From Catellatospora sichuanensis (GTDB taxonomy: Bacteria > Actinomycetota > Actinomycetes > Mycobacteriales > Micromonosporaceae): DNA of 64,000 nucleotides. The notes beneath the pieces are model-generated. The model did not search any database. It was not told where the DNA came from and was given only the letters and a program-made list of their open reading frames with translations. Positions 1-64,000 of this stretch are shown one piece after another. Where the stretch lies: positions 129,105-193,104 of the forward strand of contig NZ_ML660188.1 of assembly GCF_007483665.1 (NCBI RefSeq). The letters are read 5' to 3'. The translations under genes were made by a program, and so were the position numbers. Positions within the stretch are counted from its first letter, which is position 1. Each line of letters opens with the position of its first letter.

Positions 1-801
1 CAGGTCCCGGTCGACCGCCCGGACGGCCAGGCCCGCGACGAACGCCGCGACGATGCCGTTGCCGTGCAGCACATGGGTCGCCTCGAAGACCAGCACCCCG
101 ATCGCCAGGTAGGCCAGGCGCTCCGACCGCGCCGCGCTCCACCCCCGGCGGCGTGCCCAGCGGAGCAGCAGACCTGCGCCCGCACCCGCGGCCACGCCCA
201 CGACCAGCGCGATCACCAACTCGGTGATCGTGTGGACGAGCACCAGGCCGGAGCTGCGCTCCGTGCCCACGGCCGCGGCCGCCGCGGCGAAGAACAACAC
301 CAGCGGGGCGGCCAGGCCGTCGTTGAGGCCGCTCTCGACGGTCACCGCGGTCCGCAGGTCGTGCGGGATGCGCTCATCGCGCACGAGCACGGATGCCAGG
401 CTCGCGTCCGTGGCGGTCAGTGCCGCTGCGACCAGGGCGATCACCCATACGCTCGCGTGCGGGAACAGCGCCATGCCGGTCACCAGGCCGGCTGCCACGG
501 TCAGCGGGAAGCCTACGAGAAGCAGTCGCAGCGGCAGCCGGCCGGCCGACCACAGCCGTCGCAGGCTGATCTCGGTGGCGTCGGTGAACAGAATGAGGGC
601 GAGCGTCAGCTGGAGCAGGTGCTGCACCGCCGACGAGAACACGTCCACGTCGACCGGCGGGTCGTCACCGCCCGCCAGCAACAGACCGGCCAGCAGCAAC
701 GCGATCGGGACGGTGACGCTGAACCGCGCCGCGCGCGCCGACACCGCCGCCCAGGCGATCAGGACCACCGCCAGGCCGATCAGCCCGTACACGCGCACCA
801 C
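1..801 (-). CDS. Cation:proton antiporter (CPA1/NhaP type), C-terminus cut by window edge
   Basis: The reading frame runs leftward and is open to base 1, so only the N-terminal ~267 residues are visible. They are hydrophobic throughout (about eight membrane segments). The stretch TATDASLASVLVRDERIP followed by VESGLNDGLAAPL is the hallmark of CPA1 sodium/proton exchangers: the TD pair and the N-D pair form the ion-binding core. A later GNGIVAAFVAGL segment is also typical. The protein should exchange Na+ or K+ for protons across the plasma membrane. The start is a GTG at 801 or 798, because an in-frame stop lies just upstream at 841-843. The missing part should hold the last membrane helices and any cytosolic tail. 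Confidence 0.85.
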   Translation of the reverse strand, partial: MVRVYGLIGLAVVLIAWAAVSARAARFSVTVPIALLLAGLLLAGGDDPPVDVDVFSSAVQHLLQLTLALILFTDATEISLRRLWSAGRLPLRLLLVGFPLTVAAGLVTGMALFPHASVWVIALVAAALTATDASLASVLVRDERIPHDLRTAVTVESGLNDGLAAPLVLFFAAAAAAVGTERSSGLVLVHTITELVIALVVGVAAGAGAGLLLRWARRRGWSAARSERLAYLAIGVLVFEATHVLHGNGIVAAFVAGLAVRAVDRDL

Positions 802-904
802 ACGGCAGGATCGGGTGATTTGCCCGGGAATGTCACCGGCTTATTGTGTCATCGGCGACTCCACCTGCGCGTACCCCCGTGGAAACGGCCACGGCCCGAG
901 CGAA

Positions 905-939
905 CGGCCCGAGGCGACGGGAACCCGTCACCCGGGCCG
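905..939 (-). terminator. Candidate terminator hairpin after the DUF899 gene
   Basis: The arms CGGCCCG (905-911) and CGGGCCG (933-939) pair perfectly and enclose a second pairing, ACGGG/CCCGT (917-921/924-928). The hairpin lies 17 bases past the stop of the leftward DUF899 gene. It has no U-run, which is usual for actinobacterial terminators. Confidence 0.45.
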
Positions 940-955
940 TCTCGGCCTGCGACGG

Positions 956-1591
956 TCAGCCGTAGGTGGGGTGCTGCGGCCACCCGTCCGGGGAGTCCTC
1001 CCAGTCCTGCATGCGGCCGTACGGGGCCAGGTCCATGATGCTGTTGGCGAAGACGAGCCGGTCCACGCCGCGCGAGGTGGTGTTGTAGGTGCGGTAGACG
1101 TCGTCGCCGTCGCGCAGGAACACGCTGAGCATGAAGCCCCCGCCCGCGCCGCAGTCGTCGGAGAACGGCGTGCCGTGCGACGACACGAACGGCAGCGTCC
1201 AGCCGCGCTCGGCCTTGTAGGCCTCGATCTGCGCCAGCGGCATGTCGGACACCGTCATCCAGGTGATGCCGCGGTCGGCCAGCAGCGGCAGCGCGTGCAC
1301 CGGCACGTTGTCGGTGAACCAGGTGCAGCCGGGGCAGTAGTGCTTCGGCCCGCGGTCCATGAACTGGTACACGACCAGCTCACCGCGGCCGTCGAACAGG
1401 TCGAGCAGGCTCCTCGGCCCGTCGGGCGTGTCGAAGGTGTACTCGCCGAACTTCATCATCGGCAGGCGGCGACGCCGAGCGGCCAGCGCGTCCTGCGCGC
1501 GGGTCAGCTCCTTCTCCGCCTTGAGCAGGTCGTCACGGACCTGCTGCCACTGCTCGGCGCTCACGATCTCCGGTTTGTCCATAACCGGCAT
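956..1591 (-). CDS. DUF899 thioredoxin-fold protein
   Basis: This 211-residue protein belongs to the DUF899 family, which has a thioredoxin-like fold of uncertain substrate. The family marks are visible: an N-terminal charged helix with an RRRRLPM stretch, then GEYTFDTPDGPRSLLDLF, and the redox motif HYCPGCTWF with two cysteines spaced CxxC. The remainder (WMTVSDMPLAQIEAYKAERG, FMLSVFLRDGDDVYRTY) matches the family pattern. I chose ATG 1591 because GGAGGGGG sits 8 bases upstream; GTG 1612 and ATG 1582 are alternatives. It probably acts as a cytosolic thiol-dependent reductase or peroxidase. It is the last gene before the stress island on the same strand. Confidence 0.85.
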   Translation of the reverse strand: MPVMDKPEIVSAEQWQQVRDDLLKAEKELTRAQDALAARRRRLPMMKFGEYTFDTPDGPRSLLDLFDGRGELVVYQFMDRGPKHYCPGCTWFTDNVPVHALPLLADRGITWMTVSDMPLAQIEAYKAERGWTLPFVSSHGTPFSDDCGAGGGFMLSVFLRDGDDVYRTYNTTSRGVDRLVFANSIMDLAPYGRMQDWEDSPDGWPQHPTYG

Positions 1592-1717
1592 CCTGCCCGC
1601 CCCCTCCGACACATCTGCGCACTCGCAGTGCGAAAGATCGCCCGACGTGCCCGGCAGACGGGTGAAAGGAGGCGCAGGATTCGCCCGGCGGTTCGGCTGG
1701 GCGGGCGCGGCCCCGCG

Positions 1718-2182
1718 TCAGGCGGCCGGGTCGGGGATGGCCAGCTCGGCGGCGTGGGGAAGTTCGTGGCCGACCGGCACGACCACGACAGGGCAGTTGG
1801 CCTTGCCGATGCACTCCTCACTGACCGAGCCGAGCACGGTGTGCATCAGCCGACTGGTCCCGTGGCTGCCGAGCACCAGCAGGTCGGCATCGGCGGCCGC
1901 GGCGGCGAGCACGTCGGCGGCCCGGCCCTCGACCACCTCGCCCGCGATCGCGACCCCCTCGCGCTGGAAGGACGGCAGCGCGCCCAGTTCCCGGTCGAGC
2001 ATGGCGCTGGTGACCTCGTGCGCGGCCGAACCGATGACGTCGTCGTCGGTCTCGTCCCATCGCCAGGCGGCCACGGCCTGCACGGTGCCGCCACGGCCGG
2101 CCGCCTCGTGCACCGCCCAGCGCAGCGCGCGCCGACCGCCCTCGGAACCGTCGACCCCGACCACGATCCGGAAGTTCGTCAT
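1718..2182 (-). CDS. Universal stress protein (single UspA domain)
   Basis: A single UspA domain of 154 residues. It opens with FRIVVGVDGSEGGRRAL, and near the end carries the ATP-binding signature LGSHGTSRLMHTVLGSVSE (GxxG followed by a GS about nine residues later). Proteins of this kind bind ATP or AMP and are induced in non-growing or hypoxic cells; the exact partner is not known. The start at 2182 has a purine-rich GGGGTAGGGGG upstream; an open frame continues to 2230 but reads as low-complexity arginine/glycine. It lies 49 bases after the DUF1876 gene, so it is probably transcribed with it. Confidence 0.9.
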   Translation of the reverse strand: MTNFRIVVGVDGSEGGRRALRWAVHEAAGRGGTVQAVAAWRWDETDDDVIGSAAHEVTSAMLDRELGALPSFQREGVAIAGEVVEGRAADVLAAAAADADLLVLGSHGTSRLMHTVLGSVSEECIGKANCPVVVVPVGHELPHAAELAIPDPAA

Positions 2183-2231
2183 GCCGCGCCCCCTACCCCT
2201 CGACCGGACGGCGCTAACGCGCCACGACATG

Positions 2232-2504
2232 TCAGTGTGTGAGCCGTACCTTCTCCCTGGTCGCGCGCTGGATGTCGCCGGCGGCGACGACCAGCAGGCG
2301 GTGGCCGAGGTCGGAGAGCGCCCGCGCCACGGCGAGCTCGTCGCCGATCTCGGGGACGTCCTCGTCGTCCGGGTTGAGCTTCGCCCGCCCGACGCCGATC
2401 AGCCGGTCGCCGATCTCGTCGTCCTGCAGCCGGGCCTCGGCATACGTGCGGCCTTCGTCCTCGCCGACGAACACCTCGATGTTCCAGCGCTTGATCGCGG
2501 TCAT
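2232..2504 (-). CDS. DUF1876 protein (Rv1738/Rv2632c-like)
   Basis: This 90-residue protein opens with KRWNIEVFVGEDEGRTYAEARL and matches DUF1876, a small alpha/beta domain with a fold like double-stranded RNA-binding and ribosome-hibernation proteins. In mycobacteria the relatives Rv1738 and Rv2632c are strongly induced in hypoxia and dormancy; a direct ribosome role is only proposed. The end (GHRLLVVAAGDIQRAT) is well conserved. Its ATG overlaps the TGA of the phosphoribosyltransferase gene (ATGA at 2501-2504), so the two are translationally coupled. Confidence 0.9.
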   Translation of the reverse strand: MTAIKRWNIEVFVGEDEGRTYAEARLQDDEIGDRLIGVGRAKLNPDDEDVPEIGDELAVARALSDLGHRLLVVAAGDIQRATREKVRLTH

Positions 2505-3157
2505 TGCGGGTGCCTCCCTTCCAGGATGTGCGCGGAGCCCTCCAGCAGCGCCACGACCTCCTCGTCCGAGGTCTGCCGGAAGTCGGCGTAGCGCTCACCG
2601 ACGGCCATGAAGAGCTCGGGGGTCTCCAGGCAGACCACCTCGTCGGCGACGGAGCCCAGCTCGGCGGCGGTGTCCGGGGCGGCCACCGGCACCGCCAGCA
2701 CCACCCGGGACGCGCCCCGGGCGCGGGCGATTTCGCAGGCGGCGCGGGCGGTGGCACCGGTGGCGACGCCGTCGTCGACGATCACGACCGTGCGCTCGGC
2801 GAGCGACTCGGCGTCGCGGCCGTGCCGGAAGCGCTGCACCCGCCGTTCCAGCTCGACCCGTTCGGCCTGCTCCACGCGGTCGAGAGCCGCCGGCGTGATT
2901 CCGGCGGCGTCCAGCACGCCCGGGTTGAGCACCCGGACGCCCTCCTCCCCGATCGCGCCCATGGCCACCTCGGGTTGGAACGGCACGCCGAGTTTGCGCA
3001 CCACGAGCACGTCGAGCGGGGCGCTCAGGGCGCGGGCGACCTCCACCGCGACGACGACACCGCCGCGAGGCAGCCCGAGCACGACGACGTCGGCGTCGTG
3101 GAGCCAGGTCAGGCGCTGCGCCAGGCGGTGCCCGGCGTCCGTGCGGTTCTGGAACAT
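2501..3157 (-). CDS. Phosphoribosyltransferase domain protein
   Basis: This 218-residue protein has the type I phosphoribosyltransferase fold. LGLPRGGVVVAVEVARAL is the N-terminal substrate/PPi loop, and VVIVDDGVATGATARAA is the PRPP-binding motif (paired acidic residues then G-A-T-G-A-T). The rest (VRKLGVPFQPEVAMGAIGEEG) is typical of stand-alone enzymes of unknown substrate such as the domain in mycobacterial Rv0571c. I chose ATG 3157 because GGGGGAGGG lies 6 bases before it; ATG 3178 is also in frame. It heads the DUF1876-USP operon and overlaps the next start by four bases. Confidence 0.88.
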   Translation of the reverse strand: MFQNRTDAGHRLAQRLTWLHDADVVVLGLPRGGVVVAVEVARALSAPLDVLVVRKLGVPFQPEVAMGAIGEEGVRVLNPGVLDAAGITPAALDRVEQAERVELERRVQRFRHGRDAESLAERTVVIVDDGVATGATARAACEIARARGASRVVLAVPVAAPDTAAELGSVADEVVCLETPELFMAVGERYADFRQTSDEEVVALLEGSAHILEGRHPQ

Positions 3158-3219
3158 GGTGGCACCCTCCCCCACCATGGTCGTCCCGTTGGGCCCGCCG
3201 TGACCAGGACTTCCGCGAC

Positions 3220-4911
3220 TCAGACGGAGGTTTGCGGGTGTTCGGCGCGGTACGCGGCCACGGCGGTGGGCAGGGTGTGGAAGATCCGGTCGCGGCCGAC
3301 CGCCTCCGCGAGCCCGAATGACACCATTTCGTCCATCAGTTCCTGTTTGACGTGGGCCATGCCGAAGACGACGCCGCGCTGGGTCAGCTCGTTGCGCAGC
3401 TCTTCGACGGCCTCCATAGCGGTGATGTCGACCTCGACGATCGCCTCGGCGTTGAGCACGAACCACTTCACGTCCGGCGCCGCGCCGACCGCGGCCAGGG
3501 CCCGCCGCCGCAGGTCCTGAGCGTTGGCGAAGAACAGTGGCGAGTCGTATCGGTAGATCATCAGGCCGGGCACGGTGCGGGCCTGCGGGTAGTCCTCGAT
3601 GTCGTGCATACCGGCCACGCCCGGCACGATGCCCAGCACCGCGTCATGCGGCCGGGCGACCCGGGCCAGCATCTCGGCGACCGACAGCGCCACCGCGGCC
3701 AGCACGCCGTAGAGGATGTCGAACAGCAGTACCCCGGCGAACGCGGCCAGCGCCAGCAGCAGCTCGCTGCGCCGGAACGAGGCCAGCTTGCGGAAGCCGG
3801 GCAGGTCGATCAGGCGCAGCGCGGCGTACACGATGATCGCGCCCAGGGCGGCGGTCGGGAACGCCGACAGGACCGGGCTGGCGAACAGCAGCGTGCAGAT
3901 CACCAGCACCAGCGCCGTCAGCGAGTAGACCTGGCTGCGCGCGCCCGCGGCGTCGGCCAGCGCGGTGCGGCTGCCGCTGCTGCTGACCGGGAAGCCGCGC
4001 AGCACGCCCGACCCCAGGTTGGCCACGCCGAGCGCGAGCAGCTCCTGGTCGGCGTCGACCTCCTGCCGGTGGCGGGCGGCGAACGCGCGGGCGGTCAGCA
4101 TGTTGTCGGTGTAGCCGACCAGCATCACGCCGACCGCGGGCAGCAGCAGGTCCGCGAAGTCGGTCAGGTCCGGCAGCGCGAACGGCGGCAACCCCGAGGG
4201 GATCTTGCCGATCGTCTCGATGCCGTAGTCCTGCAGGCCGAACAGCGCGGTCGCCGCGGTGGCCAGCAGCACGGCCAGCAGCGGGCCGGGCAGCCTCGGG
4301 AACTGCCGCTGCACCAGGTAGAGGAAGGCCAGCACGAGCGCGCCGAGCACGATCGTGCCCAGGTGGATCTGGCCCATGCCCTTGACGAACGCCCAGACCT
4401 CGCCGAGCAGGGTGCCGCCGTCGACCGGGACACCGGTCAGCCGCTCCAGCTGACCGATGATCATGATGATGGCGACGCCTGCCATGTAGCCGACGAGGAT
4501 CGGCTTGGACAGCAGGTCGGCCACGAAACCGAGCCGGATCGCCCAGCAGACCAGGCACAGCAGGCCGACGATGACGGCCAGCCCGGCCGCCAGCGCGGCG
4601 TACCGGCCGGGGTCGCCCGCAGCCAGCGGCCCGATGACGGTCGCGGTCATCAGGGCGGTGGTCGACTCAGGCCCGACCGACAGCTGCCGCGACGAGCCGA
4701 GCAGGGCGTACAGCGCCAGCGCGGGCAGGGCCGCCCAGAGTCCCGCGACGGGCGGCAGGCCGGCCAGGCCGGAGTACGCCATCACCTGCGGAATCAGGTA
4801 GGCCGCGACCGTCGCTCCGGCGAGCACGTCCCCGCGCAGCCAGGTGCGGTCATAGGCGCGCAGCGTCACCACACCGGGCGCCTGCGGAATCCATCGTGGT
4901 CTGTCGGCCAT
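3220..4911 (-). CDS. SulP family anion transporter with STAS domain
   Basis: A 563-residue membrane protein of the SulP family (sulfate, bicarbonate or related anions). The first ~420 residues hold 10-12 membrane helices and include the signature GLAGLPPVAGLWAALPALALY, and later SVGPESTTALMTA. The last ~110 residues form a cytosolic STAS domain (VKWFVLNAEAIVEVDITAMEA) that regulates transport in this family. ATG 4911 is the most likely start; GTG 4917, five bases after GAGG, is a good alternative. The mycobacterial dormancy gene Rv1739c is a SulP transporter next to a DUF1876 gene, which matches the arrangement here. Confidence 0.92.
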   Translation of the reverse strand: MADRPRWIPQAPGVVTLRAYDRTWLRGDVLAGATVAAYLIPQVMAYSGLAGLPPVAGLWAALPALALYALLGSSRQLSVGPESTTALMTATVIGPLAAGDPGRYAALAAGLAVIVGLLCLVCWAIRLGFVADLLSKPILVGYMAGVAIIMIIGQLERLTGVPVDGGTLLGEVWAFVKGMGQIHLGTIVLGALVLAFLYLVQRQFPRLPGPLLAVLLATAATALFGLQDYGIETIGKIPSGLPPFALPDLTDFADLLLPAVGVMLVGYTDNMLTARAFAARHRQEVDADQELLALGVANLGSGVLRGFPVSSSGSRTALADAAGARSQVYSLTALVLVICTLLFASPVLSAFPTAALGAIIVYAALRLIDLPGFRKLASFRRSELLLALAAFAGVLLFDILYGVLAAVALSVAEMLARVARPHDAVLGIVPGVAGMHDIEDYPQARTVPGLMIYRYDSPLFFANAQDLRRRALAAVGAAPDVKWFVLNAEAIVEVDITAMEAVEELRNELTQRGVVFGMAHVKQELMDEMVSFGLAEAVGRDRIFHTLPTAVAAYRAEHPQTSV

Positions 4912-5112
4912 GGTCACTTGTACCTCATGGCGCACCGCCGCGAAACCCCGCCACCGACGCCCGGCCGCGATCGGCTACGGTCGGGCGGTCCTACCACGAC
5001 GGAGGTGCCCGGGCGGGTGGCCGGTCCTACATGCTCCCGGCGGTCGCCGCCCACGTGCCGCGCTGATCACCCCGCCGCGAGGACCGCCGCTGGCATGTGA
5101 TCGAGTCGGATC

Positions 5113-5784
5113 ATGACCAGGTCCGCCGAAGCGATCCGCCAGTACCTGCACGGCCAGGTGAACCAGGCACTGCGCCGGCCTGGCATGTACGGGGGCGAGG
5201 CGACGCTGTACGTGCTGCTCGACGCGCTGGCATACGCCGACGGCGTCGACGCCGAGCTGCACCGCGAACGTGAGGACCTGCGCGCGCGCTGGATGTCGCT
5301 GCCCACGGGCGTGCTCGGCGCGGTCGAGCAGGTGTTTCCGGAACATCCCAGGCCCGACACGGCCATGACGTCGGTGTACGCCGAGTTCGCCCACCGCGTC
5401 GGCTGGCTGGACATCGACCGCCTGTTGAGCGCGGCCGAGCACGGCGAGCTGCTCGCCCGGCTGCCCGGCTGGTGCACGGCCGACCGGACCATGTCCGACG
5501 TGACGGCGGCGTTCGGTGTGCCGTCCGTGGTGTTCGGCGGAACGAACCCCCACTGGCCGAAGACTTTGATCTACGCCGCGGGGCCCGGCCAGCCACTCGT
5601 CTGCCTGCACCTCTGGAACGAGATCACCGGGCCGGAACTGCAGACGGCGTACCCCGAGCCGACGCTGCTCGCCGCGCGCATCGGTGGACGGCCGTTCGAC
5701 ACGGCCTTCATCCTGACGCCCGAGGGCCGCCACCGTCGGCCGGGCGAGCCGGACTCGGAGGCGACCGCCGAGGCGAGGGCGTAG
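5113..5784 (+). CDS. Hypothetical protein, 223 residues
   Basis: I do not recognise a family. The protein is soluble and mostly helical at first (IRQYLHGQVNQALRRPGMYGGEATLYVLLDALAYADG), a layout like N-terminal helices in small proteins linked to immunity or SMI1-type genes. A beta-rich second half follows (VVFGGTNPHWPKTLIYA). It has no signal peptide or membrane segment. It is the only rightward gene inside the otherwise leftward stress island and converges on the tandem USP with only 7 bases between stop codons. The coding frame is supported by strong G/C third-position bias. Confidence 0.7.
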   Translation: MTRSAEAIRQYLHGQVNQALRRPGMYGGEATLYVLLDALAYADGVDAELHREREDLRARWMSLPTGVLGAVEQVFPEHPRPDTAMTSVYAEFAHRVGWLDIDRLLSAAEHGELLARLPGWCTADRTMSDVTAAFGVPSVVFGGTNPHWPKTLIYAAGPGQPLVCLHLWNEITGPELQTAYPEPTLLAARIGGRPFDTAFILTPEGRHRRPGEPDSEATAEARA

Positions 5785-5791
5785 CGGCGGC

Positions 5792-6715
5792 TCACCCGGT
5801 CGCGCGGGGAACCACGAGCACCGGGCAGTACGCGTGGTGCAGCACCTGGTGGCTGACCGAGCCGAGCAGCAGCCCGGTCAGCCCGCCGCGCCCGTGCGCC
5901 CCGACGACCACCAGCTGAGCCTGCTTGCTCAGCTCGATCAGCACCTTCGCGGGCCGGCCGCGCACCAGGTGCTCGCGGGTGCGCACGTCGGGGTGGTCCT
6001 TGCGGACCTGGGCCAGTGCCTGTTCCAGCAGGTGGCCCTCCTCCTCCGCGACGGTGGCGCTGTCGTGTTTGTGGTCGTGGTGCTCGCCGTGGGCATGGCC
6101 GCCGGCGCGGGTCCAGCTGTGCACCGCGGTCAGCTCCGCCTTGCGCATCTCGGCCTCGACGAACGCGGCCTCGATCGTCGGCACGGAGTCCGACGAGCCG
6201 TCCGCGCCGACGACCACGGGCCCGGTCGAGCGCTCTTCGCCCCGCACGACCAGGACCGGGGTGCGCCCGTGCGAGGTGCACTGCACCGCCACGGAACCGA
6301 CCAGCAGGCCGGTGAACCCGCCGAGGCCGCGGTCGCCGATGACGAGCAGCTCGGCGTCGCGGGCCGCGCGCAGCAGCACCGGCGACGGCGCACCGGTCAT
6401 CAGGTCGGTGAGCACGGACACGGACGGGTCGGTCTCCCTGGCCACCGCGGCCGCCTCGGCGAGGGTCCGCTCGGCGTCGTGGCGCAGCCCGCCCTCCCCG
6501 GGGCCCGCCTCGGACGGCCCCATCGTGACGTGCATCAGCGGCCAGATGAAGGCGTGCACGATCCGCAGTGGCAGGTGCCGCCAGGCCGCCTCCCTGGTGG
6601 CGATACGCACCGCGGCCAGCGACGACGCCGAGCCGTCGGCCCCCACCACGATCGGGTGGGCGCCGCCGTCCTCGGTGTTCATCGCCGGTCCGGCGCCGGC
6701 GTCCAGACTGTTCAT
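5792..6715 (-). CDS. Tandem universal stress protein with His-rich linker
   Basis: Two UspA domains are fused in 307 residues. Domain 1 begins at about residue 18 ([15 protein letters not shown]) and ends with [19 protein letters not shown]. Domain 2 starts near residue 160 ([14 protein letters not shown]) and ends with [19 protein letters not shown]. Both signature loops for ATP binding are intact. Inside domain 2 a histidine-rich insert ([15 protein letters not shown]) follows the first helix, which is unusual and could bind metal. The ATG at 6715 overlaps the stop of the phosphoketolase gene (ATGA), so the pair is cotranslated. An internal ATG at 6682 is an alternative. Confidence 0.92.
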
Positions 6716-9117
6716 GCCCCGCCCCGCCCCGGCCAGGTCCAGTCGGTGATGTCGGGGGCGTCCTGGCCGTAGGCGCGGGTGTAGTCGCGGGCGCGCTGGC
6801 GCGAGTCGGTCATGTACTGGCGCAGCCCGGCCGCGGTCACGCCGAGCCCCGGCACCCGGTCGATGACGTCGATGACGAGCCGGAACCGGTCCAGGTCGTT
6901 GAGCATCACCATGTCGAACGGCGTGGTCGTGGTGCCTTCCTCCTTGTATCCGCGCACGTGCATGTTGGCGTGGTTGGTGCGGCGGTAGGTGAGCCGGTGG
7001 ATCAGGCTCGGGTAGCCGTGGTAGGCGAAGATGACCGGCCGGTCGGTGGTGAAGATGGCGTCGAACTGCGGGTCGGGCAGGCCGTGCGGGTGCTCGGTGT
7101 CGGGCTGCAGCCGCATCAGGTCGACCACGTTGACCACACGCACCCGCAGCGCGGGCAGGTAGCGCTGCAGCAGGTCGACCGCGGCCAGGGTCTCCAGCGT
7201 CGGCACGTCGCCGGCGCACGCCATCACCACGTCCGGGACACCGCCGGCGTCGTTGCCGGCCCAGGCCCAGATGCCCAGCCCGCGCCGGCAGTGCAGGGCC
7301 GCGTCGGTCATGTTCAGCCAGGACGCCTGCGGCTGCTTGCCGGCCACCACCACGTTGACGTAATCCCGGCTGCGCAGGCAGTGGTCCATCGTGGACAGCA
7401 GCGTGTTCGCGTCCGGCGGCAGGTAGATCCGGGTGATCTCGGCCTTCTTGTTGACCATGTGGTCGATGAAGCCCGGGTCCTGGTGCGAGAAGCCGTTGTG
7501 GTCCTGCCGCCACACGTGGCTGGACAGCAGGTAGGTCAGCGACGCGATGGGCCGCCGCCACTCGATGCCCCGGGTCACCTTCAGCCACTTGGCGTGCTGG
7601 TTGACCATCGAGTCGATCACGTGGATGAACGCCTCGTAGCTGGTCAGCAGGCCGTGCCGGCCGGTGAGCAGGTAGCCCTCCAGCAGGCCCTCGCACAGGT
7701 GCTCCGACAGCACCTCGATGACCCGGCCGGTGGGCGCGAGGTGGTCGTCCCCGGCGAAGATCCGCGCGTCGAACTCGCGGTCGGTCACCTCGAACACCGC
7801 GCCGAGCCGGTTCGAGTTCACCTCGTCCGGGCCGAAGAGCCGGAACCGGTCCGGGTTGGAGCGGATCACGTCGCGCAGCCAGACGCCCAGCACCCGGGTC
7901 GCCTCCGCCGGCGGGGTGCCGGGCTGGGGCACGTCGACGGCGTATCCGCGGATGTCTGGCAGGACCAGGTCGCGCAGCAGCAGGCCGCCGTTGGTGTGCG
8001 GGTTCGCGCTCATCCGCCGCGAGCCGCGCGGCGCCAGCGGCGCGAGGAAGCCCATCGGCGCGCCGGTGGCGTCGAACAGCTCCTCCGGGCGGTACGAGCG
8101 CATCCACTGCTCCAGCTCGGCCAGGTGCTCGGGGTTGTCCCGGACGTGGGCCAGCGGCACCTGGTGCGCCCGGAAGGTGCCCTCGATCGGCACGCCGTCG
8201 ACGACCTTCGGGCCGGTCCAGCCCTTCGGGGTGCGCAGCACGATCATCGGCCAGCGCGGGCGTTCGCCGTCGGCGCCCTGCCGGGCGTGCGACTGGATCG
8301 CGGCGATCTCGTCCAGGGCCAGGTCGAGGGCGTACGCCAGCTCGTGGTGCACCCGCACCGGGTCGCTGCCCGACACCAGGATCGGGTGGTAGCCGTACCC
8401 GTGCAGCATCGACATCAGGTCGGCCTCGGGGATCCGGGCCAGCACCGTCGGGTTGGCGATCTTGTAGCCGTTGAGGTGCAGGATCGGCAGCACCGCACCG
8501 TCGGTGACCGGGTTGATGAACGTGTTCGCCAGCCAGCTGCACGCCAGCGGCCCGGTCTCCGCCTCCCCGTCGCCGATCACGCAGGCCACCAGCAGCCCGG
8601 GGTTGTCCAGCGCCGCGCCGTACGCGTGCATCAGCGAGTAGCCCAGCTCGCCGCCCTCGTGGATCGAACCCGGCACCTCGGCGGCCACGTGGCTGGGGAT
8701 GCCGCCCGGGAAGGAGAACTGGCGGAACAGCCGTGCCATCCCGAACTCGCTGCGGTCCACACTCGGATACAGCTCGCTGTAGGTGCCCTCCAGCCAGGTG
8801 TTCGCCACGATCGCCGGGCCGCCGTGGCCCGGACCGCAGATGAAGATCGCGTTGAGGTCCCGGTTGGTGATGGTCCGGTTCAGGTGCGCCCACAGCATGT
8901 TCAGACCCGGGCTGGTCCCCCAGTGGCCCAGCAGCCGAGGTTTGATGTGGTCTGCCCGCAGCGGCTCGCGCAGCAGCGGGTTGGCCATCAGGTAGATCTG
9001 ACCCACGGTCAGGTAGTTGGCCGCCCGCCACCAGGCGTCGAGCCTGCTCAGATCGTCGTCCCGCAGATGCGTCACACCGGCGGTGTGCCCGGCGCCCGGT
9101 CGCTCTGTCACCGTCAT
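6712..9117 (-). CDS. xfp: Xylulose-5-phosphate/fructose-6-phosphate phosphoketolase
   Basis: A full-length thiamine-diphosphate phosphoketolase of 801 residues, the usual size. It cleaves xylulose 5-phosphate (and often fructose 6-phosphate) with phosphate to give acetyl phosphate and a triose or tetrose phosphate. Visible marks are the N-terminal [29 protein letters not shown], the family signature [20 protein letters not shown] and the ThDP-binding [11 protein letters not shown]. It gives an oxygen-independent route to acetyl phosphate and ATP. This fits its coupling to a USP gene (ATGA overlap at 6712-6715) and the hypoxia-like content of the island. Its promoter must lie in the 156-base gap shared with the divergent aldehyde oxidoreductase operon. 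Confidence 0.96.
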
Positions 9118-9273
9118 GTGCCGATCCTCGCCCGCCGGAGCCTCCCGTGCAGGCAGAATGTCCGCTTTCCCGGAGCGTCTTCGCAGGTCCGCCGACTATC
9201 GCCATTCACCCCGAGGTGCCCGCCCAGCTGCTATAGCGTGACCTGAAGTGCGGGAACGGGAAGAGGAGGAGCG

Positions 9274-9801
9274 ATGGTGGCTTCCCAGTTGCCGGACGCC
9301 GTGCAGGGACCAGGTCCGGTCGACGTGGTGCTCAACGTCAACGGGGCCACGCACGTGGTGCGCATCGAACCCCGGGTCAGCCTGCTGGACTGCCTGCGCG
9401 ACCACATGAACCTCACCGGCGCGAAGAAGGGCTGCAACCAGGGCGCCTGCGGCGCGTGCACGGTGTGGATCGACAAGCGGCGCGTGGTGGCCTGCCTGAC
9501 CCTGGCCATCGCCTGCGAGGGCCGCGAGATCACGACCATCGAGGGCATGGCCGAGAACGGCAGCCTGCATCCGATGCAGAAGGCGTTCCTGTCCGAGGAC
9601 GCGTTCCAGTGCGGCTACTGCACCCCCGGGCAGATCATGTCGGCGGTGGCGCTGCTGGATGAGGGGCACGCCGGCTCCGACGCGGAGATCGGCGAGTGGA
9701 TGAGCGGCAACATCTGCCGCTGTGCCGCGTACCCGAACATCCGCACCGCGATCCGGGACGTGCGCGACGGTGTCGGAGGTGTCCGCAGTGCGGCCGGTTA
9801 G
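9274..9801 (+). CDS. Aldehyde/xanthine oxidoreductase, 2Fe-2S subunit
   Basis: The small electron-transfer subunit (175 residues) of a molybdenum hydroxylase. The plant-type [2Fe-2S] cluster is held by GCNQGACGACTVW plus a cysteine at VVACLTL. The second, C-terminal [2Fe-2S] cluster is held by QCGYCTPGQ and ICRCAAY, so all eight cysteines are present. The gene has a GAGGAGG ribosome site just before ATG 9274 and TATAGC upstream as a possible -10. It passes electrons between the molybdenum and FAD subunits, which follow in overlapping order. The arrangement resembles E. coli PaoABC (YagTSR). Confidence 0.93.
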   Translation: MVASQLPDAVQGPGPVDVVLNVNGATHVVRIEPRVSLLDCLRDHMNLTGAKKGCNQGACGACTVWIDKRRVVACLTLAIACEGREITTIEGMAENGSLHPMQKAFLSEDAFQCGYCTPGQIMSAVALLDEGHAGSDAEIGEWMSGNICRCAAYPNIRTAIRDVRDGVGGVRSAAG

Positions 9802-10783
9802 CTACTCCCGTGTCACCGACGTGGCCACCGCCATCGCCACCGTCGCCGCCGACCCGACCAGCGCGTACCTGGCCGGCGGCACCACGAAGATCGACATGTT
9901 GCGCATCTACGCCGAGCCGTCGCAGCGCCTGGTCGACATCAACGCCCTGCCGATCGACCACATCGAGGTGCAGCCGGACGGCGCGGTGCGCATCGGCGGC
10001 CTGGCCCGGATGAACGACGTCGCGCTCGCCCCGGTCGTCGTCGACCGCTTCCCCGTGCTGTCCGAGGCGCTGCTGCTGGGCGCGTCCGCGCAGCTGCGCA
10101 ACATGGCCTCGATGGGCGGCAACATGCTGCAGCGGGTGCGCTGCTCGTACTTCCGGGACGCGGAGGCGAGCTGCAACAAGCGCGAGCCGGGCACCGGGTG
10201 CGGCGCGCTGTCGGGGGTCAACCGGGGGCACGCCGTGCTGGGCACCAGCCCGCACTGCATCGCCACGCATCCGTCGGACGCGGCGGTGGCGCTGGTCGCG
10301 CTCGACGCGATGATCCACGTGCAGAACTCCGCCGGTCACCACGCCGTCGCGATCGACGACTTCTTCCTGCTGCCCGGGGACACCCCCGAGCGCGAACATC
10401 CGCTCAACCACGGCGACCTGATCACCGCGATCGAGGTCCCGGCGCTGCCGGCGGCCCGCAACTCGCTCTACCTGAAGGTGCGCGACCGGGAGTCGTACGA
10501 GTTCGCGCTCGCCTCGGCGGCCTGCGCGCTCACGGTCGAAGACGGCGTGATCGCCGAGGTGCGGCTGGCGCTGGGCGGCGTGGCCACCAAGCCGTGGCGG
10601 GCCCGCAAGGCCGAACACGTGCTGCGCGGCGCGCCCGCGACGCGGGAGACGTTCGCGCGGGCGGCGGCCGCGGAGATGGCCGACGCGGTGCCGCAGCCGA
10701 TGAACGCCTTCAAGATCGAGCTGGCGCAGCGCACGATGATCCGGGCGCTGGAGACCCTCACCGCGCGAGGAGCAGCGTCATGA
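9788..10783 (+). CDS. Aldehyde/xanthine oxidoreductase, FAD subunit with extra 4Fe-4S loop
   Basis: The FAD-binding subunit (331 residues) of the molybdenum hydroxylase. YLAGGTTKIDMLR and MASMGGNMLQ are the two FAD-contact motifs. After the second comes RCSYFRDAEASCNKREPGTGC and a later PHCIATHPSD, giving four cysteines placed as in PaoB, which carries an additional [4Fe-4S] cluster; ordinary xanthine dehydrogenases lack these. The start is GTG 9788, with GGAGGT 7 bases upstream; it overlaps the 2Fe-2S gene by 14 bases, and its own TGA overlaps the next ATG. Confidence 0.92.
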   Translation: MRPVSYSRVTDVATAIATVAADPTSAYLAGGTTKIDMLRIYAEPSQRLVDINALPIDHIEVQPDGAVRIGGLARMNDVALAPVVVDRFPVLSEALLLGASAQLRNMASMGGNMLQRVRCSYFRDAEASCNKREPGTGCGALSGVNRGHAVLGTSPHCIATHPSDAAVALVALDAMIHVQNSAGHHAVAIDDFFLLPGDTPEREHPLNHGDLITAIEVPALPAARNSLYLKVRDRESYEFALASAACALTVEDGVIAEVRLALGGVATKPWRARKAEHVLRGAPATRETFARAAAAEMADAVPQPMNAFKIELAQRTMIRALETLTARGAAS

Positions 10784-13011
10784 CCACCGCGATCGGACGT
10801 CCGCTGGACCGGGTCGACGGGCACGCGAAGGTCACCGGCGCGGGCCGCTACTCGGCCGAGATCGCGCTGCCCGGCCTGGCGCACGCCGTGCTGGTCACCT
10901 CACGCATCCCCAGCGGCCGGGTGGAGCTCATCGACACGTACGACGCCGAACGGGCCGAGGGCGTGCTGGCCGTGCTGCACCACCTGAACCTGCCCAAGGG
11001 CGGCTCGGTGCCGCCGCTGCTGCCCTCGCTGTTCGGGGCGGCCGCGTCCGGGCAGACGTTCTTCCCGATGCAGGACGAAGTGATCCACTACGCCGGGCAG
11101 CACCTGGCCATGGTCGTCGCGGAGACGCTCGACCAGGCCGAGCACGCGGCGAGGCTGGTGCGCATCACCTACCAGGAGACGGCGTCGATCACCACCGTCG
11201 AGCAGGGGCGCGAGCGGGCGTACGAGGCGGAGAAGATCTTCGCCGGGTTCATCCCGGGGCGGATCACCCGCGGCGACGCGGCGGCGGCGCTCGACCGCGC
11301 ACAGGTGACCGTGGAGAACAGCTACTACTGCGCGGCCAACCACCACAACCCGATCGAGTGCTCGGCGACGACCGCGGTATGGGAGGGTGACCGGCTCACC
11401 CTCTACGACGCCACCCAGGGTCCCAACGCCACCCTGCACACCGTCGCCGAGCTGCTCAACGTGATGCCCTCGCACATCCGGGTGGTCACCAACTACGTCG
11501 GCGGCAGCTTCGGCTGCAAGGCGATGATCTGGGACCATCCGGCGCTGGCCGCGCTCGCCGCGCGGGCCGTGCACCGTCCGGTGCGGCTCGCACTGTCCCG
11601 CGAGCAGATGTTCAGCTCCGTCGGGCACCGCGAGGAGCAGGAGCAGCGGCTGACGCTGGGCGCCGACCGGGACGGCCGGCTGACCGCGATCCGCCACCAC
11701 AAGCTCTCCCCCACCTCGCACTTCGACGACTGGGCCGAGCCGTCGCTGGGTGTGGCGTCGCAGATGTACGCCTGCCCGAACTACGAGGGCGTCTACAACC
11801 TGATCAAGGCCAACACCATGACGCCGACGTTCACCCGCTGCCCCGGTGAGGCGTCGGGCATGTTCGTCATGGAGACGGCGATGGACGAACTCGCCGAGCG
11901 GCTCGACCTCGACCCCCTGGAACTGCGGCTGCGCAACTACGCCGAGACCGAACCGATGACCGGCCACCCGTGGTCCAGCAAGGGCCTGCGCGACTGCTAC
12001 CGGCGCGGCGCGGAGCTGGCCCGCTGGTCCGAACGCGACCCGCGGCCGGGCACCGTACGCGACGGGAACTGGCTGCTCGGCTGGGGCATGGCCAGCTCCG
12101 GCTACCCGGTCACCCCGCCCGGCAACCCGCAGCGGGCCCGCGCCCGCATCTTCGCCGACGGCAGCGCAGTCGTGCAGTCCAGCTTCTCCGACATCGGCAC
12201 CGGCTCGGCGACCGCGATGACCCAGGTCGCCGCCGACGGCCTGGGCGTGCCGCTGGAGCGGATGCGCATCCAGTACGGCGACAGCGACCTGCCCAACACC
12301 GCCGCCGCCGTCGGCTCCGCCGGGGCCGGCATGGTCAGCGCCGCCGTGCACATCGCCGCGACCGCGCTGCGCGACCAGCTCATCGCGCAGGCCGTCGCCG
12401 ACGAGCACTCGCCGCTGCACGGCACCGACCCGCGGCAGGTGGCGGTCAGCGACGGCCGGATGGCGCTGCGCGACCGCCCCGGCACCGGCGAGACGTACGC
12501 CGAACTCCTGCAGCGGGCGTTCATGGCGGACGCGGAGGCGCTGGGCACGTGGAACCCGCCCGGCATGGACACCCCGTACGGCACGATGACGTTCGGCGCG
12601 CAGTTCGCACAGGTGGCCGTCGACCCCGACCTCGGCCTGTGCCGGGTGCGGCAGCTGATCGGGGTGTTCGACCCCGGCCGGGTGCTCAACCGCAAGACCG
12701 CGCACAGCCAGCTGATGGGCGGCATGCTCTGGGGCATGAGCCACGCCCTGCTGGAGGGCACGATCATGGGCCCGGACGGCCGCTGGGCCAACGCCAGCCT
12801 CGGCGAGTACCTGGTCCCGGTCAACGCCGACGCGCCCGACGTCGTCGTCGAGACGATCGAGACCACGGACACGGTGGTGAACCCGCTGGGCGTCAAGGGC
12901 GTCGGCGAGGTCGGTATGGTAGGCACCGCCGCCGCGATCGCGAACGCGATCTGGCACGCCACCGGCCGCCGGCACCACCGGCTGCCCATCACCATCGAAT
13001 CCCTCATGTAG
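10780..13011 (+). CDS. Aldehyde/xanthine oxidoreductase, molybdenum-binding subunit
   Basis: The large catalytic subunit (743 residues). It begins with GRPLDRVDGHAKVTGAGRYSAEI, the conserved entry of this family, and carries cofactor-binding stretches such as NYVGGSFGCKAM and TRCPGEASGMFVMETAMDELA. The C-terminal NPLGVKGVGEVGMVG includes the GVGE glutamate that activates substrate in molybdenum hydroxylases. The PGEASG loop is like E. coli YagR/PaoC, which oxidises aldehydes, rather than the CO dehydrogenase AYxCSFR loop. The product likely oxidises an aldehyde or N-heterocycle in the cytosol; the substrate cannot be told from sequence. It overlaps the FAD gene by ATGA. Confidence 0.93.
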   Translation: MTTAIGRPLDRVDGHAKVTGAGRYSAEIALPGLAHAVLVTSRIPSGRVELIDTYDAERAEGVLAVLHHLNLPKGGSVPPLLPSLFGAAASGQTFFPMQDEVIHYAGQHLAMVVAETLDQAEHAARLVRITYQETASITTVEQGRERAYEAEKIFAGFIPGRITRGDAAAALDRAQVTVENSYYCAANHHNPIECSATTAVWEGDRLTLYDATQGPNATLHTVAELLNVMPSHIRVVTNYVGGSFGCKAMIWDHPALAALAARAVHRPVRLALSREQMFSSVGHREEQEQRLTLGADRDGRLTAIRHHKLSPTSHFDDWAEPSLGVASQMYACPNYEGVYNLIKANTMTPTFTRCPGEASGMFVMETAMDELAERLDLDPLELRLRNYAETEPMTGHPWSSKGLRDCYRRGAELARWSERDPRPGTVRDGNWLLGWGMASSGYPVTPPGNPQRARARIFADGSAVVQSSFSDIGTGSATAMTQVAADGLGVPLERMRIQYGDSDLPNTAAAVGSAGAGMVSAAVHIAATALRDQLIAQAVADEHSPLHGTDPRQVAVSDGRMALRDRPGTGETYAELLQRAFMADAEALGTWNPPGMDTPYGTMTFGAQFAQVAVDPDLGLCRVRQLIGVFDPGRVLNRKTAHSQLMGGMLWGMSHALLEGTIMGPDGRWANASLGEYLVPVNADAPDVVVETIETTDTVVNPLGVKGVGEVGMVGTAAAIANAIWHATGRRHHRLPITIESLM

Positions 13012-13025
13012 CCGAAGGGCCGCCG

Positions 13026-13607
13026 GTGACCGAGCCCGCTCCCGTGCCCGACGACGAACCCGTGTCTGTGCTCTTCACCTGGTCCGTCGTGCCCGGCCGG
13101 GAGGCGGACTTCGAACGCTGGCTCGAGGAGGTCAACGCGGCGTCCGCGCGATTCCCCGGCCACCAGGGTGTGACCTGGCTGCGCCCGCGGGACGCCGCCA
13201 AGGGCTCGGAGCCGTTCTACCACTGCGTGCTGCGCTTCCGTAGCGGACGCGACCTGAGCCGGTGGCTGACCTCGCCGGAGCGCGAGGTGGTCGTGCGCCA
13301 TCTCGCGGGCATCGCCCACGAGGCCGAGCCGCGGGAGACCACCACCGGCATGGAGACCTGGTTCAGCCTGCCCGGCCGCCCGGTGCTGCCGCCGCCGCGG
13401 TGGAAGATGGCGATCGTGTCGTTCCTCGGGGTGTACCCGTGCGTGCTGGTCTTCCAGCTGCTCGGCGCGGAGCACCTGGGCGAGCTGCCGGTGCCGCTCG
13501 TGGTGCGCGCCGCCATCCTGCCCCTGCTGTTGTCCCCGATCCTGACCTATCTGGTCATGCCCTGGCTGAGCCGGACCCTGCGCGACTTCCTCTACGGCCG
13601 CCGCTGA
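13026..13607 (+). CDS. ABM-domain protein with C-terminal membrane helices
   Basis: A 193-residue protein with an N-terminal antibiotic-biosynthesis-monooxygenase (ABM) ferredoxin-like domain (VLFTWSVVPGREADFERWLEEV, FPGHQGVTWLRP, RFRSGRDLSRWLTSPERE). Two membrane helices follow (MAIVSFLGVYPCVLVFQLL and AAILPLLLSPILTYLVMPWL). Members of this family tether an ABM domain to the inner face of the membrane; the reaction is unknown. It starts 14 bases after the molybdenum subunit with a GTG and is probably the fourth gene of that operon. This hints at a redox or quinone-linked role near the membrane. Confidence 0.82.
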   Translation: MTEPAPVPDDEPVSVLFTWSVVPGREADFERWLEEVNAASARFPGHQGVTWLRPRDAAKGSEPFYHCVLRFRSGRDLSRWLTSPEREVVVRHLAGIAHEAEPRETTTGMETWFSLPGRPVLPPPRWKMAIVSFLGVYPCVLVFQLLGAEHLGELPVPLVVRAAILPLLLSPILTYLVMPWLSRTLRDFLYGRR

Positions 13608-13653
13608 CGACACCTCGACCCACCGCGAACGTGGATTCGTCGGGACCATCGAC

Positions 13654-13668
13654 TATCCTGAGCAGATG
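13654..13668 (+). promoter_or_regulatory. Extended -10 element placing a leaderless start at 13666
   Basis: TATCCT (13654-13659) is followed by six bases and then ATG 13666. In actinobacteria a TAnnnT hexamer 6-8 bases before a start codon is the standard sign of a leaderless transcript. I see no convincing -35. Confidence 0.5.
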
Positions 13669-14520
13669 TTCGGCCGACGACACAACCTCTTCGTGGGGCA
13701 CAGCCCCTACGACGCGTATCCAACGGCCGACGTCCTCGTCAAACTGATCGAAGCCTACGATCAGCCATCAATCATCTACCTGGCCGGCCACGGCAGTGAC
13801 AACACCGCCGCCGCATTCGGACTCAAGCAGACGACACACGGCGCGACCGCCGTGTTCCAGCTCAAGCAGACGTCGCATGGCCTCGGTGGCCCTTCATCGA
13901 GTTGGAGCGGTTCCGCCATATGGCTGCTCAACGCGTGTTCGGCGGCGGTCGCCCTCCCCACTGACAGGCTCGTTCTCGGAAAATCAGAGTTCGAGCTTCG
14001 CCGCACCGTCGGCGGAGAGTCAGTACTTGTCTCCTCGGCAGGACGGGTACACACCCCGGGGATCTTGCAGGCACTTGTCCGCATTTCGAGGCAAGACGAC
14101 CGAACGATCTTCTTCCGGTCGACTGGGCACGAGCAGGCCTTGCAGATCGCGCATGGCCCGACGGCGCATCACCTGACGCAGCAGCCGTCCCCCGATGAGG
14201 AAATCGCGGCTCGTATCGCCCGCCTGATCGTCAGGCGCCTACGCGACTGCAGAGTCCGGGCAGCCAATGGCCCGACGGCACGATTCTCCAGGCGGCGGCT
14301 GAAGGCAGGCTCGGGGGTGGAGTTCCTGCGCCGGGAAGTGCGCCGGCTTGCGCGCCTCGCGGTGCGCCGAGTGCTCGGCACACCGCAGCGCCACGGCACC
14401 GAGGCACCCGCGGCGGGCAGCTACCAACACCATGTCATCGACCACCAACACATCCGCGGACCTGACTCCGCCCGGAAGTGCCCGTCCATGGTCACCTTCC
14501 GGGAGTTGGCGTTGACGTAA
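13666..14520 (+). CDS. Caspase-like (CHAT-type) domain protein, accessory
   Basis: A 284-residue protein not clearly assignable to a named family. The pattern SIIYLAGHGSDNT with His42, followed by IWLLNACSAAV with Cys91, is the His-Cys dyad layout of caspase-like CHAT proteases (a strand then GHG; a strand then AC-S). LVSSAGRVHTPGILQAL after it fits the following strand-helix. The domain is short and stands alone, with no TPR or sensor. The last ~100 residues are arginine-rich and less convincing as protein. Codon use is less G/C-biased than in neighbours, suggesting transfer. Between the dyad residues lies a short repeat (LKQTTHG, LKQTSHG). A small membrane protein follows 34 bases later. 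The protease assignment is inference. Confidence 0.55.
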   Translation: MFGRRHNLFVGHSPYDAYPTADVLVKLIEAYDQPSIIYLAGHGSDNTAAAFGLKQTTHGATAVFQLKQTSHGLGGPSSSWSGSAIWLLNACSAAVALPTDRLVLGKSEFELRRTVGGESVLVSSAGRVHTPGILQALVRISRQDDRTIFFRSTGHEQALQIAHGPTAHHLTQQPSPDEEIAARIARLIVRRLRDCRVRAANGPTARFSRRRLKAGSGVEFLRREVRRLARLAVRRVLGTPQRHGTEAPAAGSYQHHVIDHQHIRGPDSARKCPSMVTFRELALT

Positions 14521-14554
14521 CCGCCGGGCTCCCGCCGTCTCGAGGGAGCCCTGT

Positions 14555-14797
14555 ATGCCTGCCTGGGTCGTCGAAATCGCACAGAGGTCACCCTGGGTGG
14601 CCGGCTTCGGATTGGTCTGTTACTACGGCTACCGCGTCTTCTGCAAACTGCTGGACTCCCCCTTGGGCGTCGCCGCGCTGATCGCCTCGCTGGGAACCAA
14701 GGCACAACGCGAGGACGCAAGAGAGCTGGTAAGGCTGTTAGGGAAGCAGCGCAGCCCGGACGATCCGCTTACCGGCCCTCCTGACACACCCGAGTAG
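14555..14797 (+). CDS. Small membrane protein, 80 residues, next to the CHAT-like gene
   Basis: No family is recognised. The first half is hydrophobic (PWVAGFGLVCYYGYRVFCKLL, then LGVAALIASLG) and could cross or lie in the membrane. The second half is charged (KAQREDARELVRLLGKQ) and ends in a proline-rich tail. CTCGAGGGAG lies 7-8 bases before the ATG, a good ribosome site. It lies 34 bases after the caspase-like gene on the same strand, so the two are probably expressed together. It might be an effector, an anchor or an unrelated gene; the sequence does not decide. Confidence 0.6.
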   Translation: MPAWVVEIAQRSPWVAGFGLVCYYGYRVFCKLLDSPLGVAALIASLGTKAQREDARELVRLLGKQRSPDDPLTGPPDTPE

Positions 14798-14937
14798 TCA
14801 AACGCTGTCACCGCTCCGGCATGTGCTGCGTTGCTCGACCGCATATTCTGGCCCGCGGCACAGGGCCGAATCGCCACGCATCATGGCAACTCTGTGCCTC
14901 CAGAACATTGGGTTACACGACGTCAGGGGAGCCAGAC

Positions 14938-15897
14938 ATGAGGCGGCGAATTCAACAGGTCCGCACCACCCGTCGGCGGCAGGTGATCACCCGGGGTCTG
15001 TTGATCGCCTTCGTGACCGTTTCGTTGGCAGCGTGCGCCTCGTCGCAGCCCCAGGCGAGGACGCCGTCGGCCGGGCCCTCGCCGTCGCTGTCCACCCTCG
15101 GCGAGACACCGCAGCAGCTCGCGGGCGGCTGGCAGGTCGTCGCAGCGGGAAACCGGGTGCTCGACCGGGCCCGCAACGCCTACGTCCCACTGGACCTGCC
15201 GCCAGACGCCATCCTCGACCCGACCGGCCGGCGCCACGCCACCGGCGGCGGGCAGCTGCGCATCGTCGAGCTGGCCGGGGGCAAGGTGACCACGGTGGAC
15301 CGGTACCTGATGCTCGGCTTCGGCTTCGGCCTCGATCCCTGGTCGGCCGACGGCACCCGCCTGGTTGGCACGATCGACCGCAAGGACCCCTACGCGATGG
15401 GTTTCGCCGTGGTAGACGCGACGACGGGCAAGGTCGCCGAGCACTGGCTCCCGCGCGGCACCTACGACTGCAGCCTGTGCACGTTCGTCTTCACCCGTGA
15501 CGGCAAGGAGGTCGCCATGGCGATCGCGGATCGATCGCTGGGTGAGGCGGCGGAGCTCGTGCGCAGCGTGCAGCTGTTCGACGCGCAGACGGGCAAGCCG
15601 ACCCGGTCGCTGCCGGTCAAGGCCATGCCGCAGAGCCCGTTCGCCTGGTCGCCGGACGGACGCCTGGTCGTCGCGATCCCGGACCAGCACAAGAAGGAGA
15701 ACGCCCAGCTGGTCGATACCACCACCGGCGAAGCGAAGCCGTTCCCGCACCTCGCGGTCTGGGCGACGGCCGACGCGCTGCTGGCCGAGTCCGACGACGG
15801 CGTGCTGACGCTGCGCCCCGACGGCACCGTCGTCGCCGACGCGAGCCTGACCGCCCCGCTGCACGCCCCGATCGTCCTCGGACCGCCCGCCGCCTGA
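14938..15897 (+). CDS. Secreted lipoprotein with beta-propeller-like repeats
   Basis: A 319-residue lipoprotein. An arginine-rich start and the hydrophobic stretch GLLIAFVTVSLAAC form a lipoprotein signal peptide, with Cys33 as the lipidated residue. The mature part contains repeated blades of the kind found in TolB/WD40-like propellers (WSADGTRLVGTI, VVDATTGKVAEHWL, FTRDGKEVAMAIA, WSPDGRLVVAIP). It probably sits on the outer face of the membrane and binds a partner; no enzyme motif is seen. AGGGGAG 7 bases before ATG 14938 sets the start. An unrelated membrane gene precedes it by 140 bases. Confidence 0.82.
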   Translation: MRRRIQQVRTTRRRQVITRGLLIAFVTVSLAACASSQPQARTPSAGPSPSLSTLGETPQQLAGGWQVVAAGNRVLDRARNAYVPLDLPPDAILDPTGRRHATGGGQLRIVELAGGKVTTVDRYLMLGFGFGLDPWSADGTRLVGTIDRKDPYAMGFAVVDATTGKVAEHWLPRGTYDCSLCTFVFTRDGKEVAMAIADRSLGEAAELVRSVQLFDAQTGKPTRSLPVKAMPQSPFAWSPDGRLVVAIPDQHKKENAQLVDTTTGEAKPFPHLAVWATADALLAESDDGVLTLRPDGTVVADASLTAPLHAPIVLGPPAA

Positions 15898-15992
15898 CCG
15901 TCGTCACGCAGAGTCTCGTCGACCGCACTCAAACAGGTCGTTTCGGACGACCGGGACGGGGTAGGTGCTCTCCGATGGAGAGGGGGCACGAG

Positions 15993-16232
15993 ATGAGCTG
16001 GGCCGACAAGCCGAACTGGAACGACGTGCCACGGCGGGCCGGCGCGGCCGAACCCGCTCGCCGCGATTTCGACGGCGACTTCGCCGATCTGCGCCGGCGG
16101 GGCCGACACCTCATCGCGGAGATCCTCCGGTTGTCCCGCCAGTTGGCGGACCTGCAGCAGGTGATCGGGTCCCGCAACGGGACGCCCGGCGGGCCGCAGG
16201 GCGGCAACGCTTCCGGTGGGCGGTCGCGCTGA
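15993..16232 (+). CDS. Small hypothetical protein with coiled-coil segment
   Basis: A 79-residue protein of unknown function. An N-terminal WADKPNWNDVPRR is followed by a helix with heptad spacing of leucines and isoleucines (LRRRGRHLIAEILRLSRQLADL), likely a short coiled coil, and a disordered glycine-rich end. I prefer ATG 15993, which has GAGAGGGGG 6-8 bases upstream; the in-frame ATG 15975 lies before that ribosome site. It ends at a strong bidirectional terminator. Confidence 0.6.
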   Translation: MSWADKPNWNDVPRRAGAAEPARRDFDGDFADLRRRGRHLIAEILRLSRQLADLQQVIGSRNGTPGGPQGGNASGGRSR

Positions 16233-16261
16233 TCCTCGGCCGAGTCCTGTCCGAACGCCGT

Positions 16262-16295
16262 CGTCCCGGGAGCCGTACAGGCGGCTCCCGGGACG
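16262..16295. terminator. Strong bidirectional terminator
   Basis: A perfect 14-base-pair stem (16262-16275 with 16282-16295; arm CGTCCCGGGAGCCG) with a six-base loop. It lies between the convergent ends of the small coiled-coil gene and the FAD monooxygenase gene and can serve both strands. Confidence 0.8.
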
Positions 16296-16302
16296 GCGGG
16301 TC

Positions 16303-17493
16303 TCAGTAGGACTTCAGGGTGATCGCGTCGGCCTTGCCGGCCTGGATCTGCAGCAGGCGGGAGAACGGGCGGCGGGTCATCACCCGGGTGCTGACGTCGC
16401 GCAGCCGGATCGCGGTCGCCGACATCGGCAGCATGCCGTTGACCCCGCCGGGCGGCAGCTTCTGGCACTGCGTCACGTAGCCGCGCATCTGCTCCTCGTA
16501 CGCGGCGTACGCGGTCACGTGCTCGCCACCGGCCGCGGCCAGCTCCCCGGCGAGCACGTACGCGCCGACCAGGGACAGGCTCGTGCCCAGGCCGCTGATG
16601 GGCGAGGCGCAGTAGCCCGCGTCGCCGAGCAGCGCGACCCGGCCGCTGGTCCAGTGCGGCATGTGGACCTGGCCGACGACGTCGAAGTAGAAGTCGGGGG
16701 CGTCCCACATCGCGTCGAGCATGGCCGGCACGCGCCAGCCGTCGCCCGCGTACACCTGCGCCAGCAGGCGCTTCTGCGCGTCGGCATCGCGCTGGTCGAC
16801 GACGTGGTCACCGGTGCGGAAGGTCAGCATCGCCTTGGCGGTGCGGTCGTTCTCGGGCCGGATTCCCGCGCAGCGACCGCCCGGCGCGCCGTGCATGAGG
16901 AACCAGCGCGGGTCGAGGCCGGGCTGGGCGGGCATGGTGAAGTACGCCGTGTACGCGCCCAGCTGCTTGATGAACCGCTCCTCCGGACCGAAGGCCAGCG
17001 CGCGCACCCCGGAGTGCACCCCGTCGGCGCCGACGACCAGGTCGTAGACCTCGGTGCGGCCGCTGCGGAACTCCACCTTCACCCCGTCCGCGCCGTCGGC
17101 CAGCCCCGTGATCCGGTCGCCGAAGCGGTATTCGACGTCGTCGCGGGTGAGGTCGTACAGGATGTCGGCGAGGTCGCCGCGCAGGATCTCGTACTCGGCG
17201 ACGATGCCCTCGCCGCCCGCCAGCGTCGCGGGCATCTCCGAGGTGCGGCGGCCGGTCGTGTCGACCCAGGCGAAGCCCTCCTCGTGCACCCGGTCGCGGG
17301 TGATCTGGGGCATGATGCCCATCCGCGCGCAGACGTCCTTGGCGACACCGCGGATGTCGACGGCGTGCCCGCCGGGCCGGATGCCGGGCGCGCGTTCCAC
17401 CACGGTCACCGCGAAGCCATGCTGGTGCAGCCAGTACGCCAGAGCCGGTCCGGCGATGCCGGCACCTGAGATCAGTACGGTGTTCTTCTTCAT
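16303..17493 (-). CDS. FAD-dependent aromatic-type monooxygenase
   Basis: A 396-residue flavoprotein monooxygenase of the p-hydroxybenzoate hydroxylase/TetX fold. VLISGAGIAGPALAYWLHQHGF is the FAD-binding dinucleotide fold, followed by VVERAP. LVVGADGVHSGVR is the DG motif for FAD and NAD(P)H, and GRVALLGDAGYCASPISGLGTSLSL is the second FAD motif (GD). Enzymes of this group hydroxylate phenolic or polyketide molecules, including antibiotics. ATG 17493 has GGGGAGAG at the correct distance. Divergent from it is a GntR/TetR hybrid regulator with operator-like palindromes, so the gene is probably de-repressed by a small-molecule ligand, possibly its substrate. Confidence 0.92.
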   Translation of the reverse strand: MKKNTVLISGAGIAGPALAYWLHQHGFAVTVVERAPGIRPGGHAVDIRGVAKDVCARMGIMPQITRDRVHEEGFAWVDTTGRRTSEMPATLAGGEGIVAEYEILRGDLADILYDLTRDDVEYRFGDRITGLADGADGVKVEFRSGRTEVYDLVVGADGVHSGVRALAFGPEERFIKQLGAYTAYFTMPAQPGLDPRWFLMHGAPGGRCAGIRPENDRTAKAMLTFRTGDHVVDQRDADAQKRLLAQVYAGDGWRVPAMLDAMWDAPDFYFDVVGQVHMPHWTSGRVALLGDAGYCASPISGLGTSLSLVGAYVLAGELAAAGGEHVTAYAAYEEQMRGYVTQCQKLPPGGVNGMLPMSATAIRLRDVSTRVMTRRPFSRLLQIQAGKADAITLKSY

Positions 17494-17513
17494 CGGTCTC
17501 TCCCCAGTTTCTG

Positions 17514-17527
17514 TGTACGCTGTACGC
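17514..17527. promoter_or_regulatory. Direct repeat TGTACGC x2 before the monooxygenase gene
   Basis: TGTACGC occurs twice in tandem (17514-17520, 17521-17527) just upstream of the monooxygenase start. It shares the GTAC core of the palindromes nearer the regulator gene, so it may be a weaker binding site for the same protein. Confidence 0.4.
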
Positions 17528-17580
17528 ATCACTGATAACACCGTAGGGAGGCGAAGCTTTGAGCTGCAACAAGGCTTTAC

Positions 17581-17606
17581 GTGTACTAGTACGCTACCTA
17601 GTACAC
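17581..17606. promoter_or_regulatory. GntR-type operator: palindrome plus inverted half-site
   Basis: GTGTACTAGTACGC (17581-17594) contains the perfect palindrome GTACTAGTAC. Four bases on, CTAGTACAC (17598-17606) is the reverse complement of the first nine bases. This GT(n)AC symmetry is typical of GntR-family operators. It lies in the 169-base gap between the divergent monooxygenase and regulator genes. Confidence 0.75.
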
Positions 17607-17648
17607 CGGTCGAGGTGAGCGCGGTGAGCGACAGCTTGGACGGATCTG

Positions 17649-17662
17649 GTGTACTAGTACGC
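17649..17662. promoter_or_regulatory. Second identical operator abutting the regulator start codon
   Basis: GTGTACTAGTACGC recurs here base for base, 68 bases from the first copy, and ends exactly at the GTG start codon at 17663. Binding here would block transcription or translation of the regulator itself. Confidence 0.75.
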
Positions 17663-18577
17663 GTGAGTACCGAGCCGCCCTACCGGCAGATCGTCGGGCA
17701 GATCCGGGCACAGATCGACGGCGGGCAGCTGCGCCCCGGCGACCGGGTGCCCTCGGCCCGGCAGATCACCGCCGAGTGGGGCGTGGCGATCGCCACCGCG
17801 ACGAAGGTCCTCGCGACGCTGCGCACCGAAGGGCTGGTCGAGGCGGTACGCGGGGTCGGCACCGTCGTCGCCGACCGTGGCGAACCCGCCGAACCCGTCC
17901 GTCGCGAGCGGCGACCGCGCCCCGCTTCCGCCGAGCCGACCCGCGAGCAGATGGTGCGCCGCGCGATGGCGCTCGCCGACGCCGAGGGCCTGGAGGCGGT
18001 CTCCATGCGCCGCCTGGCCACCGAGTTCGGACTGGCCACGATGAGCCTCTACCGCTTCGTACGCGGCAAGGACGACCTGGTCCGGCTGATGATCGACGCC
18101 GCGTTCGCGGAGGCGCCGTTGCCCGCCGTACCGCCGAAAGGGGTGCATGCGCAGCTCACGCTGGTCAGCCGCCAGCTGTGGGGCATCTTCCGCCGGCACC
18201 ACTGGCTCGCCCCAGCGATGTCGATCACCCGCCCGGAGTTCGCGCCGCACGGCATCAAGTACACCGAGTTCGCGCTGGCCGCACTGGACCCGCTCGGGCT
18301 GCCGATCACCGAGATGATGCACATCCACCTGTCCGTCTTCGCCTTCGTCCGCGGCCTGGCGATGGGCTTCGCCACCGAGGCGCAGGCCGCTCAGCACACC
18401 GGCATGTCCAGTGACGAGTGGATGGAGCGGCAGGGCCAGGCCTTCGACGACCTGCTCGGCTCCGGCCGCTTCCCGATGGTCGCCCGCATCGCCGCGATCC
18501 CCGACTTCGAGCTCGGCCTGGACGCCGTCTTCGACTACGGCCTGCCCCGCTTCCTGCACGGCATCCTGCCGAAGTGA
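17663..18577 (+). CDS. Hybrid regulator: GntR DNA-binding domain fused to TetR-type domains
   Basis: A 304-residue regulator with two DNA-binding-type parts. Residues ~5-75 are a GntR winged helix (YRQIVGQIRAQIDGGQLRPGD, PSARQITAEWGVAIATATKVL, VRGVGTVV). From ~95 a TetR helix-turn-helix follows (MVRRAMALADAEGLEAVSMRRLATEFGL, MSLYRFVRGKDDLVRL), with a TetR C-terminal ligand domain to the end. This fusion is known in actinobacteria. GTG starts at 17615 and 17624 are also in frame, but 17663 keeps both operators outside the gene. It very likely represses itself and the divergent FAD monooxygenase. Confidence 0.88.
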   Translation: MSTEPPYRQIVGQIRAQIDGGQLRPGDRVPSARQITAEWGVAIATATKVLATLRTEGLVEAVRGVGTVVADRGEPAEPVRRERRPRPASAEPTREQMVRRAMALADAEGLEAVSMRRLATEFGLATMSLYRFVRGKDDLVRLMIDAAFAEAPLPAVPPKGVHAQLTLVSRQLWGIFRRHHWLAPAMSITRPEFAPHGIKYTEFALAALDPLGLPITEMMHIHLSVFAFVRGLAMGFATEAQAAQHTGMSSDEWMERQGQAFDDLLGSGRFPMVARIAAIPDFELGLDAVFDYGLPRFLHGILPK

Positions 18578-18579
18578 TG

Positions 18580-18625
18580 GGAAGGGCACCTTCTACAACA
18601 CATAGCGATGTGAAGGTGCCCTTCC
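18580..18625. terminator. Bidirectional hairpin GGAAGGGCACCTTC, possible dispersed repeat
   Basis: The 14-base arms GGAAGGGCACCTTC (18580-18593) and GAAGGTGCCCTTCC (18612-18625) pair perfectly around an 18-base spacer that itself can form CACAT/ATGTG. It lies between convergent genes. From memory, similar GAAGGTGCCCTTCC hairpins are scattered through Micromonosporaceae intergenic regions; only this copy is seen here. Confidence 0.75.
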
Positions 18626-18630
18626 TTCGC

Positions 18631-19638
18631 TCAGGACTGGTAGGGGTTGGACGTGTAGGTGCGGGAGAGGCCGCCGGGGACGGTGAAGTACTCCACCGCG
18701 ACCTTCGCCGGGTCGGTCGCGAGCTGGCCGCGGCCCGGCAGGTCGTTGCCGTCGTCCCAGCCCCACGGCGCATTCGCCGAGTTGGTGGTGCAGTCGTAGG
18801 TGCCCGCGCCGCAGTCGCCGGAGTCGTCGCCGGCGAAGGTTCCCGGGCTCGCGAACAGGCCGGTGTTGGCCCGCTGCGCCCACAGCCCGCCGGAAGCGAA
18901 GATGTCGATCAGCTGGTAGCGCACGTCGCGGTCGTTGCCACTGGCGGGGGTCTCGGCGACGGTCGACGGGTAGTAGACGAGGCCGTCACCGTCGATGTTG
19001 TACTGCGGGTAGGCCTTCAGCCCGTGGCCCTTGGCCTCCTGTGCGGTGACCGGGTGCAGGAATCCGTCGTGCGGCGAGGACTGCAGTTGCAGGGTGCCGT
19101 CGACGCTCTCCCGGCCGCTGGACCAGGTGCTGCCGGACGGGGTGTAGGAGAAGAAGTCGCTGTGCGCCACCGTCACCGCGGCGCGCAGCACGCCGTAGTC
19201 GGAGCCGTCGCGCTCGACGACCAGCAGCACGCCCTCGCCGTCGTTCTCGTGCTCGGTTTCGAAGAACGGGTGGTCCGTCCAGTCGCGGGGGTGGAAGAAG
19301 AGGTAGGTCAGGTACCAGTGGGTGCCGGTCTCCACGACGGAGAAGTAGGCGTGCGCGGCCAGCGAGACTCCCGCCTGACCGGTGCGGTCCCAGTTGTTGC
19401 GGCCGTTGAGGTCGCCGTCGAAGTCGACCTTCGTGATGTAGTCCGACTTCCCGCTCAGCGCGTGGCTGCCCGTGGCGTCGACGTCCTGGTAGTGGATCGG
19501 CGCCCAGCGCAGCGCCAGCTGCTCCCGGGTGACCGCCGCGCCCGCCGGCGTCGGCGCGATCAGCCCCGTCGCGGTGAGTGCGGTCGCCAGCGCGGCTACC
19601 ACCAGGGATCTCCCGGTGACCCTGAACCTGTCGAGCAT
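18631..19638 (-). CDS. Secreted protein with HEND motif, function unknown
   Basis: A 335-residue exported protein. A Sec-type signal peptide (VAALATALTATGLIAPTPAGA) is followed by a mature domain beginning LALRWAPIHYQDVDATGSH. The middle has HAYFSVVETGTHWYLTYLFFHPRDW and then TEHENDGEGVLLVVERDG, an H-E-N-D cluster followed by acidic residues. Overall this resembles Vps62- or NPP1-like extracellular beta-sandwich proteins, in which a histidine/acidic cluster binds a metal, but I cannot place it firmly. A late DCGAGTYDC may form a disulfide. It ends at a strong bidirectional hairpin, and its ATG follows a GGGAGC ribosome site. Confidence 0.75.
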   Translation of the reverse strand: MLDRFRVTGRSLVVAALATALTATGLIAPTPAGAAVTREQLALRWAPIHYQDVDATGSHALSGKSDYITKVDFDGDLNGRNNWDRTGQAGVSLAAHAYFSVVETGTHWYLTYLFFHPRDWTDHPFFETEHENDGEGVLLVVERDGSDYGVLRAAVTVAHSDFFSYTPSGSTWSSGRESVDGTLQLQSSPHDGFLHPVTAQEAKGHGLKAYPQYNIDGDGLVYYPSTVAETPASGNDRDVRYQLIDIFASGGLWAQRANTGLFASPGTFAGDDSGDCGAGTYDCTTNSANAPWGWDDGNDLPGRGQLATDPAKVAVEYFTVPGGLSRTYTSNPYQS

Positions 19639-19745
19639 GGTTGCTCCCTCATCCGTTTGGCATCGATGAGTGGAGATGTTATGCGGTCCAGAGCGGACAG
19701 AGCATGGCCGAGCGGCGAATGATCAGTAGCTCTTGCAAGACGATT

Positions 19746-19778
19746 CGCGCCGGGAGCGGCACTGCCGCTCCCGGCGCG
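19746..19778 (-). terminator. Terminator of the sugar dehydrogenase gene
   Basis: A perfect 15-base-pair stem (19746-19760 with 19764-19778, arm CGCGCCGGGAGCGGC) and a three-base loop. It lies 7 bases beyond the stop codon of the leftward CBM2-Fn3-dehydrogenase gene. Confidence 0.8.
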
Positions 19779-19784
19779 GCCGCC

Positions 19785-21788
19785 TCAGCCGAGCGCGACG
19801 TGCAGGATGCGCTCGTTGCTGTTGTTCGGCACGCTGTCCTTGTCCCCGGTGTTCGAGGTGGTCAGCCAGACGCCGCCGCTCGGCGACGGCTCGACGGTGC
19901 GCAGGCGGCCGTACGTGCCGACGAAGTACGACTGCACGTTGGTCAGGCTCGTCCCGCTGATCACCGCCCGGTACAGGCGCGTGCCGCGCAGGCAGGCCAC
20001 GTACAGCGCGTCGCGCACGATGGCGATGCCGCTGCACGAACCCTCCGACGTCGGGTAGGTGCGCTTGGGCGCGACGAACCCCGCCGTGCCGCACGTGCCC
20101 GTGGTCCCCTCGCAGGTCGGCCAGCCGTAGTTGCCGCCCCGTTCGATCAGGTTCGTCTCGTCCATGACGGTGTTGCCGAACTCCTGCTCCCACAACCGGC
20201 CCTGGGAGTCGAACGCCAGGCCCTGCGGGTTGCGGTGCCCGTAACTCCACACCAGGTTGCCGAACGGGTTGTCGGCGGGCACGGTGCCGTCGGGGTTGAG
20301 CCGCAGGATCTTGCCTTCGAGCCGGTTGCGGTCCTGCGCCCAGGACCCGTTCTGCGCGTCGCCCGAGGAGGCGTACAGCTTGCCGTCCGGGCCGAAGCGC
20401 AGCCGCCCGCCGTCGTGGTACTTGTTGCGCGCCATGCCGCTGACCAGCACGGTGAGCGTGGCGGTGTCGAGCCGGTCGTTCACCACCCGGATCCGCACGA
20501 CACGGTTGTCGGTCGGCGAGGTGTGCATGATGTACAGCCATCCGTCCGTGGCGTACGTCGGCGCGACCGCGATGCCCAGCAGGCCGCCCTCGCCCTCGGT
20601 GCTCTGCACGTTGGGCACGGTGCCCAGGGTCGTCTTCGCGCCCGTGGCCGGGTTGAGCCGGATGAGGTCGTGGGCGTCACGGCGGGAGTACACGATCGAG
20701 CCGTCGGGCAGCGTCGCCAGGCCCCACGGGATGTCGGTGTCGGTGGTCACCTGCGTCACCGTGCAGACCGTGCAGCCGCCGGTCGTGGCGACCGTGGCGG
20801 TGTTGCTCGGCGGACCGGCGTTGCCCGCCGCGTCACGGGCCCGGACCTGGTACTGGTAGGTGGTGTTCGCGGCGAGCCCGCTGTCGATGAACGTCGTCGC
20901 GGGCGGGTTGCCGCTGACCGTGCCGACGACGCTGCCGCCGCGGTAGACGTCGTAGGCACGCACGCCGACGTTGTCGGTCGCGGCCGTCCACTGCAGCGTG
21001 ACCGTGGTGCCCGAGGCGGATCCGGCGAGTTGGGTCGCGGCCGTGGGCGGCGTGGTGTCCGTCTGGCACAACGGCGGCGTGATGGTGACCGTCGAGCTGG
21101 CCTGGGACACGTTGCCGGCGGCATCGCGCGCGTTGACGTACAGGCCCCAGGTCGCGCCGGGCACGACGGTCAGGTTCGCCGACAGCGTGCCGCCGCCGAC
21201 CGAGGTCATCTGCTGCCCGTCGTGGTAGATGTCGTAGAACGCGACACCCACGTTGTCCGTCGCGGCGTTCCAGGCGAAGTTGACCGCGTTGCAGGTCAGG
21301 TTACTGATGCGGGCGTTGCCCGGCACCGTCGGCGGCTGCGTGTCCCCGGGTGCGGGCGACGACGGGGACGGCGTGGTCGTGCCCGTGCAGGCGACGCCGT
21401 TCATGGTGAAGGCGGTGGGGACCGGATTGGTGCCGGTCCAGCTGCCGTTGAAGCCGAAGGCGGTGCTCGCGTTGGTGGCCAGCGCCCCGTTGTAGGGGGC
21501 GTTGCGCACCGTGACCTGGCTGCCGGACTGGGTGTGGGTGCCGTTCCACAACTGGGTGACGGTCTGCCCGGCCGCGAAGGTCCAGCCGAGCTGCCAGCTG
21601 CTGACCGGGTCGCCGAGGTTGGTGACGCTCACGTTGGCACCGAACCCGCCGGACCACTGGCTGGAGATCGTATAGGTCACGCGGCAGCCCGCGGCCGCCT
21701 GCGCACTGATGGCGGTCACGGCGCCGGCCGCGACCAGGACGGTGGTGGCGGTCAGCAGGACCGCCAGTCGGCGTCTCGAGGTTCTCAT
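19785..21788 (-). CDS. Secreted CBM2-Fn3-Fn3-sugar dehydrogenase (PQQ/GSDH type)
   Basis: A 667-residue exported multidomain protein. In order: a signal peptide ending near AISAQA; a family 2 carbohydrate-binding module (about 34-135; CRVTYTISSQWSGGFGANV, SSWQLGWTFAAGQ, LWNGT) with terminal cysteines; a Ser/Pro/Thr linker; two fibronectin type III domains (about 150-240 and 248-335, each with ATDNVGV and RDAAGN); and a six-bladed soluble glucose/sorbosone-dehydrogenase domain (DIPWGLATLPDGSIVYSRRD, EGGLLGIAVAP, HDGGRLRFGPDGKLYAS, GHRNPQGLAFD). It probably binds cellulose or chitin and oxidises sugar ends outside the cell, perhaps feeding electrons to redox partners. ATG 21788 gives a proper signal peptide. 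Confidence 0.9.
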   Translation of the reverse strand: MRTSRRRLAVLLTATTVLVAAGAVTAISAQAAAGCRVTYTISSQWSGGFGANVSVTNLGDPVSSWQLGWTFAAGQTVTQLWNGTHTQSGSQVTVRNAPYNGALATNASTAFGFNGSWTGTNPVPTAFTMNGVACTGTTTPSPSSPAPGDTQPPTVPGNARISNLTCNAVNFAWNAATDNVGVAFYDIYHDGQQMTSVGGGTLSANLTVVPGATWGLYVNARDAAGNVSQASSTVTITPPLCQTDTTPPTAATQLAGSASGTTVTLQWTAATDNVGVRAYDVYRGGSVVGTVSGNPPATTFIDSGLAANTTYQYQVRARDAAGNAGPPSNTATVATTGGCTVCTVTQVTTDTDIPWGLATLPDGSIVYSRRDAHDLIRLNPATGAKTTLGTVPNVQSTEGEGGLLGIAVAPTYATDGWLYIMHTSPTDNRVVRIRVVNDRLDTATLTVLVSGMARNKYHDGGRLRFGPDGKLYASSGDAQNGSWAQDRNRLEGKILRLNPDGTVPADNPFGNLVWSYGHRNPQGLAFDSQGRLWEQEFGNTVMDETNLIERGGNYGWPTCEGTTGTCGTAGFVAPKRTYPTSEGSCSGIAIVRDALYVACLRGTRLYRAVISGTSLTNVQSYFVGTYGRLRTVEPSPSGGVWLTTSNTGDKDSVPNNSNERILHVALG

Positions 21789-22060
21789 GGGGTCTCCGTT
21801 GACGAACAGGGCATCGCGGGCGAAGGCCACGACGACATCATGGACCGGTATCGGGGGTCGGCGACGGAACGGCACGTCACCGTCGGTCGAGCGGCAAGCA
21901 GGTGTCGCCGGCACCGTCTCTTCGTCAGCCGGCGGAGGAACGCGTATGCCCTGTACGCGACCGGCGTCCACGCTCATTGCAGCGCGGCAAAGACTCCCGT
22001 TCGGAGCTTAAGGGACACAATGGGCTCACACAAGCGAAGCGCGTCGATGCCGCAAAGCGA

Positions 22061-22285
22061 TCAGAAGCTCGACCCGGACCCGCTGTCGCCGCTGCCGCCG
22101 CCCCCGTCGCTCCAGCTCCCGCCGTCGCCGAAGGTCTGCGAGTGGTGCTCACCGGCCGAGCCGACGCCGTCCCCCGACGCCGACGACGGCCTGCCTGAGC
22201 GCACGTTCGACCACACGATGAACACCATGATCGCCAGCCAGCCGCCGGGAATCACGACGAAGCAGAGCAGCGCACCGAGATCCAT
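22061..22285 (-). CDS. Small membrane protein with Gly/Ser-rich tail
   Basis: A 74-residue protein with one N-terminal membrane helix (GALLCFVVIPGGWLAIMVFIVW) and a cytosolic or external tail of Ser, Gly and Asp (GDGGSWSDGGGGSGDSGSG) ending in SSF. GGGGAGGA a few bases before the ATG is a strong ribosome site, which is the main argument that the gene is real. Function unknown. The 272 bases between this gene and the sugar dehydrogenase gene to its left hold the latter's promoter region and no further gene that I can see. Confidence 0.65.
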   Translation of the reverse strand: MDLGALLCFVVIPGGWLAIMVFIVWSNVRSGRPSSASGDGVGSAGEHHSQTFGDGGSWSDGGGGSGDSGSGSSF

Positions 22286-22336
22286 GAATCCTCCCCGCCA
22301 GCGATCATGGCACAGCGATGGGACGGCGACGACCGC

Positions 22337-23557
22337 TCACGCGGGCTCCGCGACGACCTCCGACGCACCGCCGCCGGGCAGCCAGCGCACCGCGGCCAGC
22401 CCGACCAGGACGATCGGCACGGCGAACAGGGCCGCGAGCGGCGCGATGCCCAACCACAGTGAGCCGAACCCGAAGCATCCGTACACGGCCAGTGCACCCA
22501 ACTGCGCGCCGAACCCCGACACGGACAGCACGGTCGCCCGGGTGTGTCCGCTCATCGTGTGCTGCAGCCGCGCCTCCGTCAGCACCCGGGTCAGCTGCAA
22601 CAGTCCGAAGCAGACCGCGATCGGCACGAGCCCGGCCAGTCCCCCGGCCAGTGCGCCGATCGCCAGCGCCACCCCGGCCGCGGCGATCGTCGAACCGGTC
22701 GCCAAGGGCGTCGCCCGCCAGCGCTCGGCCAGCGCGCTGCCCAGCGCCATCGCCGCGATCAGCGCCGCGATGACCAGCGGCACCCCGGCGGTGGCCACGC
22801 CCAGGTCGCGGACCAGCAGCGGCCCGTACTCGTCGAGCGCGCTCAGGCTCGGCACGGCCGCGGCGATCAGCACCGTGTGCCACACCCGCCGGTCGGTGCG
22901 CACCTCGGCGATACCGTCCCGGAGATTGCGCAGGTAGGCCCGCCCGCCCGTGGACCGTTCGCGGCGCACCCGGGGCCGCTCGGGCATGGCCAGCGCCGCC
23001 GCGGCACTGCCCAGGCAGGCCAGCACACTGCCCGCGGCGATGAGTCCGTAACCCCCCAGGGCGTACACCGGCCAGGCCAGCGCGCTCGCGGCCAGCATCG
23101 ACACCATGGCCACGGTCGCGGCCCGCCCCGCGAGCGCGGTGTAGCGGTCCGTCGCATCAGCCGCCGCGAGCTCGTCGAAGAGCAGCGCCTCCTTGGTGCC
23201 GGAACTGATCGCGCTGCGCACGCCCCACAGCACGAACCCGACCGCGAACCCGGCATACGTCGGCCACAGGAACCAGGTGGCGAACCCGACCGCCCGCATG
23301 AGCGCGCCGAAAGCGAGCAGCCTGCGCCGGGAGTAGGTGTCCGCCCACGCCCCCGACGGCACCTCCAGCGCGAATGCGACCGCGCTCCAGATGACGAAAA
23401 GCGAGGTCACCTGTGCGGTGGACAGGCCCGAGTCGGCCATCAGCAGCGCGTAGAACGGGAAGAACAGCACACCCTCGTCGCAGGCCCGCAGCGCCGCGTA
23501 GATCCGGCCCAGCCTGCGCACCGGCGGCGTCACCGCGGTCCCCCTGTGGGTCACCAT
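22337..23557 (-). CDS. MFS transporter
   Basis: A 406-residue major facilitator protein with about twelve membrane helices. The loop between helices 2 and 3 (EVPSGAWADTYSRRRLLAFGAL) is the MFS motif A variant with G-x-x-A-D-x-x-x-R-R. FVLWGVRSAISSGTKEALLFDEL marks the subgroup often annotated as multidrug or macrolide-like efflux, but the substrate cannot be told. Its start lies 75 bases from the divergent APH-like gene. Confidence 0.88.
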   Translation of the reverse strand: MVTHRGTAVTPPVRRLGRIYAALRACDEGVLFFPFYALLMADSGLSTAQVTSLFVIWSAVAFALEVPSGAWADTYSRRRLLAFGALMRAVGFATWFLWPTYAGFAVGFVLWGVRSAISSGTKEALLFDELAAADATDRYTALAGRAATVAMVSMLAASALAWPVYALGGYGLIAAGSVLACLGSAAAALAMPERPRVRRERSTGGRAYLRNLRDGIAEVRTDRRVWHTVLIAAAVPSLSALDEYGPLLVRDLGVATAGVPLVIAALIAAMALGSALAERWRATPLATGSTIAAAGVALAIGALAGGLAGLVPIAVCFGLLQLTRVLTEARLQHTMSGHTRATVLSVSGFGAQLGALAVYGCFGFGSLWLGIAPLAALFAVPIVLVGLAAVRWLPGGGASEVVAEPA

Positions 23558-23632
23558 TCGTCCACCCTGCCGGGATGCCCGCGCGTACGCAATCCGGTTG
23601 CCCGCACGCCCCCGCCCGGTAGGTTGCGGAGC

Positions 23633-24520
23633 ATGATCCCTGCCGACGTTCTCTCCTCGTTGGCTGGTGGACCGGCCACCCTGCTGACCCTCGAGGCCCG
23701 GCCGCTCGGCGGCGACGGCGCGGCCACCGCCGCGGTCACGCTGCTGACCGGGACACTGCGGCACGGCCCCGACGAGCGTTCGTTCTCCCTGGTACGCAAG
23801 CAGTTCCGCCCCCTCGCCACAGGCCGCCACGCGGTCGGCTCGCACGACGAACGGCACTGGGCGTACTGGCGCCGCGAACCGCTCGCGTACGCCTCGGGGC
23901 TGCTGCCGACCGGCCCAGGCCTGGCCGCGCCGCGCTGCCTCGGCGTCACCGAGGACGCGGTCTACCTGGCGCACGTCACCGGCCCGCGCGAGGACCCGCG
24001 CACGGCCGCTCAACGGCTTGCCGTTTGGCAGGCCGGCATCGCACCACCGGACCTGCCCTGGCTGGCCGGGCACCAGCTGGCACAGCGGATCGCGGTGAGC
24101 GACCTCGACTGGACGGCCGTCGACGCCCTGCCGCAGGCGGTCGCGATCTGGTCGCGGCGGCGCGAACTGCTCGCCGAACTGGACGCGGTGCCGTCGGCGC
24201 TCAGCCACGGCGACTTCCACCGCGACCAGCTGGTGGCCGCCGGGGACGTGACCGTCGTGCTGGACTGGGGCACGCTGGGCGTCGCCCCGGCGGGAGCCGA
24301 CGTCGCCCACCTCGCGCTGAGCACCCTGGACGGCAGCCTCGTCGATGCCTATCTCGCCGCCGCCGGGCACCGGCTCGATCCGGAGGCCGTTCGCCGCGGC
24401 TACCAGCTCACCCTGGTCCTGACCGCGGTGAGTCGGCTGCACTGGATGCTGACCCGCGGCGTGCGGCCTCCGCCGGGATACCTGCGGTTTCTGACCCGAC
24501 AGATCGACGCGATCAGCTGA
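23633..24520 (+). CDS. Aminoglycoside phosphotransferase (APH)-like kinase
   Basis: A 295-residue kinase-fold protein of the APH/choline kinase group. SHGDFHRDQL (residues 191-200) is the catalytic loop with Asp194, although the usual asparagine is a glutamine. VVLDWGTLGVAPAGADVAHL is the metal-binding DxG segment (Asp211). The N-lobe is short and poorly conserved. Such proteins phosphorylate small hydroxylated molecules; resistance is possible but not shown. TAGGTT lies 7 bases before ATG 23633, so the mRNA is probably leaderless. Confidence 0.82.
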   Translation: MIPADVLSSLAGGPATLLTLEARPLGGDGAATAAVTLLTGTLRHGPDERSFSLVRKQFRPLATGRHAVGSHDERHWAYWRREPLAYASGLLPTGPGLAAPRCLGVTEDAVYLAHVTGPREDPRTAAQRLAVWQAGIAPPDLPWLAGHQLAQRIAVSDLDWTAVDALPQAVAIWSRRRELLAELDAVPSALSHGDFHRDQLVAAGDVTVVLDWGTLGVAPAGADVAHLALSTLDGSLVDAYLAAAGHRLDPEAVRRGYQLTLVLTAVSRLHWMLTRGVRPPPGYLRFLTRQIDAIS

Positions 24521-24576
24521 CGGCCGGCCGGCCGGTGACGGCGTGGACCCTTGCGGCGGGCACTTCGACTGACGGC

Positions 24577-24610
24577 CCGGTCGGCAGCCCACGGGTGGGC
24601 CGCCGACCGG
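24577..24610. terminator. Bidirectional terminator hairpin
   Basis: CCGGTCGGC (24577-24585) pairs with GCCGACCGG (24602-24610), and GCCCAC pairs with GTGGGC inside, with one A/C mismatch and a GG turn. It sits between the convergent APH-like gene and the sigma-factor operon. Confidence 0.7.
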
Positions 24611-24627
24611 ACGTCCGGGCGGAGTGG

Positions 24628-25290
24628 TCAGTTGGGCGTCCGGCCTGCCGGCGGCGTGGGACGGGCCAGGCAGGAGGGCACCGTCATGACGACGACCGGA
24701 CGCACCATCGTGCTGCGCCCGTCCGCGAGATGATCGATGGCATAGCCGATCACCAGCGTGTCCGCGGCCGGGAGGTACTGCGGCCGGATGATGATGAAGA
24801 CGCCGTCCTCACGCAGCTGGTACTCGAGCGGAGTCGTGGCGTGCTCGGGGGTGCCCGGGACCGGCAGCTCGTACACGACGTCGTACGCGGGCTCGCCGGT
24901 GCACTGGCCGTCGGGCACCATGCCCATCACGACGGTGCGCGCACCGGCACGTGCCAGCGCGGCGTTCAGCTTCGCGGGGTCCGTCAGCTCGGCTGCATCG
25001 AAGCTGACCTCGACCGACCCGTCGGCATTCGTGCCGACGGAGTACGCCTCGGCCGGTTCGGCCCAGGGTTCGGCTACCGCCAGCACGCCGGCGGCCGCGA
25101 ACACGGCCGCCCCCGCCAACGCCATCGCCAGACGGCGGCGAGCCGGGCGGGGCCGGGTCGGCGGGGTCCCGTGTGCGGTCAGCACGCGGTCGAGCATGGC
25201 GCGGGCGTACGGGTCGTGCGGGTCGGGGGCGGGCGGGGCCGGGTCGGCGGCTCTCAGCCGGGCCAGGGTGTCGCTGCTGCGGTCGTTCAT
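24628..25290 (-). CDS. Single-pass membrane protein, candidate anti-sigma factor
   Basis: A 220-residue protein: a cytosolic N-terminus of about 53 residues, one membrane helix (RLAMALAGAAVFAAAGVLAVA), then an extracytoplasmic domain of about 140 residues (EVSFDAAELTDPAKLNAALARAGARTVVMG, LREDGVFIIIRPQYL). It overlaps the ECF sigma gene by ATGA and follows it, which is where anti-sigma factors lie. The cytosolic part lacks the HxxxCxxC zinc motif of ZAS anti-sigma factors, so it would be a different type. No enzyme motif is seen. Confidence 0.75.
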   Translation of the reverse strand: MNDRSSDTLARLRAADPAPPAPDPHDPYARAMLDRVLTAHGTPPTRPRPARRRLAMALAGAAVFAAAGVLAVAEPWAEPAEAYSVGTNADGSVEVSFDAAELTDPAKLNAALARAGARTVVMGMVPDGQCTGEPAYDVVYELPVPGTPEHATTPLEYQLREDGVFIIIRPQYLPAADTLVIGYAIDHLADGRSTMVRPVVVMTVPSCLARPTPPAGRTPN

Positions 25291-25859
25291 GAGCTGGTGT
25301 TCCCTTCGGCGACGATCGACGGCATGGGCAGGCGGGTTGTCGCATGGGCGCCGGTTTCCTCGGTGGCCAGCAGCCGGGCCGCGAACCGGCGCCGGGCGCG
25401 GTGCAGACGCACCTTGACCGCGGTACGGCTGCAGCCCAGGACGAGGGCCATCTCGGCCACGTCCAGGCCCTCCCACTCGGTCAGGCGCAGGACCTCCTGA
25501 TCGGCCGGGGACAGCCCGGCCAGTACGGCCCGCACCCGCAGGTGCTCGTCTACCTGCCCGGCGTGGTCCGCCACGGTGGCGTCGGCCCCGACGGCGGCTT
25601 TGGCGGACAGCCGGTCCCTGCGGGCACGGGCCCGCAGCTCGTTGGCGATCACGTGCCGGGCGGTGGCGTACAGCCAGGCCCGCGGGTGTTCGGCGGGCAG
25701 CTGCGCGAAGCGGCGCCATGCGACGAGGAACGTGCCGGAGACGACGTCTCCGGCCGCGTCGGGGCCTACCCGACGGGTGGCGAAACGCGTCAGCTCCGCG
25801 TAATGGGCGTCGAACAGCTCTTCGAAGCGCTCTCTGGCGGCCGCGTCGTCTGGTTCCAT
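25287..25859 (-). CDS. ECF RNA polymerase sigma factor
   Basis: A 190-residue ECF sigma factor. Region 2 (FEELFDAHYAELTRFATRRVG, DVVSGTFLVAWRRFAQLP, AWLYATARHVIANELRAR) binds core polymerase and the -10. Region 4 (LSPADQEVLRLTEWEGLDVAEMALVLGCSRTAVKVRLHRARRRF) binds the -35. The next gene, overlapping by four bases, is a single-pass membrane protein that may hold it inactive. Target promoters are not identifiable here. Confidence 0.93.
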   Translation of the reverse strand: MEPDDAAARERFEELFDAHYAELTRFATRRVGPDAAGDVVSGTFLVAWRRFAQLPAEHPRAWLYATARHVIANELRARARRDRLSAKAAVGADATVADHAGQVDEHLRVRAVLAGLSPADQEVLRLTEWEGLDVAEMALVLGCSRTAVKVRLHRARRRFAARLLATEETGAHATTRLPMPSIVAEGNTSS

Positions 25860-26310
25860 ACCCGGGAATGTCCACCTGTCGCGCTCGGGTTACCGGTCGC
25901 CGCCGATCATCTCGCGCCACGTGTCCGGCCGGCCTGGAGGGCCACCGCAGATGAGGGCGCCCCCACAGGACGCCACCGCCAGGGCCACTCAAATGGGCAC
26001 AGCGCCTGCCTGCGCGCTTCCGAACGCCGACGTCGAGGTCCATGTGGTCCCAGGGGTCGGGCACAGCGTCCTGCGCCAAGCTCCCGGTGCGGCGTTCGCC
26101 CTGGTCCGTAGATTCCTGAAGGGGCTGGACACCACCGGGTGAAGCGTATGCCGGCGCACCCGAGCGGTTGCCGATATGCGCGCGTGCGGCATTCGTTGAT
26201 GCCGATGATGCCCGGCGTCGGTACCCTCCGACTGACGACAACCGCCTATGCCACCCGAACCACCCGGCGACGACCACGTCCACAGAGTGCCCACCGAGGG
26301 AGATCTGGCG
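25860..26310. other. 450-base stretch with no intact gene
   Basis: This gap separates the sigma-factor operon from a rightward membrane gene. It holds the hydrolase remnant at 26017-26142 and, in its last 20 bases, a GAGGGAGA ribosome site for the next gene. Nothing else could be supported. Confidence 0.6.
26017..26142 (+). pseudogene. Remnant: C-terminus of an alpha/beta hydrolase
   Basis: The frame reads LPNADVEVHVVPGVGHSVL then APGAAFALVRRFLKGLD and stops. This is the usual last 40 residues of an alpha/beta hydrolase, with the catalytic histidine in GVGHS. Nothing upstream encodes the core domain or the nucleophile, so it is a decayed or deleted gene, not a functional product. Confidence 0.6.
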
Positions 26311-26823
26311 ATGGATCAGCTGCGATACCGCTTCATTCAGCTCAACGTCGCAGTGGTCGCATTCCACGTGGTCACGACGGTGATCTGTGTGGCGTTGCGC
26401 TGGCCGGCGCAGTTCGGCGGAGCGGGCGATCCGGACAATGTGGCTGCGGAGATGTGGTTGCGAGGCACCGCCATCGGCGCACCGGTGGTCCTGACCATCG
26501 TCCTTGCGCTGGCGACACTCGCCGCCGCCAGTCCCGGCCGGACCGGCACCGCGGGCACCATGGTGATCGTCATCGTGTCGTTGATGATCATCATCGGCGG
26601 CAGCGGCGAGGCGTTCGGGGTACCCAGCCCGGACGTGCCCACAGCCGTACTGATCTTCAGCGGGGCAGCGAACGTCCTGCTGAGCATCGTCACGCTCTAC
26701 CTCGCGTACCGGCTTCTGCGCGGCCACCCCCACGTTGAGCAGCACATGCGACCCACGCCGGACACACGCCCCGGAGGCACGGCCGAATCCGACGCCTTCG
26801 ACGACGGCACCGCTCGCCGGTGA
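26311..26823 (+). CDS. Four-helix integral membrane protein, unknown
   Basis: A 170-residue protein with about four membrane helices (LNVAVVAFHVVTTVICVALRW; APVVLTIVLALATLAAA; TMVIVIVSLMIIIGGSGEAF; VLIFSGAANVLLSIVTLYLAY) and a polar C-terminal tail. No family is recognised. GAGGGAGA about 10 bases before ATG 26311 supports the start. It converges on the ferric-reductase-like operon. Confidence 0.75.
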   Translation: MDQLRYRFIQLNVAVVAFHVVTTVICVALRWPAQFGGAGDPDNVAAEMWLRGTAIGAPVVLTIVLALATLAAASPGRTGTAGTMVIVIVSLMIIIGGSGEAFGVPSPDVPTAVLIFSGAANVLLSIVTLYLAYRLLRGHPHVEQHMRPTPDTRPGGTAESDAFDDGTARR

Positions 26824-26870
26824 GCACGATCCGGTGAGCACCCAGGCGCCACAGGCGCGCCTGCCGCAGC

Positions 26871-26960
26871 TCAGGCCTGCACCGCGGCGAAGACGACACT
26901 GGCCGCCAGCAGCACGAACGCCAGCACCAGGACCAGCCGTGTCACCAAGGCATGACGCAT
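26871..26960 (-). CDS. 29-residue single-helix membrane microprotein
   Basis: ATG 26960 opens a 30-codon frame: four polar residues, then a continuous hydrophobic helix (RLVLVLAFVLLAASVVFAA) and VQA before TGA. GCGGGAG lies 6 bases before the ATG, and the frame starts 14 bases after the stop of the ferric-reductase-like gene on the same strand. It may be a small subunit or regulator of that membrane flavoprotein. Only hydrophobicity, position and ribosome site support it. Confidence 0.5.
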   Translation of the reverse strand: MRHALVTRLVLVLAFVLLAASVVFAAVQA

Positions 26961-26973
26961 TGCCGGCTCCCGC

Positions 26974-28284
26974 TCAGACCCAGTTGAAGCGTTCGGTATG
27001 GATGCGTGCGGGAGCCACGCCCAGTGCGACGAGGGCGTCCTCCATGGCGTCCATCATCGGATCGGCTCCGCACACGAAGAACTGCCAGCGTTCGTGACCG
27101 GGCGGCAGGTGGCGGCGCAGCATGTCCGCGGTGACGCGGCCGGTCTCCCCCGTCCAGCCGGGCGGCGGCTCGTCCAGAGCGTGCACTACCTGCACGTCGG
27201 GCCGGGCGGCGAGCTGATCCAGCTCCTCGCGGAAGGTGACCTCGTCCCAGCTGCGGTTGGCGATGAAGGCGACGACCGGTCGACGGTCTCCGCGGTCGGC
27301 GAAGGTGCGCAGGATGCTCACCATCGGGGTGACGCCCACGCCGCCGGCGATCAGGCAGAAGCCCGGCCCCTCGTAGTGGTCCGGGCTGAACACGCCGTGC
27401 GGACCGTCGAGATACGCGGTGGTGCCGACGTCGAGGTCGGCCACGGCGGAGGTGAAGTCGCCGAGCGCCTTGATGCTCACGTCGACGACATCGGCCGACT
27501 CGCCGCTCGACGAGAGCGAGAACGGGTGCTTCGTGAGCGAGAACGGTGACCGGCCGATCGCGAACCACGCGTACTGGCCGGGTGCGAACCGGAACCCCGG
27601 GTGGCCGTCGGCGCGCAGCGTGAGGGTCGTCGTCCGACCCCGCTCCGGCGTGACCCGCTCGACGGTCCACGGCCGGCGGCGCAGCATCAGCGGCTTGCCG
27701 ATCCGTACCCACACCAGCAGGGTGAGGAACGCGGCGGACATGAGGACCCACAGCACACGTTTCCACGCGACGTCCAGGTAGTGGTCGACGAGCAGCGCGT
27801 GCATCAGCGCCGCCACGATCACCACCACGGCGAGCACGGTGTGCAGCGCGTGCCACACCTCGTACGACAGCCGCAGGCGCTTGCGCCACAGCGACGACGC
27901 GACCAGCACGAGCAGCGCGATCGTCGAGAGCAGCGCCCAGCGGACCCGCGCCGGCGTGTCGTCGGCGAACGGCCGGACGACCAGGTCCCACGGTGCCGAG
28001 ATCGCCACATGCACGAGCACGAAGACCAGGCCGACCAGGCCCATCTCGCGGTGGAACTGCACGAGCGCGTCGGTGCCGAACGGGGCCGCGACGGCCCGGA
28101 ACCGGGCGACGAGGGCGAACTCCAGGCCCATGAGGGAGAGCCCGACGAAGCCGAGCGCGGCCGAGAACTCGGTCGCGAAGCCGCGGCCCGGACCGGTGAA
28201 TCCGATCACCGCGAACACCAGCGGCGCGATCGCGACACCGAGGAACAGCCCGATCCACAGCGCGCCCCGCACGACAAGGCGCAT
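26974..28284 (-). CDS. Ferric-reductase-like transmembrane flavoprotein
   Basis: A 436-residue membrane oxidoreductase. The first ~200 residues hold six helices with histidines (FHREMGLVGLVFVLVHVAI; YEVWHALHTVLAVVVIV; LMHALLVDHY) suited to bind two hemes. The C-terminal half is a ferredoxin-NADP reductase module: GQYAWFAIG, HPFSLSSS for FAD, LIAGGVGVTPMVSIL for NAD(P)H, and FFVCGADPMMDAMEDAL. Such proteins pass electrons from NAD(P)H across the membrane to ferric iron, oxygen or a partner protein. It is 96 bases downstream of the TetR gene on the same strand and followed by a 29-residue membrane peptide. Confidence 0.9.
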   Translation of the reverse strand: MRLVVRGALWIGLFLGVAIAPLVFAVIGFTGPGRGFATEFSAALGFVGLSLMGLEFALVARFRAVAAPFGTDALVQFHREMGLVGLVFVLVHVAISAPWDLVVRPFADDTPARVRWALLSTIALLVLVASSLWRKRLRLSYEVWHALHTVLAVVVIVAALMHALLVDHYLDVAWKRVLWVLMSAAFLTLLVWVRIGKPLMLRRRPWTVERVTPERGRTTTLTLRADGHPGFRFAPGQYAWFAIGRSPFSLTKHPFSLSSSGESADVVDVSIKALGDFTSAVADLDVGTTAYLDGPHGVFSPDHYEGPGFCLIAGGVGVTPMVSILRTFADRGDRRPVVAFIANRSWDEVTFREELDQLAARPDVQVVHALDEPPPGWTGETGRVTADMLRRHLPPGHERWQFFVCGADPMMDAMEDALVALGVAPARIHTERFNWV

Positions 28285-28380
28285 CCCGTCACCTCCAGCT
28301 TCGCCGGTACGGCCCAGCCGGCGGAACCTGTGTACACCTTTGGTCGCTTTGTCCCGCCATTGTGCACCGTACCCTGCTCG

Positions 28381-28995
28381 TCAGGCCGATCCGTCCGGTT
28401 CGGCCAGGCTGAGCCGCCAGGCGTCGACCAGCGGGGCGAAACGCTCCGCGGCGTCGAACAGCGCGTCCGGACCGAGCCGGTGCGCGTCCAGATGGGACAG
28501 CATCTCCATGCCGAGATAGAGCGCGACCGCCGCGGTGGCGACCTCGCGCACCGGGATCAGCTCGGCCAGCGGTGTGCCCGCCAGCAGGCGCTCGATGATC
28601 CCGGCGGCGAAGTCCTGCCACACCGCGGTCTGCACCTTCACCTGCTCCGCCAGCCGGGCGTTCGCATTCGCCGCGGCGACCAGCTCCTGCACCGCGGCGA
28701 TGTGCCCGGCCGCGCCGTCCTCGTCGTACAGGCGGCGCAGCCGGGCCAGGGTGTCCGAGGCGGTGGCGACGCCGTCGAGTTCGGCCCGGTAGCGGGCCAG
28801 CCGGGCCTCGCTGGTGAACTGCGAGGTGGCCACGAACAGGTCGTCCATGTCGGTGAAGTGGTAATAGATGACGCCGGGCGCGAACCCACCGGTCTTGGCG
28901 ATGGCGCGGGCGGTGCAGCGGCCGTATCCCTCGTCGGCGAGGGTGCGGGCGGCCGCGTGCAGCACCCGCGCCCGGGTGTCGGCGCGTGGCGGCAT
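28381..28995 (-). CDS. TetR-family repressor of the desaturase/oxidoreductase operon
   Basis: A 204-residue TetR regulator. The helix-turn-helix is in RVLHAAARTLADEGYGRCTARAIAKTGGFAPGVIYYHFTDMDDLF (about 9-55). The rest is the variable ligand-binding helical domain. Its ATG overlaps the desaturase stop codon (TGATG), so it is the third gene of an operon starting at 31426. That promoter carries two GAACATnTGTTC palindromes, which are the obvious candidates for its operator; self-repression is inferred. Confidence 0.9.
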   Translation of the reverse strand: MPPRADTRARVLHAAARTLADEGYGRCTARAIAKTGGFAPGVIYYHFTDMDDLFVATSQFTSEARLARYRAELDGVATASDTLARLRRLYDEDGAAGHIAAVQELVAAANANARLAEQVKVQTAVWQDFAAGIIERLLAGTPLAELIPVREVATAAVALYLGMEMLSHLDAHRLGPDALFDAAERFAPLVDAWRLSLAEPDGSA

Positions 28996-29798
28996 CAGAT
29001 GACCCGGACCGGGCGCACGCCCGCCGCGGACAGGTGCGGGTCGAGGCGGCGGGCCAGCTCGGGCAGCCGGTGGCTGGGGATCTGCGGGTACAGGTGATGC
29101 TCCAGGTGGTAGGTCAGCTCGAGGAAGATCGCGGGGATGACCCTCCCGCGCAGCGTACGCGTCTGCGTGAGCGGCTCGTCGCCGTAGTCGTGGTGCGGCA
29201 GGTAGACGGTGAGCAGGGGGTAGACCCAGCTGCCCGCGATCGCCATCACGGCGTAGGCCAGCAGCGCCGGGGTGACCGGCCACAGCAGCACGCCCCCGGT
29301 CAGTGCGGCGAAAGGCATCACCGCCTCGACCAGCAGCCAGGTCCGCAGCCCGCGGTCGCCGCGGGCGCGCCGCCACGACCACCACCACAGCCGGCCGAGG
29401 AACACCGGTCCGTAGAGGACGGCCCCGAACAGCGACAGGTCCGCCGGGTAGCCCTCGGGGTCCTCGTCGCTCGGGAACAGCCGGTGATGCTGCAGGTGCG
29501 TGGACCGGTACGCGTGCCCGCTCTCCAGCAGCACGAGCCCGGTGAAGAACAGCGCCCACTCGGTCTGCCGGGGCGTGAGTCCCAGGGCGCGGTGCACCAC
29601 GTCGTGCGTCACCGTCACCACGGACACGAACACCCCGAACACCACCAGCGGCGTCAGCCACCACCAGCCGGCCCAGGCGACCAGCACGAAGACCCCGATC
29701 ATCGCGTACGGCCGCACCAGCGCGACCCGCGTGCGCCACGGCGACACGGCCAGCAGGTCCGTGCCGACCTCGCTCAGGCTCGGCAGCTTCGTGCTCAC
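28995..29798 (-). CDS. Membrane fatty-acid-desaturase-family di-iron enzyme
   Basis: A 267-residue integral membrane protein with the histidine boxes of the desaturase/hydroxylase superfamily: THDVVHR (HxxxH), HLQHH (HxxHH) and YHLEHHLYP (HxxHH). These bind two iron atoms that activate oxygen. Several helices lie between them. In this superfamily some members desaturate lipids and others hydroxylate or ketolate carotenoids. The coupling to a CrtI-like gene (start GTG 29798 overlaps its stop by GTGA) leaves a carotenoid or polyene substrate possible. Confidence 0.88.
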   Translation of the reverse strand: MSTKLPSLSEVGTDLLAVSPWRTRVALVRPYAMIGVFVLVAWAGWWWLTPLVVFGVFVSVVTVTHDVVHRALGLTPRQTEWALFFTGLVLLESGHAYRSTHLQHHRLFPSDEDPEGYPADLSLFGAVLYGPVFLGRLWWWSWRRARGDRGLRTWLLVEAVMPFAALTGGVLLWPVTPALLAYAVMAIAGSWVYPLLTVYLPHHDYGDEPLTQTRTLRGRVIPAIFLELTYHLEHHLYPQIPSHRLPELARRLDPHLSAAGVRPVRVI

Positions 29799-31426
29799 GA
29801 CCGCGCCCCCGCCGGCGCGTGGCGCAGCACGTCCTCGGCGACCAGGCGGCTGCCCAGCACGCAGGCCACGGTGCCCAGCCCGGGCCACGTCGTGTCGCCC
29901 ACCTGCCAGAACCCGGGCAGCGCGGTGCGGTGCGGCACGGCGAACTGGTTGGAGTTGCGCAGCGTCTGCCGCACCCCGCCCACCGCCCCCTGGGGCCGCC
30001 AGGTGAACCGCTCGTAGCTGCGCGGTGTGCCGACCTGCCGGACCACGGCCTGCTCCCCCAGCCGCGGGTAGACCCGCCGGGCGTGCTCGATGAGGCGCTG
30101 CCCGATCTCCTGCTTGCGCGCGGCGTACTCCGGCTCGGACAGTCCTTGCCAGCCGGCCAGCTCGGTGTGCGTGGAGATCATGACGGCTCGGTGGCCGGGT
30201 GGCGCGCTGACCTCGTCGCCGGGCGAGGACACGGACACGAACATGTTGTTGCCCTCACCGAGCGGCCGCGCGTAGTCCTGCATCAGCTGGTGGTGGGTGA
30301 ACTCCTGCCCCACGACCTCGTGCTCGGGCACGCCGAGGAACACCACGACTGCGCCGCCCAGGTCGGGCTCGTCGCGCTCGAGATATGGCCGCAGCCCCGC
30401 CGCGACCGGCGTGCCGGCGGCCACCTCCGCCGTGATCGGCGCCGGCAGCGCACTCACCACGACGCCCGCCTCGACGCTGCCGCGCGTGGTGTGCACGGTG
30501 TAGCCGCCGACGCCACTCTCGCTACGGTGTCCTAGGAGGCTGCGCTGGCGCTCCCCCGCTCCCCGGCCGGTGACGTGCTGGACGCGGCAGCCGGTGCGCA
30601 GATCGCCGCCGAGTGCGCGGTAGTGCGCGACCAGCGCCCGCCAGAACCCGTGCATGCCGCCGCGATGGCGGGTCAGGCCCGCGCCGCGGATGGTCACCCC
30701 GAGCGCCGCGTTGATCAGCGGAGCCCGGTCGACGGTGCTGTGCACGGTGTCCTCGACCAGCATGCCGAGCAGTGACACCAGGGAGTCCTGGTCCCGCAGG
30801 CCGTGCGCGCGCAGCGCGTCGCCCATGGTCCGGCCGAGGTGGCGGACCAGCGGAAGGTGCCGTAGCCCGACCGCGCGCAGGTCGTGCAGCGCGTCGGCGG
30901 GCGTGCGCATCGGCAGGCGGATCCCGGCCCGGCTGGCCGCCCAGAACACCTCGGCCAGCCGGTCCAGCTCGGCCCAGAAGCGCCGGTGCGCGCGGGTGTC
31001 GCCGAGCGTGCGCAGCCGTTCGGCGTGCCACCGGGACTGCTCGCGATGCAGCGTGACGACCCGGTCGGGCAGCCAGGCGACGTATCCGGGCAGCTGCTCG
31101 GCGTCGAGCGCGGGCGCGCCGGTCGTGGCGAGCAGCTCGTCGCCGACGCCGCCGGGCGCGAAGTCGACCAGGGTGGTCGCGCCGACGTCGAAGGAGAAGC
31201 CCCGGTGACGGAAGTAGCCCGCGCAGCCGCCGGCGTGACCGTGCGCCTCGAAGACGATCGTGGAGAGGCCCGCCGCCTGCAGTCGCAGCGCGGTGGCGAG
31301 CCCGGCGAGGCCGCCGCCCAGCACCACGACATCGCAGCGTCCGGGCAGGTCACGGGTCCGGGTTAGGGTCGGTGTCCGGGAAAAGCCCACGGGCGCATCA
31401 TGATTCTGAACATCTGTTCTGAACAT
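29795..31426 (-). CDS. CrtI/RetSat-like FAD oxidoreductase
   Basis: A 543-residue flavoprotein of the phytoene desaturase / carotene isomerase / retinol saturase group. CDVVVLGGGLAGLATALRLQ is the FAD-binding fold followed by VFEAHGHAGGCAGYFRHRG, the usual second FAD contact. FAD contacts recur at VVVSALP and at the C-terminal LPGFWQVGDTTWPGLGTVACVLGSRLVAEDVL. ATG 31426 sits six bases after a TAATTT -10, so the transcript is probably leaderless; GTG 31390 is an in-frame alternative. The desaturase gene is coupled to it. No phytoene synthase or prenyltransferase is in the window, so the substrate may be taken from elsewhere. Confidence 0.85.
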   Translation of the reverse strand: MFRTDVQNHDAPVGFSRTPTLTRTRDLPGRCDVVVLGGGLAGLATALRLQAAGLSTIVFEAHGHAGGCAGYFRHRGFSFDVGATTLVDFAPGGVGDELLATTGAPALDAEQLPGYVAWLPDRVVTLHREQSRWHAERLRTLGDTRAHRRFWAELDRLAEVFWAASRAGIRLPMRTPADALHDLRAVGLRHLPLVRHLGRTMGDALRAHGLRDQDSLVSLLGMLVEDTVHSTVDRAPLINAALGVTIRGAGLTRHRGGMHGFWRALVAHYRALGGDLRTGCRVQHVTGRGAGERQRSLLGHRSESGVGGYTVHTTRGSVEAGVVVSALPAPITAEVAAGTPVAAGLRPYLERDEPDLGGAVVVFLGVPEHEVVGQEFTHHQLMQDYARPLGEGNNMFVSVSSPGDEVSAPPGHRAVMISTHTELAGWQGLSEPEYAARKQEIGQRLIEHARRVYPRLGEQAVVRQVGTPRSYERFTWRPQGAVGGVRQTLRNSNQFAVPHRTALPGFWQVGDTTWPGLGTVACVLGSRLVAEDVLRHAPAGARS

Positions 31427-31432
31427 ATGTTC
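31408..31432. promoter_or_regulatory. Twin TetR-type operators over the start of the oxidoreductase gene
   Basis: GAACATATGTTC (31421-31432) is a perfect 12-base palindrome. GAACATCTGTTC (31408-31419), one base away, is the same with one central mismatch. They cover the transcription start and first codons of the operon that ends in a TetR gene. Confidence 0.75.
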
Positions 31433-31461
31433 AAATTAGAGGGGCTGACCGATCGAGTCAA
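31433..31461 (-). promoter_or_regulatory. Sigma-A-type leaderless promoter
   Basis: On the minus strand TTGACT (31461-31456) and TAATTT (31438-31433) are spaced by 17 bases, a near-consensus vegetative promoter. Six bases separate the -10 from ATG 31426, so the mRNA should begin at or next to the start codon. Confidence 0.75.
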
Positions 31462-31660
31462 TGCCATGTATCGAACACGCTCCCGACCAGCGGATCGTCG
31501 CCGCACGCGCGGATGTTCAGCTGACTTTCGCGCGGTTGTCAGGTCACTTCGTGGATCAAGGGTTAGGGTCGCGCCGATCACAGCAGCGTGGCGACCCCGT
31601 CAGGAGGCGTCGGCGCGGCTCTATGATCGGCTCCGTCACCGTCGACTTCCTGGAGAGTTC

Positions 31661-31993
31661 ATGTCGAGCACCGCAGGCCGCTGGTTCCGCTACGCCGCCA
31701 TCGCCGAGACCTTCTCCTGGGTCGGCCTGCTCATCGGCATGTTCTTCAAGTACATCGTGGTCAAGAACGACATCGGCGTGTTCGTCTTCGGCCGGGTGCA
31801 CGGCGCGATGTTCGTCTTCTACCTGGTGACCTTGCTGTGGACCGCCCGCGTGCACCGCTGGAGCTTCGGCCGCCTGGTCATGGGCGGCGCGGCGTCGATC
31901 CCGCCGTTCCTGGGGCTGCTGTTCGAGCGCTGGGTCGCCAAGCGCACCCCGGACGCCGCCCCGGCCGAGCCCGCGGTCGCCGCGGCCCGCTGA
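31661..31993 (+). CDS. DUF3817 membrane protein
   Basis: A 110-residue protein with three membrane helices. The run RYAAIAETFSWVGLLIGMFFKY and then FGRVHGAMFVFYLVTLLW is characteristic of DUF3817, where the E-x-x-S-W and H-G-x-x-F residues are conserved. LVMGGAASIPPFLGLLFERWV follows, with an alanine-rich cytosolic end. Function unknown; often found near conserved housekeeping genes in actinobacteria. The stop lies one base from the stop of the convergent TMEM175-like gene. Confidence 0.88.
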   Translation: MSSTAGRWFRYAAIAETFSWVGLLIGMFFKYIVVKNDIGVFVFGRVHGAMFVFYLVTLLWTARVHRWSFGRLVMGGAASIPPFLGLLFERWVAKRTPDAAPAEPAVAAAR

Positions 31994-31994
31994 G

Positions 31995-32642
31995 CTACTC
32001 CAGCACGTCCGCGCCCGCCGGGGCGCGGCGGTGCATGAAGACGCCGAACGGCACCGTGATCAGCCACATCAGCACCGCCCCCAGCGTGCTGACGAAGGCC
32101 ACCGGGATCGAGACCAGGAACGCCACCACCGGCGCCAGCGACATGATCGAGCCCCAGCGCATCACCTCCGGGGTGACCTTCACCCGCAGCAGGCCGGCCT
32201 TCCACGCGTAGCGCAGCAGCACCACCTCCAGGCCGCTGACGATCGCGCCGGTGACGGCGTACGCGACCACCGCGAGCGGGTTGTCGAAGTAGTCGCCCAG
32301 CAGCGCGGTCGGAAACGGCATGAACGCGATGAACGCCAGGTAGAAGAGGTTGCGCGAGATCAGGCCGTAGTCGGCGCCGCGCAGCACGCTGAACATCTGG
32401 TGGTGGGCCACCCAGTACTTGCCGATCAGCGCGAACGACAGGAAGAAGCCGACGAAATCCGGCACCAGGTCCCCGAGCCTGCCCAGCAGTTCGCGGACGC
32501 TCCCGGTGTGGATCATGTGGGGCACGGCGACCTCGACGATGAGCAGTGTCATCGCGATCGAGAACAGCCCGTCGCTGAACGCGGTCACCCGGCCGAACTC
32601 CACCGTGTCGCGCCCCCAGACACGTGCGGAGCCCCGGACCAC
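31995..32642 (-). CDS. TMEM175-family potassium channel-like protein (DUF1211)
   Basis: A 215-residue protein with six membrane helices, one TMEM175 repeat. VEFGRVTAFSDGLFSIAMTLLIVEVAVP carries the RxxxFSDG signature that lines the pore of TMEM175 channels. The bacterial forms assemble as tetramers and conduct K+ weakly. No regulatory domain is attached. The start at 32642 is a GTG or ATG in a frame with no better internal choice. Confidence 0.9.
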   Translation of the reverse strand: MVRGSARVWGRDTVEFGRVTAFSDGLFSIAMTLLIVEVAVPHMIHTGSVRELLGRLGDLVPDFVGFFLSFALIGKYWVAHHQMFSVLRGADYGLISRNLFYLAFIAFMPFPTALLGDYFDNPLAVVAYAVTGAIVSGLEVVLLRYAWKAGLLRVKVTPEVMRWGSIMSLAPVVAFLVSIPVAFVSTLGAVLMWLITVPFGVFMHRRAPAGADVLE

Positions 32643-32775
32643 ATGATCACTTTAAGCCGCGAGCAGGCTGTGAGCGGCCGAAATCCGGCATACGCCCACG
32701 ATCACCGACGGGCCTGGGCCGAACTGGCCGGCCCAGGGACACGACGGTCCGGCTCGGCGCGGGCCGGTCGCCGGA

Positions 32776-33003
32776 TCACGCTTCCCGCGCGGCCCGTCGG
32801 CCGCCGCGCCACTTGGCGACATACGGCAGCGCGAACAGGTACAGGCCGCTGAACAGGAGCAACACCAGCGGGAGCAGCGGCACGTAGGAGACCCAGATGA
32901 CCGGCTCCTCCTGCGCCAGGGCGACGAACGTGGCGATGACGCTCACCGTGAACGCGATCGACAGCCAGCGGTGGACCTGCCGGATCCACTTGTTCCAGTT
33001 CAC
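32776..33003 (-). CDS. Small two-helix membrane protein (PepSY-TM-like)
   Basis: A 75-residue protein: NKWIRQVHRWLSIAFTVSVIATFVAL, then a second helix (SYVPLLPLVLLLFSGLYLFALPYV) and a basic end. The W-x-R-x-V-H-R-W-L pattern before the first helix is like the PepSY-associated membrane helix. AGGAGG 6 bases before GTG 33003 is a perfect ribosome site and fixes the start. Function unknown. It follows the DUF4132 pair on the same strand after 131 bases. Confidence 0.78.
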   Translation of the reverse strand: MNWNKWIRQVHRWLSIAFTVSVIATFVALAQEEPVIWVSYVPLLPLVLLLFSGLYLFALPYVAKWRGGRRAAREA

Positions 33004-33134
33004 TGCGACCTCCTGAGGCGACGGGCAGACCTGATCCCCGACGACCTGCGGGGGCATGGCGGCCACGCTAGTTGCGGCCGCCATGCCCGCGCTTCTCGAT
33101 TCCTGACCGATCCGGTCCGCCGACCCGCCCGGGG

Positions 33135-35621
33135 TCAGACGTGGATCTGGCGGGTGATCGTCGGGTCGGTGATCGCGGCGTCCCGAGCGAGCAGCATCGC
33201 CTTGCTGAGGATGACCGAGAGCACCCGGTCGCCGTCGAACGGCAGGAACACCCCGCCGGTGCCCGCCGCGGAGCTCTGGTTCGGCACGATGCACAGGTAC
33301 TGGTCGTTCGGGCTCATCAGGATGTTGCCCGAGCCCAGGTGGATGCGGTAGGTGCGCAGGTCGCCGCGTACCACCAGGAAACGGTCCTCGACCGTGGCCC
33401 GGTCGGCGATCGCCAGCCGGGGCACGATCCTGGCCAGCAGGTCGCGGCGGGTCTGCGCGGTGCCGGACAGGCCGCCGAAGCTGTACGAGTTCCAGTAGTC
33501 CTGGAACCGCCCCTCGGGACCGCCGTCCTGCCAGGTCGGGTCGTTGCCGACGCTGGCGACGCCGACGAACAGGTCCACGTCGCGCATGATCTCGCTGAAC
33601 ACCAGCGGAGGGATCTCGGCGAGCGGCAGCCCGTCGGCCGGCGGGTGCTGCCAGCCGTGGCTGTATCCGCCGCCGGAGGCGTGCGCCGTGTGCTCGCGGG
33701 CCCCGATGGCGTAGAAGCGCACCTGGTCGGTGACGATGCGCAGGTAGGCGCCGGTCTCGGTGGTGTCGTCGCCGCCGTAGCCGTCGCCGACGCCCTCCAC
33801 CCAGTACTCGGCCCGCAGGCCCCATTCGGGCAGGTCCCGGGTCGCGGGCGGGTACTCGTCGTCGACCATCAGCCGCAACTTGTTGCGCCAGCCGCGGGTC
33901 GCCGCGAGGGCGTGGAACTGGTGCTGGCGCAGCACGTGCGCGGCATACCGGTTGGAGTAGGTGCCGGTGTTCTCCTCCGCGGCGGTGAGCACGTACACCT
34001 CGCGGTGGGCCTGCTTGAAGGGCTGCACCACCTGGTCGCGCTCCAGGCGCTCACGCCAGGCGAGCACCTCCTCGACCGGACGGCCGATCGGATGCCACAA
34101 CCGCACCGCCGCGTCCGGGCCGGCCACCACCGGGGTGCCGTCCAGGCCGGTCAGGGCCTGCTCGGCCCATGCGCAGGCCTGGTCGTCGACCGTCCAGATC
34201 AAGCGGCGCGCGATCGTGCCCAGCAGCGGGTGGTCGAGGTGGCGTTCCCGCCAGGCCGCGAACCGCCAGACACGCTGGGCGAGGAACTGCCGGTCCAGGC
34301 GCTCGGCCTGGGCGGACAGCATCTTCTCGAGATCCTTGACGGCCGCCTTCAGCTCGCCGAGGTCCTCGGCGTGGTCGCGGCGCACCGAGGTGGGCGGCGA
34401 CTTCACGGGCCGCCCACCTGCACTGAACCAGGTGGTGCGCACCCCGGCCGCGCCGACGGTCGTCTCCGCGCGCACGTCGCCGAAGGCGTCGATCCGCCGG
34501 CCGACCTCCGTCAGCCCGTATGCGGGCACGGCCAGTTCCTCCACCTCGTCCCGGGTCAGGCCGAGCGCCGCCGCGCGCGCATCGAGGGCGGTGGTGAGCT
34601 CCTTGAGCGTGCCCTTGTAGGTGACCCGCGCGGACAGCCGGGCGAGCTGCGCCAGCGCGGCCTCGGACCCGCACCGCGCCAGCATCTGCACCGCCGTGTT
34701 GGCGATCTTCGGGTTGCGCGGGCCGATCCCGGCCGCCTTGCGCAGCGACGTCTCCACCAGCGCGCCCAGCAGCCGGGCGGTGTCGTCGTGCGCGGGCAGC
34801 AGGCCGATCAGCCAGACGAGCCCGCGCAACGTGATCGTGTTGTACGGGTCGTAGGCCTCGTTGACGTCCGGCTCGTAGCCGCCGCGCACGAGCCGCTGCG
34901 TGCGCGGGCGTCCGACCAGCGACAGCCAGCCGGTCAGCACCGTCCGGGCGGCCTCGTCACCGACCGCGGCCAGCAGCCGCCGACCGGGCTGCTCGAATTT
35001 CGAGGTCATCTTCGCGCTGGTGGCGGTCGCGGCATGAGCCACGACGGCGGCCCACGGCTCACCGAGTTCGGCAAGGTCTTCCAGCGCCCGGTCGGCCCAG
35101 GCCTCACCCGGGTTGAGCAGCGGCGCGTCGAGTCCGGACAGCATCTCGTCGAGCTTGGCCATGCCGTGATAGCTCATCTGGCTGGTACGGCGCATGGCCG
35201 CCACGTACGGCAGCGGCACCGGCCGCCCCAGTTCGACCAGTTTTCGGGCGTCGAGGAGGTTGACCGCGTCGTGGGTGCTCCACCGCGTGCCCGCGATGTG
35301 CAGCGCCAGCTCGATCCGGTCCACCTCGTCGGGCAGGTGCAGCGTGCGCCTCAGACGCGTGACGAGTTCGAGCAGGTTCTCGTTCACGCCCGCCCGGGTC
35401 TCCCCGCGCATGTACGCGATCAGGGCGAGCACCAGCTCGTGGCGGCCCGGCACGCTCATCGGCCGCAACACGTCCTCCGCGGACGGGTTGGCGAAGCCCC
35501 AGGCCCCGCTGTTGACCTCGACCATCTCGACGAGCCGGGCCACGATCCCGTCCACGCCACCGGTGTCGACGGCCGCCTGCAGTGCGGCGACCTGCCCCGG
35601 GTATTCAGCCAGCTGCGTCAT
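33135..35621 (-). CDS. DUF4132 large protein, partner of the Gly-Gly protein
   Basis: An 828-residue soluble protein. The first ~450 residues are helical repeats of the HEAT/armadillo sort (ALAQLARLSARVTYKGTLKELTTAL; LVWLIGLLPAHDDTARLLGALVETSLRKAAG). The rest is the DUF4132 domain, ending LGSGNILMSPNDQYLCIVP and SKAMLLARDAAITDPTITRQI, which is the strongly conserved family end. A cysteine in QYLCIVP is part of that conserved stretch. No known enzyme motif is seen. DUF4132 proteins (also in E. coli MolR/YehI relatives) have no settled function. Its ATG shares the A of the upstream stop (TGATG), so it is made together with the 128-residue protein. Confidence 0.85.
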   Translation of the reverse strand: MTQLAEYPGQVAALQAAVDTGGVDGIVARLVEMVEVNSGAWGFANPSAEDVLRPMSVPGRHELVLALIAYMRGETRAGVNENLLELVTRLRRTLHLPDEVDRIELALHIAGTRWSTHDAVNLLDARKLVELGRPVPLPYVAAMRRTSQMSYHGMAKLDEMLSGLDAPLLNPGEAWADRALEDLAELGEPWAAVVAHAATATSAKMTSKFEQPGRRLLAAVGDEAARTVLTGWLSLVGRPRTQRLVRGGYEPDVNEAYDPYNTITLRGLVWLIGLLPAHDDTARLLGALVETSLRKAAGIGPRNPKIANTAVQMLARCGSEAALAQLARLSARVTYKGTLKELTTALDARAAALGLTRDEVEELAVPAYGLTEVGRRIDAFGDVRAETTVGAAGVRTTWFSAGGRPVKSPPTSVRRDHAEDLGELKAAVKDLEKMLSAQAERLDRQFLAQRVWRFAAWRERHLDHPLLGTIARRLIWTVDDQACAWAEQALTGLDGTPVVAGPDAAVRLWHPIGRPVEEVLAWRERLERDQVVQPFKQAHREVYVLTAAEENTGTYSNRYAAHVLRQHQFHALAATRGWRNKLRLMVDDEYPPATRDLPEWGLRAEYWVEGVGDGYGGDDTTETGAYLRIVTDQVRFYAIGAREHTAHASGGGYSHGWQHPPADGLPLAEIPPLVFSEIMRDVDLFVGVASVGNDPTWQDGGPEGRFQDYWNSYSFGGLSGTAQTRRDLLARIVPRLAIADRATVEDRFLVVRGDLRTYRIHLGSGNILMSPNDQYLCIVPNQSSAAGTGGVFLPFDGDRVLSVILSKAMLLARDAAITDPTITRQIHV

Positions 35622-36007
35622 CAGCCACCGACCAGCGGCACGAGCTTCAGGAACGTGATCTCGACACCGCGGTGCAGTCGAAGGTCGGCTTCGAGGTCCT
35701 CGACCTGCCGGTCGTCGACGAGCACCACGAACCCGTTGCGGGAGAACGCGTCCACCGCGCGGCTGAACTGCTCCTCGGCATCGACCTGCCGGTGCTTGCT
35801 CATCCGGAACCCGCTGCGCGTGTGCTCGGTGCCGCCGGGCTGCACCAGGCCGCGGAAGTGGTCGCCGCCGGCCGCGTTGTGCTCGGCTACCTCCTGGAAC
35901 ACCCGGCGCCGGATGATCTCGCGCAGGGTCAGCTGCTGCTCGGAAATCTCCAACTGCCACGCTGTGCCGCGGTCGCCCGCGGTCGTCTCGTCGACAAAGG
36001 TCACCAT
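35621..36007 (-). CDS. Ubiquitin-like candidate ending in Gly-Gly, coupled to DUF4132
   Basis: A 128-residue protein. The start (VTFVDETTAG... WQLEISEQQLTLREIIRRRVFQEVAEHN) reads as strand-strand-helix. A variable middle follows, then GFVVLVDDRQVEDLEADL and GVEITFLKLVPLVGG at the very C-terminus. The order, the Q-x-E-D-L turn and the terminal Gly127-Gly128 match the beta-grasp fold of ubiquitin and ThiS/MoaD, whose C-terminal GG is activated for conjugation or sulfur transfer. This is judged by eye. ATG 36007 or 36013 starts it; it overlaps the DUF4132 ATG. No E1-like, E2-like or JAB gene is seen in the window. Confidence 0.7.
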   Translation of the reverse strand: MVTFVDETTAGDRGTAWQLEISEQQLTLREIIRRRVFQEVAEHNAAGGDHFRGLVQPGGTEHTRSGFRMSKHRQVDAEEQFSRAVDAFSRNGFVVLVDDRQVEDLEADLRLHRGVEITFLKLVPLVGG

Positions 36008-36216
36008 CGCCATGGCCGCGGAGTCTAGGGCGGTGCGCCGACATCCGCGCTCCCGCCACCGCTCGGACCTGTCCGACGGCGACCGGCCGAACGCGACGTC
36101 CGTGAGGTCTTGGCAGCGCATCGGCGGGCCCAAGTGGACCGGCTCCAGCCGTTCTCGGCACGTGTCGGGCGTTCAGGAGGAAACATCTGGAGCAGGGTGC
36201 GGCGGGAGGGGCGGCG

Positions 36217-36906
36217 ATGGCGGAGTCGGGCGGCGTCCCGTACCGGACGTCCCGCTCGCTGCGCCTGATCGTGCTGCTCACGATGGCCGCCGGGTTCCTC
36301 GACGCGTACACGTTCCTCGGCCGCGGCGGGGTGTTCGCGACCGCGCAGACCGGCAATGTGGTGCTGCTGGGCGTCCAGGCCGCGCAGGCGCAGTGGGCCG
36401 AGGCGCTGCGGCACGTGCCGCCGATCATCGCGTTCGTGGTCGGGGTCTGGGTGGCCGAAACCATCCGGCAGCCGCGGGTCGCCGTGGCACTGCGCAAACC
36501 GGCGCGGGCCGCGCTCGTGCTGGAGATCCTGGTGCTGGTGGTGGTCGGCGTGCTGCCCTCCGGTGTATCCGACGACCTGGTCGCCGTCATGATCGCCTTC
36601 GTGGCCTCGGTGCAGATCACGTCGTTCGGGCTGATCGGCAGGTGGTCGTTCAACACCACGGTCACCACGACCAACCTGCGCAACGCCGCCCAGGCCCTGT
36701 ACGGCGCGGCGGTGCGCCGTGACCGCGACGCGGCCGCGCAGGCCCGCAGCCTGTGGCCGGCGATCGTTTCGTTCGCTGTGGGCGCTCTGCTCGGCGGCCT
36801 GGTCACGGCACGCGTCGGCGATCGGGCGGTATGGGTGGCGACGGGGCTCCTGCTCGCCGGACTGGCGCTGTTCCTGGCCGACGACCGCCGACGCGGCATC
36901 GCCTGA
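36217..36906 (+). CDS. DUF1275 (YoaK) membrane protein
   Basis: A 229-residue protein with six to seven membrane helices. LTMAAGFLDAYTFLGRGGVFATAQTGNVVLLG is the DUF1275 signature (G-x-x-D-A ... F-A-x-x-Q-T-G-N). QITSFGLIGRWSFNTTVTTTNLRNAAQALY is its second conserved block. Function unknown. ATG 36217 has GGGAGGGG 6 bases upstream. A perfect AGGAGG followed six bases later by an in-frame CTG at 36187 offers a possible longer form. Confidence 0.9.
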   Translation: MAESGGVPYRTSRSLRLIVLLTMAAGFLDAYTFLGRGGVFATAQTGNVVLLGVQAAQAQWAEALRHVPPIIAFVVGVWVAETIRQPRVAVALRKPARAALVLEILVLVVVGVLPSGVSDDLVAVMIAFVASVQITSFGLIGRWSFNTTVTTTNLRNAAQALYGAAVRRDRDAAAQARSLWPAIVSFAVGALLGGLVTARVGDRAVWVATGLLLAGLALFLADDRRRGIA

Positions 36907-37040
36907 GGCGAAGGACACGGGTGGCCGTGGCCCGGCACCTGTCGGTCGACCCGAACCGCGTTCACCGCGGCTCCGGGTTCGGCCGGTGACCGGCGGCGTG
37001 CCTGCTTGCCGCAGCCTCGGGTGGCAACGAGACTCGCATC

Positions 37041-37934
37041 ATGATCACTGTAGTGGGCGTGCCGATCGACTGCGTCGGCGTGCCCGAGGCGGGCGACCCG
37101 CCGTTCGGGACCGAGCTGTCGCCCGGCGCCCTGCGCGCCGCCGGCCTCGTCGCGGCCGTGAGCGGCCGGGACGGCGGGGACCTGCCGGTACGCCTGGTCG
37201 GCAGGGTCCGCGACGCGCACACCGGCGTGATCGCCTGGCCGTCGGTACGCACCATGACCGACGTCGTACGCCGCCACGTGCGCCAACTGCTCACCGCCGG
37301 TCACCTGCCGTTGGTGGTCGGCGGCTGCTGCACCCTGCTGCCCGCCGTGCTCGCCGGAGCGCGGGACGCGCAGGGCGGCGTCGGGCTGGCGTACCTCGAC
37401 GGCCACCTTGACCTCTACGACGGACGCACCTCCCCCACCGGCGAACCGGCCGACATGCCGATCTCCGTGGTCACCGGGCACGGGCCGGTGGACTGGGTGG
37501 AACTGGTCGGCGGTCGCCTGGTCACGCCGGACCGGCTGCGGCTGCTCGGGCCGCGCGACCGTGCCGAGGCGATCGAGTACGGCTCGGTGCTGCCCGAACA
37601 GCTCGGCTACCGGCCCGAGTCCACCCCCGACGACCTGCAGCACCAGGGCATGGCCGAGGCGGGTGGGTCCGCCCGCGACGCACTGGCCCGAGGCGGCTCC
37701 TACTGGGTCCACCTGGACGTCGACGTCCTCGACCAGCAGGCCTTCCCCGCCACCGACTACCTGATGCCGGGCGGCCTGCGGCTGGCCGAACTGCGGGAGT
37801 TGATGCGCCCGCTGACCGCCTCCGAGGCCCTGGCCGGAGTCTCGGTCGGCTGCTACAACGCCACGAAGGACCCCGACGGCTCCTGCGCGACCGCGCTGGT
37901 CGACCTGTTCGGCGACCTCCTGCGGCCGCGCTGA
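37041..37934 (+). CDS. Arginase/ureohydrolase-fold protein with altered metal site
   Basis: A 297-residue protein of the arginase/agmatinase fold. Two metal motifs are present: YLDGHLDLYD (Asp120, His122, Asp124) and HLDVDVLD. The first motif, normally GGDHS, reads GGCCT here (Cys96, Cys97), so the usual first histidine ligand is a cysteine. Some actinobacterial members have GGDC at this place. Real arginase activity is uncertain; it may hydrolyse another guanidino compound or bind one metal. The C-terminal E-x-x-x-x-V-S-V-G-C-Y-N block is typical of the fold. Confidence 0.82.
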   Translation: MITVVGVPIDCVGVPEAGDPPFGTELSPGALRAAGLVAAVSGRDGGDLPVRLVGRVRDAHTGVIAWPSVRTMTDVVRRHVRQLLTAGHLPLVVGGCCTLLPAVLAGARDAQGGVGLAYLDGHLDLYDGRTSPTGEPADMPISVVTGHGPVDWVELVGGRLVTPDRLRLLGPRDRAEAIEYGSVLPEQLGYRPESTPDDLQHQGMAEAGGSARDALARGGSYWVHLDVDVLDQQAFPATDYLMPGGLRLAELRELMRPLTASEALAGVSVGCYNATKDPDGSCATALVDLFGDLLRPR

Positions 37935-37944
37935 CGCCATCGAG

Positions 37945-37962
37945 GCCCCGGCGGCCCGGGGC
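37945..37962. terminator. Short GC hairpin between convergent genes
   Basis: GCCCCGG (37945-37951) pairs with CCGGGGC (37956-37962) around a four-base loop, in the 35-base gap between the arginase-like and SDR genes. Confidence 0.5.
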
Positions 37963-37969
37963 GGCGGGC

Positions 37970-39448
37970 TCAGGCTCGCTCGGCGGCGCGGGCGATGTTG
38001 CGGGCCATGTCGCCGAAGATCATCGAGTGCAGCGGGGCGATGGCCCGCCAGTAGAGGTGCCCGGCCAGGCCGCGGGGCACGAAGACGCTGCGCTGGGAGT
38101 ACCGGCTGCCCCGCGGGTCGTCGTCGACCCGCATCTCCAGCCAGGCGCGGCCCGGCAGCTGCATCTCGGCCCGCAGCCGCAGCAGCCGTCCCGGCTCGAC
38201 CTCCTCGACCCGCCAGAAGTCGACCGTCTCCCCGGCGCGCAGCACGGCGGGATCGCGGCGTCCGCGGCGCAGGCCGATACCGCCGAAGGCCTTGTCGAGC
38301 AGGCCGCGCGCGGTCCAGGCCAGGTCGGATGAGTACCAGCCGTTGTCCCCGCCGACACCGGAGACGACCTCCCACAGCGCTGACGGCGGTGCCTTGACCC
38401 GCTCGGTGTGCTCGTCGACGTAGAGGGTGCCGCCGGACCAGTCCGGGTCAGTGGGCAGCGGCTCGGCCGGGGCCCGCGTCCATGACGCGGTCGACCAGTG
38501 GGTCTGCACCTCCGCGTCGCGGATCCGCAGCAGCGCCAGCCGGACCGCCTCGTCGAACGGCTTCAGGCCGCCCGTCGGGTCGGTGACATACCGGGTGATG
38601 TCGTGCTCATGGCAGACCGCCTCGTGGATCAGGCTCTCCACCAGCGGGGTCGCGATCGCGCCCGGGACCGGGGTCACCAGACCCACCCACAGCGAGGACA
38701 GCCACGGCGACAGCGGGGGAACCGGGACGACGACCCGGCGGTTGAGCCCGGCCACCCGGGCGTAGCGGCTCATCATCTCCCGGTACGTGAGCACGTCCGG
38801 GCCGCCGATGTCGAAGGAGCGGTTCACGTCGCCGGGCACGCTCGCCCAGCCGACCAGGTAGTGCAGCACGTCGCGGACCGCGATGGGCTGGATGCGGTTG
38901 CCGACCCAGCGCGGCGTCACCATGACCGGCAGCCGCTCGGTCAGGTGCCGCAGCATCTCGAAGGACGCCGATCCGGAGCCGATGATCACCGCGGCCCGCA
39001 GGGTGACCGTCGGCACGCCCGACGTGGTGAGAATTCGAGCGACCTCGTCGCGGGAGCGCAGGTGCGCCGATGCCCCGGCGATCTTCTCCGGGGCGGGGCC
39101 GCCGAGGTAGACGATCCGCCGCACGCCCTCCTGCTTGGCCGCGTCGGCGAAGGTCCGGGCGGCACGCCGGTCGATGTCCTCGAACCCGGGCGAGCCGAGC
39201 GAGTGGACCAGGTAGTACGCCACCTCGATGCCGCGCAGGGCCCGCCGGGTCGAGGCGTGATCGAGGACGTCCGCCTCGACGATCTCGGCCTGGGCGGCCC
39301 AGGGCACGTCGCGCAGCCGGGCCGCCGACCGGGTCAGGCAGCGGACCCGGTGTCCCGCCTCGATGAGCCGCGGGGCGAGCCGTCCGCCGATGTACCCGGT
39401 CGCCCCGGTGACCAGCACCCGCCGGCCGTCACCGGCCCGCCCGACCAT
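37970..39448 (-). CDS. NAD(P)-binding SDR protein fused to an SRPBCC domain (DUF2867)
   Basis: A 492-residue fusion. Residues 1-300 are an atypical short-chain dehydrogenase: VLVTGATGYIGGRLAPRL binds NAD(P), then AYYLVHSLG, VYLGGPAP and VTLRAAVIIGSGSASFEMLRHL, as in complex I NDUFA9-like and NmrA proteins. Residues ~345-492 are an SRPBCC ligand-binding barrel (VKAPPSALWEVVSGVGGDNGWYSSDLAW; FWRVEEVEPGRLLRLRAEMQLPG). The fusion is common in actinobacteria; substrate unknown. It is a single gene convergent with the arginase-like gene. Confidence 0.88.
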   Translation of the reverse strand: MVGRAGDGRRVLVTGATGYIGGRLAPRLIEAGHRVRCLTRSAARLRDVPWAAQAEIVEADVLDHASTRRALRGIEVAYYLVHSLGSPGFEDIDRRAARTFADAAKQEGVRRIVYLGGPAPEKIAGASAHLRSRDEVARILTTSGVPTVTLRAAVIIGSGSASFEMLRHLTERLPVMVTPRWVGNRIQPIAVRDVLHYLVGWASVPGDVNRSFDIGGPDVLTYREMMSRYARVAGLNRRVVVPVPPLSPWLSSLWVGLVTPVPGAIATPLVESLIHEAVCHEHDITRYVTDPTGGLKPFDEAVRLALLRIRDAEVQTHWSTASWTRAPAEPLPTDPDWSGGTLYVDEHTERVKAPPSALWEVVSGVGGDNGWYSSDLAWTARGLLDKAFGGIGLRRGRRDPAVLRAGETVDFWRVEEVEPGRLLRLRAEMQLPGRAWLEMRVDDDPRGSRYSQRSVFVPRGLAGHLYWRAIAPLHSMIFGDMARNIARAAERA

Positions 39449-39671
39449 GAGCCCAGCCTAGGCCCGGCGGGGCGGTGCGCAGGCCCGATTCAGCCGTGCC
39501 GCACGATGCTCCCGACGAGGTCGACCTCGATGCCCGCGGCGTAGACGCACTAATCGGCTATATCGGACCGCTGATCTCGATACTCTCGCGGAGGACGACG
39601 CGAGCCCAGATCGCGGCGATCGGCCACCGGCGTTCGTCCGCTTGACGGCGTCCCCCGCGACAGGAGCGCAC

Positions 39672-39974
39672 ATGGTCACCGTAGGCCTCTTGGCGACACT
39701 GCACGCCGCCCCCGGCATGGCCGACGAGGTGGCCACGTTCCTCACCGGTGGTCTGCCGCTGGTCCAGGCGGAGCAGGGCACCGTGGCATGGTTCTGCTTC
39801 CGCATCGACGAGTCGACGTTCGGCCTGTTCGACGCGTTCGGCGACGAGGCCGCGATGCAGGCCCACCTCGACGGTGACCTCGCCGGCGCGCTGATGGGCC
39901 ACGCGGGCCAACTGCTCAGCAAGCCGCCGGAGATCCGCCGGGTCGAGCTGCTGGCCGCCAAGCTGCCCGACTGA
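39672..39974 (+). CDS. ABM-domain monooxygenase-like protein
   Basis: A 100-residue antibiotic-biosynthesis-monooxygenase domain: VTVGLLATLHAAPGMADEVATFL, then GTVAWFCFRIDESTFGLFDAFGDEAAMQAHLDG, then ELLAAKLPD. The dimeric ferredoxin-like fold includes quinol monooxygenases and stress proteins. CAGGAG lies 6 bases before ATG 39672. The 223-base gap before it is shared with the divergent SDR gene; it contains possible -10 hexamers but no second gene I can support. Confidence 0.85.
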   Translation: MVTVGLLATLHAAPGMADEVATFLTGGLPLVQAEQGTVAWFCFRIDESTFGLFDAFGDEAAMQAHLDGDLAGALMGHAGQLLSKPPEIRRVELLAAKLPD

Positions 39975-39987
39975 GTTCCGCCGAAGT

Positions 39988-40629
39988 TCAGGAGCGCAGG
40001 TATGCGAGCACCGCAAGCACGCGGCGGTGCTGGTCGGCGTCGGGGGCCAGGTCGAGCTTGGCGAAGATGTTGCCGATGTGCTTCTCCACGGCCCCGTCGC
40101 CGATGACCAGCGCGCGGCCGATGGCGGTGTTCGAACAGCCCTGCGCCATCAGTTCCAGCACCTCGCGCTCGCGCGGGGTCAGGGTCTGCACCGGATCCCT
40201 CCTGCCACGCATCATCAGCTGGGCGATGACCTGCGGGTCGAGCACCGTCGCACCGGATCCGACCCGGTCCAGCGCGTCCAGAAAGCCGTCGACGTCGACC
40301 ACCGCGTCCTTGAGCAGGTAACCGACGCCGCCGCGGCCGTCGGCGAGCAGCTCGTCGGCGTACGCCAGCTCCACGTACTGCGACAGCACCAGCACCCGGG
40401 TGCCCGGGACCGACCGGCGGGCCTGCACCGCGGCGCGCAGGCCCTCGTCGGTGTGGCTGGGCGGCATGCGCACGTCGACGACCGCGACATCAGGGGTCTG
40501 CGCGGCGATGGCGGCGACCAGGGCCGGCCCGTCGCCCACCGCGGCGACGACCTCGTGACCGGCCTCGATCAGCAGCCGGACGATGCCCTCGCGCAGCAGC
40601 ACGCTGTCCTCGGCGACGACGACGCGCAT
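39988..40629 (-). CDS. NarL/LuxR-type response regulator
   Basis: A 213-residue response regulator. The receiver domain has acidic residues in VVAEDSVLL, the phosphorylation site Asp52 in VAVVDVRMPP, and the lysine in YLLKDAV. The LuxR helix-turn-helix is LTPREREVLELMAQGCSNTAIGRALVIGDGAVEKHIGNIFAKL (about 145-190). It lies 4 bases after the histidine kinase gene and should be its partner. Confidence 0.94.
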   Translation of the reverse strand: MRVVVAEDSVLLREGIVRLLIEAGHEVVAAVGDGPALVAAIAAQTPDVAVVDVRMPPSHTDEGLRAAVQARRSVPGTRVLVLSQYVELAYADELLADGRGGVGYLLKDAVVDVDGFLDALDRVGSGATVLDPQVIAQLMMRGRRDPVQTLTPREREVLELMAQGCSNTAIGRALVIGDGAVEKHIGNIFAKLDLAPDADQHRRVLAVLAYLRS

Positions 40630-40633
40630 CGGC

Positions 40634-41893
40634 TCACGCCACCGGCACGGTCGACGGCGCCTGCGCGACCAGGATCGTGGGCCCGCCCGCCGGGGAGTCC
40701 ACGGCGAAGTCCCCGTCGACCGCGCGCAGCCGGTCGGCCAGCCCGGCCAGGCCGTGGCCCTTGGCCAGGTGCGCGCCGCCCGCGCCGTCGTCGCTCACCA
40801 TCAGGTACACGCGACCATCCTGCTCGGTCACCTCGATCCGGGCGGAGGCGGCCCCGCTGTGCTTGGCGATGTTGGACAGCGCCTCGGCCGCGGCGAAGTA
40901 CAGGGCGTTCTCGGCCGCCGCGGGCAGCCTGCCCTCGACGGCCAGGTCCAGCGTCACCGGCACCGTCGAGCGTTCGGCCAGCGAGGTCAGCGCGGCGGCC
41001 AGGCCCCGGTCGGCCAGGATCGGCGGCGCGATGCCCCGCGACAGCGCCCGCAGCTCGTCCAGGGTCTCCTTGGCCTGCCCGAGCGCGCCGTCGATGGTGT
41101 CCCCGGCGGCGTCCGGGTCGTCGGCGAGCTGGCGGCGGGCCCGGGACAGCTCCATGGCCAGCCGGATCAGCCGCTGCTGCGGGCCGTCGTGGATGTCGCG
41201 CTCCAGCTTGCGCAGGGCCACCGCCTCCGCCGACACCGCCGCGGCACGGCCCTCGGTCAGGTCGGAGATGCGCCCCTGCAACTGGGCCAGCCGGGTCAGC
41301 AGCATCGAGGCGAAGCCGGCGTGCAGCGCCGCCACGCCGCGCTGCACGCCGTACACGGTGAGCAGGGCGAACACGCCGACGAGGGTGTTGAACACGGTCC
41401 GGGTGGACTCGTTGTCCGCGCCGAGCAGCTTCTCGATCACGATGTTCTGGCCGTCGGTCTCCGGGACGAACCGGCCCCAGATCCAGTACGTCAGCCCGCC
41501 GAGCACCATCGCCCACCAGGTCACGGTGAACACGAACGCGATGATCGCCACCGGCAGGTTGAGGATGCCGTGGAGCAGGTCGAGCCAGCTCTGGCCCTGG
41601 CGCAGCGGGTTGGTCATCCGGCGGATCCAGCCGGCGCCCTCGGGTGCGGCCTGGTAGCGCGGGCGGGGCACCGGGCGGCCGTACAGCTTCTGCAGGCGCA
41701 GCCGCTCGATGTCGGCGAAACCGCGGGCGACCAGGAGCGCGGCGGCGAGCACGGCCACCCCGATGAAGAAGGTCACCAGGGTGCCGACGCCCGCGGCGAA
41801 CAGCGCCACGCACAGCGCGAAGGAGGCCACCGCGAGCGGCAGACCCAGCAGGTTGTACGCGGCGTCGAGCCCGAGGCGGCGAAGGATCGTCAT
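40634..41893 (-). CDS. Sensor histidine kinase (HisKA_3 type)
   Basis: A 419-residue membrane kinase. Four helices in two pairs surround a short external loop (LPLAVASFALCVALFAAGVGTLVTFF; VAIIAFVFTVTWWAMVLGGLTYWIW). Phosphoacceptor His235 is in LERDIHDGPQQRLIRLAMEL. The ATPase part has ENALYFAAAEALSNIAKHSGA (N box), VSDDGAGG (G1) and GHGLAGLADRL (G2). It resembles kinases sensing envelope state in actinobacteria. ATG 41893 was chosen because earlier in-frame residues are not membrane-like. Confidence 0.93.
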   Translation of the reverse strand: MTILRRLGLDAAYNLLGLPLAVASFALCVALFAAGVGTLVTFFIGVAVLAAALLVARGFADIERLRLQKLYGRPVPRPRYQAAPEGAGWIRRMTNPLRQGQSWLDLLHGILNLPVAIIAFVFTVTWWAMVLGGLTYWIWGRFVPETDGQNIVIEKLLGADNESTRTVFNTLVGVFALLTVYGVQRGVAALHAGFASMLLTRLAQLQGRISDLTEGRAAAVSAEAVALRKLERDIHDGPQQRLIRLAMELSRARRQLADDPDAAGDTIDGALGQAKETLDELRALSRGIAPPILADRGLAAALTSLAERSTVPVTLDLAVEGRLPAAAENALYFAAAEALSNIAKHSGAASARIEVTEQDGRVYLMVSDDGAGGAHLAKGHGLAGLADRLRAVDGDFAVDSPAGGPTILVAQAPSTVPVA

Positions 41894-42018
41894 GCCGCAG
41901 ACGTTATGCGTCCGGCCGGCCCGTTCCCATCCCGCTGCCCGCCGACGTGATGGTGGGGACAGCCCTACCGTCACGCCCGGACCGGTCCGATGTCAGCGGC
42001 GGGACGTAGGCTGCCGCC

Positions 42019-42534
42019 GTGGCACGGTTCGATGAGGTCAAGGCGACGTTCTGGGACACCGCGGACAGCCCGATGACGCTTCCGCCCCTGACCGACGAAC
42101 TGCTCCGCGAGGCGGAACGGGAACTCGGGGTGACGCTGCCGTCGTCGCTGGTGGCCCTGCTGCGGTTGCGCAACGGCGGGGTCGTGGCGGACGCCTGGAA
42201 CGCGTTCCCGACCGACGAGCCGACCTCTTGGGCGCCGGACCATGTGCCGTTCGAGCACCTGGCCGGCATCGGTCGCGACGACGACACGATCACTCTGTTC
42301 GACAACGCCTACCTGGTGCAGGAGTGGGAGCTGCCGTCGCCGGTCGTGCTGCTCTTCGGCCACGGGCACTACTGGGTGGCGCTGGACTATCGCGCCCGCG
42401 GCGTACCCGCCGAACCGTCGGTGACCTGGCTCGACCCCGCGTTCGGCACCGAACTGCACCTCGCCGACGACTTCCGTGCTTTCATCTGCGGGCTCACCCG
42501 CAGCGACGACTTCGACGACGAGGACGACGGCTGA
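42019..42534 (+). CDS. SMI1/KNR4 family protein
   Basis: A 171-residue protein of the SMI1/KNR4 (SUKH) superfamily. PPLTDELLREAERELGVTLPSSLVALLRLRNGGVVADAW is the core helix-strand signature, then LFGHGHYWVALDYRARG and TWLDPAFGTELHLADDFRAFI. In bacteria these often act as immunity proteins against toxins, but many are lone genes as here. The tail is acidic. TAGGCT six bases before GTG 42019 implies a leaderless mRNA. No toxin gene is next to it. Confidence 0.88.
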   Translation: MARFDEVKATFWDTADSPMTLPPLTDELLREAERELGVTLPSSLVALLRLRNGGVVADAWNAFPTDEPTSWAPDHVPFEHLAGIGRDDDTITLFDNAYLVQEWELPSPVVLLFGHGHYWVALDYRARGVPAEPSVTWLDPAFGTELHLADDFRAFICGLTRSDDFDDEDDG

Positions 42535-42586
42535 GCACCGCCGAAACCCGCACGACGCGCGGCCGGCGTACGGCCATCATGGTCCG

Positions 42587-43123
42587 ATGGATGCGGATCA
42601 GGTCGAGGTGCTGTTCATCGGCGGTCGCTCGGGCGTCGGCAAGTCGACCGTCGCCGCCGAGGTGTGCGCCCAGCTGGAGGCGGCCGGGATCGCGCACGTC
42701 CAGCTGGAGGGCGACTTCCTCGGCCAGGTCTTCCCGCCGCCCGCCGGGGACCCGGACCGGTCCCGGATCGTGCTCGACAACCTGGCCGCGATCTGGCGCA
42801 ACTTCGCCGCGCTCGGCTACCGACGGCTGGTCTACACCAACACCGTGAGCGTGCTGTACGCCGACGAGCTGGCGCAAACGCTGGACGCACCGGTGCGGAT
42901 CGTCCGGGTGCTGCTCACCGCGTCGGACGAGGTCGCCAACGCGCGGCTGGCCGTCCGCGAGCTGGGCGGCGGCCTCGACGTGCACATCGCCCGGAGCGCG
43001 CGGGCCGCCGCACGGCTGGACCGCGACGCCCCGGCCGACGTCATTCGGATCGGCACCGACGGCCGGTCGGTGGTCGACATCGCCGCCGACGTGGTCACCG
43101 CGACCGGCTGGTCGGCACCCTGA
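42587..43123 (+). CDS. P-loop kinase-like ATPase
   Basis: A 178-residue P-loop protein. VLFIGGRSGVGKSTVAAEV is the Walker A motif, and QLEGDFLGQVFPP provides the acidic residue placed as in small-molecule kinases (shikimate/gluconate/CPT-like). VLLTASDEVANARLAVREL and a late lid-like helix follow. The partner substrate is unknown. Such genes are often annotated only as AAA family. Confidence 0.82.
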   Translation: MDADQVEVLFIGGRSGVGKSTVAAEVCAQLEAAGIAHVQLEGDFLGQVFPPPAGDPDRSRIVLDNLAAIWRNFAALGYRRLVYTNTVSVLYADELAQTLDAPVRIVRVLLTASDEVANARLAVRELGGGLDVHIARSARAAARLDRDAPADVIRIGTDGRSVVDIAADVVTATGWSAP

Positions 43124-43188
43124 CCCGCCCGAGCGGAGAGGTCCGGCCCGACGAGGGCTGCGCGGGACCGCACACCGGCCTGCGGCGG

Positions 43189-43833
43189 CTACGAGGCGTG
43201 CACGCCCCACTGTCCGCGGTGGATGACCTCGCCGGTGCCGCGGCGGCGCTGAGCGACGTGGGAGCCCTGGGCCGGGGCGTCCTCGGCGCGGTAGCCGATG
43301 CAGATGCCGCCGATCGGCACGTACTCGGCCGGGATGCCGAACTCGGCGCGCAGCGCGTCGGTGTGTGCCGGGACCTCCTTCACCGCGTCGAAGTCGGGGC
43401 CCTGCTGCGGCATGATGCCGAAGAAACAGGCGCTCAGGCCCTCGTCCACTGCGGACAGCAGCATCATCAGCGAGGCCATCCCGGTGTCGATGTGCCAGTA
43501 GGGCACCGGCCAGCGGGCTTCGGCCTGGTCCTCCCAGCCCTTGTCCGGCTGGGCGTACCGGGCCAGGTAGGCGGCCTTGTGGGCCAGCGGGATGACGACC
43601 AGCGGGGCGAGCTGCATCGTGGGTGTCTGCGCCTTGCGGGTCGGCACGAACGGCCAGAAGCGCGCCCGGTCGGCCGGGTCGGTCAGCGCCAGGAATGCCC
43701 AGCCCTGCGAGAACCCGGCGGAGGGCGCGCGCAGCGCGCTGGCCAGGATGCGCTCGACGACCTCGGGGCTCAGCGGCCGGTCGGCATAGTGGCGCACCAT
43801 CCGGCGGCGGCGGATCACCTCTTTGAACTCCAT
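43189..43833 (-). CDS. Nitroreductase family FMN oxidoreductase
   Basis: A 214-residue flavin reductase: MEFKEVIRRRRMVRHYADRPLSPEVVERIL with conserved arginines, then APSAGFSQGWAFLAL (FMN phosphate contact), and later GLSACFFGIMPQQGPDF. The C-terminus ends IGGICIGYRAED as in two-domain nitroreductases. It would use NAD(P)H to reduce nitro compounds, quinones or another acceptor. It lies between the P-loop kinase and the deaminase; no operon partner. Confidence 0.92.
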   Translation of the reverse strand: MEFKEVIRRRRMVRHYADRPLSPEVVERILASALRAPSAGFSQGWAFLALTDPADRARFWPFVPTRKAQTPTMQLAPLVVIPLAHKAAYLARYAQPDKGWEDQAEARWPVPYWHIDTGMASLMMLLSAVDEGLSACFFGIMPQQGPDFDAVKEVPAHTDALRAEFGIPAEYVPIGGICIGYRAEDAPAQGSHVAQRRRGTGEVIHRGQWGVHAS

Positions 43834-43946
43834 GCGGCGAATTTTGCCACGTGACCTGCGGCGGCGTCCGCCCCCATGATCGTCGCACCGGGCCAGGCCC
43901 GGTCGGTACGCTACTGCGTGAGGGCACCCATCGAACGGGAGTGGTC

Positions 43947-44423
43947 GTGGTCGACGAGACGGATCTGGCGCACCTGCGGCGCTGTGTCGAACTGGCGGAG
44001 CTGGCACTGTCGGTCGGCGACGAGCCGTTCGGGTCGGTGCTGGTCGACGCGGACGGCCAGGTGCTGTTCGAGGACCACAACCACGTCGCGTCCGGGGACG
44101 AGACCCGGCATCCGGAGTTCGAGATCGCCCGGTGGGCAGCCGAGCACCTCACTCCGCGGCAGCGCGCCACCGCGACCGTCTACACCTCCGGCGAGCACTG
44201 TCCGATGTGCGCGGCCGCCCACGCCTGGGTCGGCCTCGGCCGCATCGTGTACGCCGCCTCGTCCGCGCAGCTCACCGCCTGGCGCAACGAGATGGGCCTG
44301 CCGTCCGGCCCGGTCCGACCGCTGCCGATCCAGGAGGTCGCGCCGGGCGTGCCGGTCGACGGCCCGGCCCCGGAACTCGCCGACGTGATCCGTGGACTGC
44401 ACCGCAGGCTGCACGCCGTTTGA
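43947..44423 (+). CDS. Cytidine/guanine-deaminase-fold protein
   Basis: A 158-residue deaminase. Zinc and catalysis: HPEFEIAR (His55, Glu57; most relatives have HAE) and GEHCPMCAAAHAW (Cys85, Cys88). DEPFGSVLVDADGQVL is the substrate-side strand seen in guanine deaminases and tRNA adenosine deaminases. GTG 43947 is preferred because GGGAG sits 5 bases upstream; GTG 43941 is also in frame. The substrate (guanine, cytosine or a relative) is not determinable here. Confidence 0.88.
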   Translation: MVDETDLAHLRRCVELAELALSVGDEPFGSVLVDADGQVLFEDHNHVASGDETRHPEFEIARWAAEHLTPRQRATATVYTSGEHCPMCAAAHAWVGLGRIVYAASSAQLTAWRNEMGLPSGPVRPLPIQEVAPGVPVDGPAPELADVIRGLHRRLHAV

Positions 44424-44468
44424 GCGTCAGGACGGGCGCCTTTGGTCGGGGCCGTCACACCGGATACG

Positions 44469-45527
44469 TCAGTGCCCGACCGGCCAGGGCCGGAAGGTAC
44501 GGGCGTCGAAGCGGCGGATGGCGGCCGGGTCGCCGCAGACGAACAGCGCCCGCCGACCGGCCACCTCGAGTTCGCAGAGGTCCACCACGTAGAAGTCGGC
44601 TCCGCAGTCGATCGGCTCGCCGACCGGTTCACCCGTCGCGGCACGGTACCGGTGCAGTTTGTCGTCACAACCCACCACGAGCAGGCGGTCCGCGCCCTCG
44701 CCGGTGAGCAGCGCGGCCAGCGGCACCTCCCCGAAGTACCTCGTCTCGCCGATCTCGTCGCCGGTCAGCGCGTCCCACCGGCGCACCGTCTGGTCGATGC
44801 TGCCGGTGACCAGCTGGGGACGTCCCTCGACGAGGTACGCGACGATCCAGCGGATCGGCCCCTGGTGCGCCGCGATCTGCCGGCCGACCTTGCGGCCCGT
44901 GGCGGCATCCCACCGGTGCAACCGGCCGCTCGCGTCCCCGCTGGCGATGTGCCGTACGCCGTCGACGGCATAGACGGCCAGCGCGTCCACGGACACATCG
45001 TGGCGCAGCGGCTCGGCGATCTCCCGTCCGGTGGCGGCGTCGTACCGGCGTACCAGCGCGTCGTGACCGCCGAGCAGCAGCACCGTACGCCCCGCGTCGG
45101 CGTAGGAGGTGATGGCCTTGATCCAGCCCCAGTCCGATTCCGGCAGTCTCCGGGCGCGCGTCGCCTGCCTCCGGGTCGCCAGGTTCCACTGCCGGACCAG
45201 CCACTCGTCGTGCGTGGTGACCAGTCGCGGGCCGCCCGCCGCCTGGTAGACGTGCGAGGTCAGGAAGGTGGAGTACCAGGACGTCTTGCACACCCCGAGC
45301 CAGCGGCGCGGCACCACGGTGAAGCCGGCCGCCGGCGTGCCGTCGAGCGCGTCGATCAGGTGCACCTCATGCCCGGGATCGTTGGTGACCCGTACCAGCA
45401 CGGGCCGGCCGGCCACCTTCGCACCGAACAGCCGCACCCCATGGACGTTGCTGCGATCTTGGGGCACCGCGAACGGTTCCCCCAGCTCATACCCCGTCAC
45501 GTCCGCCTGCTCTCTGCTCGCTGCCAC
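44469..45527 (-). CDS. WD40-repeat beta-propeller protein
   Basis: A 352-residue protein of about seven WD40-like blades: VRQWNLATRRQ, VRRYDAATGREIAEPL, LHRWDAATGRKVGRQI, VRRWDALTGDEIGETRYF, LHRYRAATGEPVGEPI and others, each with a turn ending in G and aromatic-D pairs. It has no signal peptide, so it is cytosolic. The N-terminus is uncertain: GTG 45527 or GTG 45500. Such propellers usually serve as binding scaffolds; no fused kinase or protease is present. Confidence 0.82.
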   Translation of the reverse strand: MAASREQADVTGYELGEPFAVPQDRSNVHGVRLFGAKVAGRPVLVRVTNDPGHEVHLIDALDGTPAAGFTVVPRRWLGVCKTSWYSTFLTSHVYQAAGGPRLVTTHDEWLVRQWNLATRRQATRARRLPESDWGWIKAITSYADAGRTVLLLGGHDALVRRYDAATGREIAEPLRHDVSVDALAVYAVDGVRHIASGDASGRLHRWDAATGRKVGRQIAAHQGPIRWIVAYLVEGRPQLVTGSIDQTVRRWDALTGDEIGETRYFGEVPLAALLTGEGADRLLVVGCDDKLHRYRAATGEPVGEPIDCGADFYVVDLCELEVAGRRALFVCGDPAAIRRFDARTFRPWPVGH

Positions 45528-45605
45528 GCTCCGGAACGGGCCGCCCGGCCGGGTTCCGGAGCGTGAAGCTACCAGCCGACCGGAACGGCCGTATCGTGCC
45601 CGTCC

Positions 45606-45851
45606 ATGGCTCTGTTCCTGCCCGGTCGCACCAGGTGCGCGGCGTGCCGCGAGGTCATCGGCCACGACGACGAGGTCGTGATGTTCCCGCCGGGCCTGTT
45701 CGCGGACCGGTCCGTGCTGGCACGGTTCAACGACGCCAGCGCGCACCGCGCCTGCCTGACCGGTGACGAGCTGTGGCTCGAGGCGCTGGAGGCCCGGGAT
45801 TTCTTCCTCAGGGACCCGGTGGCGTTCATACGCAGCCTCGAAGACCGCTGA
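45606..45851 (+). CDS. Small protein with zinc-like Cys/His pattern
   Basis: An 81-residue protein. GRTRCAACREVIG gives a CxxC knuckle, and DASAHRACLTGDELWLEALEARDFF gives a His-x-x-Cys, which together could hold one zinc. No known family. TATCGT eight bases before the ATG suggests a leaderless mRNA. It starts 78 bases from the divergent WD40 gene. Confidence 0.72.
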   Translation: MALFLPGRTRCAACREVIGHDDEVVMFPPGLFADRSVLARFNDASAHRACLTGDELWLEALEARDFFLRDPVAFIRSLEDR

Positions 45852-45857
45852 CGGCCG

Positions 45858-47282
45858 TCAGCTCATGTGGGAGCCGATGGTGTGCGGGGTGAAGCACGCG
45901 CCGTTGCGGGTGATGAGCCCGTCGGTGCCGACACCTTCACGGATGCCCATGCCCGCCGGTTCGCCGTCGATCATCCAAACCCCCAGGACCGGGTGGTACG
46001 GCCCGCCGGGTCCGTCGAAGGTCGGCAACTCCGCCAGGCCTTGGACGATCATGCCGGCATCGCCGTAGTCGCCCCCGGTGCTGGCCAGCACGGTGCCGTC
46101 ACGGACCAGTTCCACGTTCGCGCCTTCACGGGACCAGATCGGTTTGCGGGCGTAGCTGGTCATGTCCGCGGGCCGCTCGTCGGCGAAGTAGGCGGGCAGC
46201 AGCAGTTCGCGGTGCACCGGGTCGTCGCGGTACAGCTCCCACAGCACCGGCAGCAGCGCCTTGTTCGACCACAGCGCGGCCGTCCACGGGGGCTCGATCC
46301 AGACGGTGCCGCGTTTGGTGGGATCGGCCATGTTCGCGAAGATGGGCCGGCCGCCCTCCTCGTGCCACAGCCACTCCCACGGATACAGCAGGAAGATGAC
46401 GTCGATCGGGGTGGCGGGTGCGCCCTTGCTGGGCTCGTACACGATGCGCCCGTCGGCCATGTCGACGCCGATCTGCGCCACCTCGATCAGCTCGACCGGG
46501 TAGCCGGCCTGCCGGGCGGTCTCGGCGAGGTAGCCCGCGTTCATCAGGTCCTCGCCGGAGGCCTCGGTGCCGTCGTAGGCGAAGTACACCGTGGGACGCT
46601 GCGGAAGCCAGGGGCGGGCGGCGACGAGTTCGGCCAGGTTGCGCCGCCAGGCCTCGATGAGGCGCTCGTGCACGCTGGTCCACTGCCGGTCGTAGTGGTG
46701 GGTGTGGCCGGTCTCCTCCAGCCACCGCCACTGCACCACCGCCGCCTCCAGCAGCGACGTCGGCGTCTGCGCGTTGTACTCCAGCAGCTTCGGGGTGGTG
46801 CCGCGGCCGCCGTACCAGATGTCGAAGCGCCCGTAGACGTGCGGCGAGAAGTCGGGACTCTGCCGGGTGTGCGCGTGCGTGCCGAACAGGTCCTTGTCGC
46901 CGTGCGTCCAGGTCTGCGGGCTGTTGTCGTACCAGGTGCGGATGACCTGCTCGTGCACGTACTCGGGCACACCGGCGCGGCTGAGCAGGCACGTCGCCGG
47001 GGTGCACACCGAGGTCAGGTAGGCCTCGCGGCGCACCGCGGCATCGGTGCGCGGGCAGCCCTCGACGATGCGGTCACCGGCGGCCACGCACATGTGGTGC
47101 AGGGTCGCGGCGGCCTGCTCCAGGGTCAGGATCTCGTCGAGGTCGAAGTCGTAGAACGGCCCCTCGCGCCAGTACGACGCGACGGTGCCGTCCTCGGACA
47201 CGGTGTCGTTGAACACCAGGCCGAGTGAGCGGTTGGTCTCCGCCCACCCGGGCCTGGGTGTGCCATGGTCGATGCGGCGCAC
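45858..47282 (-). CDS. Glutathionylspermidine-synthase-like ATP-grasp protein (YgiC type)
   Basis: A 474-residue protein of the glutathionylspermidine synthase (C-terminal, ATP-grasp) family, as in E. coli YgiC/YjfC. YDFDLDEILTLEQAAATLHHM, then YGRFDIWYGGRGTTPKLLEYNAQTPTSLLEAA are the family blocks; the second contains the peptide/ATP-binding acidic residues. WIEPPWTAALWSNKALLPVLWEL and ARKPIWSREGANVEL follow. These stand-alone enzymes lack the amidase half and their substrate is unknown. The gene starts with GTG 47282, three bases after the lipoprotein stop, so the two form an operon. Confidence 0.88.
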   Translation of the reverse strand: MRRIDHGTPRPGWAETNRSLGLVFNDTVSEDGTVASYWREGPFYDFDLDEILTLEQAAATLHHMCVAAGDRIVEGCPRTDAAVRREAYLTSVCTPATCLLSRAGVPEYVHEQVIRTWYDNSPQTWTHGDKDLFGTHAHTRQSPDFSPHVYGRFDIWYGGRGTTPKLLEYNAQTPTSLLEAAVVQWRWLEETGHTHHYDRQWTSVHERLIEAWRRNLAELVAARPWLPQRPTVYFAYDGTEASGEDLMNAGYLAETARQAGYPVELIEVAQIGVDMADGRIVYEPSKGAPATPIDVIFLLYPWEWLWHEEGGRPIFANMADPTKRGTVWIEPPWTAALWSNKALLPVLWELYRDDPVHRELLLPAYFADERPADMTSYARKPIWSREGANVELVRDGTVLASTGGDYGDAGMIVQGLAELPTFDGPGGPYHPVLGVWMIDGEPAGMGIREGVGTDGLITRNGACFTPHTIGSHMS

Positions 47283-47285
47283 CGC

Positions 47286-47861
47286 TCAGCTGCCCGCGGT
47301 GGTGCCGGAGCCGGTGCCGCCGACGATGCCGGAGCGCACGGTGCTGCCGTTGGTGATCCGCGACGGCAGGCCCCAGTCGGACCGGGCTGAGCTGTCGCCC
47401 GCGTTGAACATGTCACCGCCGGTCGGCACGCGCTGGCCGATGCGAAGGGTGCGCGGGTATGCCGTGGAGTAGGCGAGGTAGTAGGGCCAGTCGGTGGCGT
47501 ACGCGCGGGTGCCGTCGCACTCGATCGGGTCGACGATGACCTCGTTCTCGTCGACGCAGTAGAAGACGTAGGTGTCGTCGTCCACGGGCTGCACGACGAC
47601 CGGCTGCGGCGCGGCGGTCGTGCGGATCGGCGACGGCTTGGCGGCCGGGGTCGGGCTCAGCGAGGTCACCGGCGTGGGCGACGGCACGACCACCGGCTGG
47701 GGCTGGTACGAGGGCTGCTGGTAGTCGACCGCGCTGGGCTGGTAAACCGGGTCGTCCGGGGCGTCCGAGCCGAGCCCGCAGGCGGCCGAGCTGCCCGCCA
47801 GTCCCAGGAACGCTGCGCCCAGCATCACGCTGCGTGATCTGAGCCGTACGCCGTCTGCCAT
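47286..47861 (-). CDS. Lipoprotein, partner of the YgiC-like enzyme
   Basis: A 191-residue lipoprotein: LGAAFLGLAGSSAAC is the lipobox, with lipidated Cys28. The mature chain begins with a Pro/Ser/Gln-rich linker (VYQPSAVDYQQPSYQPQP), then a small domain YVFYCVDENEVIVDPIECDG that has two cysteines and a charged hairpin, and a glycine-rich end. Enterobacterial ygiC genes lie next to ygiB (DUF1190), another envelope lipoprotein ending in Gly/Ser; this may be the actinobacterial counterpart. GGGGAGAG precedes ATG 47861. Confidence 0.78.
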   Translation of the reverse strand: MADGVRLRSRSVMLGAAFLGLAGSSAACGLGSDAPDDPVYQPSAVDYQQPSYQPQPVVVPSPTPVTSLSPTPAAKPSPIRTTAAPQPVVVQPVDDDTYVFYCVDENEVIVDPIECDGTRAYATDWPYYLAYSTAYPRTLRIGQRVPTGGDMFNAGDSSARSDWGLPSRITNGSTVRSGIVGGTGSGTTAGS

Positions 47862-47945
47862 GTCTGCTCTCCCCGTGTCCCGGATGTGGGCCATCACTGT
47901 GACAGGGGCCCGCAAGCCGATCAAGGTTGGCTTAGGGTGGTCCGA

Positions 47946-48380
47946 ATGGACGACAAGCCTGTGCAGCTGGCCGTGGTGATGCTGGTGAACCGTGAAGGCG
48001 AGCTGCTGCTGCAGCTGCGCGACGAGCACGCCCCGCACTTCCCGAACATGTGGGCCCTGCCCGGCGGGCACATCGAGCCTGGCGAGACCCCGGAGCAGGC
48101 CGCGCCGCGCGAGCTGATGGAGGAGGCGTCGCTGCGCCCGGACCAGCCGCTGCGGTTGTTCCTGGTCCAGCCGGTGCCCGAACACCACCGGGTGAAGCAC
48201 TACTTCTACGGGGTGACCTCGGCGGTGCAGGACGACGTGGTGCTCGGCGAGGGCGCGGCGATGGTGTTCACGCCCGTCGACCAGGTGTTCGCGGGACGCG
48301 AGTTCACCCCTGGCACGGCCCGGGCGATCACCGACTTCCTGGCCTCCCCCGAGTACGCCGAGCTGCGGGCGCAGGCGTGA
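47946..48380 (+). CDS. Nudix hydrolase
   Basis: A 144-residue Nudix protein. GGHIEPGETPEQAAPRELMEEASL is broken here into its parts: GGHIEPGE, RELMEE and the following S-L, which matches the box GX5EX7REUXEE (the last glycine is serine). It hydrolyses nucleoside diphosphates linked to another moiety. TAGGGT seven bases before ATG 47946 suggests a leaderless start. The histidine phosphatase overlaps it by GTGA. Confidence 0.9.
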   Translation: MDDKPVQLAVVMLVNREGELLLQLRDEHAPHFPNMWALPGGHIEPGETPEQAAPRELMEEASLRPDQPLRLFLVQPVPEHHRVKHYFYGVTSAVQDDVVLGEGAAMVFTPVDQVFAGREFTPGTARAITDFLASPEYAELRAQA

Positions 48381-48973
48381 GCGCGAACCGGTTCCTGTAC
48401 CTGGTCCGCCATGGCGAGGCGAGCGCGGACGGGCGGCTGACCGACGCCGGGCGGGAGCAGGCCCGGTTGACCGGCGAGCGGCTGGCGTCGGCGCCCTTCA
48501 CGTCGGTGCAGCACAGCCCGGTGGAACGGGCGGCGCACACTGCCGCTCTGATCACCGCGCACCTGCCTGGCGTGCCCGTCGAGCAGTCACCGCTGGCCGG
48601 CGACTACGTGCCGTACGTGCCGCCCGCGGCAGAGCTGCCCGCCTTCGCGAAGGGTTTCCTCGACGGATACTCCCCCGCCGAGATCGCCGCGGGCGCGGCC
48701 CTGATCGAGGCCGCGCAGGCCCGCTACACGGCTCCCGCCGAGCGCGATACGCACGAACTGGTGGTGACGCACAACTTCCTGATCGGATGGCTGGTGCGGC
48801 ACGCGCTGGATGCTCCGCCCGCCCGCTGGATCGGCATCAACCAGGCCAACTGTGCGATCACCGTGCTGCTCTACCGCGCGGACCGGCCGCCGTCGCTGGT
48901 GTCGTTCAACGACATGGCGCACCTGCCCGACCGCCTGCGCTGGACCGGTTTCCCGCCGAGACTGCACGTCTGA
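48377..48973 (+). CDS. Histidine phosphatase family protein
   Basis: A 198-residue phosphatase of the phosphoglycerate-mutase-like group. YLVRHGEASADG carries the phospho-accepting His12 in RHGE. VQHSPVERAAHTAALI and a late VVTHNFLIGWLV supply the other active-site arginine and histidine. It is translationally coupled to the Nudix gene (GTG 48377 in the stop), so the pair may act on the same phosphorylated metabolites. Confidence 0.9.
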   Translation: MSANRFLYLVRHGEASADGRLTDAGREQARLTGERLASAPFTSVQHSPVERAAHTAALITAHLPGVPVEQSPLAGDYVPYVPPAAELPAFAKGFLDGYSPAEIAAGAALIEAAQARYTAPAERDTHELVVTHNFLIGWLVRHALDAPPARWIGINQANCAITVLLYRADRPPSLVSFNDMAHLPDRLRWTGFPPRLHV

Positions 48974-49114
48974 TCCTGGACGCGGGGCTGGCGTTCGATC
49001 CATGGCAACCACTAACCTGCCCCCGGAGCGTGCAAGCTGCAGGCGGAGAGGGGCGGCGTCATGGACCGGGCCCTGCGCGGACCGAGCCGGCGCTGAGAGG
49101 TCTGGCGGATCGTC

Positions 49115-50116
49115 GTGTTCTGCATCCATTTCACGCCGCGTGACCTCATGCAAACGCGGATCGTCACCGCCCCGGATCCGCTGTGGGAGATCACTCTCAG
49201 CTCCCACCTGCTCGCCCGGCGAAACGAGGATCCGCTGCTGCTGGGCTGGCATCGCGCCGCGTCGCAGTCGCTGCGGGCCGGGACTGCGCTGCGCGGGCGC
49301 GCCGATCTGTTCCTCGGCGTCAACTGGTCGCACGGCGACTTCCCCGACTTCCTCACCCCGGGCCCGCGCGAGGGCGGCGTCGACGACGGGCTCGACGCGA
49401 TCGGCGGCACCTGCCCGCGCCAACTGCGCCGCGATGTGGCGATGGTCGCCGCCGACCGCGGGACGCTGCCCGCGGCGGCCCAGGCCCTCGGCGCGGGGCA
49501 GGCGACCGCGCTGCGCGAGCTGACCACCGGCATGCGCGACTACTTCGAGGCCGTGGTCCAGCCGCAGTGGAACTGGGTGACCGCCTCCTTCGCCGCCGAC
49601 CACGCCTCGCGTTGCCGCGCGGTCGCCGCCGGTGGTCTCGCGGCGCTGCTCAACTCGTTGCATCCGTCGATGAGCTTCGAGGACGGCGTGCTGCGCATCG
49701 CCGACTATCCCCGCGACCGGCACCTGCACCTCGGCGGCCGGGGCCTGGTGCTGGTGCCGTCGTTCTTCAAACGCAACACCCGGCCGATCACGATGATCGA
49801 CGACGCCCTGCCGCCGGTGCTGGTGTACCAGGTCGACCGCGGGGCGGGGTTGCTCGCCGTCCGCCACCAGGAAGCGCTGTCCGCGCTGGTCGGCCGGACC
49901 CGGGCGGCGATCCTGGAGCTGTGCGCGGAAGGCGGCTCGACCAGCTCCATCGCCGCGCGGCTGAACCAGTCGCCGAGCACCGCGAGCGAACACCTGGCCG
50001 TGCTGCGCCAGGCCGGGCTGGTGTACAGCGAGCGGCGGCGCAACAGCGTCGAGCACCGGCTCGCCCCGCTCGGCATGGCGCTGCTGGAGGGCAGGCCCGG
50101 CCAGCCCGAGCAGTGA
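49115..50116 (+). CDS. ArsR-type winged-helix regulator with N-terminal DUF5937 domain
   Basis: A 333-residue regulator. The N-terminal 230 residues match the actinobacterial domain that begins IHFTPRDLMQTRIVTAPDPLWEI. A winged helix is at the end: RAAILELCAEGGSTSSIAARLNQSPSTASEHLAVLRQAGLVYSERR (about 275-320), which is ArsR-like. No cysteine metal site is seen in the recognition region. The start is GTG 49115, which agrees with the conserved opening. The 141 bases before it probably hold its promoter. Confidence 0.86.
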   Translation: MFCIHFTPRDLMQTRIVTAPDPLWEITLSSHLLARRNEDPLLLGWHRAASQSLRAGTALRGRADLFLGVNWSHGDFPDFLTPGPREGGVDDGLDAIGGTCPRQLRRDVAMVAADRGTLPAAAQALGAGQATALRELTTGMRDYFEAVVQPQWNWVTASFAADHASRCRAVAAGGLAALLNSLHPSMSFEDGVLRIADYPRDRHLHLGGRGLVLVPSFFKRNTRPITMIDDALPPVLVYQVDRGAGLLAVRHQEALSALVGRTRAAILELCAEGGSTSSIAARLNQSPSTASEHLAVLRQAGLVYSERRRNSVEHRLAPLGMALLEGRPGQPEQ

Positions 50117-50129
50117 CCGGCGGGCGGGC

Positions 50130-51092
50130 TCAGGTCGGGCGCGGGGTGGCGAACAGCAGCGCGAGCAGCACCGGGAACTCCAGATACGCGTGGTAGCTCG
50201 CGAGGGCCTGGTACATGGTGCGGCCCTGACCGTAGTCGACTCCGAACAGTACGCCGAGCACGAGCGCCGCGGCGATGCCGAGCGCCCACGGGCGCCACCC
50301 GGCCAGCCAGGGGACGCGCTGCTCGAACGCCGCCACGGCGTCGGGTGCGTGGCGCGGCAGGAAACCCAGCCACACCACATAGTGCATGGCCTGCAGGAAC
50401 GCGAAAACGGCGAGAAAGCGCAGCCCGGCGGTGGGGCCGGGTGGGCTGACCGGTGCGGCGATGGCCTGCGGCGTGCCGGCGAACTCCACGACCGCCGCCG
50501 AACCGTCGGCCAGCAGCGGGTCGAACACCCCGGCCAGCAACAGCGCGGGCACCACCAGCACCCAGCCGAGTTGTGCGGCGCGGAACAGCGTGCGGTCGCG
50601 TCCGCCGAGCCTGCGCGACCACTCCCACAGGAAGAACAGCGGCACCACGTTGTGCAGGTGGGCCAGGACCACGAAGTGGTACGCGGGCCAGGTCAGCGAC
50701 ACCGCCGCCGCCCCGGCCAGGCCGACGCCCGCCGGCAGCAGCCACCGGCGCGGCACGGCGTGCCACACCCCGGCGGCCAGCACGCCGTAACAGAGCACGA
50801 TCTCGGGCCCGCGCAGCGCCAGCAGGCGGCAGAACACGATCGCGGTGACCAGCGCCAGCGCGGTCCACAGCAGCCGTCCGGTGAGAATGTGCGCGAACCT
50901 GCCCGCGACGTAGCGCAGCTCCAGCACGTTGTGCAGCACCCCGAACGCGATGAGCCCGAGCACCGTCGTCGCCAGCGGGGCCCGCAGCGCCGCGGCCAGC
51001 GCCACGGCGGCACAGGCGGCGAATCCGAGGGCGAGGCCGGTCGCGCGCGGCGGCGCGGGGGTGCGGGCGGCGGGCAGGGTGGCTACCGTCAT
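50130..51092 (-). CDS. Polytopic membrane protein, unknown
   Basis: A 320-residue protein with eight or more membrane helices (LALGFAACAAVALAAAL; TTVLGLIAFGVLHNVLELRYVAG; WTALALVTAIVFCRLLAL; QLGWVLVVPALLLAGVF). Conserved-looking histidines lie in the helices (VLHNVLELRY, YHFVVLAHLHNVVPL, AMHYVVWLGFLP, YHAYLEFPVL), which could bind heme or metal. Family not recognised. ATG 51092 with GGAG six bases upstream. Its start is three bases from the divergent small membrane gene. Confidence 0.8.
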   Translation of the reverse strand: MTVATLPAARTPAPPRATGLALGFAACAAVALAAALRAPLATTVLGLIAFGVLHNVLELRYVAGRFAHILTGRLLWTALALVTAIVFCRLLALRGPEIVLCYGVLAAGVWHAVPRRWLLPAGVGLAGAAAVSLTWPAYHFVVLAHLHNVVPLFFLWEWSRRLGGRDRTLFRAAQLGWVLVVPALLLAGVFDPLLADGSAAVVEFAGTPQAIAAPVSPPGPTAGLRFLAVFAFLQAMHYVVWLGFLPRHAPDAVAAFEQRVPWLAGWRPWALGIAAALVLGVLFGVDYGQGRTMYQALASYHAYLEFPVLLALLFATPRPT

Positions 51093-51095
51093 CCG

Positions 51096-51437
51096 ATGCT
51101 CCGTTACCCGGCCGCGCTCGCGCTGACGCTGGCCGTCGAGATCCCCGTGTACGCGGCCGCGCTGCGCTGGGGCTGGGCGGCGTCGTGGCGCCGGGCGGTG
51201 CTGTGCGCGCTGGGCGTGAACCTGGCGACGCATCCGCTGCTGTGGTGGCTGCTCGCACCGTGGACGGCGCGGGCGGCGTACCCGCTGGTCCTGGTCGGCG
51301 CGGAGCTGGTGGTGTGCGGCGCGGAGGCGGCGCTGCTGGCCTGGTGGCTGGGTCGCCGCGACCCGCTGCTGGCCGTGCTCGCGATCACCGCGAACGCCGC
51401 CTCGGTGTTCGCCGGGCTCATTTACGCGAGCGCTTGA
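51096..51437 (+). CDS. Small integral membrane protein
   Basis: A 113-residue protein with three to four helices (YPAALALTLAVEIPVYAAAL; RRAVLCALGVNLATHPLLWWLLAPW; PLVLVGAELVVCGAEAALLAWWLG; PLLAVLAITANAASVFAGLIYA). It looks like the small actinobacterial membrane proteins that accompany the larger one divergent from it. The start codons of the two genes are only three bases apart. It ends overlapping the next leftward microprotein by 20 bases. Confidence 0.75.
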   Translation: MLRYPAALALTLAVEIPVYAAALRWGWAASWRRAVLCALGVNLATHPLLWWLLAPWTARAAYPLVLVGAELVVCGAEAALLAWWLGRRDPLLAVLAITANAASVFAGLIYASA

Positions 51438-51555
51438 CCAGCACGACCACCAGGACGATCGCGGCCACGACCGCGAGCATGCACACGCAGACCGCGGCCA
51501 GCCCGAGGCCCGTGTACTCCGGGGGAGGGGCGGCGTCGGCGAGAATTCTCGGCAT
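51418..51555 (-). CDS. 45-residue single-helix membrane protein
   Basis: A short frame with one C-terminal helix (LGLAAVCVCMLAVVAAIVLVVVLV) and a basic end (KRSRK), the order of a stop-transfer anchor. No strong ribosome site is seen, so confidence is limited. It overlaps the end of the 113-residue membrane gene on the other strand. Confidence 0.45.
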   Translation of the reverse strand: MPRILADAAPPPEYTGLGLAAVCVCMLAVVAAIVLVVVLVKRSRK

Positions 51556-51681
51556 CGGTCCAGTATCGCGATCGCGGCGCGGCCGTCCACCGGCCGAACG
51601 TGGCGTCCACGATGGCCGGTCGCCGCGACATCCGCCCGCGGGCCGCAGCGCGCGCGGGTGGATCATGTGATCAGATGAGCC

Positions 51682-52449
51682 ATGGGTGACGGGTGGCGCG
51701 AGGTGGCGCGCGAGGTGGCGGACTGGCTGGCCGAGCTGCGGCCGGACGGCGCGTTGACGGGATACGACCCCGGCGCGCGGCCCGACGCGGCGTGGATCCT
51801 GCACGCGATGTACGAGTGGGAGTCGGGTTCGACCCAGACCACCCACCACGACCTGCGGCGCAGTCTGCTCGACGCGCATCTGGTCGAGCCGGAGCTGGTC
51901 GGCGGGATCAACCTCGACGAGTGGGGTGTCGTCGACACCGGCGGGGCGGTGGGCCGCTCGCAGCACCCGGGGCCCGGCTGGCGGCGGCTGCGCTGGGCCG
52001 AGCTCGCGGCGCGCACCGACGAGCCGGTCGTGCCGCCCGGCAGCGCACCGGATTTCCGGAGCCTGCCGGGCTCGCATCCGGACGGCAGCTGGCCGGCCAG
52101 CATCGAGCCGCCTGCGGAGGGCTCGCTGGACCGGGAAGGCTGGGTGCGCCTGGTGGACCTGCTGAGCGCCTGGTCCGGCCCGGACACACCGTGCTTCGCC
52201 TACATCGCCCGCGGCGCGGCGCCCGACCAGGAGCCGCATGTGCTGGCCGGACCGCTCGGCGAGGCCGCTGTGCTCTACGACGACGAGCGCGGCAGCGGCT
52301 CCCCCGCGAACCTGTGGCCCGCCGACCGGTCCTGGGTCACCTGGTCCGACTGGGACCTGTGGGGCACCAAGGTCGCCGGCCCGCCCGCCCTGATCGAAAC
52401 CCTGCTCGCGGACCCGGACCTGGAAGCGATACGCCTGCCCTGGGCTTGA
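51682..52449 (+). CDS. Hypothetical soluble protein, 255 residues
   Basis: Family not recognised. It is a soluble protein with many tryptophans (WREVAREVADWLAELRP; WILHAMYEWESG; WVTWSDWDLWGTKVAGP) and a C-terminal LIETLLADPDLEAIRLPWA. The closing segment resembles actinobacterial proteins with a small alpha/beta ligand domain. It has no signal peptide or membrane helix. It converges on the ferredoxin gene with 5 bases between stops. Confidence 0.72.
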   Translation: MGDGWREVAREVADWLAELRPDGALTGYDPGARPDAAWILHAMYEWESGSTQTTHHDLRRSLLDAHLVEPELVGGINLDEWGVVDTGGAVGRSQHPGPGWRRLRWAELAARTDEPVVPPGSAPDFRSLPGSHPDGSWPASIEPPAEGSLDREGWVRLVDLLSAWSGPDTPCFAYIARGAAPDQEPHVLAGPLGEAAVLYDDERGSGSPANLWPADRSWVTWSDWDLWGTKVAGPPALIETLLADPDLEAIRLPWA

Positions 52450-52454
52450 CCCGG

Positions 52455-52664
52455 TCAGGGTTCGGTGACCTCTATCGCGGCGGCGGGGCAGTTGTAGGCG
52501 GCCTCGCGCACCGCGTCGTACTCGGACTCGGGCGGTTCGGCCTGGCGCAGCACGACCAGGCCGTCGGCGTCGTCCTGGTCGAAGACCTCGGGTGCGGTGC
52601 GTACGCAGTTGCCCGAGCCGCAGCACGCGTCCCGGTCGACGGCCACCCGCAACGGTGCGCTCAC
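52455..52664 (-). CDS. Ferredoxin ([3Fe-4S] type), P450 partner
   Basis: A 69-residue ferredoxin of the kind that serves actinobacterial P450s. DACCGSGNCVRTAPEVF with cysteines spaced for one cluster and YNCPAAAI near the end bind the iron-sulfur centre; the lack of the fourth cysteine in the classic position points to [3Fe-4S]. GTG 52664 overlaps the P450 stop codon (GTGA), so they are translated together. Confidence 0.92.
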   Translation of the reverse strand: MSAPLRVAVDRDACCGSGNCVRTAPEVFDQDDADGLVVLRQAEPPESEYDAVREAAYNCPAAAIEVTEP

Positions 52665-53857
52665 CACGTCACCGGCAGCCGTTGCACCCCGAACACGACC
52701 GCGTCTCGGTAACGGACGTCGTCGGGGGCCACGGCCAGGGCCAGGCCCGGCAGGCGGGTGATCATTTCGGACAGGGCGATGCGCAGCTCCGCGCGGGCCA
52801 GCGGCTGGCCGATGCACTGGTGGATGCCGAACCCGAACGCCATGTGCTGGTGCGAGCCGCGGTGCAGGTCGAACTCCTCGCCGTCGGGGAACACGTCGGC
52901 GTCGCGGTTGGCGGCCGACAGCAGCGCGATGACGCCCTCGCCAGCGGCGATGCGGTGCCCGCCGACCTCGGTGTCGGTCACCGCGACGCGGGTCAGGCCG
53001 GTGCGCACGATGGTCAGGTAACGCAGCAGCTCCTCGACGGTGTCGTCGATCAGCTCGGGCCGCTCCCGCAGCTGGCGCAGCTGCTCCGGGTGCTTCAGCA
53101 GCACCAGCGTGCTCAGGCCGATCATGTTGGAGGTGGTCTCGTGGCCGGCGATGAGCAGCAGCACGGACAGGCCGACCAGCTCCTCCTCGGTCATCTCGCC
53201 GGTGGCGACGCGTTCGGCGGCGAGCCGGCTGATCAGGTCCTCGCCGGGTTCGTCGCGGCGCGCGGCGATGAGCCGGGTCAGGTAGTCGCGCATCTCCTCG
53301 ATCGCGTCGCGGACCTGCTCGGGCGGGCTCGACCAGGCCAGCAGGATGCGGCTGCGCTCCTGGAAGTAGTCGTGGTCGGCGTACGGGACGCCGAGCAGGT
53401 GGCAGATCACCATCGACGGGACCGGCAGCGCGAAGTGCTCGACCAGGTCGGCGGGCTGCCCGCCGGCGCGCATCGACTCCAGCGCGACGACGACGGTCTG
53501 CCGGATCAGCGGCTCCAGGGTCCGGATGTGCTTGATCATGAACTCGGGGGTGAGCATGCGGCGGAACTTCGTGTGCTCGGGCGGGTCCATCCGGATCAGC
53601 GAACCGTCCGGGCGGCGCGGCATGTCCTCCGGAATCGGCCTGATCAGCGGGAACCCGGGCCGGGTGAAGTCGCTGGAGAAGTCCGCGCTGCGCAGCAGTT
53701 CGCGCAGGTGCTCGTGCCGGGTGAACAGCCACGCCTGCTGGCCGGTCGGCAGCTGCACCCGGCCCACCCCGTCCGCGCCGAGGTCGGGCAGCAGCGGTTC
53801 GAGCCCGGCGTTGCCGAACGGATACGTCGGGACGTTCGTAGCCAGCGTGTCGGACAT
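52661..53857 (-). CDS. Cytochrome P450
   Basis: A 398-residue soluble P450. The I-helix motif is LLLIAGHETTSNMIGLSTL (the A-G-x-E-T-T oxygen-activation site). The ferredoxin-facing heme loop is MAFGFGIHQCIGQPLARAEL, with the heme-binding cysteine in HQC. RPELIDDTVEELLRYLTIV holds the K-helix region. It monooxygenates an unknown small molecule using electrons from the coupled ferredoxin; a reductase must be elsewhere. Its promoter is in the 88 bases before ATG 53857. No biosynthetic cluster surrounds it. Confidence 0.95.
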   Translation of the reverse strand: MSDTLATNVPTYPFGNAGLEPLLPDLGADGVGRVQLPTGQQAWLFTRHEHLRELLRSADFSSDFTRPGFPLIRPIPEDMPRRPDGSLIRMDPPEHTKFRRMLTPEFMIKHIRTLEPLIRQTVVVALESMRAGGQPADLVEHFALPVPSMVICHLLGVPYADHDYFQERSRILLAWSSPPEQVRDAIEEMRDYLTRLIAARRDEPGEDLISRLAAERVATGEMTEEELVGLSVLLLIAGHETTSNMIGLSTLVLLKHPEQLRQLRERPELIDDTVEELLRYLTIVRTGLTRVAVTDTEVGGHRIAAGEGVIALLSAANRDADVFPDGEEFDLHRGSHQHMAFGFGIHQCIGQPLARAELRIALSEMITRLPGLALAVAPDDVRYRDAVVFGVQRLPVTW

Positions 53858-53945
53858 GTCAGACTCCCCCGTCGAACCCCCAGGACCTCTCCAAGTTACT
53901 AGGATTTGCCCCGTTTCGAGGAGTTCTGGCCGACCGGCCGGCTGG

Positions 53946-54458
53946 TCAGGGGACCACGACCACCGGCCAGCGGCCCTGCTTGACCAGCCGGGTCGCCACC
54001 GAGCCGACGAACCGGTGCCCCGCCTGCGCGGACGCCCCGACGACCAGCATGTCCGCCTTCAGCTCGTCGGCGGTGGCTCGCAGCTCCGCGTACGGATCAC
54101 CGCGGCGCACCACGAACGAGACGGGCAGGCCCATAGAGACGGGCAGGCCCATCTCCTCAGCCGCTCGGCGCACCTGTTCCCGCAGCTCCCCGGCCAGCTC
54201 CTCGGCCGTCTCCAGCGCCGCCACGGCGGCCTGGCCGTAGACCGCGGCGACCAGCCCGGCCGACTCCCCCACGAACACCACCGCCAGGCGGCTGCGCTGG
54301 CGGCGGGCCAGCCCCGCGGCGTAGGCGGCCGCCCGCTCCGAGGGCGGGCTGCCGTCCACGCCGACCATGATCACGCGTGGTCCGTCGGTGCCGCGCTCGA
54401 AGGCGCACGGGGCGGCCGCCGGGCCGTAGTGCTCGGCGCGCTGCTGCGGGATGTCCAC
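53946..54458 (-). CDS. Universal stress protein with 18-base internal duplication
   Basis: A single UspA domain in 170 residues: RVIMVGVDGSPPSERAAAYAAGLARR near the start and the closing KADMLVVGASAQAGHRFVGSVATRLVKQG, which varies from the usual G-x-x-G nucleotide loop. The N-terminal ~28 residues are an extra tail if GTG 54458 is used. MGLPVS appears twice in tandem because of an 18-base direct repeat. It is the next gene after the DHA2 exporter, 17 bases away on the same strand. Confidence 0.85.
   Translation of the reverse strand: MDIPQQRAEHYGPAAAPCAFERGTDGPRVIMVGVDGSPPSERAAAYAAGLARRQRSRLAVVFVGESAGLVAAVYGQAAVAALETAEELAGELREQVRRAAEEMGLPVSMGLPVSFVVRRGDPYAELRATADELKADMLVVGASAQAGHRFVGSVATRLVKQGRWPVVVVP
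54118..54153. repeat. 18-base tandem duplication inside a USP gene
   Basis: Two units differ only in the last base (GAGACGGGCAGGCCCAT then A or C). The duplication is in frame and adds six residues. Confidence 0.8.
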
Positions 54459-54475
54459 GATCCGGCCCGTCCCGC

Positions 54476-56425
54476 TCAGGCCCGGCCCAGCACCGGGGCG
54501 GACTCGGCGAACCCGGCCGCAGCGGCGGTCGGCGCGTACGGTGCCGTGGTGGGCAGGTCGCCGGGGACCGGCCCGAACCCGTTGGGCACCCGCACCGCGG
54601 TCGGCGCGTAACCGTACGACCCCTGCGGCGACCGCTCGCCGGCCTGCGCCGGCACCTGGGCGTTCGGCACCTGGCCGTGGGCCGGCGCGGGAGCCGCCAT
54701 GCGGGTGTCGCCCTGCGACGGCCACGGGGCAGACGGCGCGTAGGCGAACGCGGGTGCCGGGACGTGCAGGTGGGCGTCGACCCGGGACGGCGTCGGGGCG
54801 GCAGGCGGGTAGGCGTACACCGGTGCCGGTGTGTGGGAGCGGGCGTCGGCGTGGGACGGCGCCGGTGCGGCGGGCGCGGGGACGGCCGGCGCGGGCGCGG
54901 GGGCCTCGGCGCCGGAGCGCAGGGTGATGTCGGGCAGCAGCAGTGCGGCGATGACGCCGACCGCGCCGATGGCCGCGGAGATGAGGAAGATGTGGCCGGT
55001 GGCGTCGCCGTACGCCTCGCGGACGATGGCCTGGGCCACCGGCGGCAGAGCATTGAGGTTCAGCGAGCCGCCGCCTGAGCCCGCAGGCAGGCCGGCCGCA
55101 GCCAGGTGCTCGGCGATGATCGACTGGACCCGGTTGGCCAGCGCGGCACCCAGCACCGAGACGCCGATGGTGCCGCCCAGCGAGCGGAAGAAGGTCACCG
55201 AGCCGGTGGCCGCGCCCAGGTCCTTCATGGCGGCGGTGTTCTGCACCGCGAGCACCAGGTTCTGCATGGTCATGCCGACGCCCAGGCCGACGAGCAGCAT
55301 GCCCACGCTGATCACGGTCAGCGGCGTGGCGTGGTCGATGAACGACAGGCCGAGGAACCCGGCGACCAGCACGATCGCGCCGGTGACGATGTACGGCTTG
55401 ACCTTGCCGGACTTGGTCACCATGCGGCCGGTGACCGTCGAGGAGATCAGGACGCCGAGCATCAGCGGCATGGTGAGCAGGCCGGCCTCGGTGGGGGTGT
55501 AGCCGCGGCCGATCTGGAAGTACTGGCCGAGGAAGACCGAGCCGCCGAACATGGCCATGCCGACCGCCAGGCTGGCGAGGATGGACAGCGCGGGGACCCG
55601 TTTGCTGATCACGGTGATCGGGACGACCGGGCTCTCCGCCCGCAGCTCCACCCACACCGCCGCGGCCAGCACCAGCAGCGACGCGCCGACCATGGCGAAG
55701 GTCTGCCAGGACAGCCAGTCGAACGAGTTGCCGACGAACGACACCCAGACCAGCAGGGTGCTCACCCCGACGGCGATCAGGGTCGCGCCGAGGTAATCGA
55801 TCTTCGCCTTGACCCGGGGCCCGTGGGGCAGGTCGAGGGTCAGCCACAGCAGCGCGAAGGCGATCGCGGCGATGGGCACGCCGATGAAGAAGCACCAGCG
55901 CCAGCCCAGCCACGAGGTGTCCACGATCAGGCCGCCCAGCAGCGGCCCGGCCAGCGTCGCCACGGCCATGACGCCGCCGAGGTAGCCGTTGTAACGGCCC
56001 CGCTCGCGCGGCGGGATCATCGCCGCGATCACGATCTGCACGAGGGCCTGCAGGCCGCCGACGCCGATGCCCTGCACGGCGCGGGCGGCGATGACCTGGC
56101 TGGTGTCCTGGGCGAAGCCGCTGAGCAGCGAACCGATCACGAAGATCACGATCGCGATCTGGACCAGGAGTTTCTTGCTGAACATGTCCGCCAGGCGCCC
56201 CCAGACCGGGGTCGTCGCGGTGGCGGCGAGCAGGGTCGCGGTGACGACCCAGGTGTACTGCGTCTGCGTGCCGTTCAGCTCGCCGACGATCCGGGGCAGC
56301 GCGGTCGACACGATGGTCGAGCTGATCATGGCGACGAACAGCACGAGCAGCAGCCCGCTCAGGGACTCCAGGATCTCGCGGTGGCCCATGCGCAGGTGGC
56401 GGGGGGTATGGCCGGGGTTGCTCAT
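54476..56425 (-). CDS. DHA2 (EmrB/QacA) drug exporter with long Pro/Ala-rich tail
   Basis: A 649-residue MFS exporter. Fourteen helices fill residues ~20-490: SGLLLVLFVAMISSTIVSTALPRI carries motif D1 (the D1-type T-A-L-P), PVWGRLADMFSKKLLVQIAI is motif A, and ARAVQGIGVGGLQALVQIVIAAMIPPRERGRYNG is motif B plus C-side loop. From ~510 a 140-residue hydrophilic tail rich in Pro and Ala follows (HTPAPVYAYPPAAPTPSRVD repeated in variant form), which the family normally lacks. A divergent TetR gene and an inverted-repeat operator sit upstream, so it is probably induced by its substrates. Confidence 0.92.
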   Translation of the reverse strand: MSNPGHTPRHLRMGHREILESLSGLLLVLFVAMISSTIVSTALPRIVGELNGTQTQYTWVVTATLLAATATTPVWGRLADMFSKKLLVQIAIVIFVIGSLLSGFAQDTSQVIAARAVQGIGVGGLQALVQIVIAAMIPPRERGRYNGYLGGVMAVATLAGPLLGGLIVDTSWLGWRWCFFIGVPIAAIAFALLWLTLDLPHGPRVKAKIDYLGATLIAVGVSTLLVWVSFVGNSFDWLSWQTFAMVGASLLVLAAAVWVELRAESPVVPITVISKRVPALSILASLAVGMAMFGGSVFLGQYFQIGRGYTPTEAGLLTMPLMLGVLISSTVTGRMVTKSGKVKPYIVTGAIVLVAGFLGLSFIDHATPLTVISVGMLLVGLGVGMTMQNLVLAVQNTAAMKDLGAATGSVTFFRSLGGTIGVSVLGAALANRVQSIIAEHLAAAGLPAGSGGGSLNLNALPPVAQAIVREAYGDATGHIFLISAAIGAVGVIAALLLPDITLRSGAEAPAPAPAVPAPAAPAPSHADARSHTPAPVYAYPPAAPTPSRVDAHLHVPAPAFAYAPSAPWPSQGDTRMAAPAPAHGQVPNAQVPAQAGERSPQGSYGYAPTAVRVPNGFGPVPGDLPTTAPYAPTAAAAGFAESAPVLGRA

Positions 56426-56446
56426 GACATCGAATATGACACTCAA

Positions 56447-56463
56447 TTTGCGCAGTGTGCAAA
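56447..56463. promoter_or_regulatory. TetR-type operator between exporter and regulator genes
   Basis: TTTGCGCAGTGTGCAAA is an inverted repeat of eight-base arms around one central base, with one G/T mismatch. It lies in the 86-base gap between the divergent DHA2 exporter and TetR genes. Confidence 0.65.
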
Positions 56464-56511
56464 GTTTCCCGATGTGCATTCCACCACGGCGCCCGGTATC
56501 GTCTCCTGCTC

Positions 56512-57105
56512 GTGGAGCCGACGACGACCCTGCGCGAACGCAAGAAGGAAGCGACCCGGCAGGCCCTGCACGACGCCGTGCTGCGCCTGGCCGTCGAGCG
56601 CGGCCTGGACGCGGTGACCGTGGACGCCATCGCCGACGAGGCCAACGTGTCGCGGCGCACCTTCTCCAACTACTTCGCCAACAAGGAGGACGCCCTCCTG
56701 TACGGCGACCGGGTGCGCGTCAACGCGCTGCTGGAACTGCTGCGCGCCCGCCCCGCCGAGGAGTCTCCGTGGCAGGCCCTCACCAACGCGGCGGTGACCC
56801 ACTTCGAACAGATCGGCGAGGTCGACCCGAACTGGGTCGCGCAGACCCGGCTGCTGCGCCGCCACCCGTCCCTGCTCGCCCAGCAGGCGGCGGCCCAGAC
56901 CTTGCTGGAGCAGGAACTCGCCGTGGAGGTCGCCGCGCGCGACCCCGGCCATCCCGACGAGCCGATGCGCTCCCGGGTGCTCGCCGCCGTCTTCATGACC
57001 GCGCTGCGCACCGTGTTCGGCCTGTGGGTCGAACAGGGCGGCGGGACCGCCCTGCCCGTCGCCGTGCGGGCCGGGCTGGACCGCGCCGCCGAGCCGTTCG
57101 CATAG
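56512..57105 (+). CDS. TetR-family regulator of the DHA2 exporter
   Basis: A 197-residue TetR protein. RERKKEATRQALHDAVLRLAVERGLDAVTVDAIADEANVSRRTFSNYFANKEDALLYGD is its helix-turn-helix, here read in pieces: LRERKKEATRQALHDAVL, VTVDAIADEANVSRRTFSNY and FANKEDALL. The remainder is the ligand domain. The first codon is GTG 56512; a frame open to 56455 would put the operator in the gene. A second similar operator lies after this gene, before the UPF0104 gene. Confidence 0.92.
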   Translation: MEPTTTLRERKKEATRQALHDAVLRLAVERGLDAVTVDAIADEANVSRRTFSNYFANKEDALLYGDRVRVNALLELLRARPAEESPWQALTNAAVTHFEQIGEVDPNWVAQTRLLRRHPSLLAQQAAAQTLLEQELAVEVAARDPGHPDEPMRSRVLAAVFMTALRTVFGLWVEQGGGTALPVAVRAGLDRAAEPFA

Positions 57106-57154
57106 CCGCATGCGTCCCCCGACATCGGCCGTCCGGGATCGGCATTCAGCAAAC

Positions 57155-57171
57155 TTTGCGCTGTGTGCAGC
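57155..57171. promoter_or_regulatory. Second copy of the TetR-type operator
   Basis: TTTGCGCTGTGTGCAGC agrees with the operator at 56447 in 14 of 17 positions. It lies downstream of the TetR gene and upstream of the UPF0104 membrane gene. Confidence 0.5.
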
Positions 57172-57321
57172 ATTACGAGTCGCTCGACAAGCGACCCGCG
57201 AGCGGTATGGTCCGTGATCGTGAAGGCTCTTCGCCGACGTAGCGCGCCGAAGGCATGCCGACGCCTGGCCCGGCCGTACCGGTCCCCGCGCCGGCAGGTC
57301 GCGGCACCCCGGGAGCGGGCC

Positions 57322-58590
57322 GTGGTGCGTCGGGACCCGCGCCCTCCCGCCGTGTCGGAGCAACCGTCGCCGGAGGGCTCCAGACCCTCCACGCCCCGCT
57401 GGCGACGCTGGCTGCGCAGACTGCTGCCGGTCGTCGTGGTCGTGCTGGCGCTGCAGACGGTCCGCGATCAGATCCCCGGCCTCGCCCAGATCGAGCCTGT
57501 CGTGGCCGACGGCGAGCTGGCCTGGATCGGGGTCGCGCTGCTGGCCGAGATCCTGTCGATGTCGCTGTTCGCCCGCCAGCAGACGAACCTGCTCAAGGGC
57601 GTCGGGGTGCACGCGGGGCTGGGCGGGGCGCTGGCACTGGCATACACCCGCTCCGCGCTCTCGATCAGCATGCCCGCCGGCACGGCGGTCTCCGCCGCGT
57701 ACGCCTTCCAGCGATTCCGCCGCTGGGGCGCGAGCCGCGAGGCGGCGACGGCTGTGATGATCATGTCTGGCGTCAGCTCGTTCATCTCCCTCGCACTGCT
57801 CTATGTCGCGGGCTACCTGCTCATCTTCCTCGCCTCGCCCGTGTCGACCTGGCGGGACCAGCCGGTGCTGACCCTCGCGGTCCTGGCCGTCAGCGCCGGC
57901 ACCGCCGGCCTGCTGGTGCGCCACCGGCTGCGGGCCCGCGCCTCGCTGACCATCGACGGGCCGGTGGACGAGGAGGACCTCGACTTCCTGACCACCGCCC
58001 CGGACCCGGCCGCCGACGACTCCGGACGGCCCGTACGCTCCGGCCTCGTCCGCACGCGACTGCGGCGGCTCGGGCAACTGCTGCGCGACGTGGCCGCAGT
58101 CGCCGAGAGCATGCCGCGACGCCACCGCACCACTGCGCTGGGCCTGTCGGCGCTCAACTGGCTCGCCGACCTGGCCTGCCTCGTCGCCGTCGCGCAGGCC
58201 TTCCACCTGCCGCTGGACCTGCTCGAACTCGGCACGATCTACGTCGCCGCGCAGCTGGTCCGGCAGATCCCGATCACCCCCGGCGGCATCGGCGTCATCG
58301 AGGCGACCCTGCTCGCCGCGCTGACCGCCGCGGGCGCGGAACCGGCCGCCGCCGCGGCGACCGTGCTCGGCTACCGGCTGCTCTCCTGCTGGCTGGTCAT
58401 CCCCGCCGGCCTGACCACCTGGGCGTTCCTGCGCCGCGCCGACCGCCGCACGCCCGCCGAGCCGGCAACGGCGCCCGAGGCCGGATCGGCGGCGACAGGT
58501 CCGGTTCAGGCGACGGCAGCGGTGGCGACGGCTCCCGCAACGACGGTGATCGCGGCAGCCGGGGCGAAGGCCGGCGCGGCGAAGGGCTGA
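57322..58590 (+). CDS. UPF0104/lysylphosphatidylglycerol-synthase-type membrane protein
   Basis: A 422-residue protein of the YbhN/UPF0104 (LPG synthase TM) family with about eight helices. GELAWIGVALLAEILSMSLFARQQ, then YTRSALSISMPAGTAVSAAYAFQRFRRWG and, later, AAQLVRQIPITPGGIGVIEATLLAAL are the family blocks; P-x-G-G-I-G-x-x-E is the signature. A long alanine/threonine-rich tail ends it. The catalytic MprF half is absent. GTG 57322, with GGGAGCGGG 7 bases upstream, is preferred; the frame is open to 57163. A TetR operator copy lies upstream, so it may be regulated with the exporter. Confidence 0.85.
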   Translation: MVRRDPRPPAVSEQPSPEGSRPSTPRWRRWLRRLLPVVVVVLALQTVRDQIPGLAQIEPVVADGELAWIGVALLAEILSMSLFARQQTNLLKGVGVHAGLGGALALAYTRSALSISMPAGTAVSAAYAFQRFRRWGASREAATAVMIMSGVSSFISLALLYVAGYLLIFLASPVSTWRDQPVLTLAVLAVSAGTAGLLVRHRLRARASLTIDGPVDEEDLDFLTTAPDPAADDSGRPVRSGLVRTRLRRLGQLLRDVAAVAESMPRRHRTTALGLSALNWLADLACLVAVAQAFHLPLDLLELGTIYVAAQLVRQIPITPGGIGVIEATLLAALTAAGAEPAAAAATVLGYRLLSCWLVIPAGLTTWAFLRRADRRTPAEPATAPEAGSAATGPVQATAAVATAPATTVIAAAGAKAGAAKG

Positions 58591-58642
58591 CGCACCGCCT
58601 CACCGGCGCCCCCGCCCCGGGCAGGCCGGCAGGTGTTCGTGA

Positions 58643-59332
58643 TCAGCGGCCTGGTGCTGTGACGGCGACCGCGTCGCCGTCGGGCGCGGACGACGCCCGC
58701 CACGCCCACCGGCCCAGCGCCAGCACCGTGAGCACCTCGAAGACGGCCAGGCCGCGCTCCACCGCCCCCAGCGGGATGACATCCCACCACGGCCGTCCGG
58801 TGTACGGCGTGAGCAGGTATGCGCCGGCGATGACGCCGAAGAAGGCGAGGGCGGCCAGAGCCGGGATCGCGGTCAGCCAGACACTGCCCCGCCACCGGCG
58901 CTCCCGCCGCCACATGACGGTGACCAGCAGTGCCCCGAGCGGCAGGCTGAGGAACGCGACCAGGCTGGCCATGCGGTGAATGGTCCCGTGCGTCGACGGC
59001 CCGACCGACCAGTCGTGTTTCGGGAAGTACACCACCGCCGCCAGACCCGCCGACCACAGCAGCAGCCCGAGCGCGGCGAACGACGCGGGCCGCACCAGCC
59101 GGGCGTACGCCAGCGCCGCGAACACGGCCAGCGAACCCGCGGCGAGGATCAGCACCCCGAGGTTGAACACCCAGCCGGTCTCGTAGTAGGCGTACTCGCT
59201 GATCGTCCGGCGGATCGGGCTGACTCCGGCCGTCGGCGGCAGCACATGCAGTGCGGACACGGCCAGCACCCCGGTCACGACGGCGGCGACCCCTGCGGCG
59301 GCGAACGTTCGGGTGAGGGAGACGGTCGGCAT
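58643..59332 (-). CDS. DUF998 membrane protein
   Basis: A 229-residue protein with six helices. PIRRTISEYAYYETGWVFNLGVLILAAGSL contains the DUF998 motif (IS-EY-) that follows the first helix, and later HDWSVGPSTHGTIHRMASLVAFLSLPLGALL holds the conserved H-x-x-H region. Function unknown. It starts 7 bases after the stop of the next upstream gene on the same strand and forms an operon with it. Confidence 0.88.
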   Translation of the reverse strand: MPTVSLTRTFAAAGVAAVVTGVLAVSALHVLPPTAGVSPIRRTISEYAYYETGWVFNLGVLILAAGSLAVFAALAYARLVRPASFAALGLLLWSAGLAAVVYFPKHDWSVGPSTHGTIHRMASLVAFLSLPLGALLVTVMWRRERRWRGSVWLTAIPALAALAFFGVIAGAYLLTPYTGRPWWDVIPLGAVERGLAVFEVLTVLALGRWAWRASSAPDGDAVAVTAPGR

Positions 59333-59339
59333 ACCCCGA

Positions 59340-59975
59340 TCATCCCGCATCGGCCACGCGGCGCCGGTACCTCAGCCGATCCTCGGGGACCTGCATGGCC
59401 ACCAGCGCCCCCAGGCCGGCGAGCCCCGCGACGCCGAGCAGGTATCCCGCCCCGGTCCAGCTCTCGAATCCCTGCCCGTCCCTGACCCGCAACCAGCCCA
59501 GCCGGTCGGCGTACGCCGTCACCCGGTCCCCCGCGACGAGGTCGTGGTCGGCGTGGAACCAGACGTCGCCGAGTTCTTCGCCGGTGTCGGCGGCCTTCAA
59601 CCGGACGAGCTGCGGACCGGGCCGGTCGAACCCACCGGGTAGGTCTGCGGCGACGACGGCCTCGATCGGGCGGACCGTGACCCCGTCGTACCACGGCGGA
59701 ACCAGCACCAGCGCGGACACGAACACCAGGAGCGGGCCCGACGCGGCGAGCAATCCCCACCGGTCGTGGATGTCGTCGGGCGATGTGTCGCCCACGCGCA
59801 TGAGAAACGGCATCAACATGGCCACGACGAACCCGGCCGCTCCCAACGGGATGGCCAGCCACAGTCGGCTGCCGTATCCCGCGAGCGCAGCGAGGGCGGC
59901 GACGGCGGCACAGCCACCGACTGCCAGGACCGGCCGCACCAGCCGCCGTACCAACGGATATCGATCAGTGCCCAC
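59340..59975 (-). CDS. Membrane protein with soluble beta-domain, unknown
   Basis: A 211-residue protein: two N-terminal helices (RPVLAVGGCAAVAALAALAGYG; WLAIPLGAAGFVVAMLMPFLM), a third (ASGPLLVFVSALVLVPPWY), a soluble loop (LVRLKAADTGEELGDVWFHADHDLVAGDRVTAYADRLG) and a C-terminal helix (AGYLLGVAGLAGLGALVAM). The loop resembles DUF3592-like extracytoplasmic domains. GTG 59975 is the best start. It is followed closely by the DUF998 gene. Confidence 0.72.
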   Translation of the reverse strand: MGTDRYPLVRRLVRPVLAVGGCAAVAALAALAGYGSRLWLAIPLGAAGFVVAMLMPFLMRVGDTSPDDIHDRWGLLAASGPLLVFVSALVLVPPWYDGVTVRPIEAVVAADLPGGFDRPGPQLVRLKAADTGEELGDVWFHADHDLVAGDRVTAYADRLGWLRVRDGQGFESWTGAGYLLGVAGLAGLGALVAMQVPEDRLRYRRRVADAG

Positions 59976-60031
59976 CCCTCGATTCTCGCCCCACCCGTCC
60001 GACGGCACCAGCCGACGCCGTCTGCCCTGAC

Positions 60032-61216
60032 TCAGGCGAGGAACGGTTCCGTGGCGTCGGCCTCCGCGGGAGCCGCCCGGCCCGATCGCCACGCGAGCAG
60101 TCCAGCACCGACGGCGAGCACGGCGCACACGGGCCAGAGCGCGGCCGGGGCGACGCCGTAGAGCAGCGCGCCCAGCGGAGCCGCCAGCATGGTGCCGCTG
60201 GTCGCCGCGCCGCTGTAGAGGCCCTGGTACTGGCCGGTCAGCTCGGCCGGGGCGCGGTCGAGCACGTGCGCGGTGGCGGTGGTCTTGTAGAGGATCTCGC
60301 CGGCGGTCAGCACCACCATCGCGGCGATCACCACGGCCGCGGTGGAGCCGAGGCCGAACAGTGCCATGCCGACGCCGACCAGGGCGTATCCCACCGCGAC
60401 GATGCCCGCCGCGGGCAGCCGCCGCAGCAGCATGGTCACCGGGATCTCCAGCAGCAGGATGAGCCCGGAGCCGACGGCGAGCACGGTCGCGTACACGGTC
60501 AGCTGCTGGCCGTTGTCGCGCAGGTAGACGGGCAGCGTCGAGTACAGCTGGCGGTAGACGGCGTCGACCACGACGATCGCGGGCAGCAGCATCAGCAGGC
60601 CGCGGTCGGCGAGCACGCTGCGCCACAGCCCGGCGGGACGGTCCCCGGCGGTCGTGGTCTGCCGCTCGGGTTCGGCCCGCAGCAGCGCCGCGGTGACCGC
60701 CCGGACGGCCAGGATGACCAGGCCGTCGATGACGAACAGGGCCGTGAAGTGCTCCACCGCGAGCAGCGCGCCGACCGGCGGTCCGATGACGCAGCCGGCG
60801 TTGAACGCGGCCCGGCTGATCGCGACGGCCCGCCGCCGGTCGCCCGCCGGCACGGCCAGCGCGGTCAGCGCGCCCTGCGAGGTGCCCGCGGTCGCGCCGC
60901 TGTACCCGAGCAGCGCGGTCGACACGGCGAGCAGCGCCACCGGCGTCCACGGGATGAGCAGGGTGACCACGCCGGCGACGGTGGAGGCGAGCAGCATGAC
61001 CCGGCGGTGGCCGTACCGGTCGCCGAACCGTCCTCCGGTGAAGTTCCCGGCCAGCAGCCCGACGCCCAGCGCGCCGCTGATCAGCCCGGCCTGTTCCAGC
61101 GTCAGTTGCCGCGGACCGGTGAGGTAGAGGAACAGGAAGGTGAAGACGAAGGATCCGGCGGCGTTGACGAACCGCCCGACGGCAAGGATCCACACGACCC
61201 GGGGTATGTCACGCAC
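60032..61216 (-). CDS. MFS transporter
   Basis: A 394-residue major facilitator with about twelve helices. GRFVNAAGSFVFTFLFLYLTG begins helix 1. FTGGRFGDRYGHRRVMLLAS is motif A (G-x-x-x-D-R-x-G-x-R-R). LGYSGATAGTSQGALTALAVPAGDRRRAVAISRAAFNAGCVIGP matches the MFS helices 4-5 block. It is of the type annotated as MdtH-like drug export, substrate unknown. Start GTG 61216. Confidence 0.9.
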   Translation of the reverse strand: MRDIPRVVWILAVGRFVNAAGSFVFTFLFLYLTGPRQLTLEQAGLISGALGVGLLAGNFTGGRFGDRYGHRRVMLLASTVAGVVTLLIPWTPVALLAVSTALLGYSGATAGTSQGALTALAVPAGDRRRAVAISRAAFNAGCVIGPPVGALLAVEHFTALFVIDGLVILAVRAVTAALLRAEPERQTTTAGDRPAGLWRSVLADRGLLMLLPAIVVVDAVYRQLYSTLPVYLRDNGQQLTVYATVLAVGSGLILLLEIPVTMLLRRLPAAGIVAVGYALVGVGMALFGLGSTAAVVIAAMVVLTAGEILYKTTATAHVLDRAPAELTGQYQGLYSGAATSGTMLAAPLGALLYGVAPAALWPVCAVLAVGAGLLAWRSGRAAPAEADATEPFLA

Positions 61217-61344
61217 GCACGCACCCTAGAACGCGTGATCATGCTCGTGCAAAGGCGTTACCACCGTGCGAATGGATCGCTCCCGCACTCGACCCGGTCG
61301 CCTACTGTGCACCCGGCCCCGTTTCCCCGTCCGAAGGAGACCCC

Positions 61345-62673
61345 GTGCACATCTCTGCGCATCTGGATGTCGACGTCGTCGCCGTGGAGACCGACGACCA
61401 GTTGTCGGTGCTCATCGAGCTGACCGCGCCACCCGCCCCGGCCACCGCCGGCCCTCGGCCGCCGCAGACGCTGGAGGTGGTGCTCGACCGCAGCGGCTCG
61501 ATGCGCGGCGCGCGGCTGGAAGGCGCGAAGACGGCGCTGATCGGGCTGATCGACCGGCTCGACCCGCAGGACAACTTCGGGCTGGTCGCCTTCGACGACC
61601 GGGTCGAGCTGACCGTCCCGGCCGGGAAGCTGACCGACAAGCTCGCGGTCAAGCGGGCGATCGCGGAGCTGCAGGCGCGGGGCAACACGGATCTGTCCGC
61701 CGGCTACCTGCGCGGGCTGCAGGAGGCCAAGCGGGTCGCCGGGGCAGGCGGGGCGCGGCTGCTACTGGTGTCGGACGGGCACGCCAACGCGGGCGTCACC
61801 GATCCGGAGGCGCTCGGCGGCGTGGCCGCGAAGGCGTACGCGGACAAGGTCACCTCGTCCACGCTCGGGTTCGGACTGGGTTACGACGAGCGGCTGCTGT
61901 CCGCGATCGCCCGGGGCGGCGTGGGCAACGAACTGTTCGCCGAGGAGGCCGACACCGCCTCCGCGCAGATCGCCGGCGAGGTCGAGGGGCTGCTGTCGCA
62001 GACCGCGCAGGCGGCGTCGCTGCAGATCACGCTGTCGCCCGAGGTACGGGCGGTGCAGATCGTCAACGACCTGCCGGTGACGGCGACGGGCAAGACCGTG
62101 CTCGCCGAGCTGGGCGCGTTCTACGCCGACGAGACTCGCAAACTGCTGCTGGTGTTCGACATCCCGGCGATCGCCGCGCTCGGCCTGGCCCAGGTCGCGA
62201 CGTGCGAGTTCACCTGGGTCGAGCTGCCGGGCCTGACCCAGCACACGGTGACCGTGCCGCTGCACGTCAACGTGGTTCCCGGCGACCAGGCCGCGGGCCG
62301 GGTCCCGGACCCGGTGGTGCGCACCGAGCTGGTGTACCTGCGCGTGCAGGAGGCCAAGCGCCGGGCCTCGCGGCACCTGAGCGCGGGAGCGTCCGACGCG
62401 GCGCTGGGCGAGATCCGCCGGGCGCAGGGCGCGGTGACCGGCGCGCTGGCCGACGCGCCCGACTACCTGCGCGCCGATCTGGACGAGGAGGTCTCGTCGC
62501 TGAACTACCTGGCGCAGCAGACCGAACGCGGCATGATCGCGCGGGCGGCGAAGTATTCGTCCTCGGATTCGTCGTACAAGTCCCGCAGCCGCGGCCGGAA
62601 CCTGCCCCCGGCCGCACCCGACCGCACGAACGAGCCGCCGTCGGGTGAGCCGCCGACCCGCGGCGGAAACTGA
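61345..62673 (+). CDS. von Willebrand factor A domain protein
   Basis: A 442-residue protein with a vWA domain at ~40-220. The metal-ion site is DRSGSM (48-53), the threonine in ARGNTDLSAG and the aspartate in LLLVSDGHANAG, so the MIDAS is complete. A beta-rich middle domain (LSPEVRAVQIVNDLPV; KLLLVFDIPAIAALGL) and a helical C-terminal part follow. It has no signal peptide. GAAGGAGA just before GTG 61345 sets the start. It probably binds protein partners; no MoxR or phosphatase gene is adjacent. Confidence 0.88.
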   Translation: MHISAHLDVDVVAVETDDQLSVLIELTAPPAPATAGPRPPQTLEVVLDRSGSMRGARLEGAKTALIGLIDRLDPQDNFGLVAFDDRVELTVPAGKLTDKLAVKRAIAELQARGNTDLSAGYLRGLQEAKRVAGAGGARLLLVSDGHANAGVTDPEALGGVAAKAYADKVTSSTLGFGLGYDERLLSAIARGGVGNELFAEEADTASAQIAGEVEGLLSQTAQAASLQITLSPEVRAVQIVNDLPVTATGKTVLAELGAFYADETRKLLLVFDIPAIAALGLAQVATCEFTWVELPGLTQHTVTVPLHVNVVPGDQAAGRVPDPVVRTELVYLRVQEAKRRASRHLSAGASDAALGEIRRAQGAVTGALADAPDYLRADLDEEVSSLNYLAQQTERGMIARAAKYSSSDSSYKSRSRGRNLPPAAPDRTNEPPSGEPPTRGGN

Positions 62674-62687
62674 CCACCGGGCGCAGC

Positions 62688-62719
62688 ACCGGCACCGCCC
62701 CGCCGGAGGGGGTGCCGGT
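62688..62719. terminator. Bidirectional hairpin after vWA gene
   Basis: ACCGGCACC (62688-62696) pairs with GGTGCCGGT (62711-62719), and GCCCC partly pairs with GGGG inside. It lies between the convergent vWA and channel genes and reaches into the latter's stop codon. Confidence 0.6.
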
Positions 62720-64000
62720 CAGCTGCTCGACAGCACGATCACCCGGTCGATGGGCGGCATGACCTGCTCCTTGTCGGGGTTCAGGACCACACCGTGCTCG
62801 TCGCCGCTGTCGGTCACCCGGTAGCCGATGGCGACCTCCCCGCGCCGGGCCGCCGCGGCGACCACCGTCGCGAACGTGATCGTCACACCCGCCCGCAGGT
62901 AGTAGCTCGCGGGACGGATGTAGATCTCCGCGCCGTCGGCGTCGAACAGGTCCGCGAAGACCGACTCCAGGTGGCGGTTCTCCGAGATCTGCGTCATCAG
63001 CAGGCTCACCAGCTGCTCGCTCACCACGAAGTCGTCGGCCTTGGTCAGCTGGGCCAGGGCCCGGTCGCGGTCGTCGCGCATCTCGCTGACGATCGAGCCG
63101 GGCCCGCGCCCGGCCAGGATGTCACGCAGGTGCAGCAGGGTGACCAGCACCCGCGAGTCGGCGGTGAGCGCGTCCAGGTCGTCGTCGGACAGCACGATGA
63201 CGTTCTGGTACGACGCCACGTCCAGGGTCTCCAGCACCCCGCGGTCACGGGTGTCGCCCGCCTTCGACCGGATCACCAGGCGGCGCAGCCGGGGCGCCAG
63301 CCGCCCCACGGCCGGGGTCGCGTCCGCCCGGTCGGTGACCACGTCCACCGTGGACCCGGCCGCGACATACACGTCGAGCTGCTCGACGATCCGGGCGGCG
63401 CGCCGGTTCCAGCCCAGGATCAGCGTGCTCTCCGGGGCGGCGGGGCCGCGTACTCCGTGCACGATCGCGGTGTCGTCGACGGCGAACGGCGCGGGTGCCA
63501 GGGTGATCATCGAGTCGTCGCGCGCCAGCAGCACGATCCGGTCGCCCGGGCTGATCACGGTGCCCGGCGGCGGGTTGAGCACGGTCTTGCCGTCGGCCAG
63601 CAGCAGGCCCAGCGGGCAGCACTGCTTGTACGCCAGCAGCGCCTGCGCGAACGGCCGCCCGACCAGGCTCGGCTCGACGGTCATGTAGATCTCGTCGCCG
63701 CCGAAGTCGAACAGGTCGTGGTAGACCACCGACAGCTTGGACTGCCGGGCGGTCTGCACGATGAGCCGCGCGCCGATGTCGTCGCCGTCGAGCACGACCG
63801 CGTCGCCGCCGGCCAGCTTGGCCACGGCCCGGTTGCGGCTGTCGCGCACCGCCGCCACGACGTGGTGCGGGCGGCCCCGGAACGCCGGGCCCTTGTTGAT
63901 CGCGAGCAGGGTCTTGAGCACGTACGCGTCGGCGTCCTCGGCGCTCGCGCCGTCCGGGGCCAGCACGATGATCGACCGGGCCTCGTTGAGGTTGACCATC
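62719..64000 (-). CDS. CASTOR/POLLUX-like ion channel, cytosolic part (start outside window)
   Basis: The frame runs off the right edge; about 427 residues are visible, without membrane helices. Two RCK/TrkA-N-like units can be read: the first with SIIVLAPDGASAEDADAYVLKTLLAI then HVVAAVRDSRN and AVVLDGDDIGARLIVQTARQ, the second with STLILGWNRRAARIVEQLDVYVAAGSTVDVV, NVIVLSDDDLDALTADSRVLVTLLHLRDI and ENRHLESVFADLFDADGAEIYIRP. This is the cytosolic half of the CASTOR/POLLUX/Sym8 channel family. The N-terminal pore helices should lie beyond base 64000. Confidence 0.88.
   Translation of the reverse strand, partial: MVNLNEARSIIVLAPDGASAEDADAYVLKTLLAINKGPAFRGRPHHVVAAVRDSRNRAVAKLAGGDAVVLDGDDIGARLIVQTARQSKLSVVYHDLFDFGGDEIYMTVEPSLVGRPFAQALLAYKQCCPLGLLLADGKTVLNPPPGTVISPGDRIVLLARDDSMITLAPAPFAVDDTAIVHGVRGPAAPESTLILGWNRRAARIVEQLDVYVAAGSTVDVVTDRADATPAVGRLAPRLRRLVIRSKAGDTRDRGVLETLDVASYQNVIVLSDDDLDALTADSRVLVTLLHLRDILAGRGPGSIVSEMRDDRDRALAQLTKADDFVVSEQLVSLLMTQISENRHLESVFADLFDADGAEIYIRPASYYLRAGVTITFATVVAAAARRGEVAIGYRVTDSGDEHGVVLNPDKEQVMPPIDRVIVLSSS

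What the first reader, a model, noticed from the sequence alone, without database searches (positions are those of the whole stretch)
33135..36007. DUF4132 protein coupled to a ubiquitin-like protein ending in Gly-Gly
The 128-residue gene overlaps the DUF4132 start (TGATG). Its ends read strand-strand-helix, and its last 36 residues line up by eye with ubiquitin: hydrophobic strand, charged turn, Q-x-E-D-L, hydrophobic strand, and a free Gly-Gly at the exact C-terminus. That combination suggests a beta-grasp modifier or sulfur carrier whose partner would be the helical-repeat plus DUF4132 protein, perhaps a bacterial conjugation-like, signalling or defence pair. What is seen: the coupling and the GG end. 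What is inferred: the fold and any conjugation. From memory, similar small proteins ending in FxKLVPLVGG occur beside DUF4132 genes in other actinomycetes.
Basis: partly seen in the sequence, partly recalled or inferred. Interest (0 to 1): 0.72.

Follow-up and report, generated by a model that had tools for sequence, protein, structure and literature searches.

The report
DNA-damage-linked ubiquitin-like protein and DUF4132 partner
A small bacterial protein that looks like a ubiquitin-type carrier, with a free Gly-Gly tail, is encoded together with a large protein of unknown function (DUF4132 plus DUF7737) in several groups of bacteria; close relatives have it behind a DNA-damage-type promoter, and a lineage without the partner also lacks the tail.

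Summary
It is a recurrent pair: all 30 other loci fetched by whole-protein match end in GG, 30 of 35 places have DUF4132 next, and it also occurs in Novosphingobium, Deinococcus and Bacteroides. New here: (1) the Ubl goes with DUF7737 (12 of 20 places with it, 0 of 17 without); (2) in one family, 16 of 16 readable homologues in genomes without DUF4132 lack GG; (3) a PafBC-type DNA-damage promoter precedes the gene in relatives (61 of 78 with at most one mismatch; 3 of 984 other genes; two mismatches in the window); (4) the Deinococcus radiodurans pair is DR_A0165-A0166, in the DdrO regulon. Conjugation is not shown: the genome's only E1 and JAB genes lie elsewhere, and the Bacteroides tail is SGRLW. 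Best reading: a DNA-damage-induced beta-grasp carrier whose tail serves its DUF7737 partner; covalent chemistry is plausible, unproven.

The parts
35621..36013 (-). Small beta-grasp-like (Ubl) protein, 130 aa (128 aa from 36007), ends LVPLVGG, no Pfam family
   Evidence: homologues
35624..35644 (-). Codons of the C-terminal tail LVPLVGG
33135..35621 (-). 828-aa partner: about 400 residues without a Pfam match, then DUF4132 (PF13569) and DUF7737 (PF24879); its ATG shares one base with the stop codon of the Ubl gene
33138..33458 (-). DUF7737 region (residues 722-828), whose presence goes with the Ubl; holds C777 (motif YLCIVP, codon 33291-33293)
36022..36044 (-). PafBC/RecA-NDp-like promoter ATGTCGGCG-N8-TAGACT: 2 mismatches in the 9-mer, exact N8 spacer and TANNNT, starting 31 bases before the ATG at 36013
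   Evidence: consensus from PMC5656591 (passage)

Best explanation
A two-protein module switched on by DNA damage. The small protein is a MoaD/SAMP/Urm1-like beta-grasp protein with a free Gly-Gly tail; the large one is a partner that uses this tail through its DUF7737/DUF4132 part. Proposed mechanism: the tail is activated in trans by the cell's only ThiF-type E1 and then handed to, or held by, the DUF7737 partner, either for attachment to target proteins or for sulfur transfer, during recovery from genotoxic stress. Shown: the gene pair, tail conservation, tail absence where the partner is absent, Ubl-DUF7737 association, a DNA-damage-type promoter motif in close relatives. Indirect: the fold (published prediction on a homologue). 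Inferred: PafBC control itself, activation by the shared E1, any covalent step, contact between the two proteins, the role of C777.
For: GG end in all 30 other loci fetched by whole-protein match, and in 82 of 82 in a partly tail-selected set. Two such operons in the window's own genome, C13 and C28. Contact with the partner: of 82 gaps counted, -1 in 52 and -4 in 14. In 197 class genomes, 13 of the 15 with a Ubl match have PF13569, against 29 of 197 overall. In 26 loci no gene family other than the two recurs in more than 5, by a crude gene caller. In 37 of the 47 above-cut-off DUF4132 places, the Ubl is beside 12 of 20 with DUF7737 (two of the 12 copies damaged; 7 without, 1 undetermined) and 0 of 17 without (hand-collapsed; Fisher P 7e-5). 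Family f62: 16 of 16 readable homologues in genomes without a PF13569 match lack GG; the one genome with DUF4132 has GG. Promoter TTGTCRGTG-N8-TANNNT within 80 bases upstream: 52 of 78 perfect, 61 with at most 1 and 72 with at most 2 mismatches, against 0, 3 and 7 of 984 other genes in the same loci. The D. radiodurans operon DRA0165-A0166 is in the DdrO/IrrE regulon (PMC8533742, passages); its motif is present in the record I fetched, 82 bases before the start (paper: -83). One ThiF-type E1 in the own genome. C777 is Cys in 85 of 85 DUF7737 ORFs called beside a GG-tailed Ubl and Ala in the Bacteroides partner.
Against: Bacteroides finegoldii keeps the pair with tail SGRLW, so GG is not needed by every DUF7737 partner. 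The own genome's only PF00899 and Prok-JAB matches are on contig C2, away from both pairs. C777 sits in a hydrophobic, strand-like motif and is also Cys in 14 DUF7737 ORFs without an adjacent Ubl, so it may be structural. Profile comparison with ThiS/MoaD and ubiquitin is not significant. GG is kept in some copies without an intact adjacent partner (L052, L072; G017; G197; G258, G132:C15). The f62 orphans are one lineage; as a 1-against-16 table P is 0.06, and only 5 of the 16 are in genomes at least 90% complete. The window promoter has 2 mismatches, and of 29 call-6/14 loci only 10 have at most 2. The DR_A0165 deletion was linked to oxidative stress and Trx1 binding (PMC9650054), not to conjugates.
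Confidence: 0.55

Rival explanations
1. Non-covalent subunit: the Ubl is a dedicated structural or regulatory subunit whose tail is buried in the DUF7737 partner (as MoaD docks its tail in MoaE; recalled), with no chemistry on the glycine.
For: Tail absent where the partner is absent; association through DUF7737; the Bacteroides pair has a non-GG tail together with Ala at the C777 position; no E1 or JAB beside the pair.
Against: An exactly C-terminal free GG in all 30 other loci fetched by whole-protein match is what adenylation needs; a docking peptide need not end there.
Confidence: 0.35
2. Sulfur carrier: the GG carries a thiocarboxylate made with the ThiF-type E1, and the DUF7737/DUF4132 protein is a sulfur-inserting enzyme for a cofactor, tRNA or redox factor needed after damage.
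For: Published similarity of DR_A0165 to MOCS2 and SAMP1 and its link to Trx1 and catalase (PMC9650054); PMC8533742 suggests a molybdopterin role for DRA0166; one E1 and four ThiS-family matches in the own genome.
Against: PF02597 (ThiS/MoaD) does not match the small protein; no third gene family recurs in more than 5 of 26 loci; PMC8533742 saw no change of moeA or moeB.
Confidence: 0.2
3. Counter-invader (defence) pair, as first suggested, related to the MoxR/vWA/DUF4132 clusters.
For: DUF4132 proteins without DUF7737 occur with MoxR-type ATPase, vWA and SWIM genes (E. coli yehI-yehQ; Sinorhizobium plasmid, with an AAA ATPase).
Against: No PADLOC match; no Ubl at 17 of 17 DUF7737-less places examined; DNA-damage-type promoter; no true relative in the viral and phage searches made.
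Confidence: 0.07

Closest known systems
D. radiodurans DR_A0165 (SEP068184) and DR_A0166
   Same: Homologous pair, tail LTALAGG, DUF5724-DUF4132-DUF7737 partner, DNA-damage regulon (PMC8533742, passages). The record I fetched is isolate DRR11; identity with the DR_A genes rests on thioredoxin next door, DUF4132 and the same motif
   Different: Reported as Deinococcus-only and without RDRM (PMC9650054, sections 32-35); both contradicted here. Tail and partner not discussed in what I read
MoaD/ThiS/CysO sulfur carriers (PF02597) with ThiF-type E1 and JAB
   Same: Small protein, free GG end, published fold similarity for the homologue DR_A0165
   Different: No PF02597 match; variable insert of up to about 50 residues; partner is DUF4132+DUF7737; E1 and JAB not in the operon
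Archaeal SAMP / eukaryotic Urm1 (E2-less conjugation served by one E1; recalled)
   Same: GG-ended protein, one E1-type gene in the whole genome
   Different: Fixed DUF4132/DUF7737 partner, DNA-damage-type promoter; conjugation not shown
Bacterial Ubl conjugation operons (CBASS Cap2/Cap3 and Bil, recalled; clusters of PMC1779556, passages)
   Same: Small protein with terminal glycine next to a larger partner
   Different: No linked E1 or JAB gene; no defence-family match
WGR-DUF4132 / MoxR / vWA / SWIM clusters (E. coli YehI-YehQ)
   Same: DUF4132 domain
   Different: No DUF7737 found, no Ubl

Membership tests
Ubiquitin-like beta-grasp superfamily | Beta-grasp fold | not testable with these tools
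Published prediction for the homologue DR_A0165 (PMC9650054)
Ubiquitin-like beta-grasp superfamily | Sequence-profile similarity to ThiS/MoaD or ubiquitin | tested here: inconclusive
   hhalign probabilities 0.09-2.5%; against the combined ThiS/MoaD set within 100 column-shuffled decoys. Controls: ubiquitin against these sets 0.09-0.33%, ThiS against two MoaD rows 1.7%, but ThiS against the longer ThiS-family rows 95%
GG-ended modifiers and sulfur carriers | Free C-terminal Gly-Gly | tested here: met
   Window and all 30 other loci fetched by whole-protein match; exceptions Bacteroides and f62 orphans
ThiS/MoaD family PF02597 | Match to the family model | tested here: not met
   No Pfam match at E 1
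Bacterial Ubl conjugation operons | Linked E1, E2 or JAB gene | tested here: not met
   Only PF00899 and PF14464 matches of the genome are on contig C2, not beside either pair. In 26 loci no third family in more than 5; the small families were not identified and no E2 model was searched
Bacterial Ubl conjugation operons | Isopeptide conjugates on targets | not testable with these tools
   Needs mass spectrometry
E2-less SAMP/Urm1-type systems | An E1 available in trans | tested here: met
   One PF00899 match in the own genome; weak, as 12 of 14 control genomes have one
DUF4132 (PF13569) and DUF7737 (PF24879) | Match above the curated cut-off | tested here: met
   177.7 and 140.6 bits, cut-off 27 each
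PafBC (RecA-NDp) regulon | TTGTCRGTG-N8-TANNNT promoter | tested here: inconclusive
   Strong in relatives (61 of 78 with at most 1 mismatch); window has 2 mismatches at the same place; expression not tested
Known anti-phage systems | Match to PADLOC-DB | tested here: not met
   No match at E 1

The most novel reading that the evidence does not exclude
An undescribed bacterial ubiquitin-like conjugation branch dedicated to DNA damage: PafBC (Actinobacteria) or DdrO (Deinococcus) induces a GG-ended Ubl and its DUF7737/DUF4132 partner, the shared ThiF-type E1 activates the Ubl, and DUF7737 receives it as a thioester on C777 and transfers it to repair proteins, acting as a new type of ligase.
Probability: 0.2. 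Interest if true: 0.95.

Novelty: new variant of a known kind. Interest (0 to 1): 0.74.

Why it matters
It would give DUF4132/DUF7737, domains of unknown function, a partner, a regulon and a testable chemistry, and connect two separate reports on D. radiodurans (DdrO regulon; SEP068184) to a module found in several phyla. If the tail is used covalently, it is a new branch of bacterial ubiquitin-like biology tied to the DNA damage response. The GG-less orphans and the Bacteroides tail are natural controls.

Tried and rejected
Profile comparison to ThiS/MoaD/ubiquitin: no signal, little power. PDB sequence search with the family profile and with the partner: chance-level hits only. An apparent Ubl-DUF4132 fusion (L162, G247) was rejected because its frame is broken. 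Viral origin: A1, P0003, P0006 and the DUF7737 alignment A6 in viral contigs gave no relative except one 20-residue match in L203, judged chance; P0006 and the Bacteroides DUF4132 protein found nothing in phage records; the window protein itself was not searched there. A LexA box before seven other-subgroup Ubls: best 4-5 mismatches. The small gene before the Acetobacter DUF4132 does not look like the Ubl. Alignment A5 had two rows in a wrong frame and was replaced by A6.

Rows set aside or tallied by hand: L047 and L056 left out of the 78-locus promoter count (their match starts inside the protein; 3 mismatches each). L255 left out of the f62 tail count (unreadable frame). Two split segments merged, giving 35 places from 37 rows; the 30-of-35 adjacency compares by eye. 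The 12-of-20 / 0-of-17 table collapses duplicate places and adds the Ubls of L162 and L132 seen; the script's own uncollapsed counts are 12 with both, 14 with DUF7737 only, 20 with neither; ten of the 47 places were not classified; many had only 1.5 kb flanks. The 40 regions were chosen because no Ubl had been seen there, so the DUF7737-less rows are no unbiased sample. One search printed minus-strand matches in the wrong orientation; only its plus-strand rows were used.
Full report
What is there. The small protein has no Pfam, NCBIfam or PADLOC match at E 1; the large one has DUF4132 and DUF7737 in Pfam. The window's genome has a second such pair on contig C28, with a diverged GG-ended Ubl and its own DUF4132 protein, and three further DUF4132 places with no Ubl found around them. 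The genome is probably Catellatospora or close kin (88% identity of the Ubl to C. coxensis; inference).

Is the coupling real? Searching 81 related genomes with the whole protein gave 28 with a match. The 31 loci fetched, the window's own included, all end exactly in GG. Of 35 distinct places, 30 have a PF13569 match just downstream on the same strand (tallied by hand). The other five: the next gene is cut by a contig end and not classified (G044:C60), two have a truncated DUF4132 remnant (G028, and the second copy in G007), one has only a partial Ubl match (G012), one is an intact Ubl beside a NADAR gene (G017). In 197 genomes of the class, 15 have a Ubl match and 13 of these have PF13569, which 29 of 197 have; the two others are G272, a deletion product of the pair, and G197, whose Ubl is intact. 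A pattern scan of 84,980 species' genomes gave 378 relatives, of which 80 were kept; with a Novosphingobium and a Nonomuraea locus, 82 of 82 end in GG and 80 of 82 have DUF4132 next. That scan used a tail pattern, so its GG count is biased. Outside Actinomycetota I saw the pair in Novosphingobium (tail LKGG), Deinococcus (pairs in three annotated records, tails read in D. radiodurans and D. ficus: LTALAGG) and Bacteroides. For other phyla only plasmid records could be searched, so the true range is unknown.

Where GG fails. Bacteroides finegoldii has a homologue (A1 profile E 6e-6) ending LSGRLW beside DUF5724-DUF4132-DUF7737. In a phylum sample, 4 of the 10 genomes with a match had homologues without GG. 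In their family (f62, 35 genomes) 18 genomes have a homologue; only G361 has PF13569, and its Ubl has GG; the other 17 have no PF13569 match, and all 16 that can be read lack GG. Five of those 16 genomes are at least 90% complete. Four were checked for neighbours and have no DUF4132 nearby. They form one lineage, so this is one or few events (Fisher P 0.06), but it is what a tail serving the partner predicts. Some copies elsewhere keep GG without an intact adjacent partner.

DUF7737, rather than DUF4132 as such, goes with the Ubl. I classified 37 of the 47 above-cut-off places of the DUF4132-led survey and collapsed duplicates by hand: of 20 with DUF7737, 12 have the Ubl (one copy internally deleted, one frameshifted), 7 do not, 1 is at a contig edge; of 17 without DUF7737, none does (Fisher P 7e-5 with the undetermined one counted as absent). 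DUF4132 proteins without DUF7737 include E. coli YehI beside MoxR-type, vWA and SWIM genes and a Sinorhizobium plasmid cluster. The partner has one well conserved Cys, C777 (YLCIVP): 85 of 87 aligned rows; the exceptions are Bacteroides (Ala) and Acetobacter (Phe, no Ubl upstream). Of 112 DUF7737 ORFs, 85 of 85 called beside a GG Ubl have Cys, 1 of 1 beside a non-GG Ubl has Ala; of 26 called without Ubl, 23 have Cys and one each Phe, Gly, Arg. Of the 23, five do have a Ubl that the distance rule missed and four rows (three places) are damaged or split copies, leaving 14 unpaired with Cys. So the Cys is suggestive, not proof; its hydrophobic setting also fits a buried strand.

Promoter. [quoted passage not shown] Within 80 bases upstream of the Ubl start, 52 of 78 named loci match perfectly, 61 with at most one and 72 with at most two mismatches; in the 60 best rows printed the motif starts 29-31 bases upstream. 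Other genes in the same loci give 0, 3 and 7 of 984; random windows from these loci give 22 perfect in 20,000, about what falling on the real sites would give (my estimate). The loci are related and mostly Streptomyces; among 28 non-Streptomyces ones 13 have at most one and 22 at most two mismatches (including L047 and L056). The window has ATGTCGGCG-N8-TAGACT (two mismatches, 36022-36044). More distant subgroups mostly lack it: 10 of 29 loci have at most two mismatches. In D. radiodurans the operon DRA0165-A0166 is upregulated on DdrO depletion and DRA0166 protein rises with mitomycin C in an IrrE-dependent way (PMC8533742, passages). In the isolate record I fetched, the published motif lies 82 bases before the start (paper: -83), against the statement in PMC9650054 that there is none. 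DdrO control is thus published; PafBC control is my inference from the motif.

Fold and mechanism. The fold was not predicted here. PMC9650054 (sections 32-35 read) predicts DR_A0165 to resemble MOCS2 (5MPO) and SAMP1 (3PO0), reports that its deletion raises catalase activity and that it binds Trx1, and calls it Deinococcus-only; the family seen here contradicts the last point. By eye, NGFVVLVDDRQVEDLEADLRLHRGVEITFLKLVPLVGG lines up with ThiS/MoaD and ubiquitin ends, and hhalign sets GG on GG, but its score is within decoys; known distant pairs such as ubiquitin and ThiS fail too, closer ones do not. The genome has one PF00899 match and one Prok-JAB match, both on contig C2, the JAB beside a ThiS-family match, so any activation would be in trans. 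I hold the module and its tail dependence as well supported, DNA-damage wiring as well supported for close relatives and Deinococcus, covalent use of the tail as open with roughly even odds, and ligase activity of DUF7737 as a bold reading.

In print. The library holds 3 papers with DUF4132 and none with DUF7737, DUF5724, PF13569 or PF18991; in the passages seen of those three nothing links DUF4132 to a GG-ended protein. PMC7159879 and PMC1779556 (passages) treat other Ubl systems. Most subscription papers are not held, so earlier notice cannot be excluded.

Noticed in passing
G016 and G038: DUF4132 expansions: 20 PF13569 matches in one 11 Mb genome and 10 in another; the copies fetched lack DUF7737 and a Ubl.
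   Followed up: partly
L234 4881-5435 (-): In G017 a GG-ended Ubl without DUF4132 lies directly before a NADAR-domain gene (PF08719, E 3.6e-50), possibly a hint to ADP-ribose chemistry.
   Followed up: partly
L245 1747-6459: Streptomyces sp. F12 plasmid: a DUF4132 gene close to an ATP-dependent DNA ligase and dnaE.
   Followed up: no
L199 around 7916: RDRM GGTTATGCTATTTACATAAC before the D. radiodurans Ubl gene; two papers disagree on its presence (PMC8533742 yes, PMC9650054 no).
   Followed up: yes
G132:C4 (L195), G272:C4 (L197), G258:C1 (L163): Internally deleted Ubl, Ubl-DUF4132 deletion product, and Ubl with truncated DUF4132: signs of recent decay of the pair.
   Followed up: partly
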